Shown: positions 1-64,000 of the stretch, piece after piece | Numbering within the stretch: position 1 is the stretch's first letter | How the letters are laid out: each line of letters opens with the position of its first letter | Source: Fusobacterium gastrosuis | GTDB taxonomy: Bacteria; Fusobacteriota; Fusobacteriia; Fusobacteriales; Fusobacteriaceae | Direction of reading: 5' to 3' | DNA length: 64,000 nt | Assembly (NCBI RefSeq): GCF_900095285.1 | Contig: NZ_LT607734.1 | Location: 930,001-994,000, forward strand | Program-made: the position numbers and the translations under genes | Notes under the pieces: model-generated | Told to the model about the DNA's origin: nothing | The model's input: the letters and a program-made list of their open reading frames with translations, nothing else | Databases searched by the model: none

Positions 1-1
1 A

Positions 2-409
2 CATAGACCTGTAATGCTTCATAGAGTTATTTATGGTTCGATAGAAAGATTTATAGGAATATTAATAGAACACTATGCAGGTGCATTCCCTATGTGGTTA
101 GCGCCAGTTCAAGTAAAAGTTTTGACTATCAATGATGAATGTGTACCTTATGCAAAAGAAATTATGGAAAAATTACAAGAATTAGGAATAAGAGCAGAAT
201 TAGATGATAGAATAGAAACAATTGGATATAAAATAAGAGAGGCAAATGGAAGATATAAAATTCCTATGCAACTTGTAATAGGTAAGGCTGAAGTTGAGAA
301 CAGAGAAGTAAATATTAGAAGATTCGGATCAAAAGATCAATTTTCACAACCACTAAATGATTTTTACAATTATGTTCTGGATGAAGCAGCAATAAAATTT
401 GATAAATAA
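2..409 (+). CDS. thrS: threonyl-tRNA synthetase, C-terminal part (5' end outside window)
   Basis: The open frame enters from the left edge, so only about the last 135 residues are visible. It begins at class II synthetase motif 3 (RPVMLHRVIYGSIERF), whose arginine contacts ATP, and continues into the anticodon-binding domain (APVQVKVLTIND, then the ELDDR and GYKIREA stretches typical of ThrRS). The enzyme charges tRNA-Thr in the cytoplasm. The ATG at 14 is an internal methionine, not the start. A strong terminator follows directly, so the gene ends its own transcription unit and is separate from the heat-shock operon. Identification rests on the motif 3 sequence and is secure for this fragment. 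Confidence 0.95.
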   Translation, partial: HRPVMLHRVIYGSIERFIGILIEHYAGAFPMWLAPVQVKVLTINDECVPYAKEIMEKLQELGIRAELDDRIETIGYKIREANGRYKIPMQLVIGKAEVENREVNIRRFGSKDQFSQPLNDFYNYVLDEAAIKFDK

Positions 410-418
410 AAACGATTT

Positions 419-452
419 AATAGTCCCAAGATTCAAAATGGGACTATTTTTT
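419..452 (+). terminator. rho-independent terminator after thrS
   Basis: ATAGTCCCA pairs with TGGGACTAT around an 11-base loop and is followed by a run of T. Confidence 0.85.
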
Positions 453-571
453 ATTATAAGAACCCATAAGCCATTGTTGCAACAGAAGTTAACTGATGAA
501 ATAGATTTTATATTAAAAATAGAAGTTAATAAATAAAAAAATAAAATATAAAAAAAATTTTTAATATTTTC

Positions 572-600
572 TTGACAAAGTAAAGAAGTTATAGTATTAT
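572..600 (+). promoter_or_regulatory. sigma-70-type promoter of the hrcA operon
   Basis: A perfect -35 (TTGACA, 572-577) and a -10 of TATTAT (595-600) are separated by exactly 17 bases. The CIRCE operator begins about 12 bases downstream, so it would cover the transcription start region, as expected for HrcA repression. Confidence 0.85.
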
Positions 601-611
601 CATTTTATAAA

Positions 612-638
612 TTAGCACTCTATATAAATGAGTGCTAA
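612..638 (+). promoter_or_regulatory. CIRCE operator (HrcA binding site)
   Basis: TTAGCACTC, nine bases, then GAGTGCTAA: a perfect match to the CIRCE inverted repeat. It lies between the promoter and hrcA, so HrcA should repress its own operon (hrcA-grpE-dnaK-dnaJ). I found no second CIRCE before dnaK or dnaJ. Confidence 0.97.
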
Positions 639-672
639 CATAAAGGTTAAAAATTGGAACTGAGGTGAGTTT

Positions 673-1695
673 ATGAATATATCTGACAGAGAGAAGTTAG
701 TACTTAATGCGATTATAGATTATTATCTAACTTTTGGAGATACTATTGGCTCGAGGACATTAGTAAAAAAATATGGAATAGACTTATCTTCAGCAACAAT
801 TAGAAATGTTATGGCAGATTTAGAAGACATGGGTTTCATTGAAAAAACGCATACATCATCGGGAAGAATTCCGACAGATATGGGATATAAATATTATCTA
901 AGTGAACTTTTAAAAGTTGAAAGATTAACTCAGGAAGAAAAAGAAAATATAAGTCTTGTATATAATAGAAGAGTAAACGAATTGGATAATATTTTAAAAA
1001 GAACATCTAATTTGTTATCAAAACTTACTAATTATGCAGGGATAGCAATAGAGCCTAAGACAACTAATGAAAAAGTTGAAAAGATAGAATTTGTACATAT
1101 AGATGAATATATGATAATGATGGTCATAGTTATGGCAGATAGAAGAGTCAAAACTAAAAATATTCATCTAACATATCCTATGACAAAAATGGAGCTTGAA
1201 GAAAAAACAAGAGAACTAAACAGTAAAATAAAAAATAATGAAATAGATATTTTACAAATAGAAAGATATTTACTAGGTGAAGATGATTTAAATTATGAAG
1301 ATGATATGCTTGAAAGTGAAAACTTCAGTAAATACTTTGTAAATAATCTATCAAGTATGCTTAAAGACAAAAGTATAGATGAAGCAGCTAATGTAATAGA
1401 GTTTTTTAACGAGAGAGGCGATATAAGAGAATTATTTGAAAAGCTTATAGAACAAAGAGCCAGAGAAGCTAGAGAAACTGAAGTGAATGTAATTTTTGGA
1501 GATGATTTAGGCATAAAAGAACTTGAAGATTTTAGTTTTGTGTATTCTATTTATAATATAGGCGGTTCTCAAGGAATAATAGGTGTAATGGGGCCTAAAA
1601 GAATGGCATATTCTAAAACGATGGGACTTATAAATCATGTAAGTAGAGAGGTGAACAAAGTTCTTAACTTGATAGAAAAAAAAGATAAAAAATAG
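673..1695 (+). CDS. hrcA: heat-inducible transcription repressor HrcA
   Basis: This 340-residue protein is the usual HrcA length. The N-terminal winged helix lies at roughly residues 1-75 (REKLVLNAIIDYYLTFGDTI, then SSATIRNVMADLEDMGFI and the SGRIPTDMGYKYYL wing). The rest is the GAF-like core and dimerisation region ending in FSFVYSIYNIGGSQGIIGVMGPKRMAYSK-type sequence. It represses chaperone genes by binding CIRCE and depends on GroEL in other bacteria. The start follows a GAGGTGAG ribosome site. It is the first gene of hrcA-grpE-dnaK-dnaJ, lying 17 bases before grpE, and is autoregulated through the perfect CIRCE upstream. Confidence 0.97.
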   Translation: MNISDREKLVLNAIIDYYLTFGDTIGSRTLVKKYGIDLSSATIRNVMADLEDMGFIEKTHTSSGRIPTDMGYKYYLSELLKVERLTQEEKENISLVYNRRVNELDNILKRTSNLLSKLTNYAGIAIEPKTTNEKVEKIEFVHIDEYMIMMVIVMADRRVKTKNIHLTYPMTKMELEEKTRELNSKIKNNEIDILQIERYLLGEDDLNYEDDMLESENFSKYFVNNLSSMLKDKSIDEAANVIEFFNERGDIRELFEKLIEQRAREARETEVNVIFGDDLGIKELEDFSFVYSIYNIGGSQGIIGVMGPKRMAYSKTMGLINHVSREVNKVLNLIEKKDKK

Positions 1696-1712
1696 AAGAA
1701 TGGAGGCTATGA

Positions 1713-2306
1713 ATGCAAGATAATGAAATAAAGGAAGAGATACTTGAAGAAAAAATAGAAGAGCAAAAAGAGGATATTCCTGAAGCAGAGGAAGTAAAAT
1801 TGCAAGAAGATTGTGGTTGTGAAGAAAAAAATGAAGAAGAAAATGAGAAAATTATTAAGGATGATGTGGAAAAATTAAAAGCTGAGCTTGAAGATTGGAA
1901 GCAATCATATATGAGAAAACAAGCGGATTTTCAAAACTTTAGTAAAAGAAAAGAAAAGGAGTTAGAAGAGCTTAGAAAGTTTTCATCAGAAAAAATAATA
2001 ACAAAATTTTTAGGAAGTTTGGATAATTTGGAAAGAGCCGTAGAGGCTTCTAGTTCAACAAAAGATTTTGATAGTCTTGTTAAAGGCGTTGAGATGATAA
2101 TAAGAAATCTTCAGGATATAATAAGTTCTGAAGGAGTAGAAGAAATAAAATCAGTAGGAGAGTATGATCCACAATATCACCACGCTGTTTCGGTTGAAGA
2201 TAATCCAGATTTTAAAGAAAATGAAATAGTAAGGGTATTACAAAAAGGTTATACAATGAAAGGAAAAGTTATAAGACCGGCTATGGTTACTGTAAAAAAA
2301 GCATAG
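1713..2306 (+). CDS. grpE: nucleotide exchange factor GrpE
   Basis: The protein has 197 residues. An acidic, low-complexity N-terminus (about residues 1-45, rich in Glu and containing a CGCEEK stretch) precedes the long dimerisation helix (VEKLKAELEDWKQSYMRKQADFQNFSKR) and the C-terminal beta domain with the GrpE signature (EYDPQYHHAVS through IVRVLQKGYTMKGKVIRPAMV). GrpE releases ADP from DnaK. It sits between hrcA and dnaK, with a GGAGG-like ribosome site 8 bases before the ATG. The acidic leader is longer than in E. coli, and the two cysteines in it are unusual but do not touch the functional domains. Confidence 0.97.
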   Translation: MQDNEIKEEILEEKIEEQKEDIPEAEEVKLQEDCGCEEKNEEENEKIIKDDVEKLKAELEDWKQSYMRKQADFQNFSKRKEKELEELRKFSSEKIITKFLGSLDNLERAVEASSSTKDFDSLVKGVEMIIRNLQDIISSEGVEEIKSVGEYDPQYHHAVSVEDNPDFKENEIVRVLQKGYTMKGKVIRPAMVTVKKA

Positions 2307-2383
2307 AATAAGTAAAAAAATTTTTGAACAAAAGTAAAATTTTGTTCTGATGTGAATGTTTATAAAAATATTGATATATATAG

Positions 2384-4210
<1,827 letters not shown>

Positions 4211-4272
4211 TCTTATTTTTGATAAAATAACTCACTCCCCCGTATAAAGAGAGTTATAAATAGAATAAATGT

Positions 4273-4310
4273 GACTGTTATATTCAGGAATATTAAAGAA
4301 TGTAACAGTC
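4273..4310 (+). promoter_or_regulatory. stable hairpin in the dnaK-dnaJ gap
   Basis: GACTGTTATATTC (4273-4285) pairs with GAATGTAACAGTC (4298-4310) over 13 pairs with one G-U, closing a 12-base loop. No T run follows, so it does not look like a simple terminator. An mRNA processing, stabilising or attenuating element is an inference. The whole dnaK-dnaJ gap is 238 bases, long for an operon. Confidence 0.6.
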
Positions 4311-4448
4311 CATTTGTCTGTTTAAGATAAAAAATTTTAATATTAAATTAAATATTATAAAGCATTCTTAATAAGAAGTATCAAATTTGTAGATTAATCT
4401 TAAAATTATAATATGTAGTTTATTATTAAAAAAAGAGGAGAAAAAAAT

Positions 4449-5648
4449 ATGGCAAAAAGAGACTATTATGAAGTCCTTGAAATAACTAAGGGAGCAAGTG
4501 AAACAGAAATAAAAAAAGCATACAGAAAAGCTGCAATGAAGTATCATCCAGATAAATTTACCAATGCTTCTGAAAAAGAAAGAAAAGAAGCTGAAGAAAA
4601 ATTCAAAGAAGCAAATGAGGCTTATCAAGTTTTATCAGACCCACAAAAAAAACAACAGTATGACCAATATGGACATGCAGCTTTTGAACAAGGTGCAGGT
4701 GGCTTTGGAGGTGCAGGATTTGATTTTGGAGATATTTTTGGAGATATCTTTGGAAGTGGATTCGGCGGTGGCTTCGGAGGATTTGGTGGTTTTGGAGAAT
4801 CATCAAGAAGAAGCTATGTAGAAGCTGGAGCTGATTTAAGATATACATTAGAAATAAGTTTGGAAGAAGCAGCTGAAGGTGTAGAAAAAACAATAAAGTA
4901 TAAGAGAACTGGGAAATGCCATGTATGTAATGGAACAGGAGCAGAAGATAAGCATATGAAAACTTGTCCTAAATGTAATGGAAAGGGGCATATTTTAACA
5001 CAACAAAGAACAATTTTAGGAGTTATGCAATCTCAAACTGTTTGTCCGGAATGTCATGGAAAAGGTGAAATTCCAGAAAAAAGATGTAAAGCTTGTAATG
5101 GAAGCGGATTGGAAAAAGAAACAGTTGAAAAGAAAGTAAATATACCAGCTGGTATAGATGATGGTCAAAAATTAAAATTTACAGGTATGGGAGAAGCAAG
5201 TGCATCAGGTGGTCCTAATGGTGATTTATATGTACTTATAAAAATAAAAAAACACGATATTTTTGAAAGAGATGAACAAGATTTATATTGTGAAGTGCCA
5301 ATATCGTATTCTATGGCTGTATTGGGAGGAGAAATCGAAATTCCAACTTTATCAGGAAAGAAAACTATAAGAATACCTGAAGGAATGGAAAGTGGAAAAT
5401 CTTTAAAAGTTAGAGGCGAAGGAATAAAATCTTTAAGAAGTGGATATAAGGGAGATATTATAGTTAGAATAATTATAGAAACTCCTAGAAATCTGACTGA
5501 TAAACAAAAAGAATTATTGCAAAAATTTGAAGAAAGTTTAAATGATAAAAATTATGAAAAGAAAACTAGTTTTTTTAAGAAAGTAAAAAAGTTTTTTAAG
5601 AATGCAAAAGATCAATTAGAAAAAGAAATTGAAAATATAGTTGACTAA
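4449..5648 (+). CDS. dnaJ: chaperone DnaJ (Hsp40, type I)
   Basis: The protein has 399 residues. The N-terminal J-domain carries HPD at residues 33-35 ([10 protein letters not shown]). It is followed by a Gly/Phe-rich region (residues about 75-115) and the zinc-binding domain with four CxxCxGxG repeats: [24 protein letters not shown] and CKACNGSG (about residues 157-220). Two C-terminal beta domains bind client proteins. The C-terminal tail is extended and lysine-rich ([13 protein letters not shown]). It stimulates the ATPase of DnaK. The start follows AGAGGAG. It is the last gene of the operon, with a terminator 40 bases after the stop. Confidence 0.97.
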
Positions 5649-5688
5649 GTCAAAAATAAATAATAGAATAAGTTTTAAAAATAAAAGA

Positions 5689-5736
5689 GGCTGTTATGAA
5701 TTTCATTATAGAATTCAACAGCCCCAATTTTTATTT
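5689..5736 (+). terminator. terminator after dnaJ
   Basis: GGCTGT and TGAATT pair with AATTCA and ACAGCC, with a small bulge in the left arm, followed by a T-rich tract. It ends the hrcA operon. Confidence 0.75.
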
Positions 5737-5759
5737 TAAGATTTAGATGAGGTAACAAA

Positions 5760-6716
5760 ATGAAAGAATACAGACCATCAATACTATTTAAAAATAGGCA
5801 CATTAATACAATATTTCCTACATACTTTAGAAAAGTGAATGTGAAATATGAAAGAGAAAGAATTAATTTAAAAAATAAAGATTTCTTAGATTTTGATTGG
5901 ATAAAAAATAATAGTACAAAATTAATAATTTTATGTCATGGTTTAGAAGGAAGTTCAGAGAGTCATTATATAAAAGCATTTTCAAAATATTTTTCAGAAA
6001 GAAATTGGGATATTCTGGCTTTAAACTATAGATCATGTAGTGGAGAAGTGAATAGGAGTCCAAATTATTATGTATCTGGAAAAGGTGATGAAATTGATAT
6101 TGCACTGGATTATTCAAAAAAATATGAAAATATTATATTGGCTGGTTTTAGTTTAGGAGCGAACAAAGTCTTACATTATATGGGGAATACAGAAAATAAA
6201 TTGGAAAGTATAAAGGGAGCTTTTGTAGTTTCACCACCCTGTGATTTGTATGGAAGTTCAATTATGATGAATAAAGGTATAAACAAAATATATGCTAATT
6301 TCTTTTTAAAACAATTAAAAGAAAAAGTTTTTCAGAAAATAAAAAAATATCCGGATATTTTTTTAAATTCAAATGTATCTATTGAAAAAGCATTGAAAGC
6401 TAAAACTTTGATTGAGTTTGATGATGAATTTACAGCTAAAGTAAATGGGTATAAGGATGCATTTGAGTATTATACTAAAAATAGTTCAATTTATAGTCTA
6501 TGTAAAATAGATAAACCTTGCCATATAGTGACGGCATTAGACGATCCTATGATGAGTAAAACATGCTACCCGACAGATGCAGTAAAGAAAAATAAAAATT
6601 TAAGTTTAAATACACCTAAATTTGGAGGGCATGTATCTTATGCTTCAATATCAGAGGAATATTGGTTAGAAAAATATGCATATGAGTATATAGAAACAAA
6701 AATACTAAAAAAATAA
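5760..6716 (+). CDS. alpha/beta hydrolase of the YheT family
   Basis: The 318-residue cytoplasmic protein has no signal peptide. The YheT-type entry motif NRHINTIFPTYFRK (from residue 12) is followed by the oxyanion strand LIILCHGLEGSSES and the nucleophile elbow GFSLGAN with Ser131. The probable acid is Asp in TALDDPM and the base is His in FGGHVSYAS near the C-terminus. Family members are esterases of unclear natural substrate. It stands alone between the dnaJ terminator and the permease gene, with only a weak GAGG ribosome site. The fold and catalytic triad are clear; the substrate is not. Confidence 0.85.
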   Translation: MKEYRPSILFKNRHINTIFPTYFRKVNVKYERERINLKNKDFLDFDWIKNNSTKLIILCHGLEGSSESHYIKAFSKYFSERNWDILALNYRSCSGEVNRSPNYYVSGKGDEIDIALDYSKKYENIILAGFSLGANKVLHYMGNTENKLESIKGAFVVSPPCDLYGSSIMMNKGINKIYANFFLKQLKEKVFQKIKKYPDIFLNSNVSIEKALKAKTLIEFDDEFTAKVNGYKDAFEYYTKNSSIYSLCKIDKPCHIVTALDDPMMSKTCYPTDAVKKNKNLSLNTPKFGGHVSYASISEEYWLEKYAYEYIETKILKK

Positions 6717-6813
6717 CATTATAATTTTAATATTCCTAAAAAAATAAGCTAGAAAAAAATAAAAATAGATATATAATAAAAGAGAATACTAATAAAAATA
6801 TGGAGATGTTAAG

Positions 6814-7692
6814 ATGAGAGAAAGCCAGGCTAAATTATCATTGATACTAGCAACATTTATATTTGGAACAATAGGAATATTCGTACATTACATAAATATG
6901 CCTACAACCATAATTGCTATTGTAAGAGGTTTTATAGGATCACTTTTTCTAATAGCTTTATCCAAATATAGAGGAGAAAAAATATCTGGAAAATCCATAA
7001 AGAATAATTTTAAATATCTCTTGTGTTCAGGTGTTTTAATAGGTTTAAATTGGATATTTTTATTTGAAGCTTATAAATATACAACTGTTGCAATAGCAAC
7101 TTTGTGTTGCTACTTAGCACCTATTTTTATAATGTTGGGCTCTCCTTTTATATTGAAAGAAAAATTAAGTAAAGTGAATATAATTTGTATATTAGTCGCT
7201 CTCTTGGGAATGTTTTTTATATCTGGTATTTTTGATGGTTTAAATTTAGCTACCGGTAATTTTAAAGGGATTTTATTGGGGGTTATGTCAGCCATTTGTT
7301 ATGCAGCTGTAATATTTATAAATAAGTCTTTAAAAAATATTTCTGCTAACGATATGACAATAGTTCAATTATTTGTTGCTGGAATTGCATTTTTACCCTA
7401 TGCATTGATAACTAAAAATAATATAGTAATTAATTTTAATATAATATCGATAATATTATTACTTATTTTAAGTATGCTTCACACGGGTTATGCATACGCT
7501 CTATATTTTAAATGTGTCAATACTTTAAAAACACAGACGGTAGCAATATATAGTTATATTGATCCAATTGTTGCGATAATTTTATCGACAATAATATTGA
7601 AACAAAAAATGAGTTTTTTGAATATGATTGGTGCTATTTTAATTTTAGGTTCAACTTTTGTAAGTGAATTTTTAGAAAATAAAAAAGGTTAA
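6814..7692 (+). CDS. DMT-superfamily (EamA) permease
   Basis: This 292-residue integral membrane protein has about ten hydrophobic segments arranged as two EamA repeats. The first begins SLILATFIFGTIGIFVHYI. The second (from about residue 150) contains LLGVMSAICYAAVIFINKSL and ends with the VYSYIDPIVAIILSTIIL-type segment conserved in the family. Members export or import amino acids and other metabolites across the inner membrane; the substrate cannot be read from the sequence. The ribosome site is GGAG, 9 bases upstream. The gene is monocistronic, followed directly by a strong terminator. Confidence 0.85.
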   Translation: MRESQAKLSLILATFIFGTIGIFVHYINMPTTIIAIVRGFIGSLFLIALSKYRGEKISGKSIKNNFKYLLCSGVLIGLNWIFLFEAYKYTTVAIATLCCYLAPIFIMLGSPFILKEKLSKVNIICILVALLGMFFISGIFDGLNLATGNFKGILLGVMSAICYAAVIFINKSLKNISANDMTIVQLFVAGIAFLPYALITKNNIVINFNIISIILLLILSMLHTGYAYALYFKCVNTLKTQTVAIYSYIDPIVAIILSTIILKQKMSFLNMIGAILILGSTFVSEFLENKKG

Positions 7693-7709
7693 AAGTAAAA
7701 GTTTAGTTT

Positions 7710-7744
7710 CCTTGTTGTTTTATATAGACAACAAGGATTTTTTA
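7710..7744 (+). terminator. terminator after the EamA gene
   Basis: CCTTGTTGT pairs with ACAACAAGG, followed by TTTTTT. A longer open frame starts inside this hairpin but is not the galK start. Confidence 0.85.
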
Positions 7745-7807
7745 TTAGCTTTATTTTTAATAATAATATATAATACAATCATTATGAAAAAATTTTGGAG
7801 GCTATCT

Positions 7808-8977
7808 ATGTTGGAAGAACTAATTGAGAAATTTGGTGAAAAATTTGGAGTACTAGAAAACATAAAAACTTATTTTTCACCGGGAAGAGTAAATTTAATA
7901 GGAGAACATACAGATTACAATGGAGGTTTTGTATTTCCTTGTGCCTTAGATTTTGGAACTTATGCAGTTGCAAGAAAAAGAGAAGATAAACTTTTTAGAA
8001 TGTATTCAAAAAATTTTGAAAATTTAGGAATAATTGAATTTAATTTAGATAATTTAACCTATGATAAAAAAGATGATTGGGCAAATTACCCAAAGGGAGT
8101 TATAAAAACTTTTTTAGATAAAGGGTATGTAATAGATAGAGGTATGGATATTCTATTTTTTGGGAATATTCCAAATGGTGCAGGTCTATCTTCATCTGCT
8201 TCAATAGAAGTTTTAGTGGCTGTAATATTAAAAGATTTATTCAAATTGAGTATTGATATGGTAGAAATGGTAAAATACTGCCAAATAGCAGAAAATAAAT
8301 TTATTGGAGTGAATTCCGGAATAATGGATCAATTTGCTGTGGGTATGGGGAAAAAGGACCATGCAATATTATTGGATTGTAATACTTTAACATATGAATA
8401 TGTACCAATTAAGTTAGAGGATATGAGTATAGTAATAGCCAATACAAATAAGAAAAGAGGTCTTGCTGATTCTAAATATAATGAAAGAAGAGCAAGCTGT
8501 GAAGCGGCAGTTGCACAGTTGAATAAAAATAACATAGATATAAAATATTTAGGAGAATTATCAGTTGCGAAGTTTGAAGAGGTAAAACATTTCATTAAAG
8601 ATGAAGAACAATTGAAAAGAGCAAATCATGCAGTTAGAGAAAATGAAAGAACAAAACTTGCTGTTGAAGTTTTAAAAGCAGGAGATATAGAAAGTTTTGG
8701 GAAATTGATGAATGATTCTCATATTTCATTGAGAGATGACTATGAAGTAACTGGGCTAGAACTAGATTCACTTGTCAAAGCAGCTTGGGATGAAGAAGGA
8801 ACTGTTGGTTCTCGTATGACTGGTGCTGGTTTTGGAGGATGTACAGTAAGTATAGTAAGAAATAAAAATTTGAAAACTTTTATAGCTAATGTGGGCAAAA
8901 AATATAAGGAAAAAACTGGGCTAGAAGCTAGTTTTTATGTGGCAAATGTAGGTGCGGGAGCAGACATATTAAAATAG
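7808..8977 (+). CDS. galK: galactokinase
   Basis: The 389-residue protein phosphorylates galactose to galactose-1-phosphate, the first Leloir step. Seen in it are the GHMP kinase signature for sugar binding (GRVNLIGEHTDYNGGFVFPC, about residue 25), the ATP loop PNGAGLSSSAS (about residue 117) and the C-terminal motif GSRMTGAGFGGCTVS. The frame is open upstream to 7712, but GGAGG lies 6 bases before the ATG at 7808 and the family N-terminus fits there. A TATAAT at 7769-7774 may be its -10. It is the first gene of galK-galT-galE. Confidence 0.96.
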   Translation: MLEELIEKFGEKFGVLENIKTYFSPGRVNLIGEHTDYNGGFVFPCALDFGTYAVARKREDKLFRMYSKNFENLGIIEFNLDNLTYDKKDDWANYPKGVIKTFLDKGYVIDRGMDILFFGNIPNGAGLSSSASIEVLVAVILKDLFKLSIDMVEMVKYCQIAENKFIGVNSGIMDQFAVGMGKKDHAILLDCNTLTYEYVPIKLEDMSIVIANTNKKRGLADSKYNERRASCEAAVAQLNKNNIDIKYLGELSVAKFEEVKHFIKDEEQLKRANHAVRENERTKLAVEVLKAGDIESFGKLMNDSHISLRDDYEVTGLELDSLVKAAWDEEGTVGSRMTGAGFGGCTVSIVRNKNLKTFIANVGKKYKEKTGLEASFYVANVGAGADILK

Positions 8978-8994
8978 GAAAATAGGAGTGAATG

Positions 8995-10515
8995 ATGATA
9001 TACACTTACATAGAACAACTTATAAATTATGGAATAAAAAATTCTTTGATTGAAGAGGAAGATAAAATAGTAGTAAAAAATGAAATTATGAATCTTTTGA
9101 ATTTAAAAGATTGGATAGGACCTAAAGAAATAAATTTTGCAATTCCTGAATATCCACAAGATATTTTAAATAAAATATGTGACTGGGCAGTATCTGAAAA
9201 AATTATAGAAAATGGTATAGGAGATAGAGATTTATTTGATACTTTACTTATGGGAAAAATGACTCCTTATCCAAGAGAAGTTATAGCTAAATTCAGAAAT
9301 CTGGCAGCAGAAAAAATTGAGAATGCAACAGAGGATTATTATAAATTTTCTAAGAAAACAAATTATATAAGGACAGATAGAATAGCCAAGAATTTGTATT
9401 GGCTTTCTCCAACAGAATATGGAGATTTAGAAATAACAATAAATTTATCAAAACCTGAAAAAGATCCAAAGGAAATTGAAAGAGAAAAATCTATGGCAAA
9501 GACAAACTACCCGAAATGTTTACTTTGCTATGAAAATATTGGTTTTTCTGGAACATTGACACATCCTGCCAGACAAAATCACAGAGTAATTCCTTTAGAC
9601 TTGGCAGGGGAAAAATGGTATTTTCAATACTCACCTTATGTTTATTACAATGAACACGCAATTATATTTTGCTCAGAGCATAGAGATATGAAAATAGATA
9701 GAGCTGCATTTAAAAGACTTGCAGATTTTATAACAGAATTTCCACATTATTTCTTAGGTTCAAATGCAGATTTGCCAATAGTGGGAGGATCAATTTTAAG
9801 CCACGATCACTATCAAGGAGGTAGACATGAATTTCCTATGGCAAAGGCTGAACTAGAAAGGAAAATTGAATTTAAAGATTATCAGGAAGTTGAAGCTGGC
9901 ATAGTAAAATGGCCAATGTCAGTAATAAGGTTGAGAGCCTTGGATAAGAATAAATTAATAAGCTTGGCAGATAAAATTTTAAGTAAATGGAGAGATTATT
10001 CAGATGAGGAAGTTGGAGTTTTGGCATATTCTGATGATAAGCCACATAATACTATAACACCAATATCTAGAAGAAGAGGAAAATACTATGAATTTGATTT
10101 AGTTCTTAGAAATAATAGGACAGATGAAAGTAATCCGCTAGGAATTTTTCATCCACATGCAGAATATCATAATATTAAAAAAGAAAATATAGGACTTATT
10201 GAAGTTATGGGACTTGCAGTTCTTCCTGGCAGGCTTAAAGATGAGATGAGGAAAATCGCTAAATATCTAAAAGAAAACTTATTAGATGAAATAAAAAATG
10301 ATAAGGACACAGCAAAACATTACGAATGGGTAAGTAAATTTTATAAAAAATATGAAAAAATAAATAATTTTTCTGAAGAGAATATTATAAAAAATATTCT
10401 GAATGTAGAAATAGGGATAACTTTTGCTAAAGTTTTAGAAAATGCCGGGGTGTTTAAAAGAAACGAACAAGGTCAGAAAGCATTTTTAAAATTTATAGAT
10501 GAGGTCAACAGATAG
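8995..10515 (+). CDS. galT: UDP-glucose--hexose-1-phosphate uridylyltransferase, class II
   Basis: The protein has 506 residues, the length of the Gram-positive class II GalT, well above the ~350 of class I. It exchanges galactose-1-phosphate with UDP-glucose. Visible motifs are CLLCYENIGFSG, HPARQNHRVIPLDL and the active-site region SILSHDHYQGGRHEFPM, which replaces the class I HPHGQ. Two ATGs occur at 8992 and 8995. AGGAG at 8984-8988 gives better spacing to the second, so I chose 8995. It lies between galK (17 bases upstream) and galE (8 bases downstream). Confidence 0.95.
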   Translation: MIYTYIEQLINYGIKNSLIEEEDKIVVKNEIMNLLNLKDWIGPKEINFAIPEYPQDILNKICDWAVSEKIIENGIGDRDLFDTLLMGKMTPYPREVIAKFRNLAAEKIENATEDYYKFSKKTNYIRTDRIAKNLYWLSPTEYGDLEITINLSKPEKDPKEIEREKSMAKTNYPKCLLCYENIGFSGTLTHPARQNHRVIPLDLAGEKWYFQYSPYVYYNEHAIIFCSEHRDMKIDRAAFKRLADFITEFPHYFLGSNADLPIVGGSILSHDHYQGGRHEFPMAKAELERKIEFKDYQEVEAGIVKWPMSVIRLRALDKNKLISLADKILSKWRDYSDEEVGVLAYSDDKPHNTITPISRRRGKYYEFDLVLRNNRTDESNPLGIFHPHAEYHNIKKENIGLIEVMGLAVLPGRLKDEMRKIAKYLKENLLDEIKNDKDTAKHYEWVSKFYKKYEKINNFSEENIIKNILNVEIGITFAKVLENAGVFKRNEQGQKAFLKFIDEVNR

Positions 10516-10523
10516 GAGGAATA

Positions 10524-11513
10524 ATGGCAGTATTAGTTTGTGGTGGAGCAGGATATATAGGAAGTCATGTGGTAAAATTATTAGTTGAAAATGGAAAAGA
10601 AGTTGTTGTTGCTGATAATTTAGAAACTGGGCATGTAGATGCAGTAGACGAAAAAGCTATTTTAGAATTAGGAGATTTAAAAGATGAAGAATTTTTAGAT
10701 AGAATTTTTTCAAAACATAAAATAGATGGTGTTATAGATTTTGCAGCTTTTTCTCTAGTTGGAGAAAGTGTTACTGAACCTTTAAAATACTTTGAGAATA
10801 ATTTTTATGGAACACTATGTTTATTAAAAGCTATGAAGAAATATAATGTAAATAATATTGTTTTCTCCTCTACAGCTGCAACTTACGGAGAAGCAGAAAA
10901 TATGCCAATACTTGAAACGGATAGAACAGAACCAACAAATCCATATGGAGAAAGTAAATTAGCTGTTGAAAAAATGTTTAAGTGGTCAGCCAATGCATAT
11001 GGATTAAAATATACTGTACTTAGATACTTTAATGTGGCAGGAGCTTATCCGACTGGAGAAATAGGAGAGGCACATAGCTGTGAAACACATTTAATTCCTA
11101 TAATATTACAAGTTGCTTTGGGACAAAGAGAAAAGATAGGAATTTATGGGGATGACTATCCGACAGAAGATGGAACTTGTATAAGAGATTATATACATGT
11201 AATGGATTTAGCTGAAGCTCATTTATTGGCTTTAGATAGATTATTAAAGGGTGGAGATAATCAAACATTTAATTTAGGGAATGGAGAAGGATTTTCTGTA
11301 AAACAAGTTATAGAAGTTGCAAGAAAAGTGACAGGACACGCTATACCTGCTGAAGTTTCTCCAAGAAGAGCTGGAGATCCAGCAAAGTTAGTAGCATCAT
11401 CTGAGAAAGCGACTAAGATACTTAATTGGAAACCAAAGTATGACAGTTTAGAACAAATTATTGAATCTGCTTGGAGATGGCATAAAAATAATCCAAATGG
11501 ATATGAAGATTAG
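10524..11513 (+). CDS. galE: UDP-glucose 4-epimerase
   Basis: The 329-residue short-chain dehydrogenase-type epimerase interconverts UDP-galactose and UDP-glucose. The N-terminal Rossmann loop GGAGYIGSHV binds NAD. The catalytic Ser lies in FSSTAATYGEA and the Tyr-Lys pair in NPYGESKLAVE. The sugar-nucleotide region TCIRDYIHVMDLAEAH and the C-terminal SPRRAGDPAKLVAS are typical of GalE. AGGAGG precedes the ATG. It completes the Leloir trio; galM was not seen nearby. Confidence 0.97.
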   Translation: MAVLVCGGAGYIGSHVVKLLVENGKEVVVADNLETGHVDAVDEKAILELGDLKDEEFLDRIFSKHKIDGVIDFAAFSLVGESVTEPLKYFENNFYGTLCLLKAMKKYNVNNIVFSSTAATYGEAENMPILETDRTEPTNPYGESKLAVEKMFKWSANAYGLKYTVLRYFNVAGAYPTGEIGEAHSCETHLIPIILQVALGQREKIGIYGDDYPTEDGTCIRDYIHVMDLAEAHLLALDRLLKGGDNQTFNLGNGEGFSVKQVIEVARKVTGHAIPAEVSPRRAGDPAKLVASSEKATKILNWKPKYDSLEQIIESAWRWHKNNPNGYED

Positions 11514-11519
11514 TAAATG

Positions 11520-11553
11520 ATGAGGGGTATAAAAATCCCTCATTTTATTTTTT
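11520..11553 (+). terminator. terminator after galE
   Basis: ATGAGGG pairs with CCCTCAT over a 10-base loop, followed by a T-rich tract. Confidence 0.85.
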
Positions 11554-11706
11554 GTCATATTTCAATATAAGAATGCTATTATAATGTATTTTTTTATACA
11601 AAAAAACTATAAAATATCATATCATTTACAAAAATTCTTTAAAAATATTCATACTTGTGATAAAATTAATATTAAAATAAAAAATATTTACAATAAGGAG
11701 ATTGTT

Positions 11707-13226
11707 ATGGAAAAAAGAGTTAGAACAAGAGTAGCTCCATCGCCTACTGGAGATCCGCATGTAGGAACAGCATACATAGCATTATTTAATATAGGGTTTT
11801 CTGCATCTCATGGTGGAGATTTTATTTTAAGAATAGAAGATACGGATAGAACTAGATATACAGAAGGTTCAGAACAAATGATATTTGATTCTTTAAAATG
11901 GTTGGGGCTAGACTATTCTGAAGGCCCAGATGTTGGAGGAGCTTATGGACCATACAGACAATCAGAAAGATTTGATTTATACGGGAAGTATGCAAAAGAA
12001 TTAGTTGAAAAAGGAGGAGCATACTATTGCTTCTGTGATCATGAAAGACTAGAAAATTTAAGAGAAAGACAAAAAGCTATGGGTAAGGCACCAGGATATG
12101 ATGGACATTGTAGATCACTTTCTCAAGAAGAAATAGACGCAAAAATTGCAGCCGGAGTGCCTTATGTTATAAGATTAAAAATGCCTTATGAAGGAGAAAC
12201 TGTAATTCATGATAGATTAAGAGGAGATGTAGTTTTTGAAAATAGTAAAATAGATGATCAAGTTTTACTAAAAGCTGATGGATACCCAACATATCATTTA
12301 GCAAATATAGTTGACGACCACTTAATGGGAATAACTCATGTTATTAGAGCAGAAGAATGGATACCGTCAACACCAAAACATATTCAGTTATATAAAGCAT
12401 TCGGTTGGGAAGCGCCTGAATTTATACATATGCCTCTTTTAAGAAATGATGATAGGACTAAAATATCGAAAAGAAAGAATCCAGTTTCATTAATCTGGTA
12501 TAGAGAAGAAGGTTATTTAAAAGAAGGTCTTATTAATTTCTTAGGGCTAATGGGATATTCATATGGGGATAATCAAGAAATATTTAGTCTTGAAGATTTT
12601 AAGAAGAATTTCAATATAGATAAAGTTTCTCTTGGTGGGCCAGTATTTGATTTGGTAAAACTTGGTTGGGTAAATAACCAACAAATGAAACTAAAAGATT
12701 TAGATGAGTTAACAAGATTAACTATTCCTTTCTTTGTTAAAGAAGGATACTTGACTGATGAAAATGTTTCAGAAAAAGAATTTGAATCTTTAAAGAAAAT
12801 AGTAGAAATAGAAAGAGAAGGAGCTAAGACATTAAAAGAATTAGCTAAAAATTCTAAATTTTTCTTTGCAGATGAATTTTCTTTACCTGAATTAGCAGAG
12901 GATATGGATAAAAAAGAAAGAAAAGGAATTGAAAGACTTTTAGGGTCTTTAGAAGATGAAGCAGGTAAAAATCTATAAAAGCTCTTATAGGAAAACTTGA
13001 AAATTGGAATGGAAATGAATTTACAGCTGAAGAAGCAAAAGATTTACTACATTCTTTATTGGATGAAATTGAAGGGGGTCCAGGAAAAGTATTCATGCCA
13101 TTAAGAGCAGTTTTAACAGGACAACCTAGAGGAGCTGACTTGTATAATATATTATATGTGATAGGAAAAGAAAGAGCTTTAAAAAGAATAAAAAATACAG
13201 TGGCAAAGTATAATATTGTTTTATAA
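11707..13226 (+). pseudogene. gltX: glutamyl-tRNA synthetase, frameshifted by one base
   Basis: The first frame (11707-12978) gives 423 residues with the class I signature region [13 protein letters not shown], the zinc-site-like [10 protein letters not shown], and KISKRK in place of KMSKS. It stops just after EDEAGKNL. The following bases encode the missing C-terminal anticodon-binding region in another frame (KALIGKLENWNG to AKYNIVL, ending 13226). Adding one A to the A5 run at 12967-12971 restores a 506-residue protein reading [12 protein letters not shown]. Since charging tRNA-Glu is normally essential, a sequencing error or a second gltX copy elsewhere is more likely than real loss. The ATG at 11707 follows AAGGAG; the open frame upstream to 11584 is not coding. 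Confidence 0.93.
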
Positions 13227-13241
13227 AAGCATAAAGATTAG

Positions 13242-13284
13242 AGATAACTAAGAATTTAAAAAGATTTTTAGTTATCTTTTTTTA
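13242..13284 (+). terminator. terminator after gltX
   Basis: AGATAACTAA pairs with TTAGTTATCT, followed by a run of T. Confidence 0.85.
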
Positions 13285-13333
13285 GAAGCTGTTAACAACA
13301 AAATAAAAATAAAATTTAAGAGGAGAAAAGGAA

Positions 13334-14674
13334 GTGAGTATTAGTAATTTTTTTAAAATTGAACAATATGGAAGCAGCATAAAAAAAGAAATTATAGCGG
13401 GGACTACCAATTTTTTAACAATGGCATATATACTTGGAGTAAATACAGTAATATTAACAGCTTCAGGCATGGATTTTAATTCTGTCTTTTTAGCAACGGC
13501 AATTTCATCAGCAATAGCATGTTTTGTGATGGGATTATATGCCAATGCACCGTTGGGATTGGCACCTGGGATGGGTTCAAATTCTTTTTTTACATTTGTT
13601 GTTGTAAAATTATATGGATATAGCTATCAAGAAGCTTTAGCCATGGTATTTTTATCTGGGACATTTTTTATTATACTTTCTTTAACAGGTATAAGAGATA
13701 AAATAATAAATTCAATTCCAGAAAATTTAAAACAGAGCATAGGAGCAGGAACAGGGTTTTTTATAGCACTTATAGGATTAGTTAAAGCTGGGATAGTAGT
13801 GGATAGTCCAGCCACTTTAATAACCTTAGGAAATTTGAAAAATCCAACTGTATTATTGGCTGTGTTTGGTTTTCTTATTACTATAGTATTTATAAGTAAA
13901 AAGCTAGAAGCAGCAGTATTTTTTGGACTTTTGGTAACGGCGATAATAGGAGTAATACTTGGAAAATTTGGAATTGAAGGTATGCCAATTTTTGCAGATG
14001 AAATTGTTAAAGTTAATACATCTTTGAACCATTTTGGAGATTTTATAATAGGTTTAAAAAGTTTAATAAATAAACCCGATGCAATATTCTTAATTTTCAC
14101 ATTTTTCTTTGTTGATTTTTTTGATACTGCTGGAACATTAGTTGCAATAACAAATAAAATAACAACAAGCACAGAAAGAAAATATGAGATGAAAAAAATG
14201 TTATTTAGTGATGCCGTTGGAACAGTAGTAGGAGCAGTTTTAGGAACTTCAACGGTAACAACTTTAACTGAATCTACAAGTGGAGTGGCTGCAGGAGGAA
14301 GAACAGGATTGACAGCAATAGTGACAGGACTATGGTTTTTAATAGCTTCAATGTTTACACCACTTGTTTCAATAGCAGCTCCCATATTAGTAAATGGAAT
14401 ATATTTAGAGCCAATTATAGCTCCATCACTTATATGTGTAGGTATACTCATGGCAACGCAGCTTGCTGATATTGAATGGAATGATTTTTCAGCTGCAGCT
14501 TCAGGATTTACAACTATTATAATGATGGTATTAACATATTCTATACCTAATGGAATAGCAGCAGGCTTTATAGTATATGTATTTTCAAAATTGTTTACAA
14601 ATAAAGTAAAGGAAATAAAACTTAGTGTTTGGACAATGTTTGCATTATTTATTTTACATTTCATAATAAAATAA
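13334..14674 (+). CDS. NCS2-family purine permease (AzgA/PbuG type)
   Basis: This 446-residue inner-membrane protein has about 12-14 hydrophobic segments. It matches the AzgA-like branch of NCS2 transporters. The N-terminus has KKEIIAGTTNFLTMAYILGV, the substrate region has NAPLGLAPGMGSNSFFTF, and mid-protein has FFFVDFFDTAGTLVAI and STVTTLTESTSGVAAGGRTG. Members take up hypoxanthine, guanine or adenine with protons. The start is a GTG with AGGAG 8 bases upstream. No purine riboswitch fold is visible in the short leader. It is monocistronic and flanked by terminators. Confidence 0.9.
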   Translation: MSISNFFKIEQYGSSIKKEIIAGTTNFLTMAYILGVNTVILTASGMDFNSVFLATAISSAIACFVMGLYANAPLGLAPGMGSNSFFTFVVVKLYGYSYQEALAMVFLSGTFFIILSLTGIRDKIINSIPENLKQSIGAGTGFFIALIGLVKAGIVVDSPATLITLGNLKNPTVLLAVFGFLITIVFISKKLEAAVFFGLLVTAIIGVILGKFGIEGMPIFADEIVKVNTSLNHFGDFIIGLKSLINKPDAIFLIFTFFFVDFFDTAGTLVAITNKITTSTERKYEMKKMLFSDAVGTVVGAVLGTSTVTTLTESTSGVAAGGRTGLTAIVTGLWFLIASMFTPLVSIAAPILVNGIYLEPIIAPSLICVGILMATQLADIEWNDFSAAASGFTTIIMMVLTYSIPNGIAAGFIVYVFSKLFTNKVKEIKLSVWTMFALFILHFIIK

Positions 14675-14677
14675 AAA

Positions 14678-14709
14678 ATAGGGGTGTAAAAACTCCTATA
14701 TTTTTTTTC
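14678..14709 (+). terminator. terminator after the purine permease
   Basis: ATAGGGGT pairs with ACTCCTAT (one G-U), followed by eight T. Confidence 0.8.
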
Positions 14710-14715
14710 TATAAG

Positions 14716-14745
14716 TTGAAAAAAAATAATTATTTATGATATAAT
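14716..14745 (+). promoter_or_regulatory. promoter of the small-membrane-ORF / J-protein unit
   Basis: TTGAAA (14716-14721), 18 bases, then TATAAT (14740-14745). It lies immediately after the preceding terminator and 36 bases before the GGAGG-led small ORF. Confidence 0.7.
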
Positions 14746-14781
14746 TAGGATGAAATTTTTTTCAATTTAATGGAGGTTTAA

Positions 14782-14967
14782 TTGATTTTAATTTTATTAG
14801 CTGAAATTATTTTGATTTCAAGCATTATATTTTGACTAAAAACAAAGTTCTTTAAAAAATTAAATATTTTTATAAAAGTCATTATTTGTATAGTTATAGG
14901 ACTAATTTTATTTATAATTTTATATTTTATATTTTTAATATTAGCTTTTTCCTATTATGATATATGA
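14782..14967 (+). pseudogene. small two-segment membrane protein interrupted by an in-frame TGA
   Basis: TGGAGG at 14771-14776 is followed by a TTG start at 14782. The frame encodes a hydrophobic segment (LILILLAEIILISSIIF), meets TGA at 14833-14835, then continues in the same frame with a basic stretch (LKTKFFKKLN) and a second strongly hydrophobic segment (VIICIVIGLILFIILYFIFL). It stops at 14965-14967. The read-through product would be 61 residues with two membrane helices. If the TGA was once TGG, a Trp sits at the end of helix 1. It lies under its own promoter and directly before a membrane J-protein gene. A decayed small gene is the simplest reading; no family is recognised. Confidence 0.45.
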
Positions 14968-14990
14968 TATTTAAAAAAGTTGGAGGTAAA

Positions 14991-15545
14991 GTGGAAATAT
15001 TATTCCCTATATTACTGATGATAATATTTATTTTAATTATCTCAGTAGGTTTAAATAGAACAATACAAATTTTACCTGCCCTAATAATTTTCGGATTATT
15101 ATTTGGGATTTTTGGGTGGGTAATAGTAAATTTCTTTTGGGTATTTGTGATAATTTGGTTGATAAGAAAATTAACTACACCAAAATCAGCTCAAAGAAAA
15201 ACATATTATAAAACATATACAACAAAGGATGCTGAAGAGTTTTTTAGACAGTTTTATGGTCAAGGCAGATATCACGATACTGGATATCAAAATTATGGTG
15301 GATATAATAACAATCAAAGCTATAATACAAATACTTGGACAATAAATAAAGATGAATATTATAAAGAATTGGGTGTTGAAAAAAGCTGTACTAAAGAAGA
15401 ACTTAGAAAAGCATACTTAAAGAAAGTAAAAGAAAATCATCCGGATAGATTTACTAATGCAAGTGAACAAGACAAAAAATATCATGAAGAAAAGTTGAAA
15501 AAAATAAATGAGGCTTATGATAATCTTATAAAGGATTTTTCATAG
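14991..15545 (+). CDS. membrane-anchored J-domain protein
   Basis: The 184-residue protein has two or three N-terminal hydrophobic segments ([20 protein letters not shown], then [20 protein letters not shown] and [11 protein letters not shown]). A Tyr/Asn/Gly-rich linker (about residues 75-110) follows, and then a C-terminal J-domain ([20 protein letters not shown] to INEAYDNLI) with HPD in KENHPDRF. It should recruit DnaK to the inner membrane; the client is unknown. I chose the GTG at 14991, which has GGAGG 5 bases upstream, over the ATG at 14964, which lacks a ribosome site. It lies 17 bases before glmU. Confidence 0.8.
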
Positions 15546-15562
15546 CAAATTGGAGGAATTCG

Positions 15563-16921
15563 ATGGCTTTAAAGGCAATTATTATGGCTGCTGGAAAAGG
15601 AACTAGAATGAAATCTAACACTTCAAAGGTAATGCATTTAGCACATGGGAAACCGATTGTAAAAAGAATAATTGAAGCATTAAACTCCCTTGAAGTAGAA
15701 GAAAATATTTTGATTTTAGGCCATAAAAAAGAACAAATTTTGGAGTATTTTGGGAATGATATTAGCTATGTAGTGCAAGAAGAACAATTGGGAACAGGTC
15801 ATGCAGTATTACAGGCAAAGGAAAAATTAGTTGGATATGATGGAGATGTAATAATCTTAAATGGTGATGTACCGTTATTAAGAGCAAAAACCTTAAAAGA
15901 ATTGTATACTCTTTATCTTGAAAATAAAGTTGATGGGATAATTTTGACAGCTAACTTTGAAAATCCTTTTAGCTATGGAAGAATTTTGACAGAAGCTGGT
16001 AAAGTTACAGGAATAGTTGAAGAAAAGGATGCAACTGAAGAACAAAAGAAGATAAAAGAAGTAAATGCAGGAGTGTATATATTTAAAGCACAGGATTTAT
16101 TATATGCTTTAGATAGAATAGACAACAAGAATGAGAAAGGGGAGTATTATTTGACAGATGTGATAAAAATATTATCACAAGCAGGGAAAAAAGTAATTTC
16201 TCATTCGTTGGAAGATAGCATGGAAATCCAAGGAGTGAATTCAAAAGTTGAGTTAGCATTGACTTCAAAGGTTTTAAGAGATAGAAAAAATAACAAATTG
16301 ATGGAGAGTGGGGTTATACTTATTGATCCTAATACAACATATATAGATGATGAAGTAACAATAGGTATGGATTCAATAATATATCCGAATGTTATAATTC
16401 AAGGAAATACTGAAATTGGAGAAAATTGTGAAATTTTACCAAATACTAGAATTATAGATAGTAAAATTCACACAAATGTCAAAATAGAAAGTTCTGTCAT
16501 AGAAGAAAGTATAATTGAAGATGGAGCAACTATTGGTCCATTTGCTCATTTAAGACCAAAAAGTCATTTAAAAGAAAATGTACATATAGGAAACTTTGTA
16601 GAAACTAAGAAATCTACATTGGAAAAAGGTGTAAAAGCTGGACATTTAACATATTTAGGTGATGCCCATATCGGTGAAAAAACTAACATAGGTGCAGGAA
16701 CAATAACTTGTAACTATGATGGAAAAAATAAATTTAAAACAGTTATAGGGAAGAATGTATTTATTGGAAGCGATACTATGCTTGTTGCACCAGTTACAAT
16801 TGGAGATTCGGCTGTCACAGGAGCAGGGTCTGTAATAACTAAAGATGTACCTAATAATGCTCTTGGAGTTGAAAGAGCAAAGCAAATAATAAAGGAAGGA
16901 TGGAAAAAGGAAAATGAATAG
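15563..16921 (+). CDS. glmU: bifunctional GlmU (GlcNAc-1-P uridylyltransferase / GlcN-1-P acetyltransferase)
   Basis: The 452-residue protein makes UDP-GlcNAc for peptidoglycan and lipid A. The N-terminal pyrophosphorylase domain starts with [13 protein letters not shown] and has [13 protein letters not shown] and ILNGDVPLL. The C-terminal half is a left-handed beta helix of hexapeptide repeats ([15 protein letters not shown] and the following turns) holding the acetyltransferase site, with [17 protein letters not shown]. The length matches the family. GGAGG precedes the ATG. Its last codons overlap the start of prs by 8 bases, implying translational coupling. Confidence 0.97.
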
Positions 16922-17867
16922 TTGTTTTAGTAATGTGAAGATTTTTGCAGGAAATTCAAATTTAGAATTAGCTAAAAGAGTAGCTGAAAAATGTGGATTG
17001 GAATTAGGAAAATCAGAAATTCTTAGATTTAAAGATGGTGAAATTTATATTGAAATTGAAGAGACAGTTAGAGGTAGAGATGTATTTGTTGTACAATCAA
17101 CTTCTGAACCAGTAAATGAAAATATAATGGAGCTATTAATTTTTGTTGATGCTTTAAAAAGAGCGTCTGCTAAAACAATAAATGTAATAATCCCTTATTA
17201 TGGATATGCTAGACAAGATAGAAAATCAAAGCCAAGAGAACCAATTACTTCTAAACTTGTTGCAAATTTATTAACAACAGCAGGAGTAAACAGAGTTGTA
17301 ACTATGGATTTACATGCTGATCAAATCCAAGGTTTCTTTGATATACCTGTTGACCATATGCAAGCTCTTCCTTTAATGGCAAATTATTTTAAAGAAAGAG
17401 GATTTTGTGGAGACAAAGTTGTAGTTGTATCTCCTGATATTGGTGGAGTAAAAAGAGCTAGAAAATTAGCGGAAAAATTAGATTGTAAAATAGCAATAAT
17501 TGATAAAAGAAGACCTAAACCAAATATGTCAGAAGTTATGAATTTAATAGGTGAAGTAGAAGGAAAAATTGCTATATTTATAGATGATATGATAGATACA
17601 GCAGGAACAATAACTAATGGAGCGGACGCTATCTTAGAAAGAGGAGCTGTTGAAGCTTATGCATGTTGTTCACACGCAGTTTTCTCAGATCCAGCAGTTG
17701 AAAGACTTGAAAAAAGTGGATTGAAAGAAGTTATAGTTACAGATTCTATTTGCTTACCAGAAAGAAAAAGAATAGGAAAAGTAAAGATAATATCTGTTGA
17801 TACTATTTTTGCCAACGCAATAGAAAGAATCATAAGTAATAAGTCAGTATCAGAATTGTTTGGATAG
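16914..17867 (+). CDS. prs: ribose-phosphate pyrophosphokinase
   Basis: The 317-residue enzyme makes PRPP from ribose-5-phosphate and ATP. It contains the flexible ATP loop region [18 protein letters not shown], the metal-binding [19 protein letters not shown], and the PRPP-binding loop [17 protein letters not shown]. All family landmarks and the length fit. The ATG overlaps the end of glmU, and the stop overlaps a possible upstream TTG start of the following YrdC gene. The three genes therefore form one tightly packed unit for nucleotide, cell-wall and tRNA-modification precursors. Confidence 0.97.
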
Positions 17868-17874
17868 GATTATT

Positions 17875-18495
17875 ATGAATTTGGAAGATAATTTACAAAT
17901 AAAGAGAAAATTATTAGAAGGGGCATTATTAATTTATCCAACAGATACTGTTTATGGTTTAGGAGCTGTAATAGATAATGAAGAATCATTGAAAAAAATC
18001 TATGAAGCTAAGAGTAGAGCATTCTCATCTCCCCTTATAGCATTGGTAAGTTCAGTAGATAAAATTGAAAAAATAGCCCATATAGATGAAAAAAATGAAA
18101 GAATGGTAAAAGAACTGGCAAAGAATTTTTGGCCCGGAGCATTGACTATAATCTTGAAAAAGAAAGATATAGTTCCAGGTATTATGGTTTCAAATGGAGA
18201 TACAGTAGGTATAAGAATTCCGGATTTAAAAATTTCATTAGATATTATTGAAATGGCAGGAGGGATACTTGCAACTACTAGTGCCAATATTTCTGGTGAA
18301 CCAAGCCCAAGATCATATGCAGAATTAACTGATGAAATAAAATCAAGAGTTGATATTGTAATAGATGGAGGAGAATGTAAAATAGGTGAGGTATCCACAA
18401 TAATTGATTTAACAAAATCAATACCTAAAATATTAAGAAAGGGTGCTATAAGTACAGAAGAAATAAAAAAAATTATCGGAGAAGTAGAGGTGTAG
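17875..18495 (+). CDS. L-threonylcarbamoyladenylate synthase (YrdC/Sua5 family)
   Basis: The 206-residue single-domain protein matches the YrdC fold: LIYPTDTVYGLGA near the N-terminus, the KSR-type signature (YEAKSRAFSSPL), FWPGALTIILKK and ATTSANISGEPSP. It makes threonylcarbamoyl-AMP for the t6A modification of ANN-decoding tRNAs. There is no C-terminal Sua5 domain, so it is closest to TsaC or YciO-sized proteins. The ATG at 17875 is preferred over the TTG at 17860, which overlaps prs; neither has a strong ribosome site. It lies 2 bases before the next gene. Confidence 0.88.
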   Translation: MNLEDNLQIKRKLLEGALLIYPTDTVYGLGAVIDNEESLKKIYEAKSRAFSSPLIALVSSVDKIEKIAHIDEKNERMVKELAKNFWPGALTIILKKKDIVPGIMVSNGDTVGIRIPDLKISLDIIEMAGGILATTSANISGEPSPRSYAELTDEIKSRVDIVIDGGECKIGEVSTIIDLTKSIPKILRKGAISTEEIKKIIGEVEV

Positions 18496-18497
18496 GA

Positions 18498-18932
18498 ATG
18501 AAAGCAAGAGTTAATCCTGGAACAATGAGTCCTATGGAAATGAATAATATTTCATCTATGATGGGAATGATGAACAGTATTCAAAAAATAGGAAAAGGGA
18601 AAAGAAAATATTCAGTAAAATTAGAAAAAGGTGATAAAAAGCTTCTTGTAAAATTTATAGATGAAGCGAAAAAACAGTTTTCAGGGACAACATCAACAGA
18701 CCAATATGCAGGAGTGTATGGATTTTTGAATTATGTTGGAGAAACTGCAGCTAATAAAGATACAACTGAATTAAAAGTTAGTTTTGAAGAATATGAATTT
18801 TTAAAGAAAATGTTAATTGATTCAGTAAAAGGTATGGAAAAAATGCAATTTTTCTGGTATCAATTTATAAGAAAAGCTATGGTTAAAATTTTAACTAAGC
18901 AATATAAGGAACTTCTAAAAAAGTTTAAGTAA
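18498..18932 (+). CDS. conserved-looking protein of unknown function
   Basis: I do not recognise this 144-residue protein. It is basic and soluble, with no signal peptide or membrane segment. A Met-rich start (MSPMEMNNISSMMGMMNSI) precedes a KGKRKYSVKLEKGDKKLLVKF stretch of likely beta strands, and the rest is mostly helical, ending in a lysine-rich tail. It begins 2 bases after the YrdC stop and ends at a strong terminator, so it is the last gene of the glmU-prs-YrdC unit. Codon use matches its neighbours, and position and packing argue that it is a real gene. Confidence 0.75.
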   Translation: MKARVNPGTMSPMEMNNISSMMGMMNSIQKIGKGKRKYSVKLEKGDKKLLVKFIDEAKKQFSGTTSTDQYAGVYGFLNYVGETAANKDTTELKVSFEEYEFLKKMLIDSVKGMEKMQFFWYQFIRKAMVKILTKQYKELLKKFK

Positions 18933-18936
18933 ATTA

Positions 18937-18964
18937 AAAATGCGACTGATGTCGCATTTTTTTT
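18937..18964. terminator. bidirectional terminator between the glmU unit and alr
   Basis: AAAATGCGAC pairs with GTCGCATTTT over a 4-base loop. T runs occur in both directions, serving the plus-strand unit and the minus-strand alr gene. Confidence 0.9.
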
Positions 18965-18972
18965 ATAACTTA

Positions 18973-20040
18973 TTACACAAAAATTCTTTTAACTCTTCTT
19001 CCAAGACTCGTCATGATGTCCCAAGTGCAAAGTTCGGGAATATTTAGACTGTCGATTATATCTCTGTTAATGACAGTAACTTCATCTCCAATTTTTATAG
19101 AATTTACAAATTCAGAAGGAATTTTAATCATAGTCATATCCATGCAAATATTTCCAATAATTTCACATTTTATGTTATTTACTAATACATAGCTACCTTT
19201 ACTTAAATATTTTTTCATTCCGTCGGCATAACCCATTGGTAAGATAGCGTAGGTTTCATTTGCCTTTAACTTGTAATGTCTACCATATGAAACAAATGAA
19301 TCTTTAGAAGCTTTTTTTATATGTATTATTTTTGTTTTTATAGTAAAAACATTTAGTAAACGAGGATCTTTTTTATCACCAGAAAAACCATACATACCAA
19401 GTCCAGCTCTAGCTAAATTTCCTACTATATACTCAGAAAAATTTGTCATTCCGGCACTATTTGAAATGTGAATATATTCTAGATTGCAATCCAAACATGC
19501 GTCTTTAAATTTATTTATTTGTTCAAGAGTGAATGAATAAGAGCTATCTGTTATTGGTGCAGCATCAGAAAGGTGTGAAAATATGCCTTTTAAATTAAGA
19601 TTATTGTTTTTACAAAAAGTAATGGCTTGTTTGATTTCATTTAAGTTGAAGCCTAGTCTTGTCATACCTGTATCAACTTTTAATTGAAAAGGAACAGAGA
19701 GATTGTTATTTTTAATAAATTCCAAAGTTTCAAATGAACTAATTGATAAATGAATATCTTTTTGTTTTTGTGCTTCAATATAGTCCTCTTCAAAAGAAGC
19801 ACCTAAAACTAGAATTTTTTCTTCAATTTTAGCATTTCTTAGTTCTAAAGCTTCTTCAAAATTTGCAACTCCGAAAAAATGAACACCTGCATCTTTTAAA
19901 ATTTTTGATACCTCTACTGCACCCAACCCATAAGCGTTTGCTTTAACTACACCTAAGATTTCTCTGTTATTTGCCATTTTTCTTAGTTGACTGATATTAA
20001 ATTTTAAGTTTTTTGTATTTACTTCCACCCAAGCTCTCAT
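18973..20040 (-). CDS. alr: alanine racemase
   Basis: The 355-residue PLP enzyme makes D-alanine for peptidoglycan. The PLP-binding lysine is Lys33 in VVKANAYGLGA. The barrel shows KVDTGMTRLGF, HISNSAGM and ARAGLGMYG. The C-terminal beta domain carries SYGRHYKLKANETYAILPMG, with the catalytic Tyr in that region, and GNICMDMTMI. The AGGAGG ribosome site lies directly before the ATG on the minus strand. The gene is separated from the upstream lipoprotein gene by a terminator-like hairpin. Confidence 0.96.
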   Translation of the reverse strand: MRAWVEVNTKNLKFNISQLRKMANNREILGVVKANAYGLGAVEVSKILKDAGVHFFGVANFEEALELRNAKIEEKILVLGASFEEDYIEAQKQKDIHLSISSFETLEFIKNNNLSVPFQLKVDTGMTRLGFNLNEIKQAITFCKNNNLNLKGIFSHLSDAAPITDSSYSFTLEQINKFKDACLDCNLEYIHISNSAGMTNFSEYIVGNLARAGLGMYGFSGDKKDPRLLNVFTIKTKIIHIKKASKDSFVSYGRHYKLKANETYAILPMGYADGMKKYLSKGSYVLVNNIKCEIIGNICMDMTMIKIPSEFVNSIKIGDEVTVINRDIIDSLNIPELCTWDIMTSLGRRVKRIFV

Positions 20041-20070
20041 AAAATCCTCCTAATAAAAAAAATCAAAATA

Positions 20071-20101
20071 AAAAGAAGTCTATTTTAATAAAACTTCTTT
20101 T
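20071..20101 (-). terminator. terminator of the lipoprotein gene
   Basis: AAAAGAAGT pairs with ACTTCTTTT. Read on the minus strand it is followed by a T-rich tract. Confidence 0.65.
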
Positions 20102-20112
20102 TTATTTAAAAA

Positions 20113-20640
20113 TTACTTAGAACCGAAAGATCCTAATTTTTTAGTAGCATTATCTATAAAATTTTTAAATACTTTTTCAGAAATAGTTCCTATTTCACTT
20201 TTATTAACAGCAAGTAGTGAATAAATTTTAGAACTATCTTCCCAAGCACCTTTTTGAGTTACTTTTTTCATTATTAAATCAGTAGCGTAATTTGATAAAT
20301 CAGAAGTTACAGGAGATACAATACTTTTTGAAAAAGCATCCATTCCATCTAATTGACTTTTATATAAACTGTCAACTTCTTTTTTTATTTGACTTCTTAA
20401 ATCTGCAGAAGCATCTTTATTTGCTTGTGATTGAGCAACAATAGAACCGCTTTTTGAAATAGAAGCAGAAGTTAAAGAGTATAATTCAGTTTCAGGATTA
20501 ACTCTTGAAGCTACAGCTTCTTGAATAGCTGTAGGAGCAGATGAATTAGATGAAAGTTTAGGGATCATACTGTTAATTGATGAACAACTAGTTATTAATA
20601 AAGTGGAAAAAGCTAATAAAAATAATCTATTTTTAATCAT
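20113..20640 (-). CDS. small outer-surface lipoprotein (LPP20-like)
   Basis: The 175-residue precursor has a type II signal peptide (MIKNRLFLLAFSTLLITSC), with a lipobox ending in Cys at about residue 19. The mature part is Ser/Ala-rich. Its middle (SGSIVAQSQANKDASADLRS) resembles the helical repeat of LPP20-type lipoproteins; I offer that family tentatively. It would be anchored in the outer membrane or in the periplasmic leaflet of a membrane. The ribosome site is AGGAGG. It is monocistronic, with hairpin terminators on both sides. Confidence 0.75.
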   Translation of the reverse strand: MIKNRLFLLAFSTLLITSCSSINSMIPKLSSNSSAPTAIQEAVASRVNPETELYSLTSASISKSGSIVAQSQANKDASADLRSQIKKEVDSLYKSQLDGMDAFSKSIVSPVTSDLSNYATDLIMKKVTQKGAWEDSSKIYSLLAVNKSEIGTISEKVFKNFIDNATKKLGSFGSK

Positions 20641-20686
20641 AATTATCCTCCTAAAATATTTTCCTACATTATAACATAATAAACGA

Positions 20687-20720
20687 AAATAAAAAAGAGC
20701 TATTAGTTCTAATAGCTCTT
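20687..20720 (-). terminator. terminator of hgdH
   Basis: AAGAGCTATTAG pairs with CTAATAGCTCTT over a 2-base loop. On the minus strand a T run follows. Confidence 0.88.
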
Positions 20721-20730
20721 AATTTTTTTA

Positions 20731-21741
20731 CTATCCTTTTATATCGTTTTTACAAGCACCAGTTTCAAGATATTCTTTTAAGTTTTCAAAAGAAGTTTCT
20801 ATCATATTTGATGCAGCTTCATCAGTGTAAGAACCAACATGAGGAGTTACTAAAACTCTTGGGTATAAATCAAGTAATCTTTGGAATGTAGGGAATTTTA
20901 GTTTAAACTCAACTTCCTTATCTGAGAAGTTTTTAAAGAAGTAATTAACTTCTCCTTCTATTGTATCTATTCCTGCACCCATTAAATGACCACTTTCAAG
21001 TGCTTCAATAACTGCTTCAAGATCCATTAATTCTCCTCTGGCAGTATTAATTAAGATAGAATTTTTCTTCATTTTTGCTAGGAACTCTTTAGTTATTACT
21101 TTTCCATTTTCTTTTATATAAGGAGCATGAATAGATATTACATCAGAGTTTCTTACTAATTCATCTAAAGAAACTTGTGTAACTATATCATCAATACCTT
21201 CTTTAGGAAACATGTCATATCCTAAAACATTTGCACCAAGCCCTTTGAATAATTTAGCGGCAGTGAAACCGATTTTTCCAAGTCCTATTATTCCAACATT
21301 ACAATTTCTAATTTCTCTAGCAAACATATATGGATCAACAGTAAAATCTCTGTTTTCAAATTTTACAGCAGTATGAGGAAGTGCTCTTAGTAGTGACATA
21401 GCCATTGATACAGCTAACTCAGCAATTGCATTTGGTGAGTAAAAAGGAACATATGCTAATTTAAAACCTAATTCTTTAGCATATTTTACATCTATATGAT
21501 TAGTTCCAACTGTTCTAGTGAAAAGATATTTTACACCATAACTTTTATACATATCTAAAACTTCTTTATTTGCAAAACAATTTCCACGTAAAACAACACA
21601 TTCAAATCCTTTTGCTTTTTCGGCAGTTTCTTTACTATTTAAATAATCTGGAATTAATTCTATTTCGTGATTAAATTTTTTATTTAATTCGTTAAATAAA
21701 GGAACTTCAACCTCTCTTACACCATAAAATAAAATTTTCAT
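20731..21741 (-). CDS. hgdH: (R)-2-hydroxyglutarate dehydrogenase (D-2-hydroxyacid dehydrogenase family)
   Basis: The 336-residue protein would reduce 2-oxoglutarate to (R)-2-hydroxyglutarate with NADH. It has the D-hydroxyacid dehydrogenase layout: NAD loop VGIIGLGKIGFTAA, catalytic Arg in NTARGEL, Glu in GIDTIEGE and His in TPHVGSYTDEAA. By family it could be called D-lactate dehydrogenase. The N-terminus (MKILFYGVREVEVPLF) and VVLRGNCFANKEVLD closely resemble, from memory, Acidaminococcus HgdH, and it sits divergent from gdhA beside the whole pathway. The ATG at 21741 follows AGGAGG; the 38 residues of open frame upstream are discarded. Confidence 0.88.
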   Translation of the reverse strand: MKILFYGVREVEVPLFNELNKKFNHEIELIPDYLNSKETAEKAKGFECVVLRGNCFANKEVLDMYKSYGVKYLFTRTVGTNHIDVKYAKELGFKLAYVPFYSPNAIAELAVSMAMSLLRALPHTAVKFENRDFTVDPYMFAREIRNCNVGIIGLGKIGFTAAKLFKGLGANVLGYDMFPKEGIDDIVTQVSLDELVRNSDVISIHAPYIKENGKVITKEFLAKMKKNSILINTARGELMDLEAVIEALESGHLMGAGIDTIEGEVNYFFKNFSDKEVEFKLKFPTFQRLLDLYPRVLVTPHVGSYTDEAASNMIETSFENLKEYLETGACKNDIKG

Positions 21742-22114
21742 AAAAATCCTCCTTCTATAATAATTATAATAATTTACTTTGTAATCAATTATAACATAAA
21801 TAAAAAAAATATAAGACCTAAAAAAATATAAAGTAAGATAGAAAAAATTAATCAAAAAATAAAATTTTTCAAATTGTAGAATAAATGCTAGGTATGCTGC
21901 TTTTTATATATAATAATCATAAATTTTATGAATATAAAAAACGAAAATAATTAAGTTTTTATATAAAAATTAAGTCAAAAACAGTACAAAAAGATAAAAA
22001 AAGAAAAAATAATTTTCTTCTTGACATATTTTTTAAAAATGTTAAAATTAACTTAAAATGAAATATAAGATAAAAATAAAAATTAAGAATTATATTTTTT
22101 AAGGAGGAGTAACA
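21742..22114. promoter_or_regulatory. divergent promoter region between hgdH and gdhA
   Basis: On the plus strand TTGACA (22021-22026), 16 bases, TAAAAT (22043-22048) is a good promoter for gdhA. On the minus strand a TATAAT (complement of 21788-21793) with a weak -35 could serve hgdH. The rest is AT-rich with no recognisable gene or riboswitch. Confidence 0.7.
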
Positions 22115-23377
22115 ATGAGTAAAGAAACTTTAAACCCACTATTAAGTGCACAAGCACAAGTAAAAAAAGCGTGTGATGCATTAGGAGCAAATCCAGCTGT
22201 ATATGAGTTATTGAAAGAACCACAAAGAATAATAGAAATCTCTATACCAGTTAAAATGGATGACGGTTCTATAAAAACATTCAAAGGATATAGATCAGCT
22301 CACAATGATGCAGTAGGACCTTACAAAGGAGGAATAAGATTCCATCCAGCTGTTAACGCTGACGAAGTAAAAGCTCTTTCAATTTGGATGAGTATTAAAT
22401 GTCAAGTTACAGGAATTCCTTATGGTGGAGGAAAAGGAGGAATTACTGTTGATCCTTCAGAATTATCTAAAAGAGAATTAGAACAATTATCTAGAGGATG
22501 GGTAAGAGGAATGTTCAGATATTTAGGAGAAAAACTAGATATCCCAGCTCCAGATGTAAATACAAATGGACAAATCATGGCATGGATGCAAGATGAATAC
22601 AATAAATTAGCAGGAGAACAAACTATAGGAGTTTTCACAGGAAAACCATTAACTTATGGAGGATCTCAAGGAAGAAATGAAGCAACAGGATTTGGAGTTG
22701 CTGTAATAACTAGAGAAACTTTAAAAGCAGTAGGAATGGATATTTCTAAAGCAACTGTAGCAGTTCAAGGATTTGGAAATGTTGGAAAATATACAGTAAA
22801 AAATATCATTAAATTAGGTGGAAAAGTAGTAGCAGTTGCTGAATTTGAAAAAGAAAGAGGAGCTTTTGCTGTTTATAAAGCAGAAGGATTTACTTTTGAA
22901 GAATTAGAAGCTGCAAAAGCTGCAGGAAGCATAACAAAAGCTGCAGGAGCAAAAACAATAACTATGGATGAATTCTGGGCATTAGATGTTGACGCTATCA
23001 ACCCTTGTGCTTTAGAAAATGCAATTAAAGAACATGAAGCTAATTTAATAAAAGCTAAAGTTATAGCTGAAGGTGCAAATGGACCAGTTACTCTAGAAGC
23101 TGACGAAATCCTTTATAAAAAAGGTGTAGTAGTTGCTCCAGATATACTAGCAAATGCTGGTGGAGTTACAGTATCTTATTTTGAATGGGTACAAAACTTA
23201 TATGGATACTACTGGACAGAAAAAGAAGTAGAAGAAAAAGAAGAAAGAGCAATGGTAGATGCGTTCAACCCAATTTGGGAAATGAAAGTTGCTAAAAATG
23301 TTTCTTTCAGACAAGCAACTTATATGAAATCTATCGATAGAATAGCAAAAGCTATGGAAGTTAGAGGATGGTTATAA
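22115..23377 (+). CDS. gdhA: glutamate dehydrogenase
   Basis: The 420-residue protein oxidises glutamate to 2-oxoglutarate and ammonia, the entry step of the fermentation. The N-terminal domain carries KGYRSAHNDAVGPYKGGIRF and GIPYGGGKGGI with the substrate and catalytic lysines. The Rossmann domain has VQGFGNVGKYT. Near the end are VAEGANGPVT and PDILANAGGVTVSYFEWVQN. The length fits the hexameric short class. The coenzyme is likely NAD, given the catabolic setting, but is not decided by the sequence. AAGGAGGAG precedes the ATG. A terminator follows, so it is transcribed separately from the gcd-hgd genes. Confidence 0.95.
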   Translation: MSKETLNPLLSAQAQVKKACDALGANPAVYELLKEPQRIIEISIPVKMDDGSIKTFKGYRSAHNDAVGPYKGGIRFHPAVNADEVKALSIWMSIKCQVTGIPYGGGKGGITVDPSELSKRELEQLSRGWVRGMFRYLGEKLDIPAPDVNTNGQIMAWMQDEYNKLAGEQTIGVFTGKPLTYGGSQGRNEATGFGVAVITRETLKAVGMDISKATVAVQGFGNVGKYTVKNIIKLGGKVVAVAEFEKERGAFAVYKAEGFTFEELEAAKAAGSITKAAGAKTITMDEFWALDVDAINPCALENAIKEHEANLIKAKVIAEGANGPVTLEADEILYKKGVVVAPDILANAGGVTVSYFEWVQNLYGYYWTEKEVEEKEERAMVDAFNPIWEMKVAKNVSFRQATYMKSIDRIAKAMEVRGWL

Positions 23378-23418
23378 TCAAAAATTGATTAATTCTAAAG
23401 TTAATTGATAGTATAAGG

Positions 23419-23447
23419 GTGGTCTATTTTATAGACCACTTTTTTTC
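23419..23447 (+). terminator. terminator after gdhA
   Basis: GTGGTCTAT pairs with ATAGACCAC over a 3-base loop, followed by T7. Confidence 0.92.
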
Positions 23448-23599
23448 TATAAGATTTATAAAATAGAAATTTTTTAAAGAAGAACATATAAAAAATAAAT
23501 ATTAATTTTATATTTAATATATAATTTAAAAAAAAAACGAAATAAAAAACTAGAAAAAAAATAAAAAAAATAGTATTATTATATAGACAATGATATGCA

Positions 23600-23616
23600 G
23601 TTATAATAATTATAAC
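23600..23616 (+). promoter_or_regulatory. palindrome over the probable -10 of the gcd-hgd operon
   Basis: GTTATAAT-A-ATTATAAC is a perfect inverted repeat containing a TATAAT at 23602-23607. It is the best -10 candidate in the AT-rich 283-base gap between the gdhA terminator and gcdD. No convincing -35 pairs with it. The palindrome could be an operator, or only a chance symmetry of an AT-rich -10. The rest of the gap holds nothing I recognise. Confidence 0.4.
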
Positions 23617-23730
23617 AGTTCTTAAAACAAACATTTTTTTCTAGATTTGAAAATAAAAAAGAAAAGAAAAATTAAAAATATAATTATTATAAACAAAAGA
23701 AAACTGTATAACTAAAAAAGGAGGAAATAT

Positions 23731-24054
23731 ATGTGGACATCTCAAACTATGACCTTTTATGAAAGTTTTATAACTTTTTTAATTGGATTTACTGTAGTTT
23801 TCGCTTCTCTTATTGCTCTTGCGATATTTATTTTAATATCATCTAAGATAGTAGGATTTATAACGAAAGCAGTACCGCAAGAAAAACCACAACAAGCTGC
23901 ACCTGTACCACAAGCTAGTGTAAAAACAGCAGCTCCAGTTGTAAAAGACAACCAAGAAGAATTAGAAAATTTAGCAGTTATCATTTCAGCTATTAGTGAA
24001 GAAATGAGAGAACCGGTGGAAAATTTCCAAATAGTAAGTATAAAGGAAATTTAA
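23731..24054 (+). CDS. gcdD: glutaconyl-CoA decarboxylase delta subunit (OadG-type)
   Basis: The 107-residue protein matches the usual GcdD length. One N-terminal membrane segment (ITFLIGFTVVFASLIALAIFILI) is followed by a Pro/Ala-rich linker (residues about 50-70) and an acidic helix (QEELENLAVIISAISEEM) typical of OadG/GcdD proteins. It helps assemble the sodium-pumping decarboxylase at the inner membrane. It is the first gene of the long operon and lies 40 bases before gcdC. AGGAGG precedes the ATG. Confidence 0.85.
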   Translation: MWTSQTMTFYESFITFLIGFTVVFASLIALAIFILISSKIVGFITKAVPQEKPQQAAPVPQASVKTAAPVVKDNQEELENLAVIISAISEEMREPVENFQIVSIKEI

Positions 24055-24094
24055 AGAAAAAATTAAAATAAGATAAGATTAGAAAGGAGAAAAA

Positions 24095-24508
24095 ATGAAA
24101 TACGTAGTTACATTAAATGGGAAAAAATTTGAAGTTGAGGTAGAAAAAGTTGGTGGAGGAAAATCTTTATCTCGTCAACCAGTAGGAAGAACAGAAAGAA
24201 CAGTAGTAGCTGAACCAGTAGCGGCAGCACCAGCTCCAGCACCTGTGGCAGCTCCAGTAGCAGCACCAACTCCAGCACCTGTATCAGCAGGAGCAGGAAC
24301 TGAAATAACAAGTCCAATGCCTGGATCAATCTTAGATGTAAAAGTAAATGTTGGAGATGTAGTAAAATATGGAGATTGTTTAGCTGTATTAGAAGCTATG
24401 AAAATGGAAAATGATATTCCAGCAACAGTGGATGGAACAGTTGCAGAAGTTAGAGTAAAAAAAGGAGATATGGTAGAAACTGACGCCGTTCTAATAGTAA
24501 TAAAATAA
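24095..24508 (+). CDS. gcdC: glutaconyl-CoA decarboxylase gamma subunit (biotin carrier)
   Basis: The 137-residue protein has a short N-terminal domain, a flexible Ala/Pro linker (residues about 38-66) and a C-terminal biotinyl domain (TSPMPGSILDVKVNVGDVV). The biotinylated lysine is Lys103 in EAMKMEND. Biotin shuttles CO2 from the carboxyltransferase GcdA to the membrane decarboxylase GcdB. Its place between gcdD and gcdB, and the presence of gcdA further down, identify it as GcdC rather than an acetyl-CoA carboxylase carrier. Confidence 0.93.
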   Translation: MKYVVTLNGKKFEVEVEKVGGGKSLSRQPVGRTERTVVAEPVAAAPAPAPVAAPVAAPTPAPVSAGAGTEITSPMPGSILDVKVNVGDVVKYGDCLAVLEAMKMENDIPATVDGTVAEVRVKKGDMVETDAVLIVIK

Positions 24509-24523
24509 TGGGAGGATTTTAAG

Positions 24524-25663
24524 ATGGACTTTTTTCAAGTTATACAAGAATTGCTAGAACAGTCAGGTTTTGTTGCACTTAACTGGGAAAATATGGTAAT
24601 GTTATTAATTTCTTTCGTTTTAATATACTTAGCAATAGTAAAAAAATTCGAGCCATTACTATTATTACCAATAGCGTTTGGAATGTTCTTAGCAAATATA
24701 CCTTTGGTAGATTTGATGACAGAAGCGGATCCTTGGTATAAATCAGGTGTAATTCGTATAATGTATAGTGGAATAAAAAGTAATTTATTCCCTTGTTTAA
24801 TATTTATGGGAGTTGGAGCGATGACAGATTTTGCTCCGTTAATAGCTAATCCTATAAGTTTACTTTTAGGAGCAGCAGCTCAATTAGGAATTTATGTAGC
24901 TTTTATGTTTGCTAATGCAACTGGATTATTTACACCGGCTCAAGCAGCAGCAATAGGAATAATAGGTGGAGCAGATGGACCTACATCTATTTATATAGCT
25001 AATAACTTGGCTCCAGAATTGGTTGCACCAATAGCAGTTGCAGCATATTCATATATGGCATTAATACCACTTATTCAACCACCTATAATGAAGTTACTTA
25101 CTACTAAAAAAGAAAGAGCAGTAAAAATGAATCAACTTCGTAAAGTAAGTAAGACAGAAAAGATAGTTTTCCCAGTGGCAACTGTATTGTTCTGTTCATT
25201 ACTTTTACCTTCAGTAGCTCCACTTTTAGGTATGTTAATGTTGGGAAATATATTTAAAGAATCAGGAGTAGTTCAAAGACTTTCTGATACTGCACAAAAT
25301 AATTTAATCAATATTATTACTATAATGTTGGGTGTGAGTGTTGGAGCAACAGCTAATGGACAAATTTTCTTAAGAGTTCAAACACTAGCTATAATAGCTA
25401 TGGGACTTGCAGCATTTGCATTCTCAACAGCTGGTGGAATAATTTTAGGAAAAATATTGTATTATGCAACTGGCGGAAAAATCAATCCATTAATAGGATC
25501 AGCGGGTGTATCAGCAGTTCCGATGGCAGCTCGTGTATCTCAAACTGTTGGTGCAAAAGAAAATCCTACAAACTTCTTATTGATGCACGCAATGGGACCA
25601 AATGTTGCTGGAGTTATAGGATCAGCTGTAGCAGCAGGATTCTTTATGATAGTTTTCGGATAG
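24524..25663 (+). CDS. gcdB: glutaconyl-CoA decarboxylase beta subunit (sodium pump)
   Basis: The 379-residue protein has about 9-11 hydrophobic segments and belongs to the OadB/GcdB/MmdB family. It shows [15 protein letters not shown], the ion-binding region [15 protein letters not shown] with the key Asp, and [16 protein letters not shown]. It decarboxylates carboxybiotin and exports sodium ions, conserving the energy of glutaconyl-CoA decarboxylation as a sodium gradient. GGAGG lies 8 bases before the ATG, and the gene follows gcdC by 15 bases. Confidence 0.95.
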
Positions 25664-25731
25664 AATAAAGTTTAAAGATACAATTTTTTAAAAAAGTTTT
25701 TATATTAAATATTATTTTAGGAGGGATTTTT

Positions 25732-26697
25732 GTGAGCAAGGTAATGTCTTTACATGACGCAATAGCTAAATATGTTCAATCAGGAGATAGCTTATGTTTC
25801 GGTGGATTTACAACAAATAGAAAACCATACGCAGCAGTGTATGAAATTATTAGACAAGGTCAAACAGACTTTATAGGATATTCAGGTCCAGCTGGTGGAG
25901 ATTGGGATATCTTAATAGGGGAAGGAAGAGTAAAAGCTTTCATTAACTGTTATATAGCTAATTCAGGATATACTAATGTATGTAGAAGATTTAGACATGC
26001 AATAGAAAAAGATAAAAATTTATTATTTGAAGATTATTCTCAAGATGTTATGATGTATATGCTTCATGCATCATCTTTAGGGCTTCCTTATCTACCTGTT
26101 AAATTTATGCAAGGTTCAGATATAGCAAATAAATGGGGAATTAGTAAAGAAATTAGACAAACAATAGAAAAATTGCCTGATGATAAATTAGTGGAAGTAG
26201 ATAATCCGTTTGTACCAGGAGAAAAAGTTTTAGCTATACCTGTTCCTAGAATAGATACTGCTATAATTCATGTACAAAAAGCTTCAATAAATGGAACTTG
26301 TTCTATAGAAGGAGATGAATTCCATGATATAGATATAGCTGTGGCATCTAAGAAATGTATTGTTTTAGCTGAAGAAATAGTGACTGAAGAAGAAATTAGA
26401 AAAGACCCAACTAAAAACTCTATTCCACAATTCTGTGTTGACGCAGTAGTTCATGTTCCATATGGTGCTCACCCATCACAACTTTATAACTACTATGATT
26501 ATGACCCAGATTTCTATAAAATGTATGACAAAGCTTCTAGTACAACAGAAGACTTTAAAGCATTTGTAAAAGAATGGATATTAGATGTAAAAGATCACGA
26601 TGCATATATAGATAAATTAGGTGCTAGTAGACTGGCTAAACTAAGAGTTGTTCCTGGATTCCAATATGCAGCAAAAATTGTTAAGGAGGATAAATAA
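25732..26697 (+). CDS. gctA: glutaconate CoA-transferase subunit A
   Basis: The 321-residue family I CoA-transferase alpha subunit has SLHDAIAKYVQSGDSLCFGGF at its start, YSGPAGGDWDILIG for CoA binding and PVPRIDTAIIHVQKAS. With GctB it moves CoA from acetyl-CoA or glutaconyl-CoA to (R)-2-hydroxyglutarate. The start is a GTG with AGGAGG 5 bases upstream. The stop overlaps the gctB ATG, so the two subunits are translationally coupled. The length matches the known Acidaminococcus subunit (about 320). Confidence 0.94.
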   Translation: MSKVMSLHDAIAKYVQSGDSLCFGGFTTNRKPYAAVYEIIRQGQTDFIGYSGPAGGDWDILIGEGRVKAFINCYIANSGYTNVCRRFRHAIEKDKNLLFEDYSQDVMMYMLHASSLGLPYLPVKFMQGSDIANKWGISKEIRQTIEKLPDDKLVEVDNPFVPGEKVLAIPVPRIDTAIIHVQKASINGTCSIEGDEFHDIDIAVASKKCIVLAEEIVTEEEIRKDPTKNSIPQFCVDAVVHVPYGAHPSQLYNYYDYDPDFYKMYDKASSTTEDFKAFVKEWILDVKDHDAYIDKLGASRLAKLRVVPGFQYAAKIVKEDK

Positions 26698-27497
26698 TGG
26701 CTAAGAATTATAAAAATTATACTCTTAAAGAAATGCAAGCAATAACTATTGCGAAAGAAATTGAAGATGGACAAATAGTAACAGTTGGTACAGGACTTCC
26801 TTTAATAGGAGCTGCACTTGCTAAAAACATTTTTGCACCTAATTGTAAGTTAATAGTGGAAAGCGGACTTATGGATTGTAGCCCAATAGAAGTTCCAAGA
26901 TCAGTTGGAGATTCAAGACTTATGGGTCATTGTGCTGTTCAATGGCCAAATATTAGATTTATAGGATTTGAAACTAATGAATGGTTAAATGGAAATGATA
27001 GAATAATAGCTTTCATAGGTGGAGCTCAAATTGATCCATACGGAAATGTAAACTCTACTTGTATAGGAGATTATTATGCTCCAAAAACAAGATTTACTGG
27101 TTCAGGAGGAGCTAATGCAATCGCTACTTATTCTAATACAGTAATAATGATGCAACATGAAAAAAGAAGATTTATAGAAAAGATTGACTATGTAACATCT
27201 ATTGGATGGGGAGATGGACCTGGTGGAAGAGAAAAATTAGGACTACCAGGAAATAGAGGACCTAAAGCAGTTGTAACTGATAAAGGTGTTTTGAGATTTG
27301 ATGAAAAAACAAAAAGAATGTATTTAGCAGGATATTTCCCTAATTCTTCTATAGAAGATATAGTTGAAAATACTGGATTTGAAATTGATACATCAAGAGC
27401 TGTTAAATTAGAACCACCTTCAGAAGATGTAATTAAAATGATAAGAGAACAAATAGATCCAAATCAAGCATTTATTAAAGTGCCTGTGGAAGAATAA
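26697..27497 (+). CDS. gctB: glutaconate CoA-transferase subunit B
   Basis: The 266-residue beta subunit carries the catalytic glutamate, probably Glu55 in LIVESGLMDC, which forms the CoA thioester intermediate. Other family features are GTGLPLIGAALAKN near the N-terminus and GSGGANAIATYSN. It forms a heterooctamer with GctA in characterised systems. It starts at the last base of gctA (TAATG overlap), with AAGGAGG upstream inside gctA. The length equals the usual GctB. Confidence 0.94.
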   Translation: MAKNYKNYTLKEMQAITIAKEIEDGQIVTVGTGLPLIGAALAKNIFAPNCKLIVESGLMDCSPIEVPRSVGDSRLMGHCAVQWPNIRFIGFETNEWLNGNDRIIAFIGGAQIDPYGNVNSTCIGDYYAPKTRFTGSGGANAIATYSNTVIMMQHEKRRFIEKIDYVTSIGWGDGPGGREKLGLPGNRGPKAVVTDKGVLRFDEKTKRMYLAGYFPNSSIEDIVENTGFEIDTSRAVKLEPPSEDVIKMIREQIDPNQAFIKVPVEE

Positions 27498-27517
27498 AAT
27501 AAGGAGTGTGTAAATAG

Positions 27518-29275
27518 ATGAGTAATTTTTCGATGCCTAAATATTTTCAAAATATGCCGATTGTAGGGAAACCAATTTCTGCAATAGATGAAGTTAATGA
27601 AAATGAAATTAGGGAAGTAGAAGAAGCAATAGCACAAGAAATAGAAGCTATGCAACAAGCTGGAACTCCAGATGAAAAAATAAATGAAAAAGGACAAATG
27701 ACAGCTTTACAAAGAGTTGCTGAATTAATAGATGAAGGAACATGGTATCCTTTAAATACACTATACAATCCAGAAGATTTTGAAACTGGAACTGGTATAG
27801 TAAAAGGTTTAGCGAGAATTGAAGGTAAATGGGCAGTTGTAGTTGCATCTGATAATAAAAAAATAGTTGGAGCTTGGGTTCCAGGACAAGCTGAAAATCT
27901 TTTAAGAGCTTCTGACACAGCAAAATGTTTAGGTATTCCATTAGTTTATGTATTAAATTGTAGTGGAGTTAAATTAGATGAACAAGAAATGGTATATCCT
28001 AACCGTCGTGGTGGAGGAACACCTTTCTTCAGAAATGCTGAATTACAACAATTAGGAATTCCAGTAATAGTTGGAATTTATGGAACTAACCCAGCAGGTG
28101 GAGGATACCATAGTATCAGCCCGACTATATTAATAGCTCACGAAGATGCAAATATGGCAGTTGGAGGAGCAGGAATAGTAGGAGGAATGAATCCTAAAGG
28201 TTACATTGATATGGAAGGAGCTATCCAAATAGCTGAAGCAACAATGAAAAGTAAAAATGTAGAAGTTCCTGGAACAGTTGATATTCACTATAATGAAACA
28301 GGATTCTTCAGAGAAGTATATGGAGATGAAATTGGAGTTTTAGAAGGAATTAGAAAATACATGAGCTATTTACCGGCTTATAATTTAGATTTCTTTAGAG
28401 TCGATGAACCAGCTGAACCTCAATTAGATCCAGAAGATTTATATTCAATAATCCCAATGAACCAAAAGAAAATTTATAATATCTATGATATAATTGGACG
28501 TTTATTTGATAATTCAGAATTTTCTGAATATAAAAAAGGATATGGTCCAGAAGTTGTTACTGGTCTTGCAAAAGTAGAAGGATTATTAGTAGGAGTTGTA
28601 GCAAATGCTCAAGGATTGCTAATGAATTATCCTGAATATAAAGAAAAATCAGTAGGAATTGGAGGTAAATTATACCGTCAAGGGCTTATAAAAATGAGCG
28701 AATTTGTAAATTTATGTTCAAGAGATAGAATTCCAATAGTATGGCTACAAGATACTACAGGTATAGATGTAGGAAATGATGCTGAAAAAGCTGAACTTCT
28801 AGGACTAGGTCAATCATTGATATATTCAATAGAAAATTCAGGAGTTCCTCAAATAGAAATATCTATAAGAAAAGCGTCAGCAGCAGCTCACTATGTATTA
28901 GGAGGACCTCAAGGTAATAATACAAATGCTTTCTCTTTAGGAACAGCAGCGACTGAAGTATATGTAATGAACGGAGAAACAGCGGCAAGTGCAATGTATT
29001 CAAGAAGACTTGCAAAAGATCATCAAGCTGGAAAAGATTTACAACCTACAATAGATAAAATGAATAAATTGATAGAAGAATACAAAACTAAATCAAGACC
29101 AGCATTCTGTGCTAAAAAAGGTATGGTTGACGAAATAGTTCCATTAAGAGATTTAAGAGGATATATATCAGCATTTGCAAATGCAGTATATCAAAATCCT
29201 AAATCGATATGTGCATTCCATCAAATGATCTTACCAAGAGCAATAAGAGAGTTTAATACGTTTGTAAAAAAATAA
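27518..29275 (+). CDS. gcdA: glutaconyl-CoA decarboxylase alpha subunit (carboxyltransferase)
   Basis: The 585-residue carboxyltransferase has two crotonase-like halves. The first half has VPGQAENLLRASDTAKCLGIP and the oxyanion region GTNPAGGGYHSISPT; the second has PIVWLQDTTGIDVGND and HYVLGGPQGNNTNAF. It transfers the glutaconyl-CoA carboxyl to biotin on GcdC, releasing crotonyl-CoA on the cytoplasmic side. The ribosome site AAGGAG lies 15 bases before the ATG, which is rather far. It is separated from the other gcd genes by gctAB. The length fits GcdA (about 587). Confidence 0.95.
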   Translation: MSNFSMPKYFQNMPIVGKPISAIDEVNENEIREVEEAIAQEIEAMQQAGTPDEKINEKGQMTALQRVAELIDEGTWYPLNTLYNPEDFETGTGIVKGLARIEGKWAVVVASDNKKIVGAWVPGQAENLLRASDTAKCLGIPLVYVLNCSGVKLDEQEMVYPNRRGGGTPFFRNAELQQLGIPVIVGIYGTNPAGGGYHSISPTILIAHEDANMAVGGAGIVGGMNPKGYIDMEGAIQIAEATMKSKNVEVPGTVDIHYNETGFFREVYGDEIGVLEGIRKYMSYLPAYNLDFFRVDEPAEPQLDPEDLYSIIPMNQKKIYNIYDIIGRLFDNSEFSEYKKGYGPEVVTGLAKVEGLLVGVVANAQGLLMNYPEYKEKSVGIGGKLYRQGLIKMSEFVNLCSRDRIPIVWLQDTTGIDVGNDAEKAELLGLGQSLIYSIENSGVPQIEISIRKASAAAHYVLGGPQGNNTNAFSLGTAATEVYVMNGETAASAMYSRRLAKDHQAGKDLQPTIDKMNKLIEEYKTKSRPAFCAKKGMVDEIVPLRDLRGYISAFANAVYQNPKSICAFHQMILPRAIREFNTFVKK

Positions 29276-29289
29276 TAAAAGTTTAAAGA

Positions 29290-29332
29290 AATCAGGGGGT
29301 ATATAAAAGAATTTTTATATTGCTCCCTGATT
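29290..29332 (+). promoter_or_regulatory. long hairpin in the gcdA-gltS gap
   Basis: AATCAGGG (29290-29297) pairs with CCCTGATT (29325-29332), with a further inner ATATAAAA/TTTTATAT stem. It lacks a clean T run, so partial termination or a processing site that sets different expression of gcdA and gltS is more likely than full termination. Confidence 0.5.
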
Positions 29333-29374
29333 GAAAATATTTACAGAAATTTAAAAAGAAAGTAGGTAAAGATT

Positions 29375-30604
29375 ATGGAAAGAGTTGTTTTAAAGATAAG
29401 TATGTTTCAAACATTGGCACTAGCTGTTATAGCTATTTATTTTGGAGAATTTTTAAGAAAAAAATTCCCTATTTTGAAAAAATATTGTCTACCAGCTTCA
29501 GTTGTTGGAGGGACAATATTTGCGATAATTTCAACTATATTATATTCATATAATATTTTTGAATTGCAATTTGATTTTGCAGTAGCAAATAAATTATTCT
29601 ATAATATTTTCTTCGCTGCATCTGGAGCAGCTGCATCTATGGCACTTTTGAAAAAAGGTGGAAAATTGGTTGTAATTTTTGCAATATTAGCAGCTGTAGC
29701 TGCCGCAGGGCAAAATGCATTGGCTCTGCTAGTTGGAAAATTTGTTGGAGTTAGTCCGCTAATTGCTATGATGACAGGAAGTATACCTATGACAGGTGGA
29801 CATGGAAATGCAGCAGCATTTGCCCCAATAGCAGTTGAAGCAGGAGCAACCGCTGCAATGGAAGTTGCAATAGCATCAGCAACATTTGGATTAATTTCTG
29901 GATGTATAATAGGAGGACCTTTAGGAAACTTCATAATAAAAAGACATAAATTAGAAGATCCAGCTCTTGATGGAAAGGGTGAAATTGAAGAAGAAGGAGG
30001 AGATAGTTCAGCAATTTTAATGACTAAATCTTCTGTGATAAATGCAATGTTTTTGATGTGTATTGCAATAGGAATTGGTGAAATCATAAATTTAACTTTA
30101 AAAAAATATGGTATAAATTTCCCAATCCATGTAAGCTGTATGTTTGGAGGAATCTTGATAAGATTGTTCTATGATGCAAAAGGTGGAAATCATGATGTAT
30201 TATATGAAGCAATAGATACAGTTGGTGAATATTCTTTAGGACTATTCGTTTCAATGTCAATAATAACAATGAAATTATGGCAACTTGCTGATTTAGGACC
30301 TGCATTGGTAGTATTATTAGTGGCACAAGTTATATTCATAATTTTATTCTGTTATCTATTAACATTTAATTTACTAGGAAGAAATTATGATGCAGCAGTT
30401 ATGGCTGTTGGTCATACAGGATTTGGATTAGGAGCTGTTCCAGTTTCTATGACAACTATGCAAGCAGTATCAAGAAAATACAGATATTCAAAACTTGCTT
30501 TCTTTGTTGTACCAGTAATAGGAGGATTTATAAGTAATATTTCAAATGCTATGATAATTACTTATTTCTTAAATCTTGCTAAAAGTATGATGGGAATAGG
30601 ATAG
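29375..30604 (+). CDS. gltS: sodium/glutamate symporter
   Basis: The 409-residue inner-membrane protein belongs to the ESS (GltS) family, with about ten hydrophobic segments. Landmarks are VGGTIFAIISTILYSYNIF, a loop with SIPMTGGHGNAAAFAPIA, and in the second half VAQVIFIILFCYLLTF and GHTGFGLGAVPVSMTTMQ. It should import glutamate with sodium, using the gradient built by the decarboxylase. A cytoplasmic acidic loop (EIEEEGGDSS) lies mid-protein. Lying inside the fermentation operon, its role as the substrate uptake system is well supported. Confidence 0.94.
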   Translation: MERVVLKISMFQTLALAVIAIYFGEFLRKKFPILKKYCLPASVVGGTIFAIISTILYSYNIFELQFDFAVANKLFYNIFFAASGAAASMALLKKGGKLVVIFAILAAVAAAGQNALALLVGKFVGVSPLIAMMTGSIPMTGGHGNAAAFAPIAVEAGATAAMEVAIASATFGLISGCIIGGPLGNFIIKRHKLEDPALDGKGEIEEEGGDSSAILMTKSSVINAMFLMCIAIGIGEIINLTLKKYGINFPIHVSCMFGGILIRLFYDAKGGNHDVLYEAIDTVGEYSLGLFVSMSIITMKLWQLADLGPALVVLLVAQVIFIILFCYLLTFNLLGRNYDAAVMAVGHTGFGLGAVPVSMTTMQAVSRKYRYSKLAFFVVPVIGGFISNISNAMIITYFLNLAKSMMGIG

Positions 30605-30630
30605 TTTTTAGGTTAAGGAAAGGATAAAAA

Positions 30631-31428
30631 ATGAGTAAGTATACTATGGGGATAGACATCGGTTCGACAGCATCAAAAGCTGTTATAATAAAAGATGGAA
30701 AAGAAATTGTTGCAAAATCAGTAATATCGGTAGGAACAGGGACAACTGGACCTGCTAGAGTTATAAAAGATACATTACAGCAAATAGGTTTTGAAAGTAT
30801 AGAACAATTAGATGGAGCTGTTGCAACAGGATATGGAAGAAATTCTATTGATGAAGTTCCTACACAAATGTCAGAATTATCTTGTCATGCAAAAGGGGCT
30901 CACTTTCTTTTTCCAAAAGTTAGTACAATAATTGATATAGGTGGACAAGATTCAAAAGCTCTTAAAATTGGAGAAAATGGAATGCTTGAAAACTTCGTAA
31001 TGAACGATAAATGTGCTGCTGGAACAGGAAGATTCCTAGATGTTATAGCAAAAGTTTTAGAACTTCGTCTTGAAGATTTAGAAAAATTAGATGAAGAGTC
31101 TAAAGTTGATGTGGCAATAAGTTCAACATGTACTGTATTTGCTGAATCAGAAGTAATTTCTCAACTTGCTAAAGGTACAAAAGTTGAAGATATTATAAAA
31201 GGAATACATACTGCAATAGCAAGTCGTGTTGGTAGTTTGGCAAAGAGAGTTGGAATAAAAGATCAAGTTGTAATGACTGGTGGAGTTGCTTTAAATAAAG
31301 GGATGGTAAGAGCTTTAGAAAAAAATATAGGTTTTAAAATCTATACAAGCGAATATTGTCAATTAAATGGAGCAATTGGAGCAGCGTTGTTTGCATATCA
31401 AAAATGCATGATGAACGAAAATAAATAA
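30631..31428 (+). CDS. hgdC: activator of 2-hydroxyglutaryl-CoA dehydratase (component A)
   Basis: The 265-residue ASKHA-fold ATPase forms a dimer with one shared [4Fe-4S] cluster. The N-terminal phosphate loop is [12 protein letters not shown] and the second is [11 protein letters not shown]. Cluster cysteines lie in [14 protein letters not shown] and [12 protein letters not shown]. It injects one electron per ATP-driven cycle into HgdAB to start radical dehydration, and is oxygen sensitive in known systems. The length agrees with Acidaminococcus HgdC (about 260). It follows gltS by 26 bases. Confidence 0.96.
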
Positions 31429-31437
31429 AAAGTTTAA

Positions 31438-31456
31438 ACACGGGTTATATCCGTGT
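31438..31456 (+). promoter_or_regulatory. short hairpin in the hgdC-hgdA gap
   Basis: ACACGG pairs with CCGTGT over a 7-base loop, without a strong T run. It sits at the start of a 153-base gap and may trim or attenuate transcripts before hgdA. Confidence 0.4.
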
Positions 31457-31581
31457 ATAACTTGTTTCTGCAAATATTTTTTATTATAGTAGTAATTTTT
31501 TATTTATATAAATACTATGTGTGACAGTATTAGAAATAAAGGAACTATAAGTTTTGTTTTAGAAAGATAGGAGGATACACT

Positions 31582-32907
31582 ATGGCTGGTAAAATGGAAA
31601 AATTACCTAATAAAAAACCAAGACCAATAGAAGGGCACAAACCGGCAGCAGCAGTTTTAAGAGGTGTTGTTGACAAGGTTTATGCAAGTGCTTGGGAAGC
31701 AAAAAGAAGAGGGGAGTTAGTAGGATGGAGTTCATCTAAGTTTCCGATTGAGTTAGCAAAAGCATTTGATTTACAAGTTGTATATCCTGAAAACCATGCA
31801 GCATCTACAGCTGCTAAAAAAGATGGATTAAGACTTTGTCAAGCTGCAGAAGATATGGGATATGATAATGATATTTGTGGATATGCAAGAATAAGTTTAG
31901 CTTATGCTGCTGGGGAACCAACTGATGCAAGAAGAATGCCTCAACCAGATTTCTTATTATGTTGTAACAACATTTGTAATATGATGACAAAATGGTATGA
32001 AAACATAGCAAGAATGCACAATATTCCGTTAATAATGATAGACATTCCTTTCTCAAATACAGTTGATGTACCTGAAGAAAAAGTAGATTACTTAGTAGGA
32101 CAATTTGAACATGCAATAAAACAATTAGAAGAATTAACAGGTAAAAAATTTGATGAAAAGAAATTTGAAGAAGCTTGTGCAAGAGCAAATAGAACAGCAT
32201 CAGCATGGTTAAAATCTTGTAACTACATGTCATATAAACCATCTCCATTAAGTGGATTTGATTTATTTAACCATATGGCAGATATCGTTGCTGCAAGATG
32301 TGATGAAGAAGCTGCATTAGGATTTGAATTATTAGCACAAGAGTTTGAACAATCAATAAAAGATGGAACTTCAACTTGGGAATACCCAGAAGAACACAGA
32401 ATTTTATTTGAAGGAATACCTTGTTGGCCAGGATTAAGACCACTATTTGAACCTTTGAAAGATAACGGAGTAAATGTTACAGCGGTTGTTTATGCTCCAG
32501 CATTCGGATTTAAATATAACAATGTAAGAGAAATGGCAGCAGCATATTGTAAAGCACCTTGTTCTGTATGTATAGAAACAGGAGTTGAATGGCGTGAAAC
32601 TATGGCTAAAGAAAATGGAATCAGTGGAGCTTTAGTAAATTACAATCGTAGTTGTAAACCTTGGAGTGGTGCAATGCCAGAAATAGAAAGAAGATGGAAA
32701 GAAGATTTAGGAATACCAGTAGTGCACTTTGATGGTGACCAAGCTGATGAAAGAAACTTCTCAACAGAACAATATAATACAAGAGTACAAGGTCTTGTTG
32801 AAATAATGAATGAAAGAAAAGCTGAAAGAGTAGCTAAAGGTGAAGAAGTATATACTAACTTTGAAAATACAAAAGAAACAGATTGGTCAAAACCAACACT
32901 AAAATAG
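31582..32907 (+). CDS. hgdA: (R)-2-hydroxyglutaryl-CoA dehydratase subunit alpha
   Basis: The 441-residue iron-sulfur protein is in the HgdB/FldB-like dehydratase family. Cysteine motifs that could hold the cluster include NDICGYARISLAYAAGEP and FLLCCNNICNMMTKWYEN. It also has PLIMIDIPFSNTVDVPEEKV and GISGALVNYNRSCKPWSG. With HgdB it removes water from (R)-2-hydroxyglutaryl-CoA through a ketyl radical, giving glutaconyl-CoA. It needs HgdC for activation. AGGAGG precedes the ATG, and it lies 10 bases before hgdB. Confidence 0.95.
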   Translation: MAGKMEKLPNKKPRPIEGHKPAAAVLRGVVDKVYASAWEAKRRGELVGWSSSKFPIELAKAFDLQVVYPENHAASTAAKKDGLRLCQAAEDMGYDNDICGYARISLAYAAGEPTDARRMPQPDFLLCCNNICNMMTKWYENIARMHNIPLIMIDIPFSNTVDVPEEKVDYLVGQFEHAIKQLEELTGKKFDEKKFEEACARANRTASAWLKSCNYMSYKPSPLSGFDLFNHMADIVAARCDEEAALGFELLAQEFEQSIKDGTSTWEYPEEHRILFEGIPCWPGLRPLFEPLKDNGVNVTAVVYAPAFGFKYNNVREMAAAYCKAPCSVCIETGVEWRETMAKENGISGALVNYNRSCKPWSGAMPEIERRWKEDLGIPVVHFDGDQADERNFSTEQYNTRVQGLVEIMNERKAERVAKGEEVYTNFENTKETDWSKPTLK

Positions 32908-32917
32908 GAGGAAGAAA

Positions 32918-34066
32918 ATGGCTGAAATTAAGGAATTGTTAAATGAGTTTAAGTACTATGCAAATAATCCAAAAAAACAATTGGATAAATATCTTGCTGA
33001 AGGAAAAAAAGCTGTAGGAATATTCCCATACTATGCTCCAGAAGAAATTGTATATGCAGCTGGAATAGTTCCATTTGGTGTATGGGGAGGACAAGGGCCT
33101 ATTGAGCAAGCAAAAAACTATTTCCCTACATTTTATTATTCATTGGCATTAAGATGTTTGGAAATGGCTTTAGACGGAACATTAGACGGGTTATCAGCTT
33201 CAATGATAACAACTCTTGATGATACTCTAAGACCTTTTTCACAAAATTATAAAGTAAGTGCAGGAAGAAAAATTCCTATGATATTCTTAAATCATGGGCA
33301 ACATAGAAAAGAAGAATTCGGGAAAAAATATAACGCAAGAATTTTTAATAAAGCTAAAGAAGAATTGGAAAAAATTTGTGATGTAAAAATCACAGATGAA
33401 AACTTGAAAAAAGCTTTTGAAGTGTACAATGAAAATAGAGCTGAAAAAAGAAAATTCATAAAATTAGCAGCAATTCATCCACAAACAATAAAAGCTTCTG
33501 ACAGATGTTATGTATTAAAGAGTTCATATTTTATGTTAAAACATGAACATACAGAACTTTTAAAGAAATTAAATGAAAAACTTGAAGCATTACCAGAAGA
33601 AAGCTGGGACGGAGTAAAAGTAGTAACAAGTGGAATAATAACAGATAATCCAGGGTTACTAGAAGTTTTTGATAATTATAAAGTTTGTGTAGTGGCAGAT
33701 GATGTTGCACATGAATCAAGAGCATTAAAAGTTGATGTAGATATGAGTATAGAAGATCCTATGCTTGCTCTTGCAGATCAATTTGCTCGTATGGATGAAG
33801 ATCCTATACTTTATGATCCAGATATTTATAAGCGTCCTAAATATGTTCTTGATCTTGTAAAAGATAACAAGGCAGATGGATGTCTATTATTTATGATGAA
33901 TTTTAATGATACTGAAGAAATGGAATATCCGTCTTTAAAGCAAGCTTTTGACAAAGCAAAAGTACCTTTAATAAAAATGGGATATGATCAACAAATGTCT
34001 GACTTCGGTCAAGTTAAAACACAACTTGAAACATTTAATGAAATCGTACAATTAAGTAGATGGTAA
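32918..34066 (+). CDS. hgdB: (R)-2-hydroxyglutaryl-CoA dehydratase subunit beta
   Basis: The 382-residue partner of HgdA has the same fold. It begins with a helical region (ELLNEFKYYANNPKKQLDKY), then GIFPYYAPEEIVYAAGIVPF typical of family members, SMITTLDDTLRPFSQNYK, and the late VLDLVKDNKADGCLLFMMNF. Known beta subunits are about 380 residues. It helps hold the second cluster and the substrate. GGAGG lies 6 bases before the ATG. The LRR gene follows directly in the same unit. Confidence 0.94.
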   Translation: MAEIKELLNEFKYYANNPKKQLDKYLAEGKKAVGIFPYYAPEEIVYAAGIVPFGVWGGQGPIEQAKNYFPTFYYSLALRCLEMALDGTLDGLSASMITTLDDTLRPFSQNYKVSAGRKIPMIFLNHGQHRKEEFGKKYNARIFNKAKEELEKICDVKITDENLKKAFEVYNENRAEKRKFIKLAAIHPQTIKASDRCYVLKSSYFMLKHEHTELLKKLNEKLEALPEESWDGVKVVTSGIITDNPGLLEVFDNYKVCVVADDVAHESRALKVDVDMSIEDPMLALADQFARMDEDPILYDPDIYKRPKYVLDLVKDNKADGCLLFMMNFNDTEEMEYPSLKQAFDKAKVPLIKMGYDQQMSDFGQVKTQLETFNEIVQLSRW

Positions 34067-34081
34067 TATAAGGAGATGGAA

Positions 34082-34672
34082 ATGAGTCAAAATATATGGG
34101 AAAATGATGATTTTATTTTTAAAGGTGATGAACTAAAAGGAATGACAGCTAAGGGAAAAGATAAAGTAAAAACACAAGGTTTTACTGATATGGTTATTCC
34201 TGCAACTACTCCAGAAGGTTTACCTATAAAAAAAATAGGAGCGGAAGCTTTTTATAGAAGAGGGTTAACTTCTGTTATAATACCTGAAACTGTTGAAAGT
34301 ATTGGATATGATGCTTTTGGAGTATGTAAATTGAAAGAAGTAAAACTACCTGTATCTTTAACAGAAATTCAAGGTTTTGCATTCTATAATAACAAATTAG
34401 AAAAAGTTGAATTTGGTGGAAAGGAAAAATCAATAGAACCAAGTGCATTTGCTATGAATAATCTTGAAACTATAAGTTTACCAGATTCATTAGAAGTAAT
34501 AGGAGCATCAGCTTTCTATAAAAATTCTTTAAGCACAGTAAAATTTCCAAAAGGAATAAAGAAAATAGATATGTATTCTTTCTTGAAAAATAATATTTCA
34601 GAAGTGGAAGTACCAAAAACAATAGAATTTTTACATAGAAATGCTTTTGAAGCTAATACTGAAGTAAAATAA
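34082..34672 (+). CDS. BspA-type leucine-rich-repeat protein without a signal peptide
   Basis: The 196-residue protein is built mostly of five or six ~23-residue BspA/TpLRR (LRR_5) repeats, such as LTSVIIPETVESIGYDAFGV, LETISLPDSLEVIGASAFYK and LSTVKFPKGIKKIDMYSFLK. There is no signal peptide or membrane segment, so it is predicted cytoplasmic, unlike most BspA-like surface proteins. AGGAG at 34071-34075 favours the ATG at 34082 over the one at 34076, which overlaps it. It lies 15 bases after hgdB and before the terminator, as the last gene of the glutamate operon. Its role there is unknown; a protein-binding or assembly function is a guess. Confidence 0.8.
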   Translation: MSQNIWENDDFIFKGDELKGMTAKGKDKVKTQGFTDMVIPATTPEGLPIKKIGAEAFYRRGLTSVIIPETVESIGYDAFGVCKLKEVKLPVSLTEIQGFAFYNNKLEKVEFGGKEKSIEPSAFAMNNLETISLPDSLEVIGASAFYKNSLSTVKFPKGIKKIDMYSFLKNNISEVEVPKTIEFLHRNAFEANTEVK

Positions 34673-34691
34673 AATTAAAAAAATTATTTTG

Positions 34692-34719
34692 AGCTGTGGG
34701 TTTAACCACAGCTTTTTTT
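34692..34719 (+). terminator. terminator of the gcd-hgd operon
   Basis: AGCTGTGG pairs with CCACAGCT, followed by T7. Confidence 0.92.
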
Positions 34720-34734
34720 GGGTGTATAGGAAAG

Positions 34735-34900
34735 TCTAAATTTAATGTAATTTATAGAACTTCGGGTTTTGAGGGCAACGCCCTCGAACCATTGCGGTAG
34801 CAGAAACTAGCTAATAAATTATATAGGGAAAGCATAAATTTATTGCATTTATTAGATTATAAGTTAAAGAAATAATGAAATAGTTTCAGAATTAAATTTT
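34735..34900 (+). repeat. intergenic hairpin repeat, copy A
   Basis: The 42-base core at 34771-34812 starts with GAGGGCAACGCCCTC, a 6-bp stem with a 3-base loop, followed by GAACCATTGCGGTAG and ends in TAGCT. It matches copy B (45818-45859) at 34 of 42 positions. It is flanked by AT-rich stretches, including TTTATTGCATTTATTA, also found beside copy B but in a different order. No gene is visible between the terminator at 34719 and the next gene at 35090. Confidence 0.75.
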
Positions 34901-34990
34901 ATTTTGTAAATGATTAAATAATATTATTATATATAAGTATTTAATGTTTGTTATTTAAAATAAAAGAATAGAAAAAAAACAAAAAAATAT

Positions 34991-35018
34991 TTTGAAAAAT
35001 ATCAAAATATAGTATAAT
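34991..35018 (+). promoter_or_regulatory. probable promoter of the HTH gene
   Basis: TTTGAA (34991-34996), 16 bases, TATAAT (35013-35018), about 70 bases before the start codon. Confidence 0.5.
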
Positions 35019-35089
35019 AAAAATATAGAAGAAAGTGAAAAGGGGTGCATGCTTAAAGAGGTTGTTTTAATTTTAATAGGAGGTATAGA

Positions 35090-35578
35090 ATGGATGAAAG
35101 GCTTATAGAAATGATTCAAAAAAATCTGGGTGAATATGTAAGTGCTAAAAAAATTCACGAAACTCTAGGAATAAGTTTAAGTTTTGTATACTCTTTATTA
35201 GAAAATGAAAAAATTAAAACAAGGGAGAGGTATGGAAGAAAAGAAATAGAACTCAATTCTTTTTTGAAAACCTTAAATCTAGGTAGCAATATAAAGGCTG
35301 TGGAAAAATATTACAGTAAGGCAGATTTTGATTTAAACAATTTTTACAATTGGGGACCTCAAAATGAAATAGAGCGTTACCTTGAAAGATTATTATTGGA
35401 TGAGTTGAGCTATTTTACTTGTGTAAAAGAACTTGTGAAATTAACAGGTGTAAGTAAGAGTACTTGGCATGAAATAATGGAACAAGGTGGAATCTTATAT
35501 CTTACAATACATACTAGAAAAATTATAGTAACACAATCTTTATTGCCATATTTTAGAGAAGCAATGGCAAAAACATAA
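35090..35578 (+). CDS. small protein with two helix-turn-helix-like units
   Basis: The 162-residue soluble protein is not one I recognise by name. The N-terminal half looks like an excisionase/MerR-type HTH: VSAKKIHETLGISLSFVYSL followed by KIKTRERYGRKEIELNSFL. A similar unit recurs at the C-terminus: CVKELVKLTGVSKSTWHEIM followed by ILYLTIHTRKIIVTQSLLPY. The two units share the pattern of helix, 'gvSks' turn, helix, wing and a final helix, suggesting internal duplication. It is monocistronic, with its own promoter and terminator, between the glutamate operon and the adhesin. A DNA-binding regulator is inferred; target unknown. Confidence 0.65.
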   Translation: MDERLIEMIQKNLGEYVSAKKIHETLGISLSFVYSLLENEKIKTRERYGRKEIELNSFLKTLNLGSNIKAVEKYYSKADFDLNNFYNWGPQNEIERYLERLLLDELSYFTCVKELVKLTGVSKSTWHEIMEQGGILYLTIHTRKIIVTQSLLPYFREAMAKT

Positions 35579-35688
35579 AAATATTTTTTATATAAAAAAT
35601 ATATGAAAAAGATATAAAAATTGAAAATATATGTAAAAATGGCATTTTTTGAAAATTAAGTATGCACTCTTCATAATAAAAAAGAAAT

Positions 35689-35720
35689 GAACTGTTAGAA
35701 ATAGAACAGTTCTTTTTTTA
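35689..35720 (+). terminator. terminator after the HTH gene
   Basis: GAACTGTT pairs with AACAGTTC, followed by T7. A separate AT palindrome (ATATTTTTTATATAAAAAATAT) lies closer to the gene, at about 35585. Confidence 0.8.
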
Positions 35721-35770
35721 TTTTTAAGGAAATATTTTTCTGAAAGATATTGAAATTCTTAAAAAATTAA

Positions 35771-35799
35771 TTGGCATAATATAACAAATACAGTATAAT
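35771..35799 (+). promoter_or_regulatory. promoter of the trimeric autotransporter gene
   Basis: TTGGCA (35771-35776), exactly 17 bases, then TATAAT (35794-35799). It implies a 5' leader of about 155 bases before the ATG at 35961. The rest of the 35579-35960 gap is AT-rich with no gene visible. Confidence 0.75.
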
Positions 35800-35960
35800 T
35801 ATTCAATTATAAAACACTGGAAAATGATTTCAAAATTGTAAAAATTTATTTTTAAAATTTATTTTAATATTAGAATATATCCTAAACTTATTTTTAAGAA
35901 GAATTGAAAAGGGAAATAAGCTGAAGTAAAAATGGGAGAGTGGATATAAAAGGGGGAATA

Positions 35961-38900
35961 ATGAATATTAGTTTCAATGAAACGGAAAAATGGTTGAAAA
36001 GAGTTCTAAAAAATAAGGTAAAAGTTGAACAAAAAACTATTATAAATTATTTAATGATAGGAGTATTGGGTTTAACTACAGGAAATTCTCTTTATGCAGC
36101 AATAACAAAGGATGCAGGAACATTTTCAGCAGTGTTATTAGATTCAATTGTTACAAATGGTGTTTATAATGATAGTGCTATAGGAGTTGTAAGTATTGGT
36201 TCTCATTTGGAATACACTGATGCATATGGGCGTAAAGCAAGTACAGAAGCATCAGCACCTTTATCAATTGCAATTGGATTAGGGGCAACTGCTAAGAAAG
36301 TAGATGAAACTCCTGCAGATAGTACAAATCCAACTGATCCAAATTTTGCTGCCCCATTAGCGTCTGTTGCGATTGGGACTTCATCGACAGCAAATGGATA
36401 TACATCGACAGCAATAGGTTATAGGTCGGCTGCCATAGATCGTTCAGCAGTTGCCTTTGGAGCTCAAGCATCAGCAGAAGGATATTTATCAACAGCAATA
36501 GGTTCAGGTTCTAGGGCAATAGATTTTACTACGACAGCAGTTGGAGCAAATGCTGAAGCAAAAGGGAAAAATTCAGTAGCAATTGGTACTGCACGTCATG
36601 CAGAAGGTCTAGTATCAAGTGGTGAACAAGGTATTTTGTTGGGTTCAGCAGATATTGAAGGATTGACGGCTGAACAACTTCAAGGTGCAACATATGTTCC
36701 TGGTGCAAGTCCTTGGTCTGCATATGAAGGTGTGGATCTTGCAAATCCATCTCAACAGACTGGTGAAAGTAGAGCATCGATTGTTTCTGGGAAAAATGCA
36801 TTAGGTATAGGGGTTGCTGTTAAGGCAATTGATGAAAAAGCAACAGCGATTGGTTATTATGCAAATGCAAGTGTAAAAGATTCTGTTGCATTAGGAAGCA
36901 ATTCTGAAACAACAATTGCAGTACCAACATCAACAGCAATTATTAGTGGAGTTACATATAAAGAATTTGCAGGAACTACTCCTGTTTCAGTAGTTTCAGT
37001 TGGAAGTGCTGGAAAAGAAAGACAAGTTCAAAATGTTGCAGCTGGTCAAATTTCTTCAACATCAACTGATGCAATAAATGGTTCTCAACTTTATACAGTA
37101 GCTGATAAACTTGGCAATGAAGTTGGAAGTATATATTTCCACACTAATGATGGGACAGGAACACAAGATTCTGGAGATTCAACAACAAATAAAGGTAAAA
37201 TAACTGATAAGGCAGGAGCAACAGGAAATTATTCTCTTACAGCTGGTGTAAGTGCTAAAGCAATAAGCGAAGGTACGGTAGCAATAGGAAATGAAGCTTC
37301 AGCAGGATTTTATAGAGCAGGGATATCAAATCCACCAAGTGGAAATAATGCAATAGCAATAGGAAAACAAGCAAAGGCAGAGTCAGAAGATACAATAGCT
37401 ATTGGTAGAAATGCAAAAGTTGCCTTAACAGAAACATCAACTGATGTTTTTGCAATTCCATTAAAAGCCATTGCAATAGGGGCAGATAGTAAATCAATGG
37501 GGCAATACAATACAGCCTTAGGATTTGAAGCAACAGCTGGAGAGAATAAAGATCAATATTATTCAACATCAATTGGAGCAAAATCAAAAGTTGTAGCAGG
37601 AAATGGGACAGCAGTAGGATATTCAGCAAATGTTTTAGCTGATCATTCTGTTGCAGTAGGTTCATCTGCAACAGCAGTAGGAAGTGAGGCTGTTGCTTTA
37701 GGAGTAAATGCAAATGCAGGAGCAAATCATACAACAGCTTTAGGTCGTTTAGCAAATGCAAGTGGAGGAAGTTCAACAGTGGTTGGAAACAGAGCTACAG
37801 GATCAGCAATTGGCTCTCAAGTGTTTGGTACGGGAGCTATTTCTAGTGCTCGTTCAGCATTGGCAGTAGGACATTCTGCAAATTCTAGCGGTTTATATGC
37901 AACAGCAGTAGGAAGAAGAGCAAATGCTACAGCTACAAGTGCAATAGCAATTGGGGAAAATGTAAATTCTAGTGGAACTAATGCAATAGCAATAGGAAGT
38001 TCAAATAAAACTTTAAATGAAGCGTTTAAGGAAATTGACATATTAGATAAAACAGAAGCAACAGCAGAAAATGCAATAGCAATAGGATATTTATCAAAAG
38101 CAACAGGAACATCATCAATAGCAGTAGGAACAGGAAATATTGTAAGTAGAGATAATTCAGGAGCAATAGGAAATAATAACTATATAAATACTTCAAATAC
38201 TTATGTTTTAGGTAGTGGAATTGGAGTGAAAACAGATAAATCAGTATTTGATACAGTAGCAAATTCGGTATACTTAGGAGATGATAGTACAATAGCTAAA
38301 GGTGCAACTATTGGAACTAAAAACTTAGACAAAGAAGGAGCAGTAGGAACAACAACAACAGCTGGAGATACTGGAACAGTAAACAAAGCAACTGTAAATG
38401 AAATTACTTATGGTGGATTTGCTGGAGCAAAAGCAAATGGAGCAGTTACAGTAGGTTCAGCAGGGCTTGAAAGAAGAATAATGAATGTAGCAGCTGGAGA
38501 AATTTCTTCTACTTCAACAGACGCAATAAATGGTTCACAATTATATATGGTAACAAATCATATTACTGAAAATTCTCCATTTGAATATGTAGATAAAGAT
38601 GGGAAGCCAGTAGTTAAAATAGGAGACAAATTCTATCCAGCTGGAACTATAACAGATGAAGCAGGAACCCCTATTACGGTAAATCAAGATGGAACTACAA
38701 GCCCTGCAACTGAAGTTACAAATCAAGGGGATGTTGTAATAAAAGCAAAAGGAGATAATCCTGAAAATATTACTAATATAAAATCAGGAACAGTAACATA
38801 TGCAGGAGATAAGAATATAACAAAAGTAGGAGATAAATATTACAACACAAGTGATATAGATCCAGCGACAGGCTTACCAAAAACGGGAGTAACAGAAGTA

Positions 38901-41135
38901 GCAGCACCAATAATAAAAACAGCATTTGATGGCTTAGCAAATTTAGATGTGTCAAATCCAACAAATGTATTGACAGTAGCGGATGCTAAAAACTTAGGTT
39001 GGGTAGTAGCAACTCCAGGAAATAGCTTTGAAAAACCAGTAAAAAATGCTTATAAAGTAAACTTCAAAGGTGATGGAGTAAATGTTGAAGGTGAAGTAGA
39101 TGCAGCAACAAATACTTACAATGTTAATTTCTCAATTCCAGAAGCAGGTCGTTTAAAAATAAAACAATTAATAGAGGCAGCAGAAACAGGACAAACAGAA
39201 GCAGATGTAACAGGAGCGGTAGCTATAAAGGATAATCCAGGAGGATTTACAAGTGCTCAAACAGTAATGGATGCTATTAATGGTTCAGGATGGAATTTAC
39301 AAGAAAATGGAACACAATTAGGACTAATCAATCCAGCAGATAAAATAAATTTTGTAAATGGAACAGGAACAAAAGTAACTATAACTCCTACAAAAGAAGA
39401 TACTAAATTAACAGCAGCTGATATAAAAGTGGATATAGATACAGTAAAACTTGAAACAAATGGAGATGGAACAGTAAAAGAAGTAACAGATTCAAATAAA
39501 ATAGCAACAGCACAAGATGTAGTAAATACAATAAATAAATCTGGATGGAATGCAACATCAGGAACTGGAGTAAACGGAGGAGAAGTAACAGGAACAACAA
39601 AAGAACTTGTAAATCCAGGAGAAACAGTAACATTTGATGCAGGTAAAAATATGAAACTTGTACAAGAAGGAAATAAATTTACATATGCAACAAAAGATGA
39701 TGTAGAATTTACAACTGTAACAACAAAAGATGCAGCAGGAAATACAACAGTAATCAATGGTGAAGGATTAACAATAACATCAAAAGATGGAGAAAAAGTA
39801 TCTTTAACTAAAGATGGATTAGATAATGGTGGAAATAAAATAACTAATGTAGCAGCTGGAGATATTTCAGAAAATTCAACAGATGCAATAAATGGTTCAC
39901 AATTATATCAAGTAACAAATGAAATAAAAAGTGAAATTTCTAATCTAGGATGGAATGCTGAAGGTGGAGCAACAGGAACTGGTGTAGTTAATAATACTAG
40001 CAAAGAAAAAGTTGCTAATGGAGATACAGTAAAATTAGTTGCAGGAAATAACTTAATTTTAGATCAAAATGGCAAAGAATTCACTTTTAGTTTAAATAAA
40101 GAACTTAATGATATTAACAATATTTCTGTTGGAAAAGATGGAAAAGACGGTGTAGATGGAACTATAGGAGTAAATGGGAAAGATGGTTCATCAGTTGTTA
40201 TTAACGGAAAAGATGGTTCAATTGGAGCAAAAGGTGCAGACGGAGCATCTGTAACAATAAATGGAAAAGATGGAACAATCGGATTGACAGGACCTAAGGG
40301 AACAGATGGAAAAGATGGAGCTAATGCTACATTATCAGTAAAAGATGGTTCAAAAGGACTTGATGGAAATAATGGAAAAGATGGAGAATCTAAAACTCGT
40401 ATAGCTTATGAAACTAAAAATCCAGATGGAACAACAAATACTGAAGAAGTTGCAACATTAAATGACGGTTTATTATTTACTGGAAATAATGAAAAAGTTA
40501 ATACTCATAAACTAAACTCAAAAGTAACAATTAAAGGTGAAGGAGTAGATAAAGCAACATCTGAAAAATTTGTAAGTGCAGCAGGAAATATCAATGTTAA
40601 AGCAGATGGAGGAGATACTTTAGAAGTTCAATTAGCAAAAGATATAAAAGGTCTTTCAACAATTGAAACAAAAGATGAAGCAGGAAATACAACAGTAACA
40701 AATGGTGAAGGACTAACAATAACACCAAAAGATGGAGAAAAAGTATCTATAACTAAAGATGGCTTAAACAATGGTGGAAATAAGATAACTAATGTAGCAG
40801 CAGGAAAAGATGGAACAGATGGTGTAAATGTTTCTCAATTAAGAGGAATGGAACAAAATATCAATAATAGAATTGATGATTTAGATCATTCAACAAGAAG
40901 AGGTATTGCTGGTGCAATGGCACAAGCTGGAGTTAAATTCCAAGAACAAGGAGTAAACCAAGTAGTAGTTGGAGCGGCAGCTTCATTCTATAGAGGTCAA
41001 GGAGCAGTTGCAGTTGGGGTACAAGGTGCACCTACTGAAAATACTCGTGTTCATACAACAGTATCAGCAACTCCAGGAAGAAATACAAATGCAGCTATAA
41101 CAGTTGGAGGATCTTGGAAATTTAATATTAAATAA
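35961..41135 (+). CDS. YadA-type trimeric autotransporter adhesin
   Basis: The 1724-residue surface protein has an extended signal peptide (about residues 1-47; basic stretch with WLKRVLKNKVKVEQK, hydrophobic LMIGVLGLTTGNSLYA). Two YadA head regions made of AxAIG / SxAVG repeats lie at about 93-313 and 430-756. Neck motifs NVAAGQISSTSTDAINGSQL and close variants fall at about 350, 835 and 1292. A collagen-like Gly-x-y segment rich in GKDG spans about 1390-1476. The C-terminal four-strand anchor (RGIAGAMAQAGVKF to AAITVGGSWKFNIK) lies at about 1630-1724. It should form trimers in the outer membrane that bind host or bacterial partners. The ATG at 35961 follows AGGGGGA and is preferred over GTG 35940. 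It is monocistronic. Confidence 0.95.
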   Translation: MNISFNETEKWLKRVLKNKVKVEQKTIINYLMIGVLGLTTGNSLYAAITKDAGTFSAVLLDSIVTNGVYNDSAIGVVSIGSHLEYTDAYGRKASTEASAPLSIAIGLGATAKKVDETPADSTNPTDPNFAAPLASVAIGTSSTANGYTSTAIGYRSAAIDRSAVAFGAQASAEGYLSTAIGSGSRAIDFTTTAVGANAEAKGKNSVAIGTARHAEGLVSSGEQGILLGSADIEGLTAEQLQGATYVPGASPWSAYEGVDLANPSQQTGESRASIVSGKNALGIGVAVKAIDEKATAIGYYANASVKDSVALGSNSETTIAVPTSTAIISGVTYKEFAGTTPVSVVSVGSAGKERQVQNVAAGQISSTSTDAINGSQLYTVADKLGNEVGSIYFHTNDGTGTQDSGDSTTNKGKITDKAGATGNYSLTAGVSAKAISEGTVAIGNEASAGFYRAGISNPPSGNNAIAIGKQAKAESEDTIAIGRNAKVALTETSTDVFAIPLKAIAIGADSKSMGQYNTALGFEATAGENKDQYYSTSIGAKSKVVAGNGTAVGYSANVLADHSVAVGSSATAVGSEAVALGVNANAGANHTTALGRLANASGGSSTVVGNRATGSAIGSQVFGTGAISSARSALAVGHSANSSGLYATAVGRRANATATSAIAIGENVNSSGTNAIAIGSSNKTLNEAFKEIDILDKTEATAENAIAIGYLSKATGTSSIAVGTGNIVSRDNSGAIGNNNYINTSNTYVLGSGIGVKTDKSVFDTVANSVYLGDDSTIAKGATIGTKNLDKEGAVGTTTTAGDTGTVNKATVNEITYGGFAGAKANGAVTVGSAGLERRIMNVAAGEISSTSTDAINGSQLYMVTNHITENSPFEYVDKDGKPVVKIGDKFYPAGTITDEAGTPITVNQDGTTSPATEVTNQGDVVIKAKGDNPENITNIKSGTVTYAGDKNITKVGDKYYNTSDIDPATGLPKTGVTEVAAPIIKTAFDGLANLDVSNPTNVLTVADAKNLGWVVATPGNSFEKPVKNAYKVNFKGDGVNVEGEVDAATNTYNVNFSIPEAGRLKIKQLIEAAETGQTEADVTGAVAIKDNPGGFTSAQTVMDAINGSGWNLQENGTQLGLINPADKINFVNGTGTKVTITPTKEDTKLTAADIKVDIDTVKLETNGDGTVKEVTDSNKIATAQDVVNTINKSGWNATSGTGVNGGEVTGTTKELVNPGETVTFDAGKNMKLVQEGNKFTYATKDDVEFTTVTTKDAAGNTTVINGEGLTITSKDGEKVSLTKDGLDNGGNKITNVAAGDISENSTDAINGSQLYQVTNEIKSEISNLGWNAEGGATGTGVVNNTSKEKVANGDTVKLVAGNNLILDQNGKEFTFSLNKELNDINNISVGKDGKDGVDGTIGVNGKDGSSVVINGKDGSIGAKGADGASVTINGKDGTIGLTGPKGTDGKDGANATLSVKDGSKGLDGNNGKDGESKTRIAYETKNPDGTTNTEEVATLNDGLLFTGNNEKVNTHKLNSKVTIKGEGVDKATSEKFVSAAGNINVKADGGDTLEVQLAKDIKGLSTIETKDEAGNTTVTNGEGLTITPKDGEKVSITKDGLNNGGNKITNVAAGKDGTDGVNVSQLRGMEQNINNRIDDLDHSTRRGIAGAMAQAGVKFQEQGVNQVVVGAAASFYRGQGAVAVGVQGAPTENTRVHTTVSATPGRNTNAAITVGGSWKFNIK
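39735..39862 (+). repeat. direct repeat within the adhesin gene, copy 1
   Basis: About 125 bases encoding AGNTTVINGEGLTITSKDGE onward to GGNKITNVAAG. Nearly the same DNA recurs at 40678-40805 with about ten changed bases. Confidence 0.8.
40678..40805 (+). repeat. direct repeat within the adhesin gene, copy 2
   Basis: Second copy of the repeat at 39735-39862, encoding AGNTTVTNGEGLTITPKDGE onward. The collagen-like segment lies between the copies, so recombination would delete it in frame (the spacing is a multiple of three). Confidence 0.8.
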
Positions 41136-41163
41136 TAGAATAATATTAATTTATTAAAGCAAA

Positions 41164-41200
41164 AATCCTTGTCAGTAATATACTGACAAGGATTTTTTAT
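41164..41200 (+). terminator. terminator after the adhesin gene
   Basis: AATCCTTGTCAGT pairs with ACTGACAAGGATT over a 5-base loop, followed by T6. Confidence 0.93.
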
Positions 41201-41229
41201 CTTATAATATACAGAAGTAAAAAAGATTT

Positions 41230-41546
41230 GTGGCAACTACTTTTTTTAGTGGCTATCTTACAATAGATAGAAAAGTAGAAAATACTATGAGTTCATATTT
41301 TTTGAGAATAGTGAACAAAGAGATACATAGTTTCTTTAGGAGTTCCTTTATAGAAGACTTTTCAATTAAAGAGAGCGTATTTTACAATATGATGCAGAGT
41401 TTTTTGAAAAAGAATGTGATTTAGCCTTAGAACAGATAAAAGAAAAAGCATATAATACTAAATTAAGAGAAAGAGGTATAAATGATATAGCTGAAATTGC
41501 CGTAACTTTTTATGGGAAAAAGGTAAGGGTAAAAGTTAGCAGTTAA
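41230..41546 (+). pseudogene. C-terminal relic of an AAA-ATPase-like / PD-(D/E)XK nuclease protein
   Basis: In the first frame the text reads FFSGYLTIDRKVE and YFLRIVNKEIHSFF. This matches the 'SGYLT... L.IPN.EV...F' region that precedes the nuclease domain in the DUF1703-type family. After about 41390 the match continues in another frame: EFFEKECDLALEQIKEKAYN, then INDIAEIAVTFYGKKVRVKV, ending at a TAA at 41544-41546. The 'ALEQI.EK.Y' and 'I.F.GK.V' motifs are typical of the end of these proteins. The N-terminal ATPase is missing, so this is a truncated and frameshifted remnant. It has no ribosome site. Confidence 0.7.
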
Positions 41547-41576
41547 AAAAGGAGAATTTTTATCCTCCTTTTTTAT
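41545..41576. terminator. terminator between the relic and the LytTR regulator
   Basis: AAAAAGGAG pairs with CTCCTTTTT, with T-rich ends on both strands. It can end transcription from either side. Confidence 0.75.
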
Positions 41577-41592
41577 TTTTGAAAAAGTATAA

Positions 41593-42318
41593 TTACTCTA
41601 TTGAAAATAAATCTTTTAATTCTTTTATATTGTTTCTACTCACCGGTATAAGATTAGAATAATTTTTAATTTTTATAACCCATGAAGAATTAACCCACTG
41701 TTCAATCTCTGTAATCTTATCAAGATTTACTATATAGGAACGATGACATCTATAAAAGTTAAAATCTTCCAGCATTTCTTGCCATTTGGAAATTTTAATT
41801 TTACTTATATATTTTTTTTCATTTGAAAAAATATGACTTTCTTTCTCAAAAGCTTCAATAAAATCAATATCTTTTAAAGAAAGGACATGTAATTTATCAT
41901 CAATGTTTACCGTTATTTTTTTTAATGATTTATTTTTTAAGTTAAGAGTATTTTGTGTGGAAGAAATAAGAGATTTTAACAAATTTTTGATTCTTGCTTC
42001 AGAATACGGCTTTAAAAGATAATCAAAAGCTTTTATTTCAAATGCATCAACAGCATATTCCTTGTAGGCTGTAATAAAAATTATTTTAGTTCGGGGATTT
42101 ATTTTTGTGATAATCTTACTTAAGCTAAGACCATTCATATCCGGCATATTTATATCTAAAAAAATACCATCAATAGAAGAATTACTTTCAATAAAATTTA
42201 AAGCATCTATGGGATTATCAAATTCCGCTACTAAATTTATTTCACTTTCTTGTTCTAAGAAAAACTTTAGCTCTTCTCTAGCAGGTAATTCATCTTCAAC
42301 TATAATACAATTAATCAT
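41593..42318 (-). CDS. LytTR-type response regulator (BtsR/LytR-like)
   Basis: The 241-residue protein has an N-terminal receiver domain (CIIVEDELPAREEL; phosphoacceptor Asp55 in GIFLDINMPDMNG; Lys in FDYLLKPYSEA). A C-terminal LytTR DNA-binding domain (ITVNIDDKLHVLSLKDIDFI to FYRCHRSYIVNL and LIPVSRNNIKEL) follows. It should be phosphorylated by the LytS-type kinase encoded upstream, whose stop overlaps this start by 8 bases. The ATG at 42318 (MINCIIVED) is preferred over an extended start 12 codons upstream. The divergent cstA gene and the direct repeats at 44122-44153 are the likely targets. Confidence 0.9.
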   Translation of the reverse strand: MINCIIVEDELPAREELKFFLEQESEINLVAEFDNPIDALNFIESNSSIDGIFLDINMPDMNGLSLSKIITKINPRTKIIFITAYKEYAVDAFEIKAFDYLLKPYSEARIKNLLKSLISSTQNTLNLKNKSLKKITVNIDDKLHVLSLKDIDFIEAFEKESHIFSNEKKYISKIKISKWQEMLEDFNFYRCHRSYIVNLDKITEIEQWVNSSWVIKIKNYSNLIPVSRNNIKELKDLFSIE

Positions 42319-44002
42319 TCTTTTTTCCTCCAAGTTTTTCAGAAAGTATTTCAAATTTTATCTCAGTGCCTCGCTCTAATCTTTTTATATTAAGCCCTTT
42401 GCCATACAATAACTTTAATCGTTGATGAACATTTTTTAAACCGATATTTTCATTAATCTCTTTATCTAAATTATCTATAATAGACTGCTCTATTCCAATT
42501 CCATTGTCAACAATATTAATGGCAAGTCCAGCTTCTATTTTTTTTATGATAATTTTTACAAATCCCCCTTCTCTTTTCTTTAAAAGCCCATGTTTAATAC
42601 TGTTTTCAACAAGAGGTTGAATAATTAGACTAGGGACTTCCGTATTGTAAAGTGCCTCATCAATTTCATAGATAATATTTAATTTATCACCAAATCTTGC
42701 TTTTTCAATTCTTAGGTATGAATTGACTTGTTGTAATTCTTTTATAAGCTCAACATTATTTAAGTTATTATTTAAGTTATATCTTAAATAATTTGATAAA
42801 TCTATGATAAAATCTCTAGCTTTTTCAGGTTTTGTTCTGATATACGATGCCAAAGTGTTCAAGGCATTAAAAAGAAAATGAGGATTAATTTGCGATTGCA
42901 ATGCCTTTAATTCGGAATGTTTTACAAGAGATAAAAGTTTTTCAATTTTTGAAATTTCCATCTGAGTTGAAATTAAGTTTGATAACCCTATTATTAAATA
43001 TCTATTTTGTTCCGTAATTTTTTCAGTAGTGTCAAAAAATATCTTTAAAGTCCCAGAAATTATATCTTTTTCATGCAAAGGTAGTATGATACAAGATTTT
43101 ATATTCTTTGAAATATATGAAAAATCTTCAATATTTTTATCCTTATCATTTGAAACAACAAGAATTTCACCAGTTTTTAAAACTTTTCTTGTATTTTCAC
43201 TTCTTATTGGTGAAAGGATATTTTTGTGTTTTTCGATGGAAAAACCGGCGATAACTTTTTCCCTATCCGTTATAACAGCAGCTTTAGCTCCGAGAGATAA
43301 TGCAATTATCTTACATACAGAACTAAGAGATTCAGATTCTCTAAAAAAAGGTAGAGTTTTATTTGCAATATCAAGTGCTAATTTAGCTTGTTTACCTGCT
43401 GAAATTTCACTTTTTTCATGAATATCCTGAACAATTAAAATCAGTATACTTATACCTAAAGCGTTTGTAAATACCATTGGCAGATAGATATTATTAACTA
43501 TATTTTTAGCAAATATATAGTCTTTAGCAAGTAAAAGTATTAAGCCCATACTTATATTTTCAACTATGAAACCAAGTATAAATCCTAAATAAATTCTATT
43601 TTTAGCAGTTGATTTAAAGTAAAAGAAAGCTGAAAGTAAGCCACCTAAAAATGTTGCAATAGCACATGGAATAGAAGTACCTGTACCTTTTGAAATAATG
43701 ACTCTGTGAATGGCAGAGCTAAGCCCGGCTATGAAGCCAACATAAGGGCCACCTAAAAGTCCGCCAGAAATAACCCCTATATTTCTTGTGTTAAGAATAG
43801 AGCCTTGGAAGTCCAATCCTACATAAGTTCCGATTATAGCAAGCATGGAAAAGAAAAAAGCAAGAATAATGATATCTTTTGTTTCTCTTTTTTCTGCTCG
43901 TAATAAAACATTAGCTTTATTGATTTTTGTAAATAAAAAAGCTATGGTGATTGAGTATCCAAGATTGCTTATTAGATGTGAAAGAAAACTTACATTTACC
44001 AT
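42311..44002 (-). CDS. LytS-family sensor histidine kinase (BtsS-like)
   Basis: The 563-residue membrane kinase opens with a 5TM receptor of the LytS-YhcK type (residues about 1-190, with LNTRNIGVISGGLLGGPYVG and GLSSAIHRV). A GAF-like domain (about 215-345) follows, then the His_kinase box LKALQSQINPHFLFNALNTL with the phosphorylated His, and an ATPase domain (IIQPLVENSIKHGLL, VDNGIGI, IGLKNVHQRLKLLYG). The same layout occurs in BtsS, which senses pyruvate, and in LytS. The neighbouring CstA-family transporter favours a pyruvate or related nutrient signal; this is inference. No strong promoter is visible. Confidence 0.9.
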   Translation of the reverse strand: MVNVSFLSHLISNLGYSITIAFLFTKINKANVLLRAEKRETKDIIILAFFFSMLAIIGTYVGLDFQGSILNTRNIGVISGGLLGGPYVGFIAGLSSAIHRVIISKGTGTSIPCAIATFLGGLLSAFFYFKSTAKNRIYLGFILGFIVENISMGLILLLAKDYIFAKNIVNNIYLPMVFTNALGISILILIVQDIHEKSEISAGKQAKLALDIANKTLPFFRESESLSSVCKIIALSLGAKAAVITDREKVIAGFSIEKHKNILSPIRSENTRKVLKTGEILVVSNDKDKNIEDFSYISKNIKSCIILPLHEKDIISGTLKIFFDTTEKITEQNRYLIIGLSNLISTQMEISKIEKLLSLVKHSELKALQSQINPHFLFNALNTLASYIRTKPEKARDFIIDLSNYLRYNLNNNLNNVELIKELQQVNSYLRIEKARFGDKLNIIYEIDEALYNTEVPSLIIQPLVENSIKHGLLKKREGGFVKIIIKKIEAGLAINIVDNGIGIEQSIIDNLDKEINENIGLKNVHQRLKLLYGKGLNIKRLERGTEIKFEILSEKLGGKKND

Positions 44003-44121
44003 ATGAACTCCTTTTATAGAAATATAGAAGATACTATATTTTACAATATTTCAATGAAAATTAAAATAATAAAAATAAAAGTAAGAAACTATTATTTTTA
44101 TAACAAATATGACAAAATTTT

Positions 44122-44153
44122 TACATTTTAAGCAAATATAAATACATTTTAAG
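44122..44153. promoter_or_regulatory. direct repeats, likely LytTR regulator binding site
   Basis: TACATTTTAAG occurs at 44122-44132 and again identically at 44143-44153, a 21-base period (two helical turns). Paired direct repeats of this spacing, with an ACAnTTAAG-like core, are the usual target of LytTR domains such as AgrA. They lie in the gap between lytS and cstA, just upstream of where the cstA promoter (TATAAT at 44184 or 44190) should be. Confidence 0.65.
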
Positions 44154-44232
44154 TAAAAAAAAATAAATTTTGATAAAAATGGTTATAATTATAATAAGAA
44201 GAATTATAAAATATTTTAAGGGAGATGATATT

Positions 44233-45660
44233 ATGGTTAGTTTTATTTTATCTATAATAGCACTTGTATTAGGTTATGCTATCTATGGTAAGATAGTAGA
44301 TGGAATTTTTGGGTCAGATGATACTAAAATAACTCCGGCAAAAAGATTAAGTGATGGAGTTGACTATGTTGAAATGGGATGGGCAAGAGCATTCTTAATT
44401 CAATTTCTTAATATAGCTGGAACAGGACCTATCTTTGGAGCAGTTGCAGGAGCATTATGGGGTCCAGCTGCTTTTATTTGGATAGTATTTGGATGTATTT
44501 TTGGTGGTGCTGTTCACGATTATTTATTGGGAATGATGTCAGTAAGACAAGATGGAGCATCAGTTTCAGAAATAGTGGGAGAAAATTTAGGAAATACAGC
44601 TAAGCAAATAATGAGAGGATTTTCAGTAATTTTACTTCTATTGGTAGGAGTAGTATTTATAATGAGTCCGGCTCAAATTTTAAAAGATATAACAGGAATT
44701 AACTATGAAATATGGTTAGGAATTATAATAGTTTATTACTTATGTGCAACAGTATTACCTGTTGATAAAGTAATAGGAAAAATCTATCCTATCTTTGGAT
44801 TATCGCTTCTTATAATGGCAATTGGAATAGGTGGAGGAATCATAGTAAAAGGAATGGAAATTCCAGAAATAGCATTTGTTAATATGCATCCAGCAGGGAA
44901 ATCAATTTTCCCTTATCTATGTATATCAATAGCTTGTGGAGCAATAAGTGGTTTCCATGCTACACAATCTCCTATGATGGCAAGATGTTTGAGAACAGAA
45001 AAAGATGGAAGAAAAGTATTCTATGGAGCAATGATAGCTGAAGGAATAATAGCTCTTATTTGGGCAGCGGCAGCAATGTCTTTCTTCGGTGGAATAGAAG
45101 GTTTATCTCAAGCAGGTTCAGCAGCAGTTGTTGTCAATAAAATTTCTGTTGGAATTTTAGGAAAAGCAGGAGGAGCTTTGGCTTTATTGGGAGTTGTTGC
45201 CTGTCCTATAACTTCAGGAGATACAGCATTTAGAAGTGCCAGACTTACAATAGCAGATGCATTAAAATATAAACAAGGTCCAATAGTAAATAGATTTATT
45301 GTTGCAATTCCATTGTTTGCTTTAGGAGTTTCACTTTGTTTCATTCCGTTTGCAGTAGTATGGAGATATTTTGGTTGGTCAAACCAAACTCTTGCGACAA
45401 TAGCTCTTTGGGCAGCAGTTAAATATTTAGCAAATAGAGGAAAAAATTATTGGATTGCTTTAATTCCAGCAATGTTTATGACAGTTGTAGTAACTTCTTA
45501 TATAATTGCAGCACCGGAAGGTTTTGTAAGATTCTTTGGTGATAAAGATATTAATGTAATTGAAAACATAGCTATAATAATAGGTATAGTAGTATCTTTA
45601 GCTTGTACAGCAGCATTTTTCATGACAAATAAAAAAACTAATGTTGCAAGTGAAAAATAA
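44233..45660 (+). CDS. CstA-family transporter (short form), possible pyruvate permease
   Basis: The 475-residue membrane protein has about 12-13 hydrophobic segments and the CstA hallmarks GWARAFLIQFLNIAGTGPIFG, GAVHDYLLGMMSVRQDGAS, SGFHATQSPMMARCL and CPITSGDTAFRSARL. It is much shorter than E. coli CstA or BtsT (about 700 residues), as is usual in clostridia-like bacteria. It probably imports pyruvate or peptides; pyruvate is suggested by the BtsSR-like pair next door. The frame is open to 44170, but GGGAGATG is positioned for the ATG at 44233 and the first helix fits. It is monocistronic. Confidence 0.9.
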   Translation: MVSFILSIIALVLGYAIYGKIVDGIFGSDDTKITPAKRLSDGVDYVEMGWARAFLIQFLNIAGTGPIFGAVAGALWGPAAFIWIVFGCIFGGAVHDYLLGMMSVRQDGASVSEIVGENLGNTAKQIMRGFSVILLLLVGVVFIMSPAQILKDITGINYEIWLGIIIVYYLCATVLPVDKVIGKIYPIFGLSLLIMAIGIGGGIIVKGMEIPEIAFVNMHPAGKSIFPYLCISIACGAISGFHATQSPMMARCLRTEKDGRKVFYGAMIAEGIIALIWAAAAMSFFGGIEGLSQAGSAAVVVNKISVGILGKAGGALALLGVVACPITSGDTAFRSARLTIADALKYKQGPIVNRFIVAIPLFALGVSLCFIPFAVVWRYFGWSNQTLATIALWAAVKYLANRGKNYWIALIPAMFMTVVVTSYIIAAPEGFVRFFGDKDINVIENIAIIIGIVVSLACTAAFFMTNKKTNVASEK

Positions 45661-45690
45661 GAATGAATAAAAAATATAATTAATAAAAAA

Positions 45691-45730
45691 GTCAATAATA
45701 GATAATATGTTATCATTATTGACTTTTTTA
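45691..45730 (+). terminator. terminator after cstA
   Basis: GTCAATAAT and GATAA pair with TTATC and ATTATTGAC, followed by T6. Confidence 0.9.
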
Positions 45731-45735
45731 TTATG

Positions 45736-45859
45736 TAGAAAAGTATAAATTTAATGTATTTTTATTGCATTTATTAAATTATTAATTATAGAAATAATTG
45801 AGTATTTATATGATTTCGAGGGCATTGCCCTCGAACCACTGTGGTAGTAGGATATAGCT
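45736..45859 (+). repeat. intergenic hairpin repeat, copy B
   Basis: The core at 45818-45859 has GAGGGCATTGCCCTC, then GAACCACTGTGGTAG (a second small stem ACCAC/GTGGT) and ends in TAGCT. It matches copy A at 34 of 42 positions. The AT-rich module with TTTATTGCATTTATTA lies just before it, whereas in copy A it lies after the core. Confidence 0.75.
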
Positions 45860-45879
45860 GACGAAGTCAGCTTTTTTAT
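45856..45879 (+). terminator. terminator-like hairpin ending repeat copy B
   Basis: AGCTGAC pairs with GTCAGCT over a 3-base loop, followed by T6 on the plus strand only. It would stop plus-strand transcription before it runs into the minus-strand genes. Confidence 0.75.
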
Positions 45880-46677
45880 TTATAATTTTTCTTTCTTAGT
45901 TAAGTCTGTTAGAGTCATTATTTCACCTTGTTTTGCTCCAACAGCATAGGCAAGATTATTATTCAAAGTATAATAAAAATTTCCTTCGTAAGTTTTCATT
46001 CCTTGATGGGTTAAATTTGAAAAAGCATCTACATATACTTTTCCTCCTAAATCATTCCAAAGTTTACAAAAAGCATAATCCTCTGAAAGATATCTTTTGC
46101 TTTCCGGATGAACAATACAATCAAAAAATCTATAATGTAGACCTTTATCCCTCATATCTAAGGAATCGGTAACATATTTCAAATTAGGATATGCTTTCAT
46201 CAATTTTAGGAAAACTTCTCTTTTAATACACATAAATCCTGTTGGAGCTTCATTTAATTCAATAAAGCCATCTTCTTGGATAGTTAAATTAGTTGAGTCG
46301 TTATTTACTGTATAACGAGCAAACATATGAGGAAGCTCAGTTGAGGATATTTGAGGAATAGTATCCGGATAATTTTCTCGTTTTAAGGGATAAACTCCAG
46401 CAGCGATGTCATATCCAGATTTAACTAAACGAAAAAATGCTTCCGGGTTCCATCCGATATCTGAATCTATAAAAAATAGATGTGTCCATTGAGGATTATC
46501 TAAAAAAGTTGCAACACAATCATTTCTAGCACGAGTGATTAAAGATTCTCCAGCTCTGAAAAGTGGTTGAACTGAAACTCCATTTTCAGGGGCAAGAGTT
46601 ATGGTGTTTAATAGAGAAACTACATAGTTTTGAAAAAGTTTCCCATCATGAGTCGGTGTTACTATCAAAGCAAACAT
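45880..46677 (-). CDS. glycosyltransferase-like protein (GT-A fold)
   Basis: The 265-residue soluble protein begins FALIVTPTHDGKLFQNYVVS and has ARNDCVATFL followed by THLFFIDSDIGWNPEAFFRL, whose DSD resembles the metal-binding DxD of GT-A enzymes. GYDIAAGVYPLKR and a late SEDYAFCKLWNDLGGKVYVD complete a GT2/Anp1-like layout. No membrane segment is present, so it acts in the cytoplasm. It lies 63 bases after the PocR gene on the same strand, with AGGAGG upstream, and may be co-transcribed. The sugar, acceptor and any link to signalling are unknown. Phage genomes carry similar enzymes, but no phage genes flank it. Confidence 0.7.
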   Translation of the reverse strand: MFALIVTPTHDGKLFQNYVVSLLNTITLAPENGVSVQPLFRAGESLITRARNDCVATFLDNPQWTHLFFIDSDIGWNPEAFFRLVKSGYDIAAGVYPLKRENYPDTIPQISSTELPHMFARYTVNNDSTNLTIQEDGFIELNEAPTGFMCIKREVFLKLMKAYPNLKYVTDSLDMRDKGLHYRFFDCIVHPESKRYLSEDYAFCKLWNDLGGKVYVDAFSNLTHQGMKTYEGNFYYTLNNNLAYAVGAKQGEIMTLTDLTKKEKL

Positions 46678-46740
46678 AAAACCTCCTAAAGAAAATATTT
46701 TTTAAAAAAGAAGAAAAAATTTAAGGAATTAGCTGTTATT

Positions 46741-47520
46741 CTAAACCTTAAAGTCTTTAAACTTATCATTAAAATCTTTTATTTTAGAACTTACATAAAA
46801 GAAATTATTGTTTAAGTTATTTATATTATTATAAACAGAATCAAAATCCAAATTATTTTTTTTAAAAAGAAGTTTCAATTTCTTTTTAAATTTTGAAAAT
46901 CCAGTTTCATTGTCTTTGATATTTTCAATAACTATCGAAAATAACTGGTTCAAGTCATCTTCAAGAGTTTTGGTTGAGTTGTTTCCAATACTTTGGTAAT
47001 GAGAAAATTCAGAAATTTTAGTTGAAATTTCAAAAAGTGAATTGGCAAAATATTCAACTTTTTCTAGTGGCATAAACCTCAATTCTTTTATAGATTCGTC
47101 TAAATTTTCTTGGTCTAATTCTAACTTTTTTGCAACTTTTTCAAAATGTTCTCTTGGTAAGTTATTCGTTAAAATTTGACCACATAGAAAACATCCAACT
47201 AATTTTCCACTGACAATAATAGGAGCGGCAAAATCAGTTAGACCGGTATGGCAAGTATAAATGACAGGCTTCATAATTCTTTTTGCACTGTATCCACCAA
47301 TAGCATCACAAGCTTTACAGTTATTAAAACCACATTTAGTTTTTCTGACATAATTCATACAAAAAGAGCTAAAATTACTTGGTTCGACTAAGGGTTCGCC
47401 ATCTATATCAGTAATAACACTTGCTATACCAAATTCAGCAGCCAATCTATCTTGAACCTTTTTAAAAAAATCAATATCCAGTAATTTTAAAAGTTCTTCT
47501 TTATTAACTTTATTATCCAT
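46741..47520 (-). CDS. free-standing PocR-domain ligand sensor
   Basis: The 259-residue soluble protein has an N-terminal PocR domain (about residues 8-160): LLDIDFFKKVQDRLAAEFGI, the cysteine cluster at 54, 63, 68 and 71 (FCMNYVRKTKCGFNNCKACD), Cys90 in IYTCHTGLTDFAAPI, and Cys110/113 in LVGCFLCGQIL. The C-terminal 90 residues form a charged, Asn/Lys-rich helical region. In enterobacterial PocR this domain senses 1,2-propanediol and is fused to an AraC-type HTH. Here there is no DNA-binding domain; the response regulator gene lies 33 bases upstream. It probably passes the diol signal to the kinase/regulator pair controlling the pdu operon. Confidence 0.85.
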   Translation of the reverse strand: MDNKVNKEELLKLLDIDFFKKVQDRLAAEFGIASVITDIDGEPLVEPSNFSSFCMNYVRKTKCGFNNCKACDAIGGYSAKRIMKPVIYTCHTGLTDFAAPIIVSGKLVGCFLCGQILTNNLPREHFEKVAKKLELDQENLDESIKELRFMPLEKVEYFANSLFEISTKISEFSHYQSIGNNSTKTLEDDLNQLFSIVIENIKDNETGFSKFKKKLKLLFKKNNLDFDSVYNNINNLNNNFFYVSSKIKDFNDKFKDFKV

Positions 47521-47553
47521 TAGTAGGCTCTCCTTTAGTTCTATTTGAAGTAT

Positions 47554-48222
47554 TCATTCAAAAATATATCCAAATCCTCTTTTTGAAATCAAGATTTCAT
47601 TTAAAATCGGAATTTTTTTTCTAAGCCTTTTGATACATTGGTCAACAGCCTTATCACTGACATCAAAATTATCATACCAAACTTCATCTAAAATTTTTTC
47701 TCTAGTCAATAGAAGACCTTTATTTAGCATGAACATCAAAAGTAATTCAAATTCGTGTTTAGACAAGATTAATTTTTCATTTAAGTATGTAACTATATTT
47801 TCATCTTTATAAATACAAATATTTTTATATTTTAAAATATTTTTGTCTTCAGGCAACCGAGCTATCAGTTTTTTTATTCTAATTTGTATTTCTTCTGAGT
47901 CAAAAGGTTTTTTTACATAATATTCACAACCGGATTCAAGACTTTTATTTACACTTTCTTGTGAAGTTTCAGCTGTTATGGCAACTATAAAAGGTAAATT
48001 TGTTTTTGGATTCTTCTTCAATGTTTTTATAAGTTGAGAACCATTCCCATCCGGTAAATTAAAATCTAAAAGAATGATATCAACTTCTTCCTTGTTAGTA
48101 ATAGAAGTTGCTTCTTCCAAAGAGGAGGCTTCCAAAAAAAATAAATTATCTAATTTTGAGAGTATCAACTTTAAAAGCTCTCTTGTTTCTTGTACATCTT
48201 CAACGATTAATATCTTAGGCAT
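47554..48222 (-). CDS. OmpR/PhoB-family response regulator
   Basis: The 222-residue protein has a receiver domain (KILIVEDVQETRELL; Asp53 in IILLDFNLPDGNG; Lys in CEYYVKKPFDSEE). A C-terminal winged helix (LSKHEFELLLMFMLNKGLLL, TREKILDEVWYDNFDVSDKA, VDQCIKRLRKKI, RGFGYIFE) follows. The ATG at 48222 follows GGAGG; the 23 extra codons upstream are not used. It lies between the hybrid kinase and PocR genes. PhoB-like regulators bind 11-base direct repeats, and such a repeat lies in front of pduB. Confidence 0.92.
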   Translation of the reverse strand: MPKILIVEDVQETRELLKLILSKLDNLFFLEASSLEEATSITNKEEVDIILLDFNLPDGNGSQLIKTLKKNPKTNLPFIVAITAETSQESVNKSLESGCEYYVKKPFDSEEIQIRIKKLIARLPEDKNILKYKNICIYKDENIVTYLNEKLILSKHEFELLLMFMLNKGLLLTREKILDEVWYDNFDVSDKAVDQCIKRLRKKIPILNEILISKRGFGYIFE

Positions 48223-48303
48223 AAATCCTCCCATCCTTTTTAATATAAAGAAAGGTAAAATAATTGAAAAAGAATAATTTTTCTTTTCCATGTATAAAAA
48301 ATT

Positions 48304-50175
48304 CTATAAAAATGATTCCAGACAACTGAAAAGCACTGATTCATTTATTGGTTTAGTAATATAAAAATCAAAGCCATAAGGCATATATTTTTCTTTATCA
48401 CCAAGTATTGCTTGGGCAGTCAAGGCTATTATAGGAATGTTTTTTAAAGCTTCATTTTGCTTAATTTTTTCTAAAGCCTGTATTCCATCCATAACCGGCA
48501 TTTGTATATCCAAGAATATGAAGTCAAAGTCTTTATTTTTATCTAAAAGTTTTAAAGCTTCTAAACCATTTTCTACCGTTTCAACTTTTATTGAAGGACA
48601 AACTTCAAGTAATATTTTAAAAAATTCTCTATTTTCTTGCACATCTTCAGCAATTAATATTTTTAATTCCTTATTTAAAAGATTCAAATAATCCTCAAAA
48701 ATACTGTGAAATTTCAAAGTATGTGTTATTTTTTCAAGTTCTTCAATTTCATAGAGTATGGTATTAAAATTTACTTCTTCTTCTTTTAATAAATTAGAAA
48801 TATTTTTTGAAATTTTATAGATAGTTTCAAAATTCATATTTCCATAAGTACCCAATATAATGTGATTAGTTTTTCGCATCTCTTCAATATCATGTTTTTT
48901 AAAGTTTTCTTTAAGATCTTTCACTCTAAGAGGAAGTCTTAAAATACTTTTTAAAAGTATAGATTTCATTTGAAAGTTATTACAATTAAGTAGAGTATTT
49001 ATTATGTTTGAGAAATTTTCATTCTCTCTGGCTTGAATATTTATAGGAATACTCACCTTGAATGTACTTCCTGTCCCTAACTTACTGTTTACTTCAATAT
49101 TTCCGTTTAATGTTTCCAAAAGCTTGTTTACAATACTAAGCCCCAAGCCCACTCCATTTGAATGTTTATTAATCTGTCCAAAACTTTGGAAAATATAATC
49201 TAAATTTTCTTCAGCTATACCTATACCACTATCATGGACATTTATATGCAAAGTTAAATTTTTTAGCTCAACTTCAACAAAAACAAAGCCCTTTTCAGTA
49301 TATTTTATAGCATTATGAATTATGTTCTTAGAAATTTCATAAATTTTCATTTTATCTGAGTAAATATTGATATTTTTTGCAATATCTATTTTAAATGTCA
49401 ATTTTTTTTCTTCAGCAAGTCCGTTATATTCATGATAAATTTCATTAAATAGAGCAGAAAGATCAAAATTTTCAAGATTCAAGTCAACTTTTCCGGATAT
49501 TATTTTTGCAAAATCTAAAAGCTCGTTTGTAAAGTTTAGAAGCTTAAGCCCTGAATTATGGATAATTTCTAATTTATTGAAAGTTTCAGAAGAGAGAGCC
49601 TCAGAATCTTTTAAAAGTCTAGAATATCCAATTATTGGAGTTAAAGGAGTACGCATTTCATGGCTCACTTTTGCTAAAAATTCATCTTTCATTTTACTTG
49701 CGTATTCAGCTTTTTCTTTTGCAACTAAAAGTTCATTAGTCCTATCAGCAACAATAATTTCCAAATTTTTGTTTAGAGAAACTAATTTTGAACTTAACTC
49801 TTCAGCTTTTTCTTTTTCTCTTTTTAATTCTCCTTCTTTTATAAGGATATTGAAAATATCTGTCTTTATGGATGTGAATATATCTAAAAAACATTTTTCC
49901 ATATTTAAAAAGTCATTGCTAATATTTGTTGTGAGATGGGTATTGATATTTTTTATAGTTTCATTGAGCTTTTCTATAAGTAGGAATTGCTCCAATAACA
50001 TAAATTTATTTAATAAAACTAAAGAAAAAAATACTGTGATACAAAAAATAGAAAAAATTAGAAAATTTATAGAGTGAGAAAAATTTATGAGCATGTCTTT
50101 AAAAATAAAAAAAATTAAAATAAAAAATAAAAAAAGAATACCATTCCAAAATGCTAGTTTAACATGTATTTTCAT
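48304..50175 (-). CDS. hybrid sensor histidine kinase
   Basis: The 623-residue protein has two N-terminal membrane segments (about 9-28 and 37-56) with almost no periplasmic loop. A coiled coil (about 112-165) leads to HisKA with phospho-His172 (KVSHEMRTPLTPIIGYSRLL) and an ATPase domain (IIHNAIKYTEKGF, VHDSGIGIAEENL, GVGLGLSIVNKLL). A helical HPt-like region containing NHIILGTYGNMNFET (about 440) comes next, and a C-terminal receiver (LIAEDVQENREFF, FIFLDIQMPVMDG) ends the protein. Lacking a periplasmic sensor, it probably takes its input inside the cell, perhaps from the PocR protein. It is transcribed away from pduB. Confidence 0.9.
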   Translation of the reverse strand: MKIHVKLAFWNGILFLFFILIFFIFKDMLINFSHSINFLIFSIFCITVFFSLVLLNKFMLLEQFLLIEKLNETIKNINTHLTTNISNDFLNMEKCFLDIFTSIKTDIFNILIKEGELKREKEKAEELSSKLVSLNKNLEIIVADRTNELLVAKEKAEYASKMKDEFLAKVSHEMRTPLTPIIGYSRLLKDSEALSSETFNKLEIIHNSGLKLLNFTNELLDFAKIISGKVDLNLENFDLSALFNEIYHEYNGLAEEKKLTFKIDIAKNINIYSDKMKIYEISKNIIHNAIKYTEKGFVFVEVELKNLTLHINVHDSGIGIAEENLDYIFQSFGQINKHSNGVGLGLSIVNKLLETLNGNIEVNSKLGTGSTFKVSIPINIQARENENFSNIINTLLNCNNFQMKSILLKSILRLPLRVKDLKENFKKHDIEEMRKTNHIILGTYGNMNFETIYKISKNISNLLKEEEVNFNTILYEIEELEKITHTLKFHSIFEDYLNLLNKELKILIAEDVQENREFFKILLEVCPSIKVETVENGLEALKLLDKNKDFDFIFLDIQMPVMDGIQALEKIKQNEALKNIPIIALTAQAILGDKEKYMPYGFDFYITKPINESVLFSCLESFL

Positions 50176-50226
50176 AACTCAACCTCAAAAAATATACTTA
50201 AAATTTTTCAAAAAACTAATTTAATA

Positions 50227-50246
50227 AATGACACTCTAATGACACT
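50227..50246. promoter_or_regulatory. 11-base direct repeats, likely response regulator operator for pdu
   Basis: AATGACACT occurs at 50227-50235 and again at 50238-50246, an 11-base period typical of PhoB/OmpR-type sites. A TATTAT at 50256-50261 could be the pdu -10, which puts the repeats over the -35 where an activator would bind. On the minus strand the repeats lie just downstream of the kinase promoter, allowing autoregulation. Confidence 0.6.
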
Positions 50247-50253
50247 ACATAAA

Positions 50254-50282
50254 ATTATTATAGCATAAAAGAAGTTTGTCAA
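50254..50282 (-). promoter_or_regulatory. promoter of the kinase-regulator-PocR genes
   Basis: On the minus strand TTGACA (complement of 50277-50282) is followed after 17 bases by AATAAT (complement of 50254-50259). It overlaps the probable pdu -10 on the other strand, so the two promoters may compete. Confidence 0.55.
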
Positions 50283-50338
50283 TACTTATTTTTAAAATTT
50301 TATTAATAAACATTTATACCGTATTTTAGGAGGTTGGT

Positions 50339-51124
50339 ATGGAACAAAAAATTGTTGAAAAAATGATGAAGGAAGTTATGGAAAAACTAGCAGAAACTAA
50401 ACCTACGGAATCAAACTCTGTATGTTTTGATTCATGCAAGGTAACTGAATTTGTAGGAGCTTCAAAGATAGGGGATACTATTGGACTGGTTATTGCAAAT
50501 GTTGATCCAGCATTACATGAAGCAATGGGAATAGATAAAAAGTATCGTTCTATTGGAATAGTTGGAGCAAGAACAGGAGCAGGACCTCATATTATGGCGG
50601 CTGATGAAGCAGTAAAAGCTACAAATACTGAAATTTTAGTAATAGAACTACCTAGAGATACAAAAGGTGGTGCAGGGCATGGATCTTTAATTATTTTTGG
50701 TTCTGAAGATGTATCAGATGCAAGAAGAGCAGTTGAAGTGACATTATCGAGTCTTGAAGAAAAATTTGGAGATGTTTATGCAAATGATGCAGGACATATT
50801 GAAATGCAATATACGGCTAGAGCATCATATGCTATTAATAAGGCATTCGGAGCACCGCTTGGAAAATCATTTGGATTATCAGTTGGAGCACCGGCTGCAA
50901 TAGGAGTAGTAATGGCAGATACAGCATTAAAAGCTGCCAATGTGGAAGTATTAGCTTATTCATCACCAGCTAAGGGAACATCTTTTTCAAATGAATGTAT
51001 TTTAGCTGTTTGTGGTGATTCTGGAGCAGTTAGACAAGCGATAATAGCGGCAAGAGAAGTTGGAATAAAACTATTAGAAACTATGGCGGGACCAGCTCCA
51101 TCAGCGACAACTCCTTATATTTAA
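50339..51124 (+). CDS. pduB: microcompartment shell protein PduB (tandem BMC)
   Basis: The 261-residue protein is a tandem-domain BMC shell trimer. After an N-terminal amphipathic helix (KIVEKMMKEVMEKLAE) come two BMC repeats, the first with EFVGASKIGDTIGLVIANVD and IGIVGARTGAGPHIMAADEA, the second with GAPAAIGVVMADTALKAANV and CILAVCGDSGAVRQAIIAAR. It forms large shell tiles with a gated pore and in known Pdu systems links the shell to the enzyme core through its N-terminus. AGGAGG lies 5 bases before the ATG. First gene of the operon; no pduA precedes it. Confidence 0.93.
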   Translation: MEQKIVEKMMKEVMEKLAETKPTESNSVCFDSCKVTEFVGASKIGDTIGLVIANVDPALHEAMGIDKKYRSIGIVGARTGAGPHIMAADEAVKATNTEILVIELPRDTKGGAGHGSLIIFGSEDVSDARRAVEVTLSSLEEKFGDVYANDAGHIEMQYTARASYAINKAFGAPLGKSFGLSVGAPAAIGVVMADTALKAANVEVLAYSSPAKGTSFSNECILAVCGDSGAVRQAIIAAREVGIKLLETMAGPAPSATTPYI

Positions 51125-51165
51125 AAAGAAAATTTTATCGAGAATAATTAATAATGGAGGTAAAA

Positions 51166-52830
51166 ATGAAATCTAAGCGTTTTGAAGTGTTAAGTCAAAG
51201 AGGAGTAAATAAAGATGGATATGTAAAAGAATGGCCAGAAGAAGGATTAATTGCAATGAATTCTCCTCTTGATCCCAAACCAAGTATAGTAATAAAAGAT
51301 GGAAAAGTGGTTGAATTAGATGGGAAATGTAGAGAAAATTTTGACCTTTTAGACTACTTTATAGCAGATTATGCAATAGAATTAAAAAATGCAGAAAAAG
51401 TAATGGCTATGGATTCTTTAGAAATAGCTAGAAAATTAGTTGATATAAATGTATCAAGAGATGAGGTTCTTGAAATTTCATTGTCATTGACGCCTGCAAA
51501 AATGGCTGAAGTAATTGGAAAATTGACAGTTCTTGAAATGATGATGGGTGTAAACAAGATGAGAGCAAGAAAAACTCCGTCTAACCAATGTCATGTTACA
51601 AATTTAAGAGATATTCCTGTACAAATAGCCGCTGATGCAGCAGAAGCAGCTTTAAGAGGCTTTGCAGAACAAGAAACTACGGTTGCAGTTGCAAGATATG
51701 CACCATTTAATGCAATATCGTTATTAGTTGGGGCTCAAGTTGGAAGACCCGGAATTTTAACACAATGTGCAGTAGAAGAAGCAACAGAACTATTGTTAGG
51801 AATGAGAGGACTTACAGCATATGCAGAAACAGTTTCAGTTTATGGAACAGAACCAGTATTTATAGATGGAGATGACACTCCGTGGTCAAAAACATTCCTA
51901 GCATCAGCTTATGCATCAAGAGGACTTAAAATGAGATATACATCTGGAAGTGGTTCAGAAGTATTAATGGGATATGCAGAAGGATGTTCAATGCTATATC
52001 TAGAATGTAGATGTTTATTTATGACTAAAGGAGCTGGAGTACAAGGAATTCAAAATGGATCAGTAAGCTGTATAGGAGTTCCGGGAGCGGTTCCAGGCGG
52101 AATAAGAGAAGTATTAGGTGAAAATTTAGTTGCGATGATGCTTGATTTAGAATGTGCTTCAAGTAATGACCAAACATTTACGCATTCAGATTTAAGAAGA
52201 GTGGCAAGATCTTTAATGCAAATGATACCAGGAACAGATTTCATATGTTCAGGATATAGTTCAACACCTAACTATGACAATATGTTTGCTGGTTCTAACT
52301 GGGATGCAGAAGATTATGATGATTGGAATATAATACAAAGAGATTTAAAAATAGATGCAGGATTAAGACCTGTTAGAGAAGAAGAGGTAGTAAGAGTTAG
52401 AAATAAAGCAGCAAGAGCTATCCAAGCTGTATTTAGTGCTCTAGGTTTCCCAGAAATTACTGATGAAGAAGTAGAAGCTGCAACATATGCACATGGAAGT
52501 AAAGATATGCCAGAAAGAGATGTAGTAGCGGATATTAAAGCAGCTGGTGAAATGATGGAAAGAGGAATAACTGGTATTGATATAGTTAAAGCACTTAAAT
52601 CTAAAGGATTTGATGATGTGGCTGAAAGCTTATTAAAACTTATGAAGTTAAGAGTATCAGGGGATCACTTACATACATCTGCAATATTAGATAATGATTT
52701 TAATGTAATAAGTGCTGTAAATGATAAAAATAATTATCAAGGTCCAGGAACAGGATATCAAATATCTGATGAAAGATGGGCTGAATTATCAAATATAGAA
52801 AGAGCAGTAGATGCTTCTACAATAAAGTAG
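51166..52830 (+). CDS. pduC: propanediol (diol/glycerol) dehydratase large subunit
   Basis: The 554-residue B12-dependent radical enzyme subunit is a TIM barrel with RKTPSNQCHVTNLRDIPVQI, EQETTVAVARYAPFNAISLL, SGSGSEVLMGYAEGCSMLYL and GVPGAVPGGIREVLGENL. It converts 1,2-propanediol to propionaldehyde or glycerol to 3-hydroxypropionaldehyde inside the microcompartment. Substrate preference cannot be fixed by eye, because glycerol dehydratases are very similar; the shell genes favour propanediol. The ATG at 51166 has GGAGG 5 bases upstream; the one at 51154 lies before that site. Confidence 0.95.
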   Translation: MKSKRFEVLSQRGVNKDGYVKEWPEEGLIAMNSPLDPKPSIVIKDGKVVELDGKCRENFDLLDYFIADYAIELKNAEKVMAMDSLEIARKLVDINVSRDEVLEISLSLTPAKMAEVIGKLTVLEMMMGVNKMRARKTPSNQCHVTNLRDIPVQIAADAAEAALRGFAEQETTVAVARYAPFNAISLLVGAQVGRPGILTQCAVEEATELLLGMRGLTAYAETVSVYGTEPVFIDGDDTPWSKTFLASAYASRGLKMRYTSGSGSEVLMGYAEGCSMLYLECRCLFMTKGAGVQGIQNGSVSCIGVPGAVPGGIREVLGENLVAMMLDLECASSNDQTFTHSDLRRVARSLMQMIPGTDFICSGYSSTPNYDNMFAGSNWDAEDYDDWNIIQRDLKIDAGLRPVREEEVVRVRNKAARAIQAVFSALGFPEITDEEVEAATYAHGSKDMPERDVVADIKAAGEMMERGITGIDIVKALKSKGFDDVAESLLKLMKLRVSGDHLHTSAILDNDFNVISAVNDKNNYQGPGTGYQISDERWAELSNIERAVDASTIK

Positions 52831-52848
52831 GATATAAGGAGGATAATA

Positions 52849-53517
52849 ATGCACATAGATGAAAAAGTATTAAGAGGCATTATAGAAGATATAGTAAAAA
52901 AATATACGAATGCTTCTACTGATTTAATAAGCAATGCAAAACCTGCATCAGATGATGAGGAAAAAAGTAGAGATGTAGATTTAATAGAAAAGGGTGTAGC
53001 ACAAAAAGGAACTAGAAAAGATGAAGTTGTAATTGCAGTTGCAGCAGCATTTGGCAAATACCAAGTAAAAACTATGACAGGAATCCCACATGGTGAAGTT
53101 CTAAAAGAAATAATGGCAGGTATAGAAGAAGAAGGTTTAGTTCCAAGAGTGGTAAGAATTTTAAGAACATCAGATGTTTCTATTCTTGCAAATGATGGAG
53201 CAAAATTAAGTGGGTCAGGAATCGGAATAGGGCTACAATCTAAAGGAACGACAGTAATACATCAAAAGGATTTATTTCCATTGACTAACTTAGAACTTTT
53301 CCCACAAGCACCACTACTTGAAAGAAAACATTATAGAATGATAGGTAAAAATGCAGCAAAATATGCTAAGGGAGAATCTCCAAAACCAGTTCCACAATTA
53401 AATGATCAAATGGTAAGACCTAAATATCAAGCAATAGCTGCTATGCTACATATAAAAGAAACAAAACATGTTAGATTTAATGCTAAACCAGTAGATTTAG
53501 AAGTTTCTTTTAGATAA
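52849..53517 (+). CDS. pduD: propanediol dehydratase medium subunit
   Basis: The 222-residue subunit begins with a probable encapsulation helix ([20 protein letters not shown]) and an acidic linker. Its core has [60 protein letters not shown] and [20 protein letters not shown]. It helps bind adenosylcobalamin, base-on. AGGAGG precedes the ATG. The length is close to Salmonella PduD (224). Confidence 0.94.
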
Positions 53518-53525
53518 TTTGAAGG

Positions 53526-54038
53526 ATGGTGAATAACTTGGAAAAAGAATTATTAGAAAAATTAATAAGAGATGTTATAGGTGAAATATCAAATCCAACA
53601 TCAATAAATCCAGTGTCAAGAGAAGGAAGAATGACTGACGCAGATTATCCGTTAAGTGAGAAAAAAGCAAGTATTTTAAAGTCAGCAACAGGAAGAACAT
53701 TATCAGAATTTACTATGGAAAATGTAATGTCTGGAAAAATAGGAGCAGCAGATTGTAGAATAGCTCCTGAAACTCTAGAATATCAAGCACAAGTTGCTGA
53801 AAGTTTAAATAGAAAAAGTTTTGCAAGAAACTTAAGAAGAGCAGCAGAGTTAATAGCCGTACCAGATGAAAGAATTTTGGAGATTTACAATTTACTTAGA
53901 CCCTATAGATCAACTAAAAAAGAACTTTTGGCAGTGGCAGATGAATTAGAAAATAAATATAATGCAAAAGTTAATGCTCAACTTGTAAGAGAAGCAGCAG
54001 AACTTTATGAAAAGAGAAATAGACTTAAAGAAGATTAA
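53526..54038 (+). CDS. pduE: propanediol dehydratase small subunit
   Basis: The protein has about 170 residues. The N-terminal helix LEKELLEKLIRDVIGEI resembles an encapsulation peptide. The core has DYPLSEKKASILKSATGRTL, DCRIAPETLEYQAQVAESLN, FARNLRRAAELIAVPDERIL and YNLLRPYRSTKKELLAVADE, all typical of PduE. The start is uncertain: the ATG at 53526 lies inside the AAGGA site, and the TTG at 53538, giving LEKELL, is a good alternative. It lies 8 bases after pduD. Confidence 0.93.
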   Translation: MVNNLEKELLEKLIRDVIGEISNPTSINPVSREGRMTDADYPLSEKKASILKSATGRTLSEFTMENVMSGKIGAADCRIAPETLEYQAQVAESLNRKSFARNLRRAAELIAVPDERILEIYNLLRPYRSTKKELLAVADELENKYNAKVNAQLVREAAELYEKRNRLKED

Positions 54039-54082
54039 TATAGTGGCAATCACTCAATAAATTTAGAAAGTTGGGAGAAAGT

Positions 54083-55896
54083 ATGAAACTTATAGCAGGA
54101 ATAGATATAGGAAATTCAAGTACAGAAACTTGCATTGCCAAGTATGATGGAGATAAAATTATAACTTTAAGCAGCGGAATAGCAAAAACCACTGGTATAA
54201 AGGGAACAAAAGAAAATATAAAAGGTTTATTCTTATCACTTCAAAAAGCTTTAGATAAACTGGATAAAAAGATAGATGATTTATATCTTATAAGAATAAA
54301 TGAAGCAGCTCCAGTTATAGGCGATGTAGCTATGGAAACAATAACTGAAACAATTATAACCGAATCAACGATGATTGGGCATAATCCTTCAACACCGGGA
54401 GGTGTTGGAATAGGAGTTGGGAATTCTGTTCTTATAGATGAAATATTTTCTCAAAATAAAAATGAGGACTACATCGTGGTAGTTCCTAGTAAAATAAGTT
54501 TTGAAAAAGCAGCAGAGATAATAAATAAAGCAAATATAGATGGATATAAAATAACTGGAGCTATTGTACAAAAAGACGATGCTGTCTTAATACACAATAG
54601 AATTAGTAAAAAAATTCCGATAATAGATGAAGTTGAACATATTGAAAAAGTACCCTTAAATATGAAAACTGCAATAGAGGTTGCAGATAAAGGAAAAGTT
54701 ATATCAATGCTTTCAAATCCATATGGAATTGCAACTTTATTCGGATTAAATTCGGAAGAAACTAAAATGATAGTTCCTATATCAAGGGCGATAATAGGGA
54801 ATAGATCAGCAGTTATAGTAAAAACGCCTAAAGGTGATGTCAAGTTAAGAGTAATTCCGTCTGGGAAATTGACTATCTTAGGAGATAAAAAAAGAGAAGT
54901 AGATGTAGATAAGGGTGCTGAAGCCATAATGGAAGCCATAGGAATATGCCAACCAATAGAAGATATCTATGGAGAAACCGGAACTAATGCCGGAGGAATG
55001 CTTGAAAAAGTAAGAATTGTTATGGCTCAGCTCACTGATAAAAATCCAAAAGAAATAAAAATTCAGGATTTATTAGCAGTTAATACTTTTGTTCCAAAAA
55101 AAGTGACAGGTGGAATAGCAAATGAATTTTCCATGGAAAATGCAATAGGCTTAGCTGCTATGGTTAAGGCTGATAAATTGCAGATGGAAAGTATTGCAGA
55201 TGAATTAGAAAAAACTTTAAAGAAAAAAGTTGTAGTTGGTGGTGTTGAAGCAGAAATGGCAATTTTAGGTGCATTAACAACACCGGGTACAGATAAACCA
55301 CTTGCGATAATAGATATGGGAGCAGGGTCAACAGATGCTTCTACAATTACTAAAGATGGGCAAATAACATTGTGTCATCTTGCAGGAGCAGGAAATATGG
55401 TAACGATGTTAATAGATAAAGAATTGGGAATAAATGATTTTGATCTGGCTGAAGATATTAAGAAATATCCACTTGCAAAGGTTGAAAGTCTGTTTCACAT
55501 AAGACATGAAGATGGAAGTGTACAATTTTTGAAAAACCTTTAGATCCAAGTATATTTGCAAGAGTAGTAATACTTAAGGAAGATGAAGGAATGCTTCCTA
55601 TAAATATAGATGAAAGTTTAGAAAAAATAAAGAGAGTCAGAAAAGAAGCTAAAGAAAAAGTATTTGTAACAAATGCTATAAGAGCTTTAGAAAGAGTTGC
55701 ACCACAAGGAAATATAAGAAATATAGATCATGTGGTTTTAGTTGGAGGATCAGCTCTTGATTTTGAAATTCCTCAAATGGTTACGGAAAAATTATCACAT
55801 TTTGGTGTAGTAGCCGGTCAAGGAAATATAAGAGGAATAGAAGGACCAAGAAATGCAGTTGCTACAGGCTTGGCTATCTCTTATAAAGAGGTGTGA
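54083..55896 (+). pseudogene. pduG: diol dehydratase reactivase large subunit, frameshifted by one base
   Basis: The first frame gives an ASKHA-type ATPase (IAGIDIGNSSTETCIAKY; TPGGVGIGVGN; IIDMGAGSTDAST) up to RHEDGSVQFLKNL and stops at 55543. The rest (KPLDPSIFARVVILKEDEG to AVATGLAISYKEV) continues in another frame to 55896. Adding one T to the T5 run at 55526-55530 restores QFFEKPLDPSIFARV and a full-length protein of about 604 residues. PduGH swaps damaged cobalamin out of the dehydratase, so loss would be costly; an error in the sequence is likely. GGGAG precedes the ATG at 54083. Confidence 0.93.
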
Positions 55897-55897
55897 G

Positions 55898-56245
55898 ATG
55901 GAAGAATTTATAGGCATACATATACATATAAATAAAAAAATAGCTTCAAATAGTGTAATAAAATCTATTTTTTGGGGCATAGAAGAAGAGGGAATACCTT
56001 ACAAAACATATGAAATAGAAGAGGGAAATAGTGATAGTTTAGGATATGAAGCATCAAAAATTTCTAAATTGGGTGTAGGAATTGGAGTAGATGACAATTA
56101 TATAACACTTTACTATGAGAAACTTAACTTAGGAGAAGCATTATTTAAGTATAAAACTTTGTCAAAAGAAAATATTTTAAGAAGTTTAGGTACAAATGCA
56201 GCTCGATTGATAAAGGGAGAGCCTTTTACTATACCAAAAGATTAG
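55898..56245 (+). CDS. pduH: diol dehydratase reactivase small subunit
   Basis: The 115-residue protein starts GIHIHINKKIASNSVIKSIF, has WGIEEEGIPYKTYEIEEGNS and a late GTNAARLIKGEPFT, matching PduH/DdrB, which resembles the dehydratase medium-subunit fold. It works with PduG to release inactive cobalamin. The ATG at 55898 overlaps the region of the pduG stop (one base gap), with AAGAGGTG upstream; a longer open frame from 55853 is ignored. Confidence 0.9.
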   Translation: MEEFIGIHIHINKKIASNSVIKSIFWGIEEEGIPYKTYEIEEGNSDSLGYEASKISKLGVGIGVDDNYITLYYEKLNLGEALFKYKTLSKENILRSLGTNAARLIKGEPFTIPKD

Positions 56246-56253
56246 GAGGAGAG

Positions 56254-56661
56254 ATGAGAAATTCAATAGGACTTATAGAGGTTGAAGGACTTGTAGGAGC
56301 TTTGGAAGCAGCAGATGCTGCAGCTAAATCAGCAAATGTAAGTCTTGTAGGTATGGAAACAGCTAAGGGTTCTGGAATGATAACAGTTAAAATAGAAGGC
56401 GAAGTAGCGGCAGTAGCAGCCGGTGTAGAAGCTGGAGCAATGGCAGCAAGTAGACTTACTAAAGTGGTTTCTAAGCATGTAATTCCAAGACCTAATATAG
56501 AAACATATAAATTGATAGATACTTATGTTGAAAAAAAAGAAGTAAAAACTGAAGTGGCTGAAAATGTAGAAGAAGTTGTAGAAGTAAAATTAGAAAATAT
56601 TGAAATTAATGAAGAAATAGAAGAAATCAAAGAAGTTAATAAGAATAAAAAGAAAAGATAA
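56254..56661 (+). CDS. BMC-domain shell protein with charged C-terminal tail (PduK position)
   Basis: The 135-residue protein has a full BMC domain (residues 1-90: GLIEVEGLVGALEAADAAAK, LVGMETAKGSGMITVKIEGE, AAVAAGVEAGAMAASRLTKV, HVIPRP). A 45-residue tail rich in Glu, Lys and Val (VEKKEVKTEVAENVEEVVEV to NKKKR) follows. Salmonella PduK also has a BMC domain plus tail, but that tail holds an iron-sulfur-type Cys motif; here there is no cysteine. The tail looks like a coiled coil or flexible anchor. AGGAGG precedes the ATG. It would form hexameric shell tiles with the tails on one face. Confidence 0.85.
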   Translation: MRNSIGLIEVEGLVGALEAADAAAKSANVSLVGMETAKGSGMITVKIEGEVAAVAAGVEAGAMAASRLTKVVSKHVIPRPNIETYKLIDTYVEKKEVKTEVAENVEEVVEVKLENIEINEEIEEIKEVNKNKKKR

Positions 56662-56681
56662 AAATTTAAGGAGGAATGAAA

Positions 56682-56960
56682 ATGGGAAATGCATTAGGAT
56701 TAATTGAAACTAAAGGACTTGTAGGAGCTATTGAAGCAGCAGATGCTATGACAAAATCAGCAAATGTTGAATTGGTAGGATATGAAAAAATAGGTTCTGG
56801 ACTTGTTACTGTAATGGTAAGAGGAGATGTAGGAGCAGTAAAAGCGGCAGTAGATGCAGGGACAAGTGCTGCTGAAAGAGTTGGTGAAGTTAAATCAACT
56901 CATGTAATTCCAAGACCACATGCTGACACAGAAAAATTATTACCTAAATTAGTAAAATAG
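56682..56960 (+). CDS. BMC-domain shell hexamer (PduA/PduJ type)
   Basis: The 92-residue single-domain BMC protein has the canonical start ([20 protein letters not shown]), [40 protein letters not shown] and [15 protein letters not shown]. The KIGSG pore loop is of the PduA/J type. It should be the main facet tile of the shell. AGGAGG favours the ATG at 56682 over 56676. It is followed by a 180-base gap with two hairpins that may lower expression of the downstream genes. Confidence 0.93.
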
Positions 56961-56986
56961 TAAATAAAAGATTATAAGTTGAAGGT

Positions 56987-57014
56987 AGTACAAGGGAAAA
57001 TTCCCTTGTATTAC
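56987..57014 (+). promoter_or_regulatory. hairpin after the BMC gene
   Basis: TACAAGGGAA pairs perfectly with TTCCCTTGTA over a 2-base loop, with AGT/ACT partly extending the stem. No T run follows. It is a probable mRNA 3'-end stabiliser for the highly expressed shell message (inference). Confidence 0.6.
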
Positions 57015-57077
57015 TAAAATAAAGATTAATTGATGAAATTAGGTTACTGTAATCTTTTAGAATGTTAGATAAATATT

Positions 57078-57101
57078 AGCCGACCCTGTCGGCTTTTATT
57101 C
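57078..57101 (+). terminator. intra-operon terminator-like hairpin
   Basis: AGCCGAC pairs with GTCGGCT over a 3-base loop, followed by TTTTATT. It lies 42 bases before the next coding start and could partly stop transcription between the shell genes and the distal pdu genes. Confidence 0.6.
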
Positions 57102-57142
57102 TAGCAATTTTGATAATAAATTTAGATAGTTGGTGATTTAAA

Positions 57143-57547
57143 GTGGAAGGTCCTAAAGAGTTATTGGAAAATATAATAAAAAGTGTTATAGAAATTACTT
57201 TTTCAAATAAGATTGAAGTTGAAATAAAAGAAGATTTAACTCATAGGGCAATAGAAATTCCTAAATCTATTGCAGATGTGATAGGTTTAAAAGATGGAGA
57301 TGTTGTTAGAGTTAAAACAGAAGGAATAAGAGCACTTATCTTTGAAAATGTAAAGGTTTTTGTAAATAATGAGATAACAAAAAAAAGATTTTATATAAAT
57401 CAATATGAAGCAAAAGCTGCTAATTTAGAAAATGGATTCATTGTTGAAATTTTAGACGAAAATGAAAACGGAAAAATAGCAAATAAAACCAAGAGTGAAA
57501 TACCTTGTAGATTTGAAAAAGATGGAATATACATAAAACTAGTATAA
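57143..57547 (+). CDS. single-barrel PduL-like protein lacking the metal ligands
   Basis: The 134-residue protein starts with an encapsulation-like helix (KELLENIIKSVIEI). Its core IADVIGLKDGDVVRVKTEG, LIFENVKVFV and EAKAANLENG aligns with the second barrel of the phosphotransacylase PduL (usually about 210 residues). The first barrel is absent. Where PduL has its HxHMSP ligand motif this protein has RAIEIPK, and where PduL has MHIDTDEANAA it has FYINQYEAKAA, so the expected His and Asp positions are all replaced. It is therefore probably not a zinc phosphotransacylase. The start is a GTG with only a weak GGTGA site. It is placed by recalled family motifs, not by a search. Confidence 0.65.
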   Translation: MEGPKELLENIIKSVIEITFSNKIEVEIKEDLTHRAIEIPKSIADVIGLKDGDVVRVKTEGIRALIFENVKVFVNNEITKKRFYINQYEAKAANLENGFIVEILDENENGKIANKTKSEIPCRFEKDGIYIKLV

Positions 57548-57551
57548 ATTT

Positions 57552-57583
57552 GTAGATGGAGAGTCATTTTGACTTCTGTCTAC
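57552..57583 (+). promoter_or_regulatory. hairpin between the PduL-like and PduM-like genes
   Basis: GTAGA pairs with TCTAC and an inner AGAGTC/GACTTCT stem forms with a bulge. It lies directly before the GAGGAG ribosome site of the next gene and may affect its translation. Confidence 0.45.
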
Positions 57584-57600
57584 TCCTTTGAGGAGATCAA

Positions 57601-58311
57601 ATGAGCTATGATGAGATAATAGAATTCCTAGTTAGAGAAGTAGGAAAAAGAATAGAAGAAGAGAAAAATAAAGAAAATAATTTAGAAAAAAATAGTGCTT
57701 TGGTTATTATACATGGTGGAAATGGTGATTTATCACAAGTTCTTGTTGAATTAGAAAATTTATCCAAAAATTATGATTTAGAGGTTATTTATACAAGGAG
57801 CGGAAGAAAATTGTCCTATGGAAAAATTTCTCAAGTCATAAAAAATGAAAAAGAACTTAGTTATGAAAATGTTGAAGAATTATTAAAGAATAAATCTTTG
57901 ATACTTTTACCAGTTTTAACGAAGAGTTCGGCAGCAAAGATAGCTTATGGAATAAGGGATACAGAAGCTTCTTATCTTGTTTCAAAAGCTATATTAGCCG
58001 GGAAAATTATAGTTGCAACATATAATTCATGTAGAATAAATGGAAACTCTGAGTATATTAATCAAATCAATTCAAATATAGAAAAATTAAAAAAGTATGG
58101 AATAAGATTTACAGAAGCTAAAAATTTAGCTAATTATGTGGAAAATATTATGAATAAGAAATCAATATATTTAACACATAAAAAATCGATCAGTACGAGA
58201 GATATAGCTAATCTTAGTAATGTCAATATCATAGTTACTAAGGATACAAGTATTACAACTCTTGTGTTGGATAGAGCAAAGGAAGCTAACATTAATTTCA
58301 TTAAGGAATAA
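57601..58311 (+). CDS. PduM-like flavoprotein-family protein
   Basis: The 236-residue protein has an N-terminal helix (YDEIIEFLVREVGKRIEEE) like an encapsulation peptide. A flavoprotein-type Rossmann domain follows (ALVIIHGGNGDLSQVLVELE; LLPVLTKSSAAKIAYGIRDT; AILAGKIIVATYNSCRING). The last 45 residues (SISTRDIANL through VNIIVTKDTSITTLVLDRAK to INFIKE) resemble the end of Salmonella PduM, a Pdu structural protein of unknown function. The flavin- or nucleotide-binding domain seems better kept here than in enterobacterial PduM. GAGGAG precedes the ATG. Its role in the microcompartment is unknown. Confidence 0.65.
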   Translation: MSYDEIIEFLVREVGKRIEEEKNKENNLEKNSALVIIHGGNGDLSQVLVELENLSKNYDLEVIYTRSGRKLSYGKISQVIKNEKELSYENVEELLKNKSLILLPVLTKSSAAKIAYGIRDTEASYLVSKAILAGKIIVATYNSCRINGNSEYINQINSNIEKLKKYGIRFTEAKNLANYVENIMNKKSIYLTHKKSISTRDIANLSNVNIIVTKDTSITTLVLDRAKEANINFIKE

Positions 58312-58331
58312 TTAGGTGGTGAATAAATTTC

Positions 58332-59381
58332 ATGGATTATTCAAAAAAAGAAAGCAACAAAGATCACTATATAAATCTGGGTAAAATTTATACCAAAAGA
58401 GGGGACACAGGTGAAACTTCACTTTTAAATGGGCAAAACGTAAAAAAATCAAGTATACAGGTGGAAGCTTATGGAATAATAGATGAAGCAAATGCAGTTA
58501 TGGGGTTTGCAAAATCTTTAGTAGAAGATGAAGAAATAAAAACTATTCTAACTCATGTGCAAGAAAAATTTATTCTAGTAGGAGCATATTTATCGGCTGG
58601 AGCTGATTATGACACTTGTGTAAAAGAAAAAATTACTAAGCAAGATGTGGAGTATTTAGAAAAACATATAGATGAGTATAATAAAAGACTTTTACCTTTG
58701 TATAAATTTGTAATACCTGGAGATGAAACAAGCTCAGCTAGCCTACATATTGCTAGAACTGTTGTAAGAAGAGCTGAAAGGGCAATTGTTAAATTATCAG
58801 AAAGCATTAAATTTCCAGCAGAAATTTTAAAATATATAAATAGAACTTCAGATTTATTATTTGTTCTTTCAAGAATAGAAGATGATAATAGAACAATTAA
58901 TTATATTAAAAGCAGATTATCTGAGGCACTTAGGGTAGGAGGAACAGATAAAAAAATATATTCTTTTCAAAATTTGACTTTAGAGAATGCAAAGAGAATA
59001 GTTACTGCAGGTGAGTTAAAGGCGAAAGAGTTGAAGAAAGATTTTGTATTTACAGTTGTGAATGCAGAGGGAAATTTGATATTGCAAGAAAAAATGGATA
59101 ATGCAATTCTAATAAGCGTGGAGGTTTCAAGAAAAAAAGCATATACTTCAGCTTCACTTAGAGCAGCAACAGCTGATATGGCAGAAATGATAAAACCGGG
59201 AAGATCTTTATATACCTTACAAAATGATCCTAAGTATGTAATGTTTGGAGGAGGAATACCACTATTTAAAAATGAAATACTGGTAGGAGCAATAGGTGTT
59301 AGTGGTGGTTCTGTTGAAGAGGATTTAGCAGTTGCAAGAGAATGTGAAAGAGAATTTAAAAAGATTTTGGAGGGAAAATAA
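58332..59381 (+). CDS. pduO: PduO: cob(I)alamin adenosyltransferase with C-terminal GlcG/HbpS domain
   Basis: The 349-residue two-domain protein has an N-terminal PduO-type adenosyltransferase (residues about 18-190: IYTKRGDTGETSLLNGQNVK, HVQEKFILVGAYLSAG, FVIPGDETSSASLHIARTVV, RRAERAIVKL, INRTSDLLFVLSR). The C-terminal GlcG/HbpS (DUF336) domain spans about 210-349 (AEGNLILQEKMDNAILIS, MFGGGIPLF, GAIGVSGGSVEEDLAVAREC). It makes adenosylcobalamin for PduCDE, as in Salmonella PduO. The ribosome site GGTGGTG is 10 bases upstream. Its stop overlaps the pduP start. Confidence 0.94.
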   Translation: MDYSKKESNKDHYINLGKIYTKRGDTGETSLLNGQNVKKSSIQVEAYGIIDEANAVMGFAKSLVEDEEIKTILTHVQEKFILVGAYLSAGADYDTCVKEKITKQDVEYLEKHIDEYNKRLLPLYKFVIPGDETSSASLHIARTVVRRAERAIVKLSESIKFPAEILKYINRTSDLLFVLSRIEDDNRTINYIKSRLSEALRVGGTDKKIYSFQNLTLENAKRIVTAGELKAKELKKDFVFTVVNAEGNLILQEKMDNAILISVEVSRKKAYTSASLRAATADMAEMIKPGRSLYTLQNDPKYVMFGGGIPLFKNEILVGAIGVSGGSVEEDLAVARECEREFKKILEGK

Positions 59382-60808
59382 TGACAATCGAAAAAAATAA
59401 ATTGGATGAATTAGTTGGAATGATAATGCAAGAAATGACAAAGACAGGGCTAGTTCAAAATAATACTTGTTCTACTTGTGATACGGTTTCCTCTTCATCT
59501 AAAAATGGTATATATTCATCAATGGATGAAGCTATAAAAAATGCAAAAATAGCTCAAAGGATTCTTTTTGATTCAAAATTGGAATTGAGAGCAAAAATAG
59601 TAAAAAGTATAAGAGAAGAATTGATTAAACACGCGGAAGAACTTGCAAAATTGGGTGTGGAAGAAACTAAAATGGGAAGATTTGAACATAAGTTATTAAA
59701 ACATCAAATAACTATTGAAAAAACACCAGGACTTGAAGATTTAAGACCGTATGCCTTTAGTGGTGATGATGGATTAACTGTTTTAGAACTATCACCCTAT
59801 GGGGTAATAGGAGCTATAACTCCATCTACAAATCCCAGTGAAACAATTATAAACAACAGTATAGGAATGATAACAGCAGGGAATGCAGTAGTGTTCGCAC
59901 CTCACCCCGGAGCAAAAAAGACTTCGATAAGAGCAGTGGAATTAGTAAATCAAGCGGTAGTAAAAGCTGGAGGACCTAAGGATTTAGTAGTTACAATAGA
60001 TAATCCGAGTTTGGAGAATACAAATATAATGATAAATCATCCGGATATAAAAATGTTAGTTGCCACTGGAGGGCCAGGAGTTGTTAAGTCTGTGATGTCA
60101 TCTGGAAAGAAAGCTATTGGTGCAGGGGCTGGAAATCCACCTTGTTTAGTTGATGAAACAGCTAATATCGAAAAGGCGGCTAAAGATATAGTTGATGGAT
60201 GTAGCTTTGATAATAATCTGCCATGTACGGCTGAAAAAGAAGTTGTGGTTGTGGATTCTGTTGCAGATTTTTTAATTTTTGAAATGCAAAAAAATGGTGC
60301 ATACTTATTGAAAAATAAAGAAGATATAAAAAAATTGGAAGAAATAGTTGTAAAAAATGGTGCAGCTAATAGAGATTATGTTGGAAAAGATGCTAAGTAT
60401 ATTTTGAGTAAAATAGGAATAAATGTTGGAGATGAAATAAGAGTTATAATAGCAGAAACAAATAAAGATCATCTGTTTGCAGTTGAGGAATTACTAATGC
60501 CTGTATTACCAATAATAAGAGTAAAAAATACAGATGAAGGAATAGCTATTTGTAAAGATTTGGAGCATGGTTTAAGACATACTGCAATAATTCATTCTAA
60601 AAATATAGATGTTTTAAGTAAGTATGCTAAAGAAATGGAAACAACAATACTTGTAAAAAATGGTCCTTCATACTCTGGAATAGGCGTAGGTGGAGAAGGA
60701 TATAATACTTTTACCATAGCTGGACCTACTGGCGAAGGATTGACTTCAGCTAAGTCGTTTGCTAGAAATAGAAGATGCGTTTTAGTTGGTGGATTTGCAA
60801 TAAAATAG
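59381..60808 (+). CDS. pduP: CoA-acylating propionaldehyde dehydrogenase
   Basis: The 475-residue enzyme turns propionaldehyde, CoA and NAD into propionyl-CoA. The N-terminus (LDELVGMIMQEMTKTGL) is a typical encapsulation peptide, followed by a linker. The aldehyde dehydrogenase core has ELSPYGVIGAITPSTNPSET, VVFAPHPGAKKTSIRAVELV, and catalytic Cys282 in FDNNLPCTAEKEV. The end has NGPSYSGIGVGGEGYNTFTI. The length fits PduP/EutE. It is the last gene of the operon. No PduQ alcohol dehydrogenase gene follows in the window, so NAD recycling must be encoded elsewhere. Confidence 0.95.
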   Translation: MTIEKNKLDELVGMIMQEMTKTGLVQNNTCSTCDTVSSSSKNGIYSSMDEAIKNAKIAQRILFDSKLELRAKIVKSIREELIKHAEELAKLGVEETKMGRFEHKLLKHQITIEKTPGLEDLRPYAFSGDDGLTVLELSPYGVIGAITPSTNPSETIINNSIGMITAGNAVVFAPHPGAKKTSIRAVELVNQAVVKAGGPKDLVVTIDNPSLENTNIMINHPDIKMLVATGGPGVVKSVMSSGKKAIGAGAGNPPCLVDETANIEKAAKDIVDGCSFDNNLPCTAEKEVVVVDSVADFLIFEMQKNGAYLLKNKEDIKKLEEIVVKNGAANRDYVGKDAKYILSKIGINVGDEIRVIIAETNKDHLFAVEELLMPVLPIIRVKNTDEGIAICKDLEHGLRHTAIIHSKNIDVLSKYAKEMETTILVKNGPSYSGIGVGGEGYNTFTIAGPTGEGLTSAKSFARNRRCVLVGGFAIK

Positions 60809-60840
60809 TTTTTTAGATTTTCACATATTCATTCTAAAAG

Positions 60841-60878
60841 AGAACTGTCATAGATTAATATCTATGACAGTTCTTTTT
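60841..60878 (+). terminator. terminator of the pdu operon
   Basis: AGAACTGTCATAGA pairs with TCTATGACAGTTCT over a 6-base loop, followed by T5. Confidence 0.93.
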
Positions 60879-60910
60879 GCATGTATAAAAAAAATAAAAA
60901 TTTAAAATTG

Positions 60911-62158
60911 CTATATTAGCTTTAATATATAAGCTAGGAAAAATACTCCAAAACCAGTTAAATAAATAAGCCCTAATATTGATATGTAATATAAAAATCC
61001 TTTTATATGCCCTTCTTTCCCATTAACTAAAGAGAAATTTAGATAAGAATAAATAGGAGCTGATAAAAATGAAGCTATCATAGCAAAATACATCAATTTA
61101 GCCACATTTCCTGCAAGTAAAAATACAATAAGAATCCCAACTATTGAAGTTATAGATACCCATATATTCAATTGAGTTTTGGATTCATTATTTTCCTTTA
61201 AAATAATTCTAAGTGCTTCATTATTTACACGAGAATAACCATCAATTACAGTTATTGTAGTTCCAAAAAGGCATAGGAATGCAATGAAAGCTATTAGTAA
61301 TCTAGACCAATCTCCAAAGGCTGAAGCATACATTCCAATAAATTGTTTAATATAGGCAGCACTTGCTGCTTCTATTTTTTCACCAGAACCATATTGAATT
61401 AATGCTCCCAGTGCAAGGAATATAAATGCTAAAATAGCTGTTCCTATATATCCGACATTAAAATCAAATATACCATCTACAACTGAAACTTTTTCTGATT
61501 TTCTTTTTTCAATAGACCACATAGAATTGATAGCTGATATCTCAATAGGTGCAGGCATCCAACCCATCAGCGAAATGATAAAAGTTAAAGCTGATAATTT
61601 CCAAGGAGATGGTTCTATAAAATTAGGATCTATATGTGGTGTTTTAAACATTGCTATTATTACAGCAAGCACAGTTGCAAGTGTTAATGAAATCATAACA
61701 GCTTTTGATAAGCTATCCATAAATTTATAACCACCAACAAGTATCATTATCCAAATACCTACAATTATAGCAGCAGATAATTGTGCAATTGATAAACCAA
61801 ATCCATTTGGGAAAATATTATATAGTATAGCAGCAGTTAAAATTCCCACAGCTGCTGTATTAACAAAAGCTGAAAATATGTTCATTATAAAAAATAACCA
61901 AAGATAAATTTTCCCCTTTTCTTCATATCCTTGAATTAAGCTTTTATTATTTTCTAAAGCATATTGAGCACCATATCTAAAAAATGGATATTTAAAAAGA
62001 TTAACTAATAAGACAATAATTGCTAATTGCCATCCATAAATTGCTCCTGCTTGTGTTGATGAAACGATATGAGAACCTCCAACAGCAGCAGAAGCCATTA
62101 GAATACCTGGTCCCATCGCCTTCATCTTACTTTGAAATGTTGATTTTTCTTCTGTCAT
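60911..62158 (-). CDS. Nramp-related permease with non-canonical metal site
   Basis: The 415-residue membrane protein has about 11 hydrophobic segments and the LeuT-like Nramp layout (MKAMGPGILMASAAVGGSHI, STQAGAIYGWQLAIIVLLVN). In true Nramp transporters TM1 carries DPGN and TM6 carries MPH. Here the TM1 position reads AVGGSH and TM6 reads GWMPAPIEISAIN, so the usual manganese/iron ligands are missing. It may move another ion or an organic substrate. GGAGG lies before the ATG, with a TGC-TATAAT extended -10 (complement of 62197-62205) upstream. It is transcribed divergently from a TonB-dependent receptor. Confidence 0.8.
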   Translation of the reverse strand: MTEEKSTFQSKMKAMGPGILMASAAVGGSHIVSSTQAGAIYGWQLAIIVLLVNLFKYPFFRYGAQYALENNKSLIQGYEEKGKIYLWLFFIMNIFSAFVNTAAVGILTAAILYNIFPNGFGLSIAQLSAAIIVGIWIMILVGGYKFMDSLSKAVMISLTLATVLAVIIAMFKTPHIDPNFIEPSPWKLSALTFIISLMGWMPAPIEISAINSMWSIEKRKSEKVSVVDGIFDFNVGYIGTAILAFIFLALGALIQYGSGEKIEAASAAYIKQFIGMYASAFGDWSRLLIAFIAFLCLFGTTITVIDGYSRVNNEALRIILKENNESKTQLNIWVSITSIVGILIVFLLAGNVAKLMYFAMIASFLSAPIYSYLNFSLVNGKEGHIKGFLYYISILGLIYLTGFGVFFLAYILKLI

Positions 62159-62196
62159 GAAATAAACCTCCGTAAATTTTTATGTAGAATTTTTGC

Positions 62197-62205
62197 ATTA
62201 TAGCA
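62197..62205 (-). promoter_or_regulatory. extended -10 element of the Nramp-related gene
   Basis: The minus strand reads TGC-TATAAT, an extended -10, 38 bases before the start codon. No good -35 is visible. Confidence 0.5.
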
Positions 62206-62291
62206 TACTTAATAAAAAAATACTAGAAATTTATTATAATGGGTACTAAAAATTATAACAGAATTCACATATTATTTTATATTATAAATAT

Positions 62292-62320
62292 TTGACTTTT
62301 TAAATAATTTGTGATATAAG
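62292..62320 (+). promoter_or_regulatory. promoter of the TonB-dependent receptor gene
   Basis: TTGACT (62292-62297), exactly 17 bases, TATAAG (62315-62320). The start codon lies 36 bases downstream. No clear Fur box or cobalamin riboswitch is visible. Confidence 0.65.
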
Positions 62321-62356
62321 AATTTTGTAAAAATAAGTTAAAAGGAGTGAGAATGT

Positions 62357-64000
62357 ATGAAAAAAAATAAAATTATATTTATTTTATGCATCATTTTAAG
62401 TAATTTTTCTTATGCAGAAAAAGCAGAACAAACTGTAAAATTAAAAGAAAGTTATATTAATTCTGACTATCTGGAAGTACAAAAATTAAAACCAACGAAA
62501 AATATAATTGTAATTGAAAAAAAGGATTTTATTGATAAAGGTTATAAAAATTTAACTGAGATCTTAGATGATGTCCCTAGTATAAATGTTGGTAAAAGTG
62601 GATGGGGAAGCATAGATATAAGAGGGCAAGGAGAAGATAGCAGTGATAAAAATTTGCAGGTGTTATTGGATGGAGCACCAATTACAAATTTAATAAATCA
62701 TCCTCTACAAACGAATTATGATATAGTTCCAATTGAAAGTATAGAAAGAATAGAAATAATTCCAAGTGGAGGTTCAATTCTTTATGGATCAGGTTCAGTT
62801 GGAGGAATAATAAATATAACTACGAATTTAAAAAGGATAAATAAAGGTAGTAAAAGTGTAGGCATAAATTATGGAAACGATTTGAAAGAATATAATGTAT
62901 CTTTAAGTCATAATGTAAATGATAAGTTGGGAGTTCAATTAACTTATACCAATTCAAAAAAAGATTTATATTTTAAAAATACTTATAGAAATACGCAGTA
63001 TCTGTCGTCAGGTTTTAATTATAAAGTAAATGAAAATAATGAAATTTCTTTTAGATATAGCTTACTTGATGAGGATGGGAAATTTATAAGAAGTATACCA
63101 AGTGAAAAGTTGAATAGAATCGGTAAAAATTATGTGCCAGAAGATAAAGAGGTAACAATAGGATTAGATGATAAAGGGAAAAAGATAAAAGGAAAAATAT
63201 CTGGATATGCAAATGCAGAGAGAAAATTAGAGTCATTTAATTTTTCTTATAATTCAAAAATAAACTCAAATACTAAATATGTATTGGATACATTTTATAA
63301 TAAAGGAAATTTTGATAATTCTAATTTAGATTTAACAGTGTATCATAAAACTAAAGGTGTAAGAAATAAACTTTCCTATGAATATGGGGATAATACAGTT
63401 TTTGAAGGAAGTAATATTTTATTTGGTATCGACTATTATATACAGAATGCTGATTTAAACTATAATGATTATAGATATAATCGAAAGACAAAAAAATATT
63501 ATATAAAACCTTTATCATTTAAGTATGATAAAAAAACTTTGGCTTTTTATTTGATGAATAATTTAGTATATGATAAATTTAATTTTACTCAAGGTATAAG
63601 AAGAGATTACACTTATTGGGGCTTTGATAAACTTGCTGCACAAAATTCAGGAAAAGGTGTAAGTAAAAGAACAAATACTAATTATGAGTTAGCATTAGCA
63701 TATAATTATAGAGATACAGGAAAAATTTATGCAAGGTATGAAAGAAGTTTTACTGCACCAGATGGCTTAGAAATAACTGATGACTTTTCTAAGACAGATA
63801 TAACAGCTACAAAAGGTAAAGATACAATTTATGATATATATGAAATAGGGTTAAGAGATAAGATAGGCTTTTCAACCGTTGTTTTAACAGCTTTTTACAA
63901 TAAAACCGATAATGAAATGACTAGAAATTTAGTAATGGATAAGAATTTAGGGTTTGGAAGAAGTAGTATAAATATTTTAAAAACAGAAAGAAAGGGAATA
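62357..64000 (+). CDS. TonB-dependent outer-membrane receptor (3' end outside window)
   Basis: The first 548 residues are present and the frame is open to the window edge. A signal peptide (MKKNKIIFILCIILSNFSYA) is followed by a plug domain: NIIVIEKKDFIDKGYKNLTE, ILDDVPSINV, the DIRGQGEDSSDKNLQVLLDG core, and SIERIEIIPSGGSILYGSGS ending GGIINITT. After that come many alternating beta strands of the barrel. It imports a chelate such as a siderophore, haem or cobalamin across the outer membrane. The neighbouring B12-dependent pdu operon makes cobalamin worth considering, but the substrate cannot be read. AAAGGAG is 9 bases before the ATG. Confidence 0.92.
   Translation, partial: MKKNKIIFILCIILSNFSYAEKAEQTVKLKESYINSDYLEVQKLKPTKNIIVIEKKDFIDKGYKNLTEILDDVPSINVGKSGWGSIDIRGQGEDSSDKNLQVLLDGAPITNLINHPLQTNYDIVPIESIERIEIIPSGGSILYGSGSVGGIINITTNLKRINKGSKSVGINYGNDLKEYNVSLSHNVNDKLGVQLTYTNSKKDLYFKNTYRNTQYLSSGFNYKVNENNEISFRYSLLDEDGKFIRSIPSEKLNRIGKNYVPEDKEVTIGLDDKGKKIKGKISGYANAERKLESFNFSYNSKINSNTKYVLDTFYNKGNFDNSNLDLTVYHKTKGVRNKLSYEYGDNTVFEGSNILFGIDYYIQNADLNYNDYRYNRKTKKYYIKPLSFKYDKKTLAFYLMNNLVYDKFNFTQGIRRDYTYWGFDKLAAQNSGKGVSKRTNTNYELALAYNYRDTGKIYARYERSFTAPDGLEITDDFSKTDITATKGKDTIYDIYEIGLRDKIGFSTVVLTAFYNKTDNEMTRNLVMDKNLGFGRSSINILKTERKGI

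Follow-up and report, generated by a model that had tools for sequence, protein, structure and literature searches.

The PduL slot of a pdu operon of Fusobacterium gastrosuis is filled by a shortened, PduL-derived protein, here called X, that lacks the inserted domain of the enzyme together with all of its zinc ligands. By its sequence, X is a PduL-derived pseudoenzyme and is not to be filed as a functional PduL. We give a probability of about one half to the reading that X is a maintained, non-catalytic single barrel with an encapsulation-type helix that would serve as a scaffold or adaptor. X is an intact 134-codon open reading frame within the 64,000-nucleotide stretch of DNA that we analyzed (the window; Table 1). 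The open reading frame, coordinates, and motifs given in the initial annotation of this DNA were as described, with no stop or frameshift in the frame and with RAIEI and FYINQY in place of RHIHM and IHLDMD, respectively.

Table 1. Features of X and of the surrounding pdu operon, in window coordinates.
Feature	Position	Strand	Remarks
PduB shell protein	50339..51124	+	annotated pduB in Ilyobacter
PduC, PduD, PduE diol dehydratase	51154..54038	+	
PduG	54071..55896	+	frameshift-split into 54071-55543 and 55591-55896
PduH	55853..56245	+	
BMC-domain shell protein with C-terminal tail	56254..56661	+	PduK-like position
BMC-domain shell protein	56676..56960	+	directly upstream neighbor of X
Strong hairpin between BMC gene and X	56985..57014	+	-19.9 kcal/mol, z -6.2, no T run after
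Terminator-like hairpin	57078..57094	+	48 bases before X, z -5.6 (folded as 57070-57100)
X, 134-aa PduL-derived single-barrel protein	57143..57547	+	GTG start
Probable encapsulation-peptide helix, residues 1-21	57143..57205	+	AF2 helix 4-20, low confidence
PduL beta-1 equivalent, residues 22-30	57206..57232	+	N-terminal strand of domain 1; placed from PMC4784909 and alignment
Four-residue junction	57233..57244	+	domain 2 (~108 aa) absent here; domain limits as given in PMC4784909
Remaining domain-1 barrel, residues 35-106	57245..57460	+	ligand positions A36, E38, Y84; F73 at Arg194
28-residue C-terminal extension of X	57461..57544	+	absent from 8/8 relatives
Flavoprotein-like protein in PduM slot	57601..58311	+	TIGR02536 and PduM profiles, both below cut-off
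PduO adenosyltransferase	58332..59381	+	
PduP-type CoA-acylating aldehyde dehydrogenase	59381..60808	+	

Profile searches, synteny, and a structure model support the descent of X from PduL. The Pfam family PTAC (PF06130) matched X at 33.9 bits (gathering score 25; E 3.4e-8), covering profile positions 101-175 of 176, and was the sole Pfam family above its cut-off. Four other Pfam families matched under their cut-offs, the best being Molydop_binding at 9.5e-4. The NCBIfam model PRK15070 (phosphate propanoyltransferase) matched at 1.7e-9 with 37.7 bits, far below its cut-off of 209 bits, and a phmmer comparison of X with 7dg7 was marginal (E 0.027). All eight related operons that we examined, which come from five genomes of one genus, two of a second (Ilyobacter among them), and one of a third, encode a PduL of 206-210 residues in this slot. 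The barrel of X is 41-43% identical to those of the eight PduLs, which are 77-97% identical among themselves. Over the whole protein, X shares 35.6% identity with its nearest group, compared with 71.3% between the groups of relatives. This divergence is far above that of the neighboring genes and is the largest drop in the operon.

PduL domain 1 is described as being composed of residues 37-46 and 155-224, with domain 2 inserted between them (PMC4784909). In X, a helix and a first strand are followed by a four-residue junction, the equivalent of PduL residues 156-224, and a 28-residue extension. Because domain 1 is built from these two separate segments, X corresponds to a complete barrel, and the missing part coincides with domain 2 nearly residue for residue, given the modest N-terminal alignment by which the helix and first strand were placed. 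X had been taken at first for a half-length protein matching only the second barrel. The PTAC match is indeed limited to the latter part of the profile, but the remnant corresponds to the whole of domain 1 and not to a half. We also considered and rejected a first barrel hidden by a frameshift upstream of X, as all three forward frames of the gap contain stops and a full-length PduL query met the window only from residue 136 onward. DNA searches of the gap returned only short, weak matches, the best being 33 bp elsewhere in the same genome (E 5e-4) and another being 31 bp, reversed, beside PduL in L077/L072 (E 0.075). Searches with the C-terminal extension returned nothing convincing (best E 0.55); extra strands were predicted there with low confidence.

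A first AF2 model of X was poor (mean pLDDT 50.3). A second had a mean pLDDT of 59.4 and a pTM of 0.51, with ten-residue blocks at 61-77 from residue 31 to 100 and at 35-55 in the first three blocks, which include the helix region. In the superposition on PduL that the initial annotation had proposed, the AF2 model fitted domain 1 of 5cuo (chain A, 155..224) with a Z of 9.0 and an rmsd of 1.2 Å over 70 residues, and the next entries had a Z of 6.0. Plain Foldseek placed 5cuo 18th (E 0.03, TM 0.44 by query length, rmsd 1.1 over 62 columns), and no Foldseek match with the X model reached E <= 0.001. Its matches included chains titled DPBB (best E 0.012, with a model of moderate confidence). The predicted barrel arrangement would be shared with designed and natural DPBB proteins, the p97/VCP N-domain, and aspartate decarboxylase, all of which differ from X in other respects (Z <= 6.0, marginal sequence matches, and other contexts). 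The fold match is not independent of the sequence evidence, since the input alignment for AF2 contained PduL fragments.

In PduL, Zn1 is reported to be held by His48, His50, and Glu109, together with the CoA sulfur, and Zn2 by His157, His159, and His204 (PMC4784909). These six ligands were invariant in 38/38 aligned fusobacterial PduL rows; as six of the eight rows from the operons duplicate loci counted elsewhere in the alignment, the rows stand for 32 distinct genes by our count. In X, the three Zn1 ligands are gone along with domain 2 and the Zn2 ligands read A36, E38, and Y84, in agreement with the earlier claim that every metal ligand is lost. With no zinc ligand left among its residues, X should be incapable of acting as a PduL-type phosphotransacylase. 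Only three of nine barrel positions that are invariant in a 17-row alignment are kept in X, as counted by reading.

Local alignments of the X N terminus favored the N termini of the relatives over domain 2 in seven of eight cases, with domain 2 preferred in one, and the alignment beat 998 of 1,000 shuffles. The register that we adopted holds in six of the eight by one count, and two of the seven fell in another register. MAFFT placed this segment on domain 2 of PduL. The encapsulation-like helix noted at the outset is therefore backed by alignment and shuffling, but the PduE N terminus scored nearly as high as the PduL comparison (32.9 versus 35.0) and the hydrophobic moment of the helix was not significant (reached by 132 of 2,000 shuffles). 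We consider an encapsulation-type helix likely, though not certain, with an origin of this segment from domain 2 as the alternative. The PduL encapsulation peptide is described as binding in the groove where PduA hexamers meet; of the two peptides in a PduL dimer, one may be left available for a different partner (PMC11157265). Enzymatic signal sequences have also been proposed to act in assembly beyond targeting, and the signal sequence of Salmonella PduL has been called weak or non-functional (PMC12108088).

Through much of its divergence, X, which was found in one genome, was constrained as a coding sequence, because neutrality was rejected in a codon model and simulated decay rarely left the frame free of stops. 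In a branch model on a tree that we fixed, with 71 barrel codons, a free omega on the X branch gave an lnL of -1038.44, compared with -1044.00 for an omega of 1 and -1049.04 for the background omega, so that an omega of 1 was rejected (2ΔlnL 11.1). Adding 21 N-terminal codons gave -1406.72, -1413.40, and -1413.24, respectively. Since the free omega beats both alternatives, X appears to be both accelerated and constrained. The omega of the X branch (~0.14) is untrustworthy in size because the branch length sits at the optimizer's bound, and as a branch average it includes time before loss of function, during which X was possibly still a working enzyme. In simulations of neutral decay, 97 conserved codons brought to 40% identity were stop-free in 1-7 of 4,000 runs (~0.03-0.18%), the same number brought to 50% identity in 15-29 of 4,000, and 71 codons brought to 42% in 19-61 of 4,000 (0.5-1.5%). 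The codon-position GC of X (0.43/0.24/0.11) reflects ordinary coding periodicity. By pseudogene criteria, X in this single genome has no stops, frameshifts, or loss of coding constraint. These results favor the initial view of X as maintained and not decaying, with a dead relic as a serious rival given the single genome and the erosion around X.

A relic would mean that X is a dead PduL in a shrinking operon, its frame having stayed open by chance or under a constraint that lasted until recently. We take this rival seriously because the operon is eroded. It comprises PduB, PduC, PduD, PduE, PduG, PduH, two BMC proteins, X, the flavoprotein-like protein, PduO, and PduP. PduQ, EutN, a 185-aa BMC-type protein (named by position in the relatives), and EutJ, each found in 8/8 relatives, could not be matched to any part of the operon in the window at E <= 1e-4. 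Their places would be upstream at 50175-50339 for PduQ, inside 58311-58332 for EutN, and downstream at 60808-60911 for the BMC protein and EutJ; EutJ had one weak, unrelated-looking match at 2678-2986. A 251-aa aquaporin-type gene is close in 3/8 relatives and distant in three others, and the upstream two-component genes share 59% and 62% identity with their counterparts in L066. Nor is the operon wholly compact, as it had first been called, or intact, since a 182-bp spacer with two hairpins (56961-57142; ~8-12 bp in the relatives) precedes X and PduG is frameshifted.

These hairpins may mark an attenuation point that splits the operon. Neither recurs within the window, and terminator-like sites in the region did not exceed those in shuffles (5 versus a mean of 3.8). 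Promoter-like sites were at chance level (50 versus 49.1), and Rfam gave two sub-threshold matches. A weaker hairpin lies after X, within 57548-57600 (z -2.3).

The erosion, the terminator-like hairpin before X, the occurrence of X in one genome, and its exceptional drop in identity all speak for a relic. Against it stand the rarity of stop-free survival under neutral decay, the rejection of an omega of 1, the ordinary coding periodicity, and a frame in X that stayed open while PduQ, EutN, the BMC gene, and EutJ vanished. The PduG lesion, which lies shortly before 55543 in a gene that is intact in the relatives, also counts toward this reading. Its halves are 74-76% identical to the nearest group, compared with 75% between the relatives' groups. 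Because both halves stay conserved, the lesion looks recent or like an assembly error, with a variable tract also possible, and therefore does not date X. Overall, we regard a relic as a substantial possibility, roughly a one-in-three prospect.

The gene after X, in the PduM slot, is of a flavoprotein type that we also observed in L066, L032, L070, and L071. PF02441 matched this gene above cut-off in L066 and L032 and below cut-off in the window. The C-terminal part of the protein matched PduM families below cut-off (best 3.7e-8, in L070), and TIGR02536 (Eut-associated) also matched these proteins, with a gene of this genome's eut locus (L073:16421-17068) hitting at 6e-31. According to PMC12108088, PduM shares no known homology with proteins from outside Pdu compartments. 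Because the C-terminal part of the flavoprotein resembles both PduM and TIGR02536, it may be a pointer to the origin of PduM. A scan with an alignment of the flavoprotein recovered two operons, both already collected.

X could instead be a non-catalytic, ligand-binding regulator that senses CoA, an acyl-phosphate, or another ligand. A loose precedent is the malic enzyme MaeB, which retains a non-functional C-terminal PTAC-type domain, but that domain is of the Pta/EutD type, with a fold other than that of PduL (PMC4784909). In X, Arg194 reads F73, K29 and T33 stand where Ser45 and Ala154 may line a propionyl pocket in PduL, and the loss of domain 2 has removed Phe116, Arg103, and Ser127. Because these ligand-contact positions are changed or gone, binding or sensing of CoA by X, one of the roles raised in the initial annotation, is unlikely, and we hold the sensor role as a whole to be improbable.

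We found no full-length PduL elsewhere in the genome (1.82 Mb, single contig, 99.95% complete), X being its sole PTAC match at E <= 1. The very remote idea of a residual or split enzyme, in which another protein supplies the missing barrel, found no point in its favor and is countered by this lack of a second PTAC-family match and by the loss from X of its own three ligands. A single Pta (PF01515) is encoded at 1,644,586, one gene from an acetate-kinase-like gene (a visual assignment), and on visual inspection lacks an N-terminal extension. A separate eut locus (L073, within 785-805 kb; eut names by eye) contains the sole EutN found and four more BMC genes.

Among 98 Fusobacteriota genomes, PTAC matched above cut-off in 39, including that of X, and PduC matched in 20; two congeners examined had neither PTAC nor the dehydratase. 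X-like proteins were confined to one genome, and a scan of genome contigs with X found no other. No recurrence of the ligand losses was found in these Fusobacteriota, as the other 47 over-cut-off PTAC matches, tallied from our table, are all full length and the 32 distinct genes checked keep all six ligands. Sub-threshold PTAC matches to the same second half occurred in ~700-aa open reading frames of G003 (E 0.002), G049 (0.2), and G025 (0.39). G004 has a dehydratase without PTAC, which we did not count as a comparable loss because no shell-gene query matched its locus, nor that of G005. Another kind of fusobacterial diol/glycerol dehydratase locus (PduC identity 72-73%) is represented by L079 and L080, with no BMC shell query match in the part of these loci that was read. 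One viral scan returned nothing, and another found a PduL that is fused to an acetate-kinase-like segment (the kinase by eye). Among the titles, abstracts, and passages returned by our searches of open-licence PMC papers, none describes a single-barrel or ligand-less PduL. A compartment without PduL has a precedent in Fusobacteriota, because 12 Fusobacteria genomes are described as having a Eut cluster without other phosphate acetyltransferase genes, for which a HAD-family substitute was proposed (PMC6620236).

X shares with PduL (PF06130, 5cuo) its descent, its slot between the BMC and PduM-slot genes, its domain-1 barrel, and probably its N-terminal encapsulation helix, and differs from PduL in lacking domain 2 and the six zinc ligands, in the replacement of Arg194, and in its C-terminal extension. 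In the maintained-barrel model that we favor, X would have arisen when the operon's own PduL lost its inserted barrel. Since an RHxH motif opens each of the two barrels, recombination between these repeats would be a plausible route. X would then have been kept as a folded, non-catalytic single barrel, as the structure model suggests. Its likely helix would place it in the Pdu compartment, binding shell or core partners as that of PduL does, and its small barrel would act as a protein-binding spacer or adaptor. A scaffold or shell-associated role is thus possible for X. CoA recycling would fall to Pta, the only other phosphotransacylase found in the genome.

A possible model for such a role is a non-enzymatic protein with an encapsulation-type helix, as in PduM or the PduB N terminus. 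PduM and residues 1-37 of PduB have been implicated in joining core and shell (PMC9132943), with the exact role of PduM being disputed (PMC12108088). No search linked X to PduM or PduB, and the PduM slot is taken by the next gene. At somewhat short of even chances, we further suggest that precise excision of domain 2 converted a phosphotransacylase into a metal-free structural or adaptor protein of the BMC with a single barrel, leaving PduP to run without a compartment-type phosphotransacylase.

If this model is correct, X would be a PduL pseudoenzyme that provides a natural test of which parts of PduL serve assembly and which serve catalysis, and it would bear on how CoA is recycled in compartments without PduL. 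X also suggests that domain 1 of PduL can stand alone, which fits the discontinuous architecture of this domain.
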